The notes beneath the pieces are model-generated. The model had not been told where the DNA came from. It did no database searches and was given only the letters and a program-made list of their open reading frames with translations. From positions 1 through 24,201 of IMG/VR virus record IMGVR_UViG_3300020385_000058: a stretch of DNA of 24,201 nucleotides; one strand, 5' to 3'. A program made the position numbers and the translations under genes. Positions within the stretch are counted from its first letter, which is position 1, and every line of letters begins with the position of its first letter. Of the stretch, positions 1 to 24,201 are shown in pieces. Source of the DNA: a virus.

Positions 1-124
1 CAATTACAAAATCATTCGTGATTAAATCAGGATATGTTCCTAATTTTTTTGCAAAATTACTGCTACCGCCTCCTCCTCCGTTTATTGAGTTAGGTAATAA
101 CACTCCTCCTTGAGTAACTGTCAT
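1..124 (-). CDS. Unknown Gly-rich protein, N-terminal part (cut by window edge)
   Basis: An open frame starts at the ATG at 124 and runs off the left end without a stop, giving 41 residues (MTVTQGGVLLPNSINGG...). It contains a run of five glycines followed by SSNFAKKLG. It lies 8 bp after the stop of the 113-aa gene upstream on the same strand and probably belongs to that transcription unit. Its position after the fibre and appendage genes suggests a virion or tail-tip protein, but this is inference from location only; no family is recognised. There is no Shine-Dalgarno sequence, as for its neighbours. Confidence 0.6.
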   Translation of the reverse strand, partial: MTVTQGGVLLPNSINGGGGGSSNFAKKLGTYPDLITNDFVI

Positions 125-132
125 ATATGTAT

Positions 133-474
133 TTAATTAGTTGGTGCGTCAGCTGTGTCCATAAAGCTCATATCGCAAGTGACATCTGTGCCATTTCCGG
201 CATTTTCTAAATTTAATCTAAAAATTCCAGTCATTGATACTTGCCTTAACAATACCGGGTAAATACTATCTTTATCAATTACATCCCCTGTGGAGTAAAA
301 GTTTAAATCACTAGATTGTTTTTCAATTGTAATTGTAGCGTCCCCTAAAACGCCTGTAAACTGTAATGCAATAAAACGTGTGGGGTATGGGTTGCTTCCG
401 CAGGTATAAGTTTCACTTACGCCATCTGTTGTTTGATTTTCAAAAAGCTGTTTAGGAGTTTTAGTAGGTTCCAT
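133..474 (-). CDS. Unknown 113-aa protein, probable virion accessory protein
   Basis: A complete 113-aa ORF with no signal peptide, no membrane segment and two cysteines (about residues 25 and 100). The pattern of alternating hydrophobic residues (RFIALQFTGVLGDATITIEK, then YPVLLRQVSM and IFRLNLENAG) suggests an all-beta fold of the kind used in phage fibres and decoration proteins; this is inference. It is the first gene after its own promoter and palindromic operator-like element (489-519), so it starts a transcription unit separate from the fibre genes to its right and followed by the partial gene at the window edge. No family is recognised. Confidence 0.7.
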   Translation of the reverse strand: MEPTKTPKQLFENQTTDGVSETYTCGSNPYPTRFIALQFTGVLGDATITIEKQSSDLNFYSTGDVIDKDSIYPVLLRQVSMTGIFRLNLENAGNGTDVTCDMSFMDTADAPTN

Positions 475-488
475 ATAATTTATTTATT

Positions 489-528
489 AATATAATACAT
501 TTAAAGTATTACATTAAGTATGTCAAAT
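489..528 (-). promoter_or_regulatory. Promoter with palindromic operator-like element (before 474)
   Basis: On the minus strand a perfect -35 box TTGACA (523-528) is followed after 16 bp by TTAAAT (501-506) as a possible -10. The -10 sits in the centre of a 31-bp imperfect palindrome at 489-519 whose half-sites match at 13 of 15 positions (left half on the minus strand TTAATGTAATAC). The same element occurs before the genes at 4507 and, more diverged, at 16901. The -10 assignment is tentative. Confidence 0.55.
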
Positions 529-531
529 TTT

Positions 532-1110
532 TTAACTATTTTTTTTTGTAATTGACACATTTGCTTCTTTTTTGATTGTAATAATAATATCACTAAGTTC
601 AAATTTAGAGGAGAATAATTCAAAAGGAAGGTCAATTGATTTATTTTTGCATTTTATTATTGGTGCAAAATTCACTGCAAATGTATCATTGTCTGCAAAT
701 ATTTTAAATCTATATTTTATTGTTGGTAATGTTGTTGAAAGTTTATCAGTTATTTCATAATTAAAATCTGGTTTATCATTAACTACTTGTCCGTTTACAA
801 AAAACTCCAAACCTGTCTCTAAAAATAATTTAAATTGCTCCTTCGCTTGGTCTGATGTGTAAGTGTTTTTACAATCCATTTGTAATTCAAATAAATATAT
901 CCCAGCTTTAGGCAGTGCAATAGCACCATTCTCGTCTTGATTTCTAAAAATTTTTTCATCAACTCCTATTGAAAAATTAGGCTTTGTTAATGTATCTTTG
1001 AATAAAGTAAAAAAAGAATACTCAAGTATATCTTCATTTTCATTTTTTCTTGTTTCAAAAGATTTAGTTGCGTCTTTGTGGACTTGAAAAAGAACTGTAT
1101 CGTTTGTCAT
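532..1110 (-). CDS. Unknown 192-aa protein, probable tail/fibre accessory protein
   Basis: A complete 192-aa ORF without signal peptide or membrane segment. Beta-rich sequence: the stretch LPKAGIYLFELQM (about residues 66-78) and later YRFKIFADNDTFAVNF resemble the strand pattern seen in C1q/TNF-like jelly-roll domains found in some phage receptor-binding proteins, but the match is only by eye. The C-terminus is Lys-rich (ITKKNS). It lies 33 bp downstream of the fibre gene and is the last gene before the separate promoter at 489-528, so it probably is co-transcribed with baseplate wedge and fibre genes. A receptor-binding or chaperone role is inferred from position only. Confidence 0.65.
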   Translation of the reverse strand: MTNDTVLFQVHKDATKSFETRKNENEDILEYSFFTLFKDTLTKPNFSIGVDEKIFRNQDENGAIALPKAGIYLFELQMDCKNTYTSDQAKEQFKLFLETGLEFFVNGQVVNDKPDFNYEITDKLSTTLPTIKYRFKIFADNDTFAVNFAPIIKCKNKSIDLPFELFSSKFELSDIIITIKKEANVSITKKNS

Positions 1111-1143
1111 TGTTTTTAAAAAAGTTATTTGTTTATTTATTCA

Positions 1144-2358
1144 TTACCAAGCTATTAAATAGTGGGCATCTACAATATATGGTTGCATGTTTTCATGAGA
1201 ACCACCACCAGCATTACTAGTAATAATATCTCGCCCAGCACCATTTTTTGATTGATAACTTGAACTAAAAACTACCACACCTGTAAAACGAACATCACCA
1301 TTAAGCACTCCAGTTGTCGTGTCTAGCGTACCAAACGTGGTGGAGCTATAAACTGAATATGTTAATTTTGGAACTTGCGATCTACTTAATGTTACCCTTG
1401 AAGCCCCACCTGTTGACCCTATTCCGTATGAACCGCCGTATGCAATTGACACTCTACCCGCCCTGCTTTCTAAGACTACACTTGCTCCCCAGCCTCTTTC
1501 TGCAAATAAAGTTGGTGCCTGTGCTTGCGTTAAAGTTTGACCGTTAAATAAATAAGCCTTTGCCCCGTTTGAAAAAGTTTTAATTGTTGGTACATTTTCA
1601 TTTGAAAAATATTTATACATTTTTATTGCTCCTAAATCTGTTGGATTTAGTTGTAAAGATTGGTTTACAAATTCAGTCGTTGCTATTCTATTTGAATTAT
1701 CTCCAATTGGCGGAGTTGGTGCAGTAGGTGTGCCTTGTAAAGCCGGCGATACTCTGAATGCATATTTAGTTTCTAAATCAATTAAATTATTTAAGTCGTT
1801 TAAATATGTCCAAGCATTGGTATCTGTCAAAATATTGCCTAAATTATTTGAAATTTTAGAAGTATATATTTTATTTGTACCAGCCTCTTTCACAATCGCA
1901 TTCTCATAATATTCAGTTGTGGATATCCAATCTGATAAACCTGCTCTTTGAATTTCTGCAATTAAGCTTGATAAAACATAAATTGGTGCATTTTCTATTT
2001 CTTCAAAAGCAAAAAATTTATTACCTACAACTACCCACCACGATTGGTCGCTAAAAGAATTGCCTTGGTTGGGATTATTTAAATCACCTCTAACCGAGCG
2101 ATAGATTGTATTTGTAACGGGGTCTTTGGCATACTCATTTGTTTGATAAGGCGTGTTGGCGTTATAATTAGAAATGTTTGACGGATTTGGGCTTTGAATT
2201 CTATCGGCGTTGGTAAAAGCGTCCCCCCACGTTGGACTATTTTGAATTGCATTTAAATCTAAGCTAGGTTGGGCATTTGATTGTGCGGCTGTTCCAGGTA
2301 TTACAATATTTTGTTGACCCGCCGTTAAATTTCCACCAAATATTTTTGCAGTCGTCAT
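1144..2358 (-). CDS. Tail fibre / collar-type receptor-binding protein
   Basis: This 404-aa protein looks like a tail fibre. Residues about 208-232 carry the hinge motif LQGTPTAPTPPIGDNSNRIA, followed by TTEFV, typical of tail fibres, where a Pro-rich hinge precedes ATTAFV. The C-terminal part (about 245-404) has the features of phage tail-collar or microcystin-dependent protein tips: glycine/serine-rich strands, SRSQVPKL and the closing SHENMQPYI motif. The N-terminal half holds two similar modules (about 64-108 and 144-186) with the spacing Y...Y..A....T..IY.......DxxxW seen in small carbohydrate-binding modules. It follows the DUF2612 linker by 14 bp, as expected for a fibre attached to the baseplate. 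It should recognise the host surface; the receptor is unknown. Confidence 0.8.
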   Translation of the reverse strand: MTTAKIFGGNLTAGQQNIVIPGTAAQSNAQPSLDLNAIQNSPTWGDAFTNADRIQSPNPSNISNYNANTPYQTNEYAKDPVTNTIYRSVRGDLNNPNQGNSFSDQSWWVVVGNKFFAFEEIENAPIYVLSSLIAEIQRAGLSDWISTTEYYENAIVKEAGTNKIYTSKISNNLGNILTDTNAWTYLNDLNNLIDLETKYAFRVSPALQGTPTAPTPPIGDNSNRIATTEFVNQSLQLNPTDLGAIKMYKYFSNENVPTIKTFSNGAKAYLFNGQTLTQAQAPTLFAERGWGASVVLESRAGRVSIAYGGSYGIGSTGGASRVTLSRSQVPKLTYSVYSSTTFGTLDTTTGVLNGDVRFTGVVVFSSSYQSKNGAGRDIITSNAGGGSHENMQPYIVDAHYLIAW

Positions 2359-2372
2359 ATGTTAATTTTTAA

Positions 2373-2954
2373 TTAATAATTAATAATTTCATTTGTTTTA
2401 ATAAAACCTCCCAAACCATCGCTTCCAATCTTATCTAGCCCCGCTGTTTCATTATAATCAAAGGCACTTATTAATTGGCATGAAGAGTTTTGACTGTCAA
2501 TAATACTAATTGCAACGCCAGCTGGTCGTGGCAACAAATCATTAGCAATTGCAATTTCTAATAAATTGTTAGGAAGTGTTGCGAAGTAAAACATTGACAT
2601 ATCATTATTTGTTTTCATTAATAAATCATAACCAAATACTTCAAAAAGGCTTGCATTGATGCTATATCCTGAAGCGTTACTATTATTTATAATAATTTGC
2701 AGTGAAACCAAATCTCGCAATTCTTTTTCATCTAAATTTAAAATAGTGTCAATTAACGGAAGACCCGCATAATCTGCTAATCTTAAAAGTTGTGCCTTTG
2801 TTGCAGTTTTAATATCAAAAGCGGTTCGCACTTCTTCAATTTCTGAAAATAAATTTAACTCACTAACCATTGCCTTTATAAGTCCTTCTATCTTTGGTTT
2901 TGCTTTATATTGCCAAATTAAAAGGTTTGAGTAATATTTTTCGTAATCTTGCAT
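2373..2954 (-). CDS. DUF2612-family baseplate protein (wedge-to-fibre connector)
   Basis: The 193-aa protein opens with YEKYYSNLLIWQYKAKPKIE and then FDIKTATKAQLLRLADYAGLPL, which matches the pattern of DUF2612 proteins (LL..Qy..kPK......, fDl.tA.G.QLd.lG...G). These proteins lie between gpJ-like wedge proteins and tail fibres in myophages and correspond in position to P2 gpI and Mu gp48. The role inferred is connecting the fibre to the baseplate wedge. The start lies 2 bp after the stop of the gpJ-like gene, so translation is likely coupled, and the fibre gene follows within 14 bp. No odd features. Confidence 0.75.
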   Translation of the reverse strand: MQDYEKYYSNLLIWQYKAKPKIEGLIKAMVSELNLFSEIEEVRTAFDIKTATKAQLLRLADYAGLPLIDTILNLDEKELRDLVSLQIIINNSNASGYSINASLFEVFGYDLLMKTNNDMSMFYFATLPNNLLEIAIANDLLPRPAGVAISIIDSQNSSCQLISAFDYNETAGLDKIGSDGLGGFIKTNEIINY

Positions 2955-2956
2955 AT

Positions 2957-4150
2957 TTATATTAATGTAATGTTAATATTTGTCGCCGAAGCTCCCCATT
3001 TATTTTTAAAATCAGGAGTTGGTAAAATATTAGTAAAGTTAATATTATTATTAGAGATTTGCAAATTAAATGCAAAAGCGTTTAACCCTAACTGCTTTAA
3101 TGTATCAACTAATGTACAAGTTAAATTACCACTATTTGCTGTTTCATTTAACTCAAAAGTAATATTTGAGGCATATGTTTCTTTTAAAATATTTAAATCA
3201 ATAGGGTTAGTCGTGTTATTTTGTATATCAAATTTGATATAAATTGAAATAGTTTCTGCTCTTTCAAATTTTATATTATTAACTTGACCAGCTGGCTGAA
3301 TAACTGGAACTATAACATCTCCGTTCATTCCAGTGCCACACGGCTTTGTTCTATCAATTGCAATTGCAACTTCTTCATCACTTCCGCCTTCTACAATAAC
3401 TTTGATAGAGTGAGAGATTAATCCGTTTGCATCTGTTACTGGCGTTGAATTTTCTAAAATTAAAGCATTAGTAACATTTGGAATTGCAAACAGTCTTGCA
3501 TAAATTGCCTTGATATAACCGCTTGCGTTGATTGCAGAAGATTGTCTTTGCCTAATTTTATAAGCTCCATCCGTTTCTTCCAAAGTTCCAACACTAAGTG
3601 GTGGTTGAGGGTTATTAACCGCCGTAATACCTAACTGCACAGTTACAATATTTGTTAAAGTATTAGGTAATGCTTCTATTTCTCCAAATTCTGTTGCTTG
3701 AAATAACAAAGTATTTACTCCGACTTGCGTAAAAGCTGAATTAACTAATGCAAAATTAACTCCATTTCCGTTTGATATTGTAAAAGCTGAATTATTGATA
3801 TTACCATCTAATCCTTGTAGTGGAACAATTGTAGTTGCCGTTATTTCAACTTCTTGCTGTGTGTAAGTGCCAGTTTTTCTATAAACATTATCACCCGCTC
3901 CTAAGTAATCTAAATTAACTCCATTTGAGTTATCAATGCTTTTAATTAAATTATACACTTCAACAAGTTGCGTTTGCATGTCTATAAACAATTGGGCTTG
4001 AATTTGTGTAAATTGACCCCATGGTGAATTTGAGTTAAAATCAAGGTCGTTATCATTAAAAATACTTTTTAATGAATTTTGTATGCTTTCTAACTTTTCT
4101 TGATATGTAACCGTTTTTACTCCTTCCGATGTTACAAATGTATTTGTCAT
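2957..4150 (-). CDS. Baseplate wedge protein, gpJ/Mu gp47-like
   Basis: This 397-aa protein has the layout of the Baseplate_J family (P2 gpJ, Mu gp47, T4 gp6-like): an N-terminal segment followed by GVNLDYLGAGDNVYRKTGTY (around residue 78), a central beta-rich region, then ETDGAYKIRQRQSSAINASG (around 188-207), which matches the family signature of an Asp/Glu...R.R....... sequence. It would form the ring of wedge proteins around the tail hub. The stop of the gp25-like gene immediately precedes its ATG (0 bp gap), typical of a gp46-gp47 pair, and the DUF2612 gene follows after 2 bp. Confidence 0.85.
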   Translation of the reverse strand: MTNTFVTSEGVKTVTYQEKLESIQNSLKSIFNDNDLDFNSNSPWGQFTQIQAQLFIDMQTQLVEVYNLIKSIDNSNGVNLDYLGAGDNVYRKTGTYTQQEVEITATTIVPLQGLDGNINNSAFTISNGNGVNFALVNSAFTQVGVNTLLFQATEFGEIEALPNTLTNIVTVQLGITAVNNPQPPLSVGTLEETDGAYKIRQRQSSAINASGYIKAIYARLFAIPNVTNALILENSTPVTDANGLISHSIKVIVEGGSDEEVAIAIDRTKPCGTGMNGDVIVPVIQPAGQVNNIKFERAETISIYIKFDIQNNTTNPIDLNILKETYASNITFELNETANSGNLTCTLVDTLKQLGLNAFAFNLQISNNNINFTNILPTPDFKNKWGASATNINITLI

Positions 4151-4507
4151 TTATGAAAATAAAAATTGACCGACATTATCATCGCTAAATATAGTTTTAT
4201 AGTTTACTGCTACCGATAATTCACCCGTTGCATAATTGTATTCATAATTAATATCATTGACTGCAGATACATTATTTGTATTTGTAATAATTGTTTTAAT
4301 TTGAGAAATTAGCTCCTCTCTTCCTTGCTTAGTTCGTGGCGGATTTATCCAATCTATTCCAGCATTAAGGTTAAAAAAGCAATCAAAAACTTGTTCTTTA
4401 ATTCGTGTTTTAACATTTTGCATAGTTTCAAGATTATTTTTAATCAAAATAGGTCCCCTTTGAGAAATAGCTATATCTCCATTATCATCCAAAGCCCAAG
4501 TTGTCAT
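4151..4507 (-). CDS. Baseplate wedge protein, gp25/Mu gp46-like
   Basis: The 118-aa protein has the size and pattern of gp25/gp46-like wedge proteins: N-terminal beta hairpin (WALDDNGDIAISQRGPILI), helix with the sequence TMQNVKTRIKEQVFDCFFNLNAGIDW and a C-terminal strand region with VAVNYKT. The glutamate-containing helix start (KTRI...QV) and N..GIDW segment fit the family. It would link wedge and sheath and help initiate sheath polymerisation. It is the first gene after the promoter and palindromic element at 4514-4573 and is directly followed by the gpJ-like gene, so it heads a baseplate-fibre operon. Confidence 0.75.
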   Translation of the reverse strand: MTTWALDDNGDIAISQRGPILIKNNLETMQNVKTRIKEQVFDCFFNLNAGIDWINPPRTKQGREELISQIKTIITNTNNVSAVNDINYEYNYATGELSVAVNYKTIFSDDNVGQFLFS

Positions 4508-4513
4508 TATATC

Positions 4514-4573
4514 TTAATATACTATATTTAAAGTAATACATTAAAAATGTAAAAGCAAATTGTTTTTTGTCAA
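4514..4573 (-). promoter_or_regulatory. Promoter with palindromic operator-like element (before 4507)
   Basis: On the minus strand TTGACA (4568-4573, within GCTTGACAA) is followed after 16 bp by TACATT (4546-4551). Immediately downstream, at 4514-4544, is a 31-bp imperfect palindrome (left half on the minus strand TTAATGTATTAC, right half TAGTATATTAA), which would overlap the transcription start. It differs from the element at 489-519 at three positions. The 73-bp gap between the spike and gp25-like genes holds nothing else. Confidence 0.65.
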
Positions 4574-4580
4574 GCAAAAC

Positions 4581-5282
4581 TTATTTTAAAAGATTATTAA
4601 ATTGATTTTTTACATTATTTAAATCAGATTTAACTCCATTTAATGCACTTACAGTGCCACCATCTGGAATAGATATGTCTCCTGTTGACTGATCCTGTAC
4701 TTTAAAATTCTCTAATACGCCGATTAAACTATCAATATTGCCAATTAAATTATCTGCGCAAGATTTTAAACTTTCATTTGTGTTTGTAAGGCCTATCTTA
4801 TCATCTAAAGATATTTTAGTTCCTTCAAAAAAAAGTTCTGTTGCATTGTTATTGTAATTTTGAAGCGGTGCAGTATTAGGGAATATTCCTATTATAGCAA
4901 TTCCGTCTGAAAAAGAATGAGATCTTAAACTTGCAAGTGGAATTTCTTTAGTAAGCCCTGTTTCTTTCCAGTTAGTTAAATTTCTATCGTTAAATTGAAT
5001 TATGCAAAAATCATTTTCTGTTATAGGCATTGTTAAACCACCTTGCAACGTTGCATTAATTTGTACGGGTATGTCAATTAAAGGTTCAGGTGCATATTCT
5101 ATTACCGAACCTTTTTCTCCCTGCCTTTGCAAATTATCAACCAACTGCACTGTTGCTCTTTGCGTTGTAGGGTCAAAAGATACAATTACACCTATTCTAG
5201 TGCAATTAATTTTATATCCTATTTCATCTTTTATTTGCTCTAACAAATCTGATAAATTACTTTGATTTTTTTGAGGTTGCAT
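4581..5282 (-). CDS. Baseplate central spike protein (Gp138-N/gpV-like)
   Basis: The 233-aa protein contains an N-terminal OB-fold pattern of tail spikes: INCTRIGVIVSFDPTTQRAT (residues about 25-45) followed by DIPVQINATLQGGLTMPITEND and FNDRN, which fits the Gp138 N-terminal domain or P2 gpV family. The C-terminal part (about 130-233) would form the trimeric shaft; no iron-binding HxH tip motif is visible. I use the ATG at 5282, directly after the hub stop at 5284; a GTG 30 bp upstream would extend it by 10 residues into the hub gene and has no better ribosome binding site. It is the last gene of the long head-tail unit. Confidence 0.75.
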   Translation of the reverse strand: MQPQKNQSNLSDLLEQIKDEIGYKINCTRIGVIVSFDPTTQRATVQLVDNLQRQGEKGSVIEYAPEPLIDIPVQINATLQGGLTMPITENDFCIIQFNDRNLTNWKETGLTKEIPLASLRSHSFSDGIAIIGIFPNTAPLQNYNNNATELFFEGTKISLDDKIGLTNTNESLKSCADNLIGNIDSLIGVLENFKVQDQSTGDISIPDGGTVSALNGVKSDLNNVKNQFNNLLK

Positions 5283-5283
5283 A

Positions 5284-6291
5284 TTATTTTGATTTAATAA
5301 TTTTAAAACCACCTGCAGTTTCTTGTCCTATATATAATTGCAGTGTTGTAATTAAATCACCGGGTTCTGCGGGGCTTATTGTCCCTTGATGATTAATTCC
5401 TACAATTTTATAAGCACCGTTATATTGAGGTGTTATTACTGATTTTATTTCTACAAATTGCCCTAGTATAAAACGAGGCTCAAAAGTCATTTTAACTTCT
5501 AAAAGAGTATCTTTTCTTGATATGCTTTCTTGACTTAAACCGCTTTCAGCACTAATAACTTGCACTAAACCTTCAACCGCTTCATCATTATCAACTAAAA
5601 AAACTTCTCCATTATCAATATAAAACTGATCCCCAAAATAATGTTTTAAAATCTTTAAAGGGTTATCCATAAATGTTTGAGGGCTTAAGGGCTTTGAAAG
5701 TACTTTTTTTAAATTTTCAACAGTTAGATTTTGAAAATTGAAATTTAGTTGAAATAAACAATCTTTTACTAAATCGCCTAATGTAGCTCCTTTTCCATAA
5801 CTTTTATTAAATAAACTAGTAATCCCGTTATTATTATATCCATTTTCTTGACATATTAATTTAGTTAATAATGTAGGACGCTGAGATTGAGGACCTCCTT
5901 CCATTATATTTCCTATAAAAATATTATCAAATATAGTTTTATTATTATCACTTCCCATATATCCCGCACTTAAATTAACAAGTCTGTATTGTAATTTTTT
6001 GTCTGTACCTTCTATTGCATAAGGTATATTAAATTTATCTTGCAATAAATATTCTCTTGAAATTGCGTTTAAATTATAAATTTCAATTGTAGCCGTGTTG
6101 TTTACTTGAAAACCTCTATTGACATTAAATTTAATTGTTAAGCCGGGCTGAATACTGTTGCCTTCTTTAATTACAGGATGAGAAATAACATAAGATTTAG
6201 TATTAAAATTTATTGTGTTTTCATCAAGTAATATGGGGGGAGAACCTATATTTGGGTTTATGGTTAGCTTGTAAGCTCTGTTAAATTTCAT
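5284..6291 (-). CDS. Baseplate hub protein (gp27-like)
   Basis: A 335-aa protein in the hub position between the plug and the spike. The N-terminus (VISHPVIKEGNSIQPGLTIK, then NTATIEIYNLNAISREYLLQ) shows the pattern of gp27/gpD-like hub domains found in many myophages, where a strand-rich domain precedes a helix on which Asn-Leu-rich turns follow. Later segments (LILGQFVEIKS-like GQFVEIKSVITPQYNGAYK and GINHQGT) fit the hub's C-terminal beta barrel. Its start overlaps the stop of the plug gene (ATGA at 6288-6291), indicating coupling. Function as tail tube hub is inferred from these patterns and gene order. Confidence 0.7.
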   Translation of the reverse strand: MKFNRAYKLTINPNIGSPPILLDENTINFNTKSYVISHPVIKEGNSIQPGLTIKFNVNRGFQVNNTATIEIYNLNAISREYLLQDKFNIPYAIEGTDKKLQYRLVNLSAGYMGSDNNKTIFDNIFIGNIMEGGPQSQRPTLLTKLICQENGYNNNGITSLFNKSYGKGATLGDLVKDCLFQLNFNFQNLTVENLKKVLSKPLSPQTFMDNPLKILKHYFGDQFYIDNGEVFLVDNDEAVEGLVQVISAESGLSQESISRKDTLLEVKMTFEPRFILGQFVEIKSVITPQYNGAYKIVGINHQGTISPAEPGDLITTLQLYIGQETAGGFKIIKSK

Positions 6292-6638
6292 ACATTAGAT
6301 ATTAATTCATCAATTTCTGTAATATCTTCTTTATCCAGTAAATAAGCTTCAACTCTTCCGTTTTCAAAATCGTCAGGATACCAAAGCTCCCCGCCATCAT
6401 TTACAACAAAGCTTAATCCAAAATTTAATTTATATTTAAAAGGGTTTAAAACATTAATGTTGTTAGTTATTTTTTGATTTAACAAAGTAAAGTTTAAATT
6501 ATTATAAATAATATCAAAATACCAACCACTAGTTAATGATTTATAATATAAATTCATTCTAAAGCTACTACCATCTGGTAATACAATGGTTTTAGTCTGG
6601 TTAGGCGAATTGTTAAAAGTGTTCTTTAAAATTAACAT
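6288..6638 (-). CDS. Baseplate plug protein (Pam3 gp18-type)
   Basis: The 116-aa protein matches the size and pattern of the small baseplate plug domain described in Pam3-like myophages: SFRMNLYYKSLTSGWYFDII, a central strand, then KYKLNFGLSFVVNDGGELWY and PDDFENGRVEAYLLDKEDI. The motif W.fDI.......L.......L..........l....dg.....DdFe.gr..l......e is characteristic. It lies between the Dit-like protein and the hub, the expected site. Its TGA stop overlaps the ATG of the hub gene. Confidence 0.7.
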   Translation of the reverse strand: MLILKNTFNNSPNQTKTIVLPDGSSFRMNLYYKSLTSGWYFDIIYNNLNFTLLNQKITNNINVLNPFKYKLNFGLSFVVNDGGELWYPDDFENGRVEAYLLDKEDITEIDELISNV

Positions 6639-6648
6639 AGTAAATTAA

Positions 6649-7470
6649 TTAAATATTTTGAATTATATTGGCTATCTTTTCACCACCAATATCTCTAATT
6701 ATACTTATTGGCGTTTTGTCAGTTGTTTCACCTTGCACTTTGCCCTGACTAGTTGCTCCAGTGTTTTCTTCTGAAGCCCTTCCTGCAAAATTACTTGCGT
6801 CAATTGTTTCAAATAAAGTTTCTGCAATTCTCCACTCTTGAAGCTCAACAACAAAGTCAATTGCGTCAAAAGTATTTTCTCTCGTTTTTTTGTCAACAGA
6901 AGTAATAACCATATTTTTATGATAAGTCCCATCAGGTTCTGTTAAACTTAAAATTGTGCTTGTTTGCCATAAAGCTTTTAAATAAGAATAAGCTTTTCCA
7001 GAAGCTCTGTCTGATGGGTTTAATTCTTTAACAGTGTTCCAAAAGTCAACTGCACTGTTGACTGTATTTTGTATATCTTTTTTTTGTGCTTGGTCTGTAG
7101 TGTTTTTAAGTTGTTGCATGCCTTCTGTAAGTTTAGGAATTGCAACAGTTAGCACGGTTAGTTTTTGAGTTAATCTCTCAAGTAAGTTAGGGTCGCTTTG
7201 TGAATTGTAAGCTTTTTCAAAAACAAATCCCGTCATTGTAATTCTCTTAGGTTCAAACACTACATGGTCCGTTATATAAGTTCCGTCTTCAACATAGTTA
7301 GTAGTGTAACGGCTGACTTCTTTTAAATTAGAATTAATAACTTTGTCAAAATTAAAGCCTGCAATACCTAGCCTTTGCAGTGGTGACACAATATAATTGT
7401 TTAAATTTTGTGCTACCTTATTTAAATTTGGTTGTATTTTTTCAAAAGCAGTATTTTTAGAAGTTGTCAT
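6649..7470 (-). CDS. Dit-like baseplate/tail cap protein
   Basis: This 273-aa protein directly follows the tape measure gene. The sequence TYITDHVVFEPKRITMTGFV (about residues 63-82) matches the N-terminal domain of Dit-like proteins (itDHvi..P..it..G.v), which form the ring joining tail tube to hub. Two later segments (LTEPDGTYHKNMVITSVDKK and DAIDFVVELQEWRI, about 178-215) fit the family's beta-barrel core, where a 'M.I.s....r....nai.f...L.e.ri' pattern is typical. Its ATG overlaps the TGA of the plug's neighbour on the other side: the tape measure stop at 7467 lies within its start (ATGA), so the two are translationally coupled. Confidence 0.7.
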   Translation of the reverse strand: MTTSKNTAFEKIQPNLNKVAQNLNNYIVSPLQRLGIAGFNFDKVINSNLKEVSRYTTNYVEDGTYITDHVVFEPKRITMTGFVFEKAYNSQSDPNLLERLTQKLTVLTVAIPKLTEGMQQLKNTTDQAQKKDIQNTVNSAVDFWNTVKELNPSDRASGKAYSYLKALWQTSTILSLTEPDGTYHKNMVITSVDKKTRENTFDAIDFVVELQEWRIAETLFETIDASNFAGRASEENTGATSQGKVQGETTDKTPISIIRDIGGEKIANIIQNI

Positions 7471-8987
7471 TTTTGAAAAGAAATATTAGTTTGTGCTTGA
7501 GTAAATTGATTTTGCAAGACATTTTCAACTTCTCTAGCTATTATATTAGGTTCACTTGAGTTTGCATTTACTGTAATATTAATATCATTGTTTGTAGTTG
7601 TTGAATTAGAACCGCCATCATAAAAGTTTTTATAAGCTCCATAACCTAATCCTCCAAGTGCACCTAAACCAGCTCCAAGAGGACCAAATATACTACCTAA
7701 ACCCCCTCCTTGTGCTGCGTATTTTAGGGTATCAATATAAGGGTTTGCTTTGTCGGGTGTTATGTCTTTTAAATCATCTGATACTAATTCAGAGAAACCT
7801 GTAATAACTAGTCCCGCAGCTGAAGGTTTGATTTTTGAAAGAGCTTTAACTGATTTTCCTCCAATAGCCGCAACTGAAGGTTTGATTTTTGAAAGAGCTT
7901 TAACTGATTTTCCTCCAATAGCAACCATTGAAGTTAAACCTTTTGCTAATTTAGGTATTGCAAGCAAAACTAAACCTATCCCTAATACTTCGTATAGATT
8001 AGGTATTTTAGCTATTGCATCATATAAAGGTCCAAACATACTCTTACCATTTGCTTTCCAAACCGCAATATCATCAAGCAATAACACAATTGCCGTCAAG
8101 CCCGCTATAACTGGTATAAAAGGAACTGCAAGCAAACCAACCGCACCCGCTAATAATAATATACTACCTTTTGCATTTAAAATTAAAGAAGCCGCTCTGC
8201 CTATTGCTTCTGCAAACATTCCAAAACCTTTAGCTAAAGAACTTATAGTATTAACTACCCTATCTCCATTATCTTTAAACCATTTTAAACTTTTATCAAC
8301 TAAGTCTTTCAAATAAGGGGCTAACTTTACTAATGCTTTATTTCTTAAATTAATAAATTCAGTTGATATTTTTCTTACTTGCAAGCCTAAATTATTTAAT
8401 GTTTTAGCTTCTTTTCCATTTAAAAAGCTATTTTTACTTAATTTATCAAATTCTTTATTTGATAATTTTAAAATTGATAAAAAATTTGCATCAAGTCCTA
8501 TATCTTCAATTAAAACCGTTGCAGTAATATCATCAAGTCCTTTTACTTGCTGTCTTAACTGCTTTATTACGTCAAAAGCATCTTTTCCTAACACATCAAT
8601 TCCTGCCATTTGAAATGGTGCAAAATTTCCTTGACCCAATCTAAGCCTTGCAAGTGTTTTTTCAAGCCCTAAAATTCCAGTAGTGATATTATTTTCATTT
8701 AAATTTAAATCAATAGATTTTCCAACATTTGCAAGTTGATTTAACTTTGTAACTGCAAGCCCAGTTTGATTTGTAAAAGTTTGTAAATTTTTAGCCGATT
8801 GAATTCCACTATCTGAAAACTTTTTAAAGCTGTATCCCGCCGCCAGAGTTGCCGCACTCATTGCAGTAATTGCAACGGTTGCAGACTTCATTAATTTAGG
8901 TGCTTTATCAAGCCCTGTGTTAAATTTATTTAATTCTTTTAAATCCGTTTTTAAACCTAATGATACAAATAATCCTCCTAAATTCAT
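7467..8987 (-). CDS. Tail tape measure protein
   Basis: A 506-aa protein beginning with the tape measure-type N-terminus (GGLFVSLGLKTDLKELNKFN, then helix). Residues about 265-310 hold a strongly hydrophobic stretch (SILLLAGAVGLLAVPFIPVI and AIVLLLDDIAVW) with the membrane-active character common in tape measures, and another is near 332-345. The C-terminal part has a Gly-rich segment and ends in helices. Its length is short, implying a tail of moderate length; by the usual ~1.5 A per residue it would be on the order of 70-75 nm. It lies between the chaperone pair and the Dit-like protein. Residues 357-371 and 375-389 are a near-exact tandem repeat (see repeat feature). Confidence 0.85.
   Translation of the reverse strand: MNLGGLFVSLGLKTDLKELNKFNTGLDKAPKLMKSATVAITAMSAATLAAGYSFKKFSDSGIQSAKNLQTFTNQTGLAVTKLNQLANVGKSIDLNLNENNITTGILGLEKTLARLRLGQGNFAPFQMAGIDVLGKDAFDVIKQLRQQVKGLDDITATVLIEDIGLDANFLSILKLSNKEFDKLSKNSFLNGKEAKTLNNLGLQVRKISTEFINLRNKALVKLAPYLKDLVDKSLKWFKDNGDRVVNTISSLAKGFGMFAEAIGRAASLILNAKGSILLLAGAVGLLAVPFIPVIAGLTAIVLLLDDIAVWKANGKSMFGPLYDAIAKIPNLYEVLGIGLVLLAIPKLAKGLTSMVAIGGKSVKALSKIKPSVAAIGGKSVKALSKIKPSAAGLVITGFSELVSDDLKDITPDKANPYIDTLKYAAQGGGLGSIFGPLGAGLGALGGLGYGAYKNFYDGGSNSTTTNNDINITVNANSSEPNIIAREVENVLQNQFTQAQTNISFQK
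7820..7922. repeat. Tandem 49-bp duplication in tape measure gene (54-bp period)
   Basis: Positions 7820-7868 and 7874-7922 are identical, offset by 54 bp. It encodes the peptide IGGKSVKALSKIKPS twice, 18 residues apart, in frame in the tape measure protein. Nothing in between differs enough to suggest old divergence, so the duplication looks recent. Confidence 0.95.
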
Positions 8988-8988
8988 A

Positions 8989-9632
8989 TTATTTTTTATT
9001 AGTTGGCTTCGGTGCGTTTAATTTATGCATCATATAACTATAATTATTTTCAAAAGTTTCATAACAAATAATGTCTAATATAATATTAAATTTTTCTAAC
9101 AATATCACAGATGGATTGCCTCCATAATAGCCCAATTTAGCAAGTTTTATCGCATGATATTTGGCGTCATTTAAATTGCCTTGAGTTGTCGGCTTTTTAA
9201 ATTTAACCTCGTCATCCATTATTACTCGCCACTTTGGGCTTCTGTAAAACCCCCATAAGTTGCTATAATAGAAAATAAAACTTGGTTATTTATTGCGTTT
9301 AAATATTGTTTATTTTCATTAATTTCTTTTGCCTCCTTAATAGCTAAATTATCTATTAAGCATCTATAAACACATTTATGCAAATATTTCATTGCATTTT
9401 CATCAGTTTTAAATTTTGCAAGTGCAATGCCAAATTGTGTTTCATCGCTTACGTCTTTTAATGTATCAAGTTTTTGAATTGTAACTAAACTTTCAAAATG
9501 AGAATAAACCATCATTGCATCTTCAAACAAAGGCTCTACAAATGTAAATTTAATTTTATCATTTAAAGGAATTTCTTCATTATTTTTTAAAGCTCTGAAA
9601 TCAGGCTCAAATTTAATTTTTTGTTGCGTCAT
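8989..9632 (-). CDS. Tail assembly chaperone, -1 frameshift fusion product (gpGT-like)
   Basis: The two ORFs at 9222-9632 and 8989-9219 can be joined by a -1 shift at GGGTTTT (9252-9246), which is in the exact X XXY YYZ register (G GGT TTT) of the upstream frame. After the shift, the -1 frame reads YRSPKWRVI and then continues into MDDEVKFKKP without a stop, giving a 214-aa fusion (129 residues from the first ORF plus 85). This mirrors lambda gpG/gpGT and Mu gp41/gp41', in which the fusion product is a minor tail chaperone. The short 76-aa ORF alone may also be made from its own ATG at 9219, 2 bp after the stop. Order after the tube gene and before the tape measure is canonical. Confidence 0.75.
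9222..9632 (-). CDS. Tail assembly chaperone, main product (gpG-like)
   Basis: A 136-aa protein, mainly helical, with sequence such as MKYLHKCVYRCLIDNLAIKE and NNQVLFSIIATYGGFTEAQSGE. This is the size and position of the major tail chaperone, lying between the tube and the tape measure genes. The last eight residues follow the slippery site GGGTTTT; ribosomes that do not shift end here at TAA (9222-9224). It would bind the tape measure protein during tail assembly. No sequence family is assigned; the call rests on position, size and the frameshift architecture. Confidence 0.7.
   Translation of the reverse strand: MTQQKIKFEPDFRALKNNEEIPLNDKIKFTFVEPLFEDAMMVYSHFESLVTIQKLDTLKDVSDETQFGIALAKFKTDENAMKYLHKCVYRCLIDNLAIKEAKEINENKQYLNAINNQVLFSIIATYGGFTEAQSGE
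9246..9252 (-). promoter_or_regulatory. Slippery heptamer GGGTTTT for -1 frameshift
   Basis: On the minus strand the codons are GGG GGT TTT ACA; the heptamer G GGT TTT fits the X XXY YYZ rule, so both P-site and A-site tRNAs can re-pair. The -1 frame is open from here through 8989, merging with the downstream ORF. I found no strong stem-loop just downstream, but did not fold it. Confidence 0.75.
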
Positions 9633-9660
9633 AGATGTATTAATTGTTGTTAATTGTTAA

Positions 9661-10128
9661 TTATTGTGTTTGTAATTCTATAGTAAAACCTAAAACCCAT
9701 GGTCTTTCAAGCACCGCTATATTCCCATCACTACTTGCTGAAAACACGGGAGTTTGAGTTATTGAGCCACCAGTTAATTTATGTTTACTTTGTACGGATT
9801 GACCTAAACTATCTGTAGAAAGCAAATTCCATTCACCCGATATAAAGCCATTGCTTGGAAAGTTGTTTTGAAAATCCTTATAAATCCTCATAAAAAATTT
9901 ATCATCATTACTACCTGCTGTAACTTTTACGGTCATGGTTGCTTGAGAGCCTGTAAAATTTCTTACAACTCCAGACCCTCCGTTTCCAAAAGCAGTTCTT
10001 GTTGTGAAGTCACCCGCCATTTCTAAAGTAATAAAATCGCCACTTGCAAAATTTTCAAATCTGTAAGTTTCTTCCGCATATTTCATGATTAATGTGCCAT
10101 TTCCAGATAAATTTATTTTATTTGTCAT
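9661..10128 (-). CDS. Tail tube protein (DUF3277-type)
   Basis: The 155-aa protein follows the sheath gene and has the DUF3277 pattern: an early strand (NKINLSGNGTLIMKYAEETY), then FASGDFITLEMAGDFTTRTA, then GVVRNFTGSQATMTVKVTAG and SNDDKFF. The turn-rich SNDDKFF motif following two strands is characteristic of tube monomers of this family, which stack as hexamers. It lies 31 bp downstream of the sheath stop and 29 bp before the chaperone gene. The position and fold pattern together make a tube role well supported. Confidence 0.8.
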   Translation of the reverse strand: MTNKINLSGNGTLIMKYAEETYRFENFASGDFITLEMAGDFTTRTAFGNGGSGVVRNFTGSQATMTVKVTAGSNDDKFFMRIYKDFQNNFPSNGFISGEWNLLSTDSLGQSVQSKHKLTGGSITQTPVFSASSDGNIAVLERPWVLGFTIELQTQ

Positions 10129-10158
10129 TTTTTAAAAATTAAATTATTATTCAAGTAA

Positions 10159-11670
10159 TTACTGCTCATTTCTTGTAGCAATATTGGTTGTTCTTAGTCC
10201 CCCTGCTAATTTATTTGCAGTTTGAAAATTAATTATGCCAGCCACTCTTTCTGCTTGAGACTGTTGGTTAAATGGAGTATAGTATAAATAATATCCATTA
10301 GCTCTAATACTATTTAAAAAGCTTTCTCTATCTCCAAAAGTTTCACCATTCCATTTTTCATCTTTAGTGATTACTCCATTTGTTATAAACCTTTCGCAAA
10401 CATCCGATAATATGCTTAGAACTGTTAAAGCCCCAGCGTTATTTTGTGGTACTTTTGTTACTGATTTTTCATAATTAAAAACTGCCATTTGTTGTTCTAT
10501 TTCTAAGGCATCTCCGTCGTGTAAATTTGCAAAATAATTACCACTTTCAAGCTGTGCGTTGATTAAAGCTTCACCGCCCGTGTATCCTGCTGTGTAAACT
10601 CCTGCTTTTTTACATAAAGCAAGAAAACTGTCTGTCACTGCGTAATCAGGCTCTATCCCAGTTATTTTTTTTAAATTCATAATTATTGCAGTGTTAGAAC
10701 CTGAATAATTTACAGAACAACCTATACTTGCAAATCCTGCAACACATTTATTTACTTGACTAGCGTCATTAAAATAACCTATTGGTATTGTTCTTGTAAA
10801 TCCACTTGCTTGCAATCTTGTTGCAATGCCCGATTGAGATACATCTATACCCGATGTAATACCTAAAAAGTACGCTTCTAACTTAGCTTGAGTGTCTCCT
10901 GCTACCGCCTCAATATCATTTTCTAACATTGTTTGGTTTGTAAAAAAGCCATAATATTCAACTAAACTTGATACTCTAGCTTTAGCCTGAAGCAAAGTTT
11001 CACCTGTTGGGTTTGCCCCAGCGTTTATTGTTCCAGCCCCCGTGTTAAAGTATTCAGATGAACTTAAATCAGTACCAGTTACGGATGAAATTTGCTCTAA
11101 AGTTATAGACCCATCAGTTCCTACTTTTTTTGAACTGAAAATTAAGCCAATTTCATTGCCTGTGTTTTTTAAAATTGATATATCGGCGTAACTTTGCAAG
11201 CCTTTTTTGAAGAATTCTTCTTTAACTTGATCCCAACTATTACAATTGTTAAAATTTAAATTTGTTAATTCAAAAACTTGTCCGTCTACGGTTACTTTTA
11301 TTTCTCCATTACTAACTCCTTCAATTCCAGCTAAATTTGCACTAATGTCTGCCGTTGTAAAATTAGCAACTGTACCTTTAACTGCATTTTGTAAAGGAAT
11401 AATAATAAAATTACCTTTACCTGTTAATAAATTAGGGCTTTGTGCAAATATCGTGCTTGCTAAAGCATAAGTATCACTTGATATTCCAAAATCATCGCCA
11501 ACGGACCTTGCGTTGATATAAGTTCTGTAATCATCATTTTGATTTCCAGTTACAAATTTATCAACCGTGAATAAAGCAATATCGTTAGGGTTTTTTCCTT
11601 GTGTGGGAGTGCTTGAAATAATTGTTTGTACGTTTACATAATTATCAATGCTGACTGAGTTGAAAGGCAT
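10159..11670 (-). CDS. Contractile tail sheath protein (DUF3383 family)
   Basis: The protein begins MPFNSVSIDNYVNVQTIIS and continues with NPNDIALFTVDKF, the typical N-terminus of DUF3383 proteins. Central residues include a Gly/Ser-rich variable segment with ASSKKVGTDG-like loops; the C-terminal domain (AALTVLS...CERFITNGVI...YYLYYTPFN) contains the expected conserved Tyr- and Asn-rich ends. I chose the ATG at 11670, which is 5 bp after the stop of the terminator gene at 11675; the alternative ATG at 11724 would overlap that gene by 50 bp and add 18 atypical residues. Its length of 503 aa is normal for a sheath. It makes the phage contractile. Confidence 0.85.
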   Translation of the reverse strand: MPFNSVSIDNYVNVQTIISSTPTQGKNPNDIALFTVDKFVTGNQNDDYRTYINARSVGDDFGISSDTYALASTIFAQSPNLLTGKGNFIIIPLQNAVKGTVANFTTADISANLAGIEGVSNGEIKVTVDGQVFELTNLNFNNCNSWDQVKEEFFKKGLQSYADISILKNTGNEIGLIFSSKKVGTDGSITLEQISSVTGTDLSSSEYFNTGAGTINAGANPTGETLLQAKARVSSLVEYYGFFTNQTMLENDIEAVAGDTQAKLEAYFLGITSGIDVSQSGIATRLQASGFTRTIPIGYFNDASQVNKCVAGFASIGCSVNYSGSNTAIIMNLKKITGIEPDYAVTDSFLALCKKAGVYTAGYTGGEALINAQLESGNYFANLHDGDALEIEQQMAVFNYEKSVTKVPQNNAGALTVLSILSDVCERFITNGVITKDEKWNGETFGDRESFLNSIRANGYYLYYTPFNQQSQAERVAGIINFQTANKLAGGLRTTNIATRNEQ

Positions 11671-11674
11671 ATTT

Positions 11675-12208
11675 TTATAAATTTGTTGTTGTTGATAAAT
11701 TAATTTCTTTAAAGTAATTCGCATTACTTATAATCTGCTTTCCATGATACATAGAAAGGCTTATTCTAAAACGATTTAATCTGCTTGCACCCTCTAAAAA
11801 TCCTAAAGAACTCCAACTAGAATTAATTGGTGCTATAGTTACATTGTAATCATATTGTATTTGCTCTGATTTGTAAGAGTTTAAATATAGTAATAAAGTG
11901 TCTTGTAATTCAATAGCACTACTATCTCTTGAATATAATTCAATAGCAAAAATGCTTATAAATGCTTGGTCTATTGTTTCTAAAAACTCATCATTAGGCT
12001 CATCATATTTATAAGCCTTTGCAACTCCATAAGTTGTTTTGCTATCGTGTGAAATGTAAACTAATATCCCTTGCGTCGGTGCTATAAATTGATTTTGATT
12101 TTCAATAACAACTCTTAAAGGCTCAACATAAATAGGGTTGCCTGAATTGTCATTACCTACTATAAAAGTGTCCGTTATAATTTTTGCTAATATTTTAATA
12201 GGCGTCAT
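11675..12208 (-). CDS. Neck/tail terminator protein (LIC_12616-like)
   Basis: A 177-aa protein lying between the head-closure-like gene and the sheath, where the tail terminator is expected. The sequence includes QFIAPTQGILVYISHDSKTT near 42-61 and IQYDYNVTIAPINS, FLEGASRLNRFRISLSMYH near the C-terminus; the last pattern (strand with R-R-rich then F-R-I-S-L) fits the gp12-like neck terminator family. It would cap the tail tube and join it to the head. Its ATG overlaps the preceding TGA (12205-12208). Confidence 0.6.
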   Translation of the reverse strand: MTPIKILAKIITDTFIVGNDNSGNPIYVEPLRVVIENQNQFIAPTQGILVYISHDSKTTYGVAKAYKYDEPNDEFLETIDQAFISIFAIELYSRDSSAIELQDTLLLYLNSYKSEQIQYDYNVTIAPINSSWSSLGFLEGASRLNRFRISLSMYHGKQIISNANYFKEINLSTTTNL

Positions 12209-12555
12209 CTTTCAAATTCTTCAATTAAAAAATATCTATAAAATCCATAACTTGAATTGTCGGTTTTATTAATAATTTTGTAGTTCATATTGTTATATTT
12301 AACACTATCACCGCCTTCTGCACTAATTTGAGTTTTGGTGTGAATTTGCCATTTAGCCCATTGTCTTTGACCTTCTGGTAATATTTCCAAATCTTTTGCT
12401 TTAGGGCATGTAATTACGCCCTTAAAAGCAAAGTCGGTATAAGTTTTATCAAACCCACCCGCACCATCTGATATTTCATTAATTCGTTGAAGCACAATGC
12501 CTTGTTGCCAGCCGTCTAGTACAAAAGACATATCCATTCCCATTACCAAGCTCAT
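12205..12555 (-). CDS. Head closure-like neck protein
   Basis: A 116-aa protein in the neck gene cluster. Its sequence is beta-rich with INEISDGAGGFDKTYTDFAF, then the charged stretch EILPEGQRQWAKWQIHTKT and a C-terminal strand-rich part. The GAGG...KTYTD turn and the WxxWQIHT region resemble SPP1 gp16/HK97 gp7-like head closure or stopper proteins, but the resemblance is general. Start and stop both overlap neighbours as ATGA (12552-12555 and 12205-12208), so all three neck genes are translated as a chain. The start could be any of the early ATGs (Met1, 5, 7 or 9); coupling favours the first. Confidence 0.5.
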   Translation of the reverse strand: MSLVMGMDMSFVLDGWQQGIVLQRINEISDGAGGFDKTYTDFAFKGVITCPKAKDLEILPEGQRQWAKWQIHTKTQISAEGGDSVKYNNMNYKIINKTDNSSYGFYRYFLIEEFER

Positions 12556-13052
12556 ATTGTTTTTTTAATTACTTTACTTACTCTACTATCTTTCAACTGC
12601 CCTGTTTCAATTAAAATTTTATCTTTGTTTTGACTCTTGCGATCTATTGTTGATTGTTTTAAAGGAGCATAAGTTCCAAAACCTTTTGTTTCAATTGTTT
12701 CATCAATTAAATTTTCACCAGCTAAACCACCTCTTTTTAAAGCTAAAGTTAATTGCTCTTGAGTTAAAGAGCCTTTAGATAATGATTGTTTTAAACTAGA
12801 AAGAACTACATCTTTAATTTCTTGCGTTTTATCTTTCATTTTAAAGCCTATAAAAGGGCTTCTTTTAGGTAAATTTTTAGAAGGAACTCCAAAAGTATGT
12901 TGATAAGCTATTTCTAAATTAGTTTGCCCGCCTTGGTCTCTAGCATTTTTTTCATTACCTAAAAAACCAATTATAGCTTCTAAATCTTCAGCACCTTGCA
13001 AATTTTTGTAAAATTTTTTATATTTTCCTAAAGTATTTTTTACAACCGCCAT
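12552..13052 (-). CDS. Neck protein, HK97 gp10/virion-morphogenesis-like
   Basis: A 166-aa basic protein with the pattern IIGFLGNEKNARDQGGQTNL, IAYQHTFGVPSKNLPKRSPF, and C-terminal APLKQSTIDRKSQNKDKILI and ETGQLKDSRV. The A..HEfG.....P.RPFl..a......ti......dtG.L..si pattern is shared by HK97 gp10-like and P2 virion morphogenesis tail-completion proteins. This places it at the head-tail junction. It is downstream of the DUF4054 adaptor by 5 bp and overlaps the next gene by 4 bp. Confidence 0.65.
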   Translation of the reverse strand: MAVVKNTLGKYKKFYKNLQGAEDLEAIIGFLGNEKNARDQGGQTNLEIAYQHTFGVPSKNLPKRSPFIGFKMKDKTQEIKDVVLSSLKQSLSKGSLTQEQLTLALKRGGLAGENLIDETIETKGFGTYAPLKQSTIDRKSQNKDKILIETGQLKDSRVSKVIKKTI

Positions 13053-13057
13053 ATAAT

Positions 13058-13630
13058 TTAACCATTAGTGCTTTTACCATAATAATAACCAACGGTTTTA
13101 GCTTTCATTATAGGTTTTAAATAAAATAAAGCTTTCTTACCATAATTAGTTGACGTTAAATATTCTTCATTGTAAACAAGGTCCGCAGGAGTTTTAAAAG
13201 AAACAGAAACATCACCCACTGATTTACTGGCAATAAAACCTGTAGTTCCGCCTCCACCACCTCCTTCATTTCTCATATTAGCATCTAATTCAATAAAAGC
13301 CGCTACTAAAAAGAAATAAACCATTTTAGCTCTTTCAAAATCTTTAAAATCTCTTGAATTTATAATGCCCAACGCTTGAATAAAAGCTAATTCAATGTCA
13401 CTATCTAGCACGCAAGATTGGTCTTCGTTTACTTTCCAATTTGTTTGATTAGTTGGGGCAACATTTGTATTTTGTACTAAGCACTTATAAAATAAACGAG
13501 AAGGATTATAATAAACTATGTCGTATACTTTATAAGTAGTTGTATCATTCCATATAGTGGCGTAACAAAAGTCTCTAGGGAAAAATTCTTTAAAATCTTC
13601 CACCGTTAAGTCTTTTAATGTTTCTGCCAT
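13058..13630 (-). CDS. DUF4054 head-tail adaptor with inserted carbohydrate-binding-like domain
   Basis: The N-terminal EDFKEFFPRDF and C-terminal part (LDSDIELAFIQALGIIN at 76-92, YFFLVAAFIELDANMR at 105-120, then a run of six Gly, SKSVGDVSVSFKTP at 136-148, and YYGK at the end) match DUF4054 head-tail connectors. Residues about 25-67 are extra: IWNDTTTYKVYDIVYYNPSR, then LFYKCLVQNTNVAPTNQTNW, which has the W...Y..gDiV.y....Y.c......P.....W pattern of small chitin/cellulose-binding type (CBM5/12-like) modules. The normal family goes directly from the FFPxF motif to the DxxI helix. The neck would thus carry a surface-exposed ligand-binding module, an unusual architecture. Confidence 0.7.
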   Translation of the reverse strand: MAETLKDLTVEDFKEFFPRDFCYATIWNDTTTYKVYDIVYYNPSRLFYKCLVQNTNVAPTNQTNWKVNEDQSCVLDSDIELAFIQALGIINSRDFKDFERAKMVYFFLVAAFIELDANMRNEGGGGGGTTGFIASKSVGDVSVSFKTPADLVYNEEYLTSTNYGKKALFYLKPIMKAKTVGYYYGKSTNG

Positions 13631-13633
13631 ATA

Positions 13634-14035
13634 TTATTTAATTTCACCCGTTGCAATTGTTTCTTTTTCTTCCTCTTCTTCTTTTTGCTGTGATTTCTTT
13701 AAAAGCTCTAGTTCTGCTTTTAATTTTGCGTTTTCAGATTGCAAAGAAGTGTTTGATTGTTCTAATAACTCTTGAGATTGATAAGTGTTTGCGTCAACTA
13801 AATCTTTGTATTTTTCTTTAAATTCTGGCTTACAATCACGATATAACTCTATCGCTTTTAAGCCAGTACTTTGATTTACTTCTGTAATTGTATTTGGATA
13901 AAATTTCACATCATCAATCTCATAAGCTGTATTTGTTTTGCCCAAATGCTGAATTCTCATTTTAGGCTGGTCTTTTTTAATAATTTCAAGTTCTTCAGAT
14001 AAAACTGAAGACTGTTTTTTGCTTTGTTTTGACAT
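13634..14035 (-). CDS. Unknown capsid-associated coiled-coil protein
   Basis: A 133-aa protein. Residues about 25-80 contain MRIQHLGKTNTAYEIDDVKF and YPNTITEVNQ; residues 90-120 form a heptad-like coiled coil (QELLEQSNTSLQSENAKLKA, ELELLKKSQQ) followed by an acidic run of Glu and a short tail. It lies between major capsid and neck adaptor, where small head decoration or head-fibre proteins are often found. No family is recognised. A short AT-rich palindrome-like spacer (14036-14063) precedes it. Confidence 0.6.
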   Translation of the reverse strand: MSKQSKKQSSVLSEELEIIKKDQPKMRIQHLGKTNTAYEIDDVKFYPNTITEVNQSTGLKAIELYRDCKPEFKEKYKDLVDANTYQSQELLEQSNTSLQSENAKLKAELELLKKSQQKEEEEEKETIATGEIK

Positions 14036-14063
14036 AAATTTTTTAATTATAGTATATATTTAA

Positions 14064-15302
14064 TTATGCAATTTCAATTAAGAAAAACTGACTTGTATTT
14101 TTAACAAACAAAGGAGTCATTTGACCATACATAGAAGCTATTGACTCTAATCCATTTTGTCTCCAAAAACCTGTTTTTTCCATTGGAACTGTATGGTCTA
14201 GACCTAAAACTCTTGGATTGTAAACATAAACAGCATATCTGTCTTTACCTTTAGTGTTAATATCTTTTTGAAAATAATAATTTCCTATAATAGTCACTTT
14301 TTTACCCGCCGCTTGATCTAAAGCTTCTTGTAAAAATTGCAGTCTTGTTTTGTCTTTATATTCTGAAATTTGATTTACTAAATTCATACGATCTGTTTCT
14401 GGCATAACAAACATATCTGGTTTAGCTGTATAATCAGAGTGCTCATAAAATTTAGCAACAATATTAGCTACCATTTTTCCAAAATCAGTGCCATTTGCCT
14501 CAGAAAGTCTTTGAGTAAATAAAGTTGTATTAACAGTAATAGCTGGACCTGATGTTTGTGTCAATTCAATATTTGTTAATCCACCCATACCTTGTTTCGC
14601 TTTAAAACCTTCTCCTAAAGCTAACATTTCATAGTTTTTCTCCCATATTTCATATGTAAAATATTCCTTGATAGATTGAAGGTCTAGCCCATCTGTAGCT
14701 GATGCATATTCTTGATTTTCTTGAATATTCATTCTTTGATTGTAGAAATATTTAATTGTAGGAATTGTTAAATATTGAGTTTCAACATTTACAACATTAC
14801 CACTTGGAGAAAAATCGCCAATGTCACCCCAGTTAGAGTCATCCATTCTAGAAGCACCTCTAACGATAGGTTGTTTGATGGCATCTCTCCAGCCCCTACC
14901 AGAGTAAGTTACAGGGATATATCTTTCTACATTTTGCAATGCTACTTCTTGAAAGATTGGAGTTTTGTCTATAGCTGTTAAAGTAGTAATATCTGTTACA
15001 GCAGAATTATTAATTAAATGCGGTGCAGAATTATTTATTTTGACTACTGATCTATTTGATGCATTTTTAAAAGAGTAACTTTGTTGACTTTTATTAGCGT
15101 TGATATCTTTTGCAAGTTCGGTATTTTGTATGTGTCTAGAAGAGTTTCTAACTAAAACATTACTACCTTCTGTAATAACACCAAATGTGCTTTCATACTT
15201 TCTAAGGTTGTTTAATAAATCATGGAATAAATAAACATCATGTTCTTTTGCCGGAGATCCTGTGAAAAATCCTGAGTTAGATTGTACTTGTGTTGGTTTC
15301 AT
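14064..15302 (-). CDS. Major capsid protein (DUF2184-like)
   Basis: A 412-aa protein with the HK97-fold capsid pattern of myophages with DUF1073 portals: N-arm with polar residues, spine helix region (YFTYEIWEKNYEMLALGEGF, about 216-234), a P-domain section (TDFGKMVANIVAKFYEHSDY, then PDMFVMPETDRMNLV at about 298-312) and C-terminal strands (IASMYGQMTPLFVKNTSQFF). The segment YTAKPDMFVMPETDRMNLV is characteristic of this family. It is preceded by the cement gene and the DUF2213 protease/scaffold gene, matching the head maturation order. It would be the most abundant virion protein. Confidence 0.85.
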   Translation of the reverse strand: MKPTQVQSNSGFFTGSPAKEHDVYLFHDLLNNLRKYESTFGVITEGSNVLVRNSSRHIQNTELAKDINANKSQQSYSFKNASNRSVVKINNSAPHLINNSAVTDITTLTAIDKTPIFQEVALQNVERYIPVTYSGRGWRDAIKQPIVRGASRMDDSNWGDIGDFSPSGNVVNVETQYLTIPTIKYFYNQRMNIQENQEYASATDGLDLQSIKEYFTYEIWEKNYEMLALGEGFKAKQGMGGLTNIELTQTSGPAITVNTTLFTQRLSEANGTDFGKMVANIVAKFYEHSDYTAKPDMFVMPETDRMNLVNQISEYKDKTRLQFLQEALDQAAGKKVTIIGNYYFQKDINTKGKDRYAVYVYNPRVLGLDHTVPMEKTGFWRQNGLESIASMYGQMTPLFVKNTSQFFLIEIA

Positions 15303-15317
15303 AAATTTTTTATTATA

Positions 15318-15782
15318 TTAAAGAGGTTTAAAAATTTTGATTTCTACGACAATTATGTCACCTAAACTACCGCCTTTTATCACCGTGCCTATTCTTGTGT
15401 TAACACCTGTGTGTTTTTTTACACGGTCAAATTCTGCATTATCAGCTACTGGTTCAAATTCTACAAACTCATTGCCTTGTAAAGTTTCACCTGCAACAAA
15501 AGCCATGATATCGCCGTCTCTAGCCAAATTAACAACTGCATTTTTGTTAAAGCTATAACTATCAACAACAGTATTGCCTACCACAATACCCTGAATATTA
15601 CTATCAGCTAAAGATTTTACTATTTTTCCTTCAGCATTTAAAGTTCCTGCAGTTCCACCTCTAAATACAGTGTCGCCGTTAGACTCTGCCAAATATCCGC
15701 GTATTGTTGCTCCTGCAGGAGACTGTAGTAGTCTGCCTGGTATTAACTTATCAAAATTAAGTGATGCTAAATTAAAAGTCAT
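15318..15782 (-). CDS. Capsid structural cement protein (DUF2190-like)
   Basis: The 154-aa protein has the pattern of capsid cement proteins: ...DKLIPGRLLQSPAGATIRGY..., GNTVVDSYSFNKNAVVNLAR, DGDIMAFVAGETLQGNEFVE, and a closing GSLGDIIVVEIKIFK. The G.i....ag...g.....f...g.d........G.a...a strand spacing is that of small trimeric beta-barrel decoration proteins. Its gene lies between DUF2213 protease/scaffold and major capsid genes, which is the usual site. Confidence 0.75.
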   Translation of the reverse strand: MTFNLASLNFDKLIPGRLLQSPAGATIRGYLAESNGDTVFRGGTAGTLNAEGKIVKSLADSNIQGIVVGNTVVDSYSFNKNAVVNLARDGDIMAFVAGETLQGNEFVEFEPVADNAEFDRVKKHTGVNTRIGTVIKGGSLGDIIVVEIKIFKPL

Positions 15783-15794
15783 ATTTATTATAAA

Positions 15795-16901
15795 TTATAT
15801 GTAGAATGATTTTATATTATTATCTTCAGCCCTTGAGCCTAATGCTTTTGCTTTTAAAAAATCCATTGCAGTTGGATTGGGGTCTGAATTTAATATTTTT
15901 TTATTTTTTTTAGGCTCTTCGTTTGTTTTTATTTCCTCTTTTGTTTCTTCCTTAGTTTCTTCTTTTACTTCTTCTTTGTTGTCCACTAACATATCAATAT
16001 CTGCTTTTTCAAGATCCATAATTTCTTCCTCTTTTGTTTCTGGCTCTGTCATGTCTTTAAAAAACTCAAGAGCGTTGCTAACTGACATTTTTTCTCCGTC
16101 AATTTCAATTTCATCTTCCATTTTCATTTCATTTTTCATTTCTTCAATTTTCTTTTTCTCTCTTACCATTTCTATAAGTTCGTTAATCATAATTTTTTTG
16201 CCGTTTTTCATGCAAAACTTATCATTATAATTATCCATTGTTGTCGTTGGTTCTACTGCCGCATTAGCAACAATTGTTTCAGACTGAGTTTGAGCCTGTT
16301 CTTCAATTTTAGTTTCTTCTTCTGCTTTAAAAACATTAGAAATCGCATTAAAAAGTTTTTCTTTCATAGATATTTTTGTTGTTGGTTTTGAATTATTAAG
16401 AATAGTTTTTGTCTCGTATCTTCCTTTAGGCACAATAGCCAAGTGTCTAGCACTGCCTTTCACAATTTCAGTATCTGCAATTTGCTTTTCAGAAGGTGTT
16501 TGTTCGGCGTAATATTCATTAGAAAGCTCCCATCCTTGATTAATCAATAAGTCAATCGCAACTGGGTCTGTTACTACAAATTTGCACCAAGCCCAATCGT
16601 CAGCTTCGTGAAATTTTCCAAAATCATCAGTAAAGCCTTTATCATTAATAAACACATCGGAAACAGTTCCAACTTGAATATCTTTTTTATTTAAATAAGT
16701 AACATCTTGATGATTTATAATCACTGGTACACCTATATGGTCTTTGGCTAATTCTGTTAAAACGGCAGGCTCTATATTAATTACATTTTGCGTTTCAGAG
16801 TACAATTTAGGTCCCGATCTTAAAAATCTACCATAAAAAACTTTGTCTTTAGGGGGTTCTAAGTAATTTTTGTGTTGATTTAATTCTATTTTTTGTCTCA
16901 T
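15795..16901 (-). CDS. DUF2213 prohead protease/scaffold protein
   Basis: Residues 1-165 match the DUF2213 capsid maturation pattern: VFYGRFLRSGPKLYSE, VPVIINHQDVTYL with His64, and WELSNEYYAEQTP with Ser127, then ARHLAIVPKGRYET. His64 and Ser127 are candidates for the catalytic pair of the herpesvirus-protease-like fold; this is inferred from position, not tested. The C-terminal half (about 175-350) is low-complexity, Glu/Lys-rich and probably helical (NEMKMEDEIEIDGEKM, repeated KEETKEETKEE), consistent with a scaffold delta domain. It is the first gene after the divergent promoter region and begins the head-tail unit. Length (368 aa) fits the fused protease-scaffold type. Confidence 0.75.
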   Translation of the reverse strand: MRQKIELNQHKNYLEPPKDKVFYGRFLRSGPKLYSETQNVINIEPAVLTELAKDHIGVPVIINHQDVTYLNKKDIQVGTVSDVFINDKGFTDDFGKFHEADDWAWCKFVVTDPVAIDLLINQGWELSNEYYAEQTPSEKQIADTEIVKGSARHLAIVPKGRYETKTILNNSKPTTKISMKEKLFNAISNVFKAEEETKIEEQAQTQSETIVANAAVEPTTTMDNYNDKFCMKNGKKIMINELIEMVREKKKIEEMKNEMKMEDEIEIDGEKMSVSNALEFFKDMTEPETKEEEIMDLEKADIDMLVDNKEEVKEETKEETKEEIKTNEEPKKNKKILNSDPNPTAMDFLKAKALGSRAEDNNIKSFYI

Positions 16902-16907
16902 TAAAAC

Positions 16908-16952
16908 TTAAAGTAATATATTAAAAGTAATATATTTATAGTAAAACATTAA
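16908..16952 (-). repeat. Operator-like repeats before the DUF2213 gene
   Basis: Positions 16921-16952 hold a 32-bp element similar to the 31-bp palindromes at 489 and 4514 (minus strand start TTAATGTTTTACTATAAAT). Immediately downstream, a second partial copy (16908-16924) gives the tandem sequence AAGTAATATATT twice. The main element covers the -10 at 16938-16943. Confidence 0.55.
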
Positions 16953-16967
16953 AAAAAAACTTGTCAA
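16938..16967 (-). promoter_or_regulatory. Promoter for the head-tail operon (minus strand)
   Basis: TTGACA (16962-16967) is followed after 18 bp by TACTAT (16938-16943). The -35 box lies in an 11-bp palindrome ACTTGTCAAGT at 16959-16969 shared with a plus-strand promoter. It should drive genes from 16901 down to 4581, because no terminator is visible in that run. Confidence 0.65.
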
Positions 16968-16989
16968 GTAAAAATATTTAATTTATATA
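16961..16989 (+). promoter_or_regulatory. Promoter for portal and MuF genes (plus strand)
   Basis: On the plus strand TTGTCA (16961-16966) is followed after 17 bp by TATATA (16984-16989), 23 bp before the portal start. It overlaps the minus-strand -35 box by five bases. The -35 and -10 deviate from consensus, so this promoter is weaker by sequence than its divergent partner. Confidence 0.5.
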
Positions 16990-17011
16990 AAAAATGTGAT
17001 TATTAAAAAAA

Positions 17012-18460
17012 ATGGTAGAAAAAAAAAGTAAAAAAGTGAGCAATCGTAATCCTTTAGAAATTTTAGGATCAGCATATGCTGGGAGTGGTTTTAGGGAAAG
17101 TAATGCTTATAACTATGAAGAATTAGTCCAGTATGCTCAGAATAGAGCTGATTTAATTACTTACCAAAGGTTTTATTTAGAAAATTTATATGTATCTAGT
17201 GGCTTGATAAAAAGAATTGTAGATATGCCCGTTGAAGATGCATTCAAGCAAGGTGTCACAATTAAATCAGAAGCAATTTCAAATGCAAGTGATTTGAGGA
17301 AATTAAACAACTGGGTGGATAGAATTTTACTTCCACAGTTTAAAACAGCTAAGAAATTAGCTAGATTATTTGGAGGCAGTGCTTTAATTATCTCTGGTGG
17401 TTTATCAGAACAGGATAAACAAGATTTGCAACAAATTTCAAAAGGTGAAGATAAAACTAGTTATGATCTTAAAACGGAACTTGATTTAAATAATATCAAA
17501 CAGGGAGATAAAATTGCTTTTTACCCAGTCTCGCAATGGGAATTAAACCAAGCTGGAGTTTCAGAAAACCCTGAATTTAAAGATGTCGCTCTTAATCCAA
17601 TGACTTTTGGCATTGGAAATTATCAAGAATATAATTATGCTGGAGCAAAAGTGGATAAATCAAGGATAGTACCTTTTATTGGAATTGAGGCACCTTCATT
17701 AGTTAAGCAACGGTTAAGAGGTTGGGGGGTCAGTGTTATTGAGTCGGCTGTCACCCCTTTGCAAACTTATTACAAAGAAACAAAAGTTTTGTTTGAAATT
17801 ATTGACGAGACGAAGATTGATGTATTGCAAATTGACGGATTAAGTGAAATTGTGCAATCAGATGATGGTATTGCTAAAATAGATAAACTTGTTAATCAAA
17901 TTGCTCACAATAAAAATTATAAAGGCGTAATAACTCTTGACGGGAAATCTAACTATCAAGCTAAACAACTTAATTTTGATGGTATTGAAGTTGCATATAG
18001 AACTTTAGAAACAAACCTTGCAAGTAACATTGGCATTCCTAAAAACAAATTGTTTGGCGATAGCACGCAAGGAGTGTTTGCAACTGGCAACGATGCAATT
18101 GAAAATTACAATACCATGGTGCAAAACATTCAACAAGAAGCTTTACCGCAACTTGAAAATTTAATTAAAATAGGGCTTAAAACTGTTTTCGGTTTAGATT
18201 GGGATGAAATAGAAGAAGGTTTGGAAATTGACTTTCCTTCGCTTAAAATATTGTCTGATGAAGAGCAGAGTCTAATTGATGACAGAAAATTTAGTGCATT
18301 AAATCAGTTATATGCTAATGGCATATTAAATGCTCACCAATTAAAAGAACAAGTTAACGCAATGGGTATACTTCCTGTTGCATTAGATGTTGATAGTGGG
18401 GACGAGAGACCTGAACCTAATTTGCCAGAAGCCTTAGTTGAAGAAAGAGACTATGTTTGA
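17012..18460 (+). CDS. Portal protein (DUF1073 family)
   Basis: The 482-aa protein has the DUF1073 portal pattern: LENLYVSSGLIKRIVDMPVE near residues 55-75, the wing and stem region with WGVSVIESAVTPLQTYYKET (about 240-260), then KNKLFGDSTQGVFATGNDAI (about 345-364) and the family-typical C-terminal helices. Portal proteins form the dodecameric DNA channel at the head vertex and dock terminase. The start is the ATG at 17012, the first after the divergent promoter. Its TGA stop overlaps the ATG of the Mu F-like gene by 8 bp. The gene is on the opposite strand to terminase and capsid genes, which is unusual for this family's usually co-directional order. Confidence 0.85.
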   Translation: MVEKKSKKVSNRNPLEILGSAYAGSGFRESNAYNYEELVQYAQNRADLITYQRFYLENLYVSSGLIKRIVDMPVEDAFKQGVTIKSEAISNASDLRKLNNWVDRILLPQFKTAKKLARLFGGSALIISGGLSEQDKQDLQQISKGEDKTSYDLKTELDLNNIKQGDKIAFYPVSQWELNQAGVSENPEFKDVALNPMTFGIGNYQEYNYAGAKVDKSRIVPFIGIEAPSLVKQRLRGWGVSVIESAVTPLQTYYKETKVLFEIIDETKIDVLQIDGLSEIVQSDDGIAKIDKLVNQIAHNKNYKGVITLDGKSNYQAKQLNFDGIEVAYRTLETNLASNIGIPKNKLFGDSTQGVFATGNDAIENYNTMVQNIQQEALPQLENLIKIGLKTVFGLDWDEIEEGLEIDFPSLKILSDEEQSLIDDRKFSALNQLYANGILNAHQLKEQVNAMGILPVALDVDSGDERPEPNLPEALVEERDYV

Positions 18461-19412
18461 AATTATTGAATTACCAGATCTTGATTTAGATTTAAAGCAA
18501 AGAGAAAAAATTCAAAAAATTATATTTGACTATATTATTGCAACCATATTAAAACCTTTAGTGAGTGCAAATGGTTTTAATAAAACTATTATTAAAAATG
18601 CTAAATTAAGCGATCTTGAAAAAGCTATCAACAAAGGTAAAGTATATTACAAAGATGGTTATTTGAAAGGTAAATTTACAGCCTCCATCATCCGTGAAAT
18701 AACAAAATTAGGAGGTTATTATAGAAAAGGTGAGGGCTTTTTAATATCTAAAGCAACACTTCCAACATCTATAATAACTGCATTAGATGTTTACGAGCAA
18801 TCAATGTTAGATAGCTACGCAAAAACAATGCAAACATTAAATAACATAGATACTGACACAGTTAATAATTTAAATTTTGATGAAGAATATCAAGACATAT
18901 TAAACACTTTAGATTTTGAAGTTAAACAATCTGTTAAAGATATTGCAGTTATACCTGAAGTAACGGCTAGAATGAAAAAAGAAATTGCTAAAAATTACAG
19001 TGAAAATTTAAAATACTATATCAAGAAATTTGCAGACAAAGAAATATTTGAACTTAGAAAAGCGGTGCAAGAAAACTTTTTTGAAGGTTTTAGAACTTCT
19101 AAGTTAGCAGAAACTATTAAATATAGATATGGAGTATCAGAAAGAAAAGCAAAATTTTTAGCAAAGCAAGAAACCGATTTATTGTATTCTTTTTTTACTA
19201 CTGAAAGGTATAAAGATGCAGGAGTTAAATCTTTTGTATGGACGAGAACAACCTCAAAAGTGCCTGATAAATATCATGAAACTTTGGTCGGCAAAGAGTT
19301 TTCTTTTGATAATTTACCTATTATTAATTTAAAAACAGGTCAGAGGGGCGTACCTAAACAAAGATGGAATTGTAGTTGCGGAATGCGTCCTGTTTTAAAA
19401 GTGGTTAGATAA
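18453..19412 (+). CDS. Phage Mu F-like minor head protein
   Basis: The 319-aa protein carries the Mu F-like C-terminal domain (about residues 210-319): SERKAKFLAKQETDLLYSFF, GVKSFVWTRTTSKVPDKYHE, and the ending with PKQRWNCSCGMRPVL, matching the R.....a.tE......, W.T..D.....H, and C.C motifs. The N-terminal 200 residues are helical. It is a minor head protein found just after portal genes. I chose the ATG at 18453 inside the portal's last codons; a TTG at 18438 would add 5 residues without better evidence. Its stop overlaps the convergent LRR gene's stop by 8 bp. Confidence 0.85.
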   Translation: MFEIIELPDLDLDLKQREKIQKIIFDYIIATILKPLVSANGFNKTIIKNAKLSDLEKAINKGKVYYKDGYLKGKFTASIIREITKLGGYYRKGEGFLISKATLPTSIITALDVYEQSMLDSYAKTMQTLNNIDTDTVNNLNFDEEYQDILNTLDFEVKQSVKDIAVIPEVTARMKKEIAKNYSENLKYYIKKFADKEIFELRKAVQENFFEGFRTSKLAETIKYRYGVSERKAKFLAKQETDLLYSFFTTERYKDAGVKSFVWTRTTSKVPDKYHETLVGKEFSFDNLPIINLKTGQRGVPKQRWNCSCGMRPVLKVVR

Positions 19413-19779
19413 AAATTTCCAAATTTGGTCTATTTTTTATTTTTTCAGGTAGATTTGTTAACTTGTTGTATATTAAATCTATCCATTCAAGCTTTACTAA
19501 CTTATCAAATATATTTTCAGGTAGGTTTGTAAGATTGTTGCGAGCTAAATTTAATCCTTTAAGCTTTATCAATTTTTCAAATATGTTTTTTGGTAGATTT
19601 AAAAGACTATTGTTATCTAAATATAACTTTTCAAGACTTTCAAAAAAACCTTTATACTTTTCAATATTAAGAATATAAATTAAATCTTCGTCTATTAATC
19701 CTAAATTTGAAAGATTAAGCTCTGTTTTGTTTAAATCTGATTCAATTATATTAATTGCTTGTTTTATGTTGTTATTCAT
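19405..19779 (-). CDS. Short leucine-rich repeat protein (124 aa)
   Basis: A 124-aa protein with a helical N-terminal region (about 1-40) followed by three to four LRRs of 23 residues: SLEKLYLDNNSLLNLPKNIF, KLKGLNLARNNLTNLPENIF, KLEWIDLIYNKLTNLPEKI. There is no signal peptide or membrane segment. The N-terminus is paralogous to the LRR gene at 23161-23757 (MNN..KAINIIE..LN.T.LNL..L.L..EDL). The ATG lies within the 77-bp repeat carrying promoter and leader. LRRs are protein-binding solenoids; phage LRR genes are uncommon and the partner is unknown. It is convergent with the Mu F-like gene, overlapping by 8 bp. Confidence 0.85.
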   Translation of the reverse strand: MNNNIKQAINIIESDLNKTELNLSNLGLIDEDLIYILNIEKYKGFFESLEKLYLDNNSLLNLPKNIFEKLIKLKGLNLARNNLTNLPENIFDKLVKLEWIDLIYNKLTNLPEKIKNRPNLEIFI

Positions 19780-19852
19780 AGTTCGTATTTATATTTGTTT
19801 TCACCTAAAAAGTAAACAAAATAACCTGCATTGTCAAGCAAGAAAGTAAAAA
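19776..19852 (-). repeat. 77-bp perfect direct repeat, copy 1 (promoter, leader and ATG)
   Basis: Identical to 24125-24201 over 77 bp, and possibly longer because the second copy runs into the window edge. On the left the identity ends one base beyond the start codon of the LRR gene. It holds the TTGACA -35 at 19832-19837, a -10-like TACTTT at 19809-19814 (17-bp spacing) and the leader. Confidence 0.95.
19809..19837 (-). promoter_or_regulatory. Promoter for the LRR gene (within the repeat)
   Basis: TTGACA (19832-19837) and TACTTT (19809-19814) are separated by 17 bp. The -35 is perfect, the -10 weak. The leader includes AGGTGA at 19801-19806, but this is 21 bp or more from the ATG at 19779, too far for a normal ribosome binding site. 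Confidence 0.6.
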
Positions 19853-19860
19853 AATGTGAA

Positions 19861-20016
19861 TTATTTTGACAGATACATTATCCAAAGTACTGGATTTAAA
19901 TATCTTATCAACTCAAATAAAGAAAGCGTCCAAGAAAGATAAGCTAATGTAAAAAGAGTACCCGCTATAAATGTAAATATATTTATTATTTGTTTTTTAA
20001 AATTTATTTTTGACAT
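19861..20016 (-). CDS. Small membrane protein (51 aa)
   Basis: An unlisted 51-aa ORF (MSKINFKKQI..., ending in YLSK) starts at the ATG at 20014-20016, overlapping the stop of the secreted protein gene by one base (TAATG). It has a basic N-terminus followed by a hydrophobic stretch (INIFTFIAGTLFTLAYLSWT, then LSLFELIRYLNPVLWIMYLS), so one long or two short membrane segments. Its stop lies 9 bp beyond the 77-bp repeat. It could be a holin, toxin or superinfection factor, but no family is recognised. Confidence 0.7.
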   Translation of the reverse strand: MSKINFKKQIINIFTFIAGTLFTLAYLSWTLSLFELIRYLNPVLWIMYLSK

Positions 20017-20324
20017 TATATAAATATATGGTACAAACATTCATTGGATATTTGAGTCAGTCCTTTTGAGAATAAATCTGTGTAATTGCCATCAGAATTA
20101 AATAAAGGTTCATTTGGGTTTTCTTTTACAAAAACTTCAAACTTAAGAGCATTGCAATTGCAATAATTGTCAATTTTAGATTCATCTACTTTGTTTGCTA
20201 TGTTTTCGTCTTGTAAGGCAAGTGACTTGCATGAGACTTGAAATCCTTTTCCAGCCTCAGTTTGTGGCAGTTCTGCTAATGCTATATTAGTAAACAATAT
20301 AGCTGATATTAATATTTTTTTCAT
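20016..20324 (-). CDS. Small secreted Cys-containing protein
   Basis: A 102-aa protein with a Sec signal peptide (MKKILISAILFTNIALA, residues 1-17, cleaved after ALA). The mature part has four cysteines (about 32, 55, 57, 96) in a C...YCNC...C arrangement that could make two disulfides. This points to the cell envelope. It sits 9 bp after the terminase stop and overlaps the membrane protein gene (TAATG). The pair may be a moron operon modifying the host envelope; the function is not known. Confidence 0.7.
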   Translation of the reverse strand: MKKILISAILFTNIALAELPQTEAGKGFQVSCKSLALQDENIANKVDESKIDNYCNCNALKFEVFVKENPNEPLFNSDGNYTDLFSKGLTQISNECLYHIFI

Positions 20325-20333
20325 AAATTTTAT

Positions 20334-21824
20334 TTAATAGTTGTTTCTTGTAATTGCATCTATCCAACTTTCTTCTTTTAAAAAAGCATAAGCCGTTGCA
20401 TCAATTAAGTTATCCACAATATCATCGTGCCTGTGTGCGTTATTGTGTGTAAATTCTAAGCATTCTTCTAAAAAAGGTTTAGTAATTTCTAAATGAGTAT
20501 TTATAACCCCATTTATTTCAACATCTTTAGTAGGGAGTAAAACTTGATTTGTTTCTATAAATCTCCCAACTGCTGTGTATCTAGTAAATTTATCAGCCGT
20601 TCTTTTTACAGGTTTAATTAAGTGTTTAGAAAAAAGGTTTTGATAGGACTGAATTAATTGAGTACCAGCAGAAGCGTCTTCAACTAATATTTTTTTAACT
20701 CCACTCCCTCCATTATTAAAGCCGTCTTTCCATTTTTGATAAAAGCTTTCAAATATCTTAGATAGTTGCAAAAACTCCCATTTACCTCTTCGCATATCAA
20801 GTAAACAAAGTTTAGTACCAGCAATACCCCAGCAACAAATAACCGAATAGTCATTATATTCTTTTGATTTTGAAGCCGCATCAATTGTAAAGAATAATTC
20901 TTTAAATTTGGTTTGCTTTAAACTTTCATTGTTATAATAATGAAAATGCTCTAATTTCATTAATTGACCTTCAACAGGGCGAGGGTTTTGTTGAAATTGT
21001 GTTTCAAATAACCTTTTTGCGGTATCAGACTTTTCAAAATCTCCGCAAGCAACCTTTACCTTTTCAATGCCATACAAAGTAGGATTTAAAGGCATATTTG
21101 CATCTCTTATAAATGTAACATTGTTATAAATGTAAGTTTTAGGCTCACTTTCTAAAAAAGGCAATTTTAAATGGTAGTCAACATCGTAATTGTCTAAAAA
21201 AAATCTTGTCATGTCATTCTCACCCGTTCTTTGATTAATTAGTATATATCCATAATCAGTTCCTCCTTCTTTAGGACGCAGTCTGCTAAAAATTGAAGTT
21301 TGAATTTTATGTCTAGCTACAGCCATGTCATGTTTAGACGCAGAAGCGTCTACAGGGTCATCTAATACAATAAAATCTGCATTAGCACCTGTAATTTTGG
21401 CTTTCATTCCAAACGCCCTTACTGAGCCTAATGCATTTTTAACAGTCATATATTTATCCCCAGTTTTTTTTAATTCTATATTAGGAAATATCCATTTATA
21501 AGCTTCAGACTGCAGTACTTCTTTTATTTTTTCTGTTTTTTTTAATGCTTCTTCCGCATTAGAAGTTATATATAGAGCTCTACATTGCGGATCGTGTCCT
21601 AAAATAAATGGAATTAGTCCCGCAGTAGCACAAAAAGTCTTAGAGTGTCCGGGTGGAATATTGATAATAACGTTTTTAAGTTTTTTTTGTTGGATATCTT
21701 GCAAAACTTCGCAAATTAACTGACCGTGTCCAGAACTTGCAAATCTTACACTTTCCAATTGACGCATTGCAAAATCAGTAAAATTAAATAAAGATGAAGT
21801 GAATGGAAGCCTAAGGTCGTTCAT
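20334..21824 (-). CDS. terL: Terminase large subunit
   Basis: A 496-aa protein with both terminase domains. The ATPase domain has the Walker A-like motif IPPGHSKT at residues 56-63, Walker B FIVLDDP at 151-157, and the RTGENDM-like coupling region near 199-205. The nuclease domain has acidic residues at D315 (FFTIDAASKS), E382/D383 (ILVEDASAG) and D467/D468/D471 (HRHDDIVD). I use the ATG at 21824; a TTG at 21854 would add 10 residues but has no ribosome binding site. It drives DNA packaging with the portal. No small subunit is visible nearby. Confidence 0.9.
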   Translation of the reverse strand: MNDLRLPFTSSLFNFTDFAMRQLESVRFASSGHGQLICEVLQDIQQKKLKNVIINIPPGHSKTFCATAGLIPFILGHDPQCRALYITSNAEEALKKTEKIKEVLQSEAYKWIFPNIELKKTGDKYMTVKNALGSVRAFGMKAKITGANADFIVLDDPVDASASKHDMAVARHKIQTSIFSRLRPKEGGTDYGYILINQRTGENDMTRFFLDNYDVDYHLKLPFLESEPKTYIYNNVTFIRDANMPLNPTLYGIEKVKVACGDFEKSDTAKRLFETQFQQNPRPVEGQLMKLEHFHYYNNESLKQTKFKELFFTIDAASKSKEYNDYSVICCWGIAGTKLCLLDMRRGKWEFLQLSKIFESFYQKWKDGFNNGGSGVKKILVEDASAGTQLIQSYQNLFSKHLIKPVKRTADKFTRYTAVGRFIETNQVLLPTKDVEINGVINTHLEITKPFLEECLEFTHNNAHRHDDIVDNLIDATAYAFLKEESWIDAITRNNY

Positions 21825-21937
21825 TAATATTAAATAAGGTGCTTTATTTATCAAGTAAGACAGGCTAACTCAATAACACAAGATGCACCCTCAAAATTAT
21901 TTGCAATTAGTATGCCTTACTTGTAACTAGTAATATA
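21825..21937 (-). other. Terminase leader region with inverted repeat
   Basis: The 113-bp gap before terminase has a slightly higher GC content than its surroundings and an inverted repeat with 8-bp arms CAAGTAAG (21852-21859) and CTTACTTG (21916-21923), loop about 56 nt. Closer to the start codon, TAAATAA (21831-21837) can pair with TTATTTA (21844-21850). The RNA start predicted from the promoter is near 21923, so the first stem would begin at the 5' end of the transcript. No ORF of note is present. Confidence 0.5.
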
Positions 21938-21957
21938 TTATAAATTGCATTTGTCAA
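21930..21957 (-). promoter_or_regulatory. Terminase promoter
   Basis: TTGACA (21952-21957, in GCTTGACAA) and TATTAC (21930-21935) are spaced by 16 bp. The -35 lies within the last codons of the repeat protein gene ending at 21938. The sequence AGTAATATATTA near the -10 resembles the tandem half-sites at 16910-16936, but no full palindrome is visible here. Confidence 0.6.
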
Positions 21958-23152
21958 GCTTTGCAGAATATTGTAGCATTTCATTAGTAGGGTTTTTAAC
22001 GTATTTAATCGTTGCGGGATTGAAAGATAAAGCTTTAAATATTACATCATTAAAAGGTTTTTTAATTTCTATTAAGCAAAGTGGATCTTCTTTTACTGCC
22101 TCTAACTGCTCTTTTTCTGTTGATTCGTCAATATATCTAATTGCAAAACCATTTTGCTTGACTGCGGCTAATCTTTCTTCTGTAGTAGGTTCTTTTAAAT
22201 ACTCAAGGCGAAAACCGTTTGCCTGAACCATAGCCAATCTTACTTTTTGATTAGAAGTATCAATATAAAACTCCCTATCTTTTTTAACCGCCATTATTTG
22301 CACATCTTCACCTGGATTAGGTAGTAATGTGTAAATTTCCTTAACATTATCCGCATAACATATAGCCATTAGTTTCTCTTCTTCTGTTAAATTATCTATA
22401 TATTTAATAGAAGAAGGATTGCTTTTTATAGCCTTTAATCTTTCTTCTGCAGTAGGATTGGTTAAACTTTGAATAAAATATATAGAATTTTCTTCAAGTA
22501 ATATATTTTTCATTTTTTCAGTTAGATTTTTAAGATAAAATGCAATATCAGAGCAATTAGGCTCTTTTAATAAGAATTCAAAATATTCTATCTCTTCTTT
22601 TTTTAATAAATTACAATCTATTTTGTTATTCATAATGGAGTTTAATTTTTTTTTGGATACACAAATGGTTTTCGTGGAACCCCATGCATCATTATAAATC
22701 TCTATATCTGGGTCAATATTGGCATTTTCAAAAAAATTTTCACCAAATATAAAATCTAATGGATGTGGCTGGTTAGAAATAATTAATTTTTGCAAATTTT
22801 TACAAAACTTTACTTGATTAGGTAATATTTCGGTAATGTGAGTGCCTAATTGAGTATTAGCTAAATTTAGTGTTTTTATACAATTAAAATATTCTTGGTT
22901 GCTATCAATTAACCTTCCCAGCACTTTTGTATTAAGTGTATATATTTTAGAAAAATTTAATATATTATTTTCACTTTCATAATGTTTTATGTCTGCATTT
23001 ATTTTCATAAATAAATCTTCTTCTTCTTTTGAAGATAGTTGGCGATAAAAAGGACATAGCAATTCTGGTGATATATAGCTCCAATCTTTTACCTCATGGT
23101 TATAAAACTTTTTTGTGTCATTGTTTAAATCGTAATCTATTTTGTTATTCAT
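21938..23152 (-). CDS. LRR-like plus 22-residue-repeat protein
   Basis: The 404-aa protein has two parts. Residues about 60-150 have LRR-like segments (IYTLNTKVLGRL, IKTLNLANTQL, LQKLIISNQP). Residues about 217-404 consist of about eight 22-residue repeats with consensus kxNpxxIxYIxxpTeEeRLxAV (for example KSNPSSIKYIDNLTEEEKLM, KQNGFAIRYIDESTEKEQLE), similar in style to DUF4116-type repeats. There is no signal peptide. Met174 begins a second MNNKID identical to the protein's own start, with a 22-bp DNA repeat (22615-22636 and 23134-23155), suggesting a gene fusion. It is 8 bp downstream of the LRR gene and lies before the terminase promoter. A repeat scaffold with unknown partner. Confidence 0.8.
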   Translation of the reverse strand: MNNKIDYDLNNDTKKFYNHEVKDWSYISPELLCPFYRQLSSKEEEDLFMKINADIKHYESENNILNFSKIYTLNTKVLGRLIDSNQEYFNCIKTLNLANTQLGTHITEILPNQVKFCKNLQKLIISNQPHPLDFIFGENFFENANIDPDIEIYNDAWGSTKTICVSKKKLNSIMNNKIDCNLLKKEEIEYFEFLLKEPNCSDIAFYLKNLTEKMKNILLEENSIYFIQSLTNPTAEERLKAIKSNPSSIKYIDNLTEEEKLMAICYADNVKEIYTLLPNPGEDVQIMAVKKDREFYIDTSNQKVRLAMVQANGFRLEYLKEPTTEERLAAVKQNGFAIRYIDESTEKEQLEAVKEDPLCLIEIKKPFNDVIFKALSFNPATIKYVKNPTNEMLQYSAKLDKCNL

Positions 23153-23155
23153 AAT
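22615..23155 (-). repeat. 22-bp direct repeat at the ORF start and inside the ORF
   Basis: The 22-bp sequences at 22615-22636 and 23134-23155 are identical and encode the start MNNKID (with flanking bases) at the beginning of the gene and at residue 174. The feature spans both copies; the repeat units are only the 22 bp at each end. Confidence 0.9.
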
Positions 23156-23160
23156 TTTAT

Positions 23161-23757
23161 TTAATTGTTGTCAAGTGTGAAAATCAGATTAAGCTTATCT
23201 AACCCATCAAGCTCATCTTTTAAATCTTGGGGTCGCTGGCATACATGTAAACTTAAATATGTAAGATTTTTTAAATCTTTAAAAGCTCCTTTTTCAATGT
23301 TTTCAATGTAGTTATTGAAAAATAATCTTTCAAGACTTGGTAGTCCGTTAAAAGCACCTTCTTTAATTTGCTTTATTTGGTTATTAGCCAAACTTAAATA
23401 TTCAAGATTTTCTAAACCACAAAACATATTTTCTGAAATTTCTGTGATTTGATTGTAATGTAAATATAACGCTTTAACATTTCCTAATTCATTTAATGAG
23501 CCTTTTTCAATTTTTTTAATTTGGTTGTTATTTAAAGCTAGTGATTTTAAAGATTTAAGGTCGTTAAACAAGCCTTGAATTTCTGAAATTTGGTTGCTGT
23601 GTAAATTTAACTTTTCAAGATTTCCAAAAAACTCCTTGTATTTATTTAAAAGAGATTGTAAATCTTCATAAGTTAGATCTAACTTATGAAGATTGAGTAT
23701 TGTTGCATTTAAATTTTTTTCAATTATGTTAATTGCTTTTTGCGTTGCGTTGTTCAT
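23161..23757 (-). CDS. Leucine-rich repeat protein (198 aa)
   Basis: A 198-aa protein whose N-terminus (MNNATQKAINIIEKNLNATI) resembles the LRR protein at 19405-19779. It has about six LRRs of 23 residues with L..L.L..N.I..I pattern (NLEKLNLHSNQISEIQ, SLKSLALNNNQIKKIE, NVKALYLHYNQITEIS, NLEYLSLANNQIKQIK and SLERLFFNNYIENIEK). No signal peptide or membrane segment is visible. It lies 8 bp downstream of the membrane protein gene and just before the repeat-protein gene, making a three-gene unit headed by the second 77-bp repeat. An interaction role is likely; target unknown. Confidence 0.85.
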   Translation of the reverse strand: MNNATQKAINIIEKNLNATILNLHKLDLTYEDLQSLLNKYKEFFGNLEKLNLHSNQISEIQGLFNDLKSLKSLALNNNQIKKIEKGSLNELGNVKALYLHYNQITEISENMFCGLENLEYLSLANNQIKQIKEGAFNGLPSLERLFFNNYIENIEKGAFKDLKNLTYLSLHVCQRPQDLKDELDGLDKLNLIFTLDNN

Positions 23758-23765
23758 AATGTTAC

Positions 23766-24128
23766 TTAATTACACTCTTTATACATCTCGTCTATCTTGT
23801 CTTGATACTTAGTTGCCATTCTAACAATTAAACCGTCGTATAAGCTATCTTGAGAGGCTTTAAGTTCTTTGTAAGCTTCACAAGGTAGTAAGTTATAAGG
23901 GTTTAACTCTATATTATTAAATTGCTGAGAGAGTAATAATTTATTATGTCTTTCTGTTGTATCTATAACTGACTGCGTCTGCATACTGAAAATAATCATA
24001 AAAATAATTATTATAAAAATAATCAAATTATATATTTTTAAATTATATATTCTTGGGGTATTTATTGCCTTTTTTCCATAAAAAAAGCATCCAATGATTC
24101 CAATTATAAGTAATATTAATGAGATCAT
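23766..24128 (-). CDS. Small membrane protein (120 aa)
   Basis: A 120-aa protein with two hydrophobic segments (ISLILLIIGIIGCFFYG at 2-18 and IYNLIIFIIIIFMIIFSM at about 32-49), followed by a soluble, mostly helical tail of about 70 residues with two Cys. The tail likely sits on one side of the membrane. Its start codon is inside the 77-bp repeat, so it shares promoter and leader with the LRR gene at 19779. It heads the LRR cluster. No family recognised; candidates are a membrane anchor or superinfection-type factor. Confidence 0.7.
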   Translation of the reverse strand: MISLILLIIGIIGCFFYGKKAINTPRIYNLKIYNLIIFIIIIFMIIFSMQTQSVIDTTERHNKLLLSQQFNNIELNPYNLLPCEAYKELKASQDSLYDGLIVRMATKYQDKIDEMYKECN

Positions 24129-24201
24129 AGTTCGTATTTATATTTGTTTTCACCTAAAAAGTAAACAAAATAACCTGCATTGTCAAGCAAGAAAGTAAAA
24201 A
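24125..24201 (-). repeat. 77-bp perfect direct repeat, copy 2 (to window edge)
   Basis: Identical to 19776-19852 base for base and cut by the window edge, so its true right limit is unknown. It contains TTGACA (24181-24186), the TACTTT -10 (24158-24163) and the leader and start codon of the membrane protein gene. Confidence 0.95.
24158..24186 (-). promoter_or_regulatory. Promoter for the membrane protein-LRR cluster (within the repeat)
   Basis: Same TTGACA-17-TACTTT promoter as at 19809-19837, because the sequence is part of the perfect repeat. It should drive 24128 to 21938. Confidence 0.6.

Follow-up and report, generated by a model that had tools for sequence, protein, structure and literature searches.

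The virus studied here very probably produces two forms of its tail assembly chaperone by −1 programmed frameshifting similar to that of lambda G/GT, and the signal that would induce the ribosome to slip is almost certainly real. The evidence consists of a slippery heptamer in codon register, a −1 frame free of stops, the homology that both parts of the putative fusion share with those of related phages, conservation of the site, and a predicted stem downstream of it. The initial annotation had proposed a −1 frameshift of the lambda G/GT kind joining two tail chaperone ORFs, and the comparative evidence supports this proposal.

Slip site and reading frames

The window, that is, the whole stretch of DNA analyzed, is an entire IMG/VR record of 24,201 bases with a GC content of 27–33% in 2-kb steps. 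Its tail genes follow the order sheath, tube, ORF1, −1 tail, and tape measure, and genes for a portal, a Mu-F-like protein, a capsid protein, and a terminase are also present. The features relevant to the frameshift are as follows.

10159..11724, minus strand: tail sheath gene (DUF3383); phrog_205 tail sheath, E 9.4e-46; PF11863, E 4.9e-33
9661..10128, minus strand: tail tube gene, adjoining on the upstream side; match to phrog_280 (virion structural protein) with E 8.9e-9, and position after the sheath
9222..9632, minus strand: ORF1, short (G-like) tail assembly chaperone, 136 aa; relatives' profile and hhalign
9246..9252, minus strand: in-register slippery heptamer G GGT TTT; 61 of 67 distinct relatives have its equivalent
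8989..9246, minus strand: T-like extension in the −1 frame, which would add 85 aa after the putative slip, with base 9246 counted twice because it would be read twice; open frame and relatives' −1 tail profile
9224..9240 (9240–9234 and 9231–9224), minus strand: 5′ arm of the proposed stimulatory stem; folds with z −4.6 and −4.9
8989..9219, minus strand: downstream ORF in gene-caller form, 76 aa; ATG 2 nt past the ORF1 stop
9129..9145 (9145–9138 and 9135–9129), minus strand: 3′ arm of the predicted stem, within the −1 coding region; from the pair list of the fold
7467..8987, minus strand: gene of the tape measure protein, adjoining on the downstream side; match to phrog_8125 (tail length tape measure) with E 5.4e-17

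ORF1 and the −1 tail thus sit between the tail tube and tape measure genes, as in a G/GT-type arrangement. The module is that of a contractile-tail phage, and the locus is the usual place of tail assembly chaperones.

On the minus strand, ORF1 ends with ACT TAT GGG GGT TTT ACA GAA GCC CAA AGT GGC GAG TAA. G9252 is the third base of the codon GGG and is followed by the zero-frame codons GGT and TTT, so that the zero-frame register and the coordinates 9252–9246 given by the initial annotation all hold. That annotation had counted eight codons before the TAA, which is correct if the stop at 9224–9222 is included; seven sense codons separate the heptamer from the stop. After a slip, the −1 frame would read TAC AGA AGC CCA AAG and continue stop-free through the ATG at 9219 to a stop ending at 8989, 1 nt from the tape measure start. 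The stop-free passage into the downstream ORF and the 214-aa fusion (129 + 85 aa) claimed earlier were both obtained again when re-derived from the sequence. The +1/−2 frame runs into a stop no more than 3 codons from that of ORF1, and the window offers no Mu-type −2 arrangement.

Several other features of the window were noted. The portal and Mu-F-like genes (17012–19412, plus strand) are opposite in strand to the sheath, tube, tape measure, capsid, and terminase genes. Within the tape measure gene, two tandem 54-nt copies that are 98% identical (7814–7921) probably reflect a recent change, in frame, in the length of the tail ruler. A 77-nt direct repeat without mismatches (19776–19852 and 24125–24201) carries the leader and start codon of two genes; the record ends with its second copy, so the assembly may have been interrupted there. 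Leucine-rich-repeat genes and a DUF4116 gene stand beside the phage structural genes (19405–19779, 23161–23757, and 21938–23152, minus strand), and the plasmid matches of the DUF4116 protein are mainly from Bacteroides (7 of 9 records). A tRNA search of the window was empty. None of the 31 window genes carries GGAG, GAGG, or AGGA within 20 nt upstream, and their leaders are AT-rich, so the host may belong to a lineage that does not use Shine-Dalgarno sequences, e.g., Bacteroidota.

Conservation of the slip site in related phages

Relatives were gathered by scanning viral contigs with an alignment of three sheaths, which found 129 contigs, of which 80 were kept. As single-protein queries of viral contigs, the ORF1, sheath, and portal of the window yielded no relative; neither did its terminase against genome contigs, and a tblastn search of ORF1 against phages found nothing. 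Together with eight GenBank phage records, picked by hand out of 340 with a sheath match, and the window itself, the set comprised 89 loci, of which 82 were readable, representing 68 distinct genes. Seven loci (L022, L029, L038, L042, L064, L065, and L081) were dropped for want of a readable tube or chaperone ORF. Four others (L044, L053, L079, and L082) were set by hand, all with a heptamer, and were omitted from the profiles and the resampling test described below; L027 and L076, whose tails are cut by the contig end, were also omitted from the profiles. Between its tube and chaperone genes, L053 carries an extra 165-aa ORF (1752–2249) that looks like an HNH endonuclease by eye.

An in-register slippery heptamer was found at the equivalent place, between tube and tape measure, in 62 of the 68 distinct genes, window included. 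The initial annotation had suggested looking for a slippery site at the same place in related phages, and this check, when run, succeeded in 61 of 67 distinct relatives. The usual heptamer of the relatives is CCCTTTN (48 of the 68 genes); the others have T6N, with AAATTTT, GGGAAAT, and GGGTTTT occurring once each, the last in the window only. Among the six genes that have no canonical heptamer, five have N CCT TTT (N being G or A) and one has CCC TTT TTT. The window was entered in this count by its own phenylalanine codon rather than by alignment; its GF residues coincide exactly with the PF of the relatives in one alignment and lie 4 residues off in two others.

All eight phage records share the order of sheath, tube, ORF1, −1 tail, and tape measure, with an in-register heptamer and an open −1 tail that runs 46–63 codons past the stop and ends near the tape measure start. 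The joined frameshift product is annotated in one of them (Burkholderia phage Magia), and three more list just one "tail assembly chaperone."

How often would such a site arise by chance? In-register heptamers of the form X XXY YYZ (Y being A or T) abound in the window: its 31 listed ORFs contain 161 in 7785 codons, which corresponds to an expectation of about 0.45 for the 22-codon overlap. GGGTTTT itself occurs 7 times on both strands compared to 2.5 expected from base composition. Since in-register heptamers are so common in this AT-rich contig, the site in the window, taken alone, is weak evidence. When synonymous codons of the window overlap were resampled, a heptamer appeared in 2.25% of 400 trials. 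Across the relatives, by contrast, such a heptamer occurs in the overlap of 60 of 64 distinct genes compared to 24.4 (sd 3.3) expected when the protein is kept and synonymous codons are drawn, and by this sequence-based count the heptamer is far above chance. The abundance of such heptamers would suit a broken or accidental arrangement, in which two overlapping ORFs or a sequencing indel happen to adjoin a chance heptamer. However, all eight phage records and most viral contigs show this −1 relation with the tail and the site, and such conservation in unrelated records refutes a chance or indel origin, leaving it virtually no probability.

Homology of ORF1 and the −1 tail

Profiles built from the relatives were searched against 278 stop-to-stop segments of the window and 2000 shuffled proteins. 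With the profile of 61 relatives' ORF1 proteins, only the window ORF1 exceeded the threshold (E 4.4e-5; best decoy 0.07), and with the profile of 61 relatives' −1 tails, only the downstream ORF of the window did so (E 8.4e-8; best decoy 0.2). By hhalign, the family led by the window (28 sequences) matched seven chaperones from phage records with probability 97.2 and E 2.9e-11, and members of that phage-record group match PHROGs named tail assembly chaperone. A PHROG match was obtained for 1 of the 28 aligned members of the window-led family (E 0.001); the window ORF1 itself gave no PHROG match and no above-cutoff Pfam match. Its predicted structure (pLDDT 76) matched BFVD models, of which the first was an unnamed 134-aa protein (E 4e-4) and the next was one named "Tail assembly chaperone protein" (E 3.7e-3, TM 0.58). 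No match with E of 0.001 or lower was found in the PDB and no Z of 5 or more by VIA-align, results that say nothing against a chaperone fold. Homology to chaperones was found by profiles only, plus this predicted-structure match.

In moderately diverged pairs, the differences in the −1 tail at codon positions 1, 2, and 3 of the −1 frame numbered 19/2/29 and 13/1/29, so that they fall mostly at positions 1 and 3, as they do in sequences that are translated. Most other pairs were too similar, and one pair (11/9/25) was unequal in length and compared unaligned.

A predicted long-range stem downstream of the heptamer

The analysis added a second signal, absent from the initial annotation: a predicted 15-bp long-range RNA stem that starts 5 nt past the heptamer, in which 9240–9234 would pair with 9135–9129 and 9231–9224 with 9145–9138. 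The fold of the 148 nt after the heptamer has an energy of −45.5 kcal/mol (z −4.61), and none of 200 shuffles was as good. In terms of the duplex energy of a 17-nt arm against the next 120 nt, the stem position is the lowest of 8020 scanned on the coding strand. In a scan of 140-nt folds across the window, the site (9256–9117) ranked fifth lowest of 688. A local hairpin just past the heptamer of the window was unsupported, the 44- and 65-nt folds having z of about +0.5 and the 60-nt fold z +0.44.

The start of the 17-nt arm was chosen with the fold already known, and the unbiased test is the one with the offset fixed in the relatives. At that offset, the duplex energy was among the lowest 5% of its own locus in 24 of 66 loci and among the lowest 10% in 37 of 66. 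Over 29 offsets in the 66 loci, the median percentile reached its minimum of 0.075–0.078 at +5/+6 nt, compared to 0.3–0.7 at +10 nt or beyond and at −20 or further upstream. The peak persisted after thinning to 59 loci. A spacing of +5/+6 nt is usual for a stimulator of −1 frameshifting, and a stem some 5–8 nt past the heptamer, as is characteristic of such signals, was found here by computation only. The stems differ among relatives, many of which have local hairpins. The 60-nt structure of the relatives had a mean z of −1.0 at the site versus −0.75 to +0.04 at six other offsets, which is only a mild signal; the positional duplex test is sharper. Shine-Dalgarno-like 4-mers lie within 22 nt upstream of the heptamer in 17 of the 68 genes, and no upstream Shine-Dalgarno stimulator was found in the window.

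The position of the stem also bears on whether the two frames could be joined by slippage of RNA polymerase, rather than the ribosome, at GGGGGTTTT. The site does contain a G5T4 run, but runs that short are poor polymerase slippage sites, most relatives have only C3T4 or T6, and the codon register and the stem at +5/+6 nt suit a ribosomal mechanism. Polymerase slippage is thus exceedingly improbable.

Start codons and re-initiation

The extension could in principle also be translated as a separate 76-aa protein by re-initiation at the ATG at 9219, with little or no frameshifting. The start codon follows the ORF1 stop by only 2 nt (TAATAATG), which makes re-initiation possible in the window; the conserved tail domain lies entirely downstream of it; and in 20 of the 68 genes, including that of the window, the −1 frame offers an ATG ahead of the domain. 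On the other hand, 31 of the 68 genes lack any ATG, GTG, or TTG from the slip site up to the last 44 tail codons, so that slipping is the only way to reach their tail, and what is conserved instead is the slip site and the stem at +5/+6 nt. Furthermore, the 20 nt upstream of ATG 9219 have the highest GC content of the leaders of the 31 window genes (50%; median 15%). These 20 nt also hold no Shine-Dalgarno core; as none of the 31 genes has one, its lack is no argument against re-initiation. Collectively, these observations make a separate protein in place of the fusion very unlikely. Some re-initiation in the window, besides frameshifting, is possible.

A more elaborate role for the stem can be considered. 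The same stem (9240–9224/9145–9129) might both stimulate the slip and, by enclosing the ORF1 stop and ATG 9219, block re-initiation, so that the extension would exist in the fusion only. As its 3′ arm encodes the conserved tail motif, slipping ribosomes would unwind the very stem that stimulates them, and how often slips occur would vary with the spacing of ribosomes. We regard this dual role as unlikely.

More distant loci from sequenced genomes

A further 31 distant loci came from sequenced genomes, mostly as beta-proteobacterial prophages. Automatic detection recovered a heptamer in 7 of 29. A search with the tail motif placed 27 of the 31, of which 12 showed a canonical heptamer, 12 only G/T-CCT-TTT, and 3 neither; both passes combined gave a canonical heptamer in 13 of 31. 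CCT TTT is nearly constant across these loci, which suggests that the weaker N CCT TTT may serve there. N CCT TTT with N other than C was seen at L030, L035, L050, L068, and L071 and at L091, L093, L101–L107, L109, L111, and L117. With such a base, full re-pairing of the P-site tRNA is impossible. The −1 tail is still kept at these loci, and N CCT TTT is possibly a weaker slip site.

Comparison with known systems and proposed mechanism

The lambda G/GT slippery heptamer is GGGAAAG. Like lambda G/GT, the window has its site before the tape measure gene, with a −1 slip placed near the end of the upstream ORF and a short and an extended product predicted. Unlike lambda, it encodes a contractile tail (DUF3383 sheath), has a different heptamer, and has a predicted long-range downstream stem. 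According to PMC5009743, the tape measure protein of lambda is bound by gpG and by the −1 product gpGT, the T part of which binds the tube protein.

Compared to Magia (MT701587), whose record annotates a tape measure chaperone as a frameshift product, the window has the same gene order, −1 tail, and place of the heptamer, and the sheaths are homologous (24.6% identity over 95%). Magia differs in having C CCT TTT and a −1 tail (..YESL.DG..L.DIA.MND..) that reads differently. Among cultured phages, Bdellovibrio phage phi1422 is the nearest relative when ranked by sheath score (139 bits), and it alone of the phage records gave a capsid match. Its genes 57–59 are arranged alike, the heptamer being C CCT TTT and the −1 tail 56 codons long; unlike the window, it has a local hairpin rather than a long-range stem, and the fusion is unannotated in its record.

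In phage Mu, the tail chaperone frameshift of gp41/gp42 also lies ahead of the tape measure gene. The initial annotation had likened the window to the Mu gp41 arrangement, and this was wrong: PMC5009743 gives −2 frameshifting for Mu, whereas the downstream ORF of the window lies in the −1 frame, and the analogy fails for this reason.

We infer the following course of events, including the slipping itself, the ratio of the products, and the roles of both proteins. Most ribosomes would halt at the TAA (9224–9222) and release the 136-aa short chaperone. A minority would be held back at G GGT TTT by the long-range stem 5 nt downstream, and the two tRNAs would re-pair one base back, from GGT to GGG and from TTT to TTT. 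Translation of 85 more codons would then complete the long chaperone of 214 aa. If lambda is a guide, the tape measure protein may be bound by both chaperones, with the extension recruiting tail tube subunits.

Implications

Frameshifted tail assembly chaperones are widely known (PMC10885494), and the Magia record already annotates a frameshift in the chaperones of a DUF3383-sheath phage. The mechanism is thus well known, and the window adds another case, ordinary in kind. For this phage, the gene list would be corrected to one gene with two products. The phage also adds a probable example of frameshifting among phages that lack a Shine-Dalgarno core in front of their genes, so that stimulation of the upstream Shine-Dalgarno type is not expected. 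For the large and mostly unannotated group of DUF3383-sheath phages, the results suggest a two-part rule for recognizing the chaperone gene: first, N-CCT-TTT (GGT-TTT in the window) between tube and tape measure and, second, a stem 5–6 nt downstream of the slip codons.
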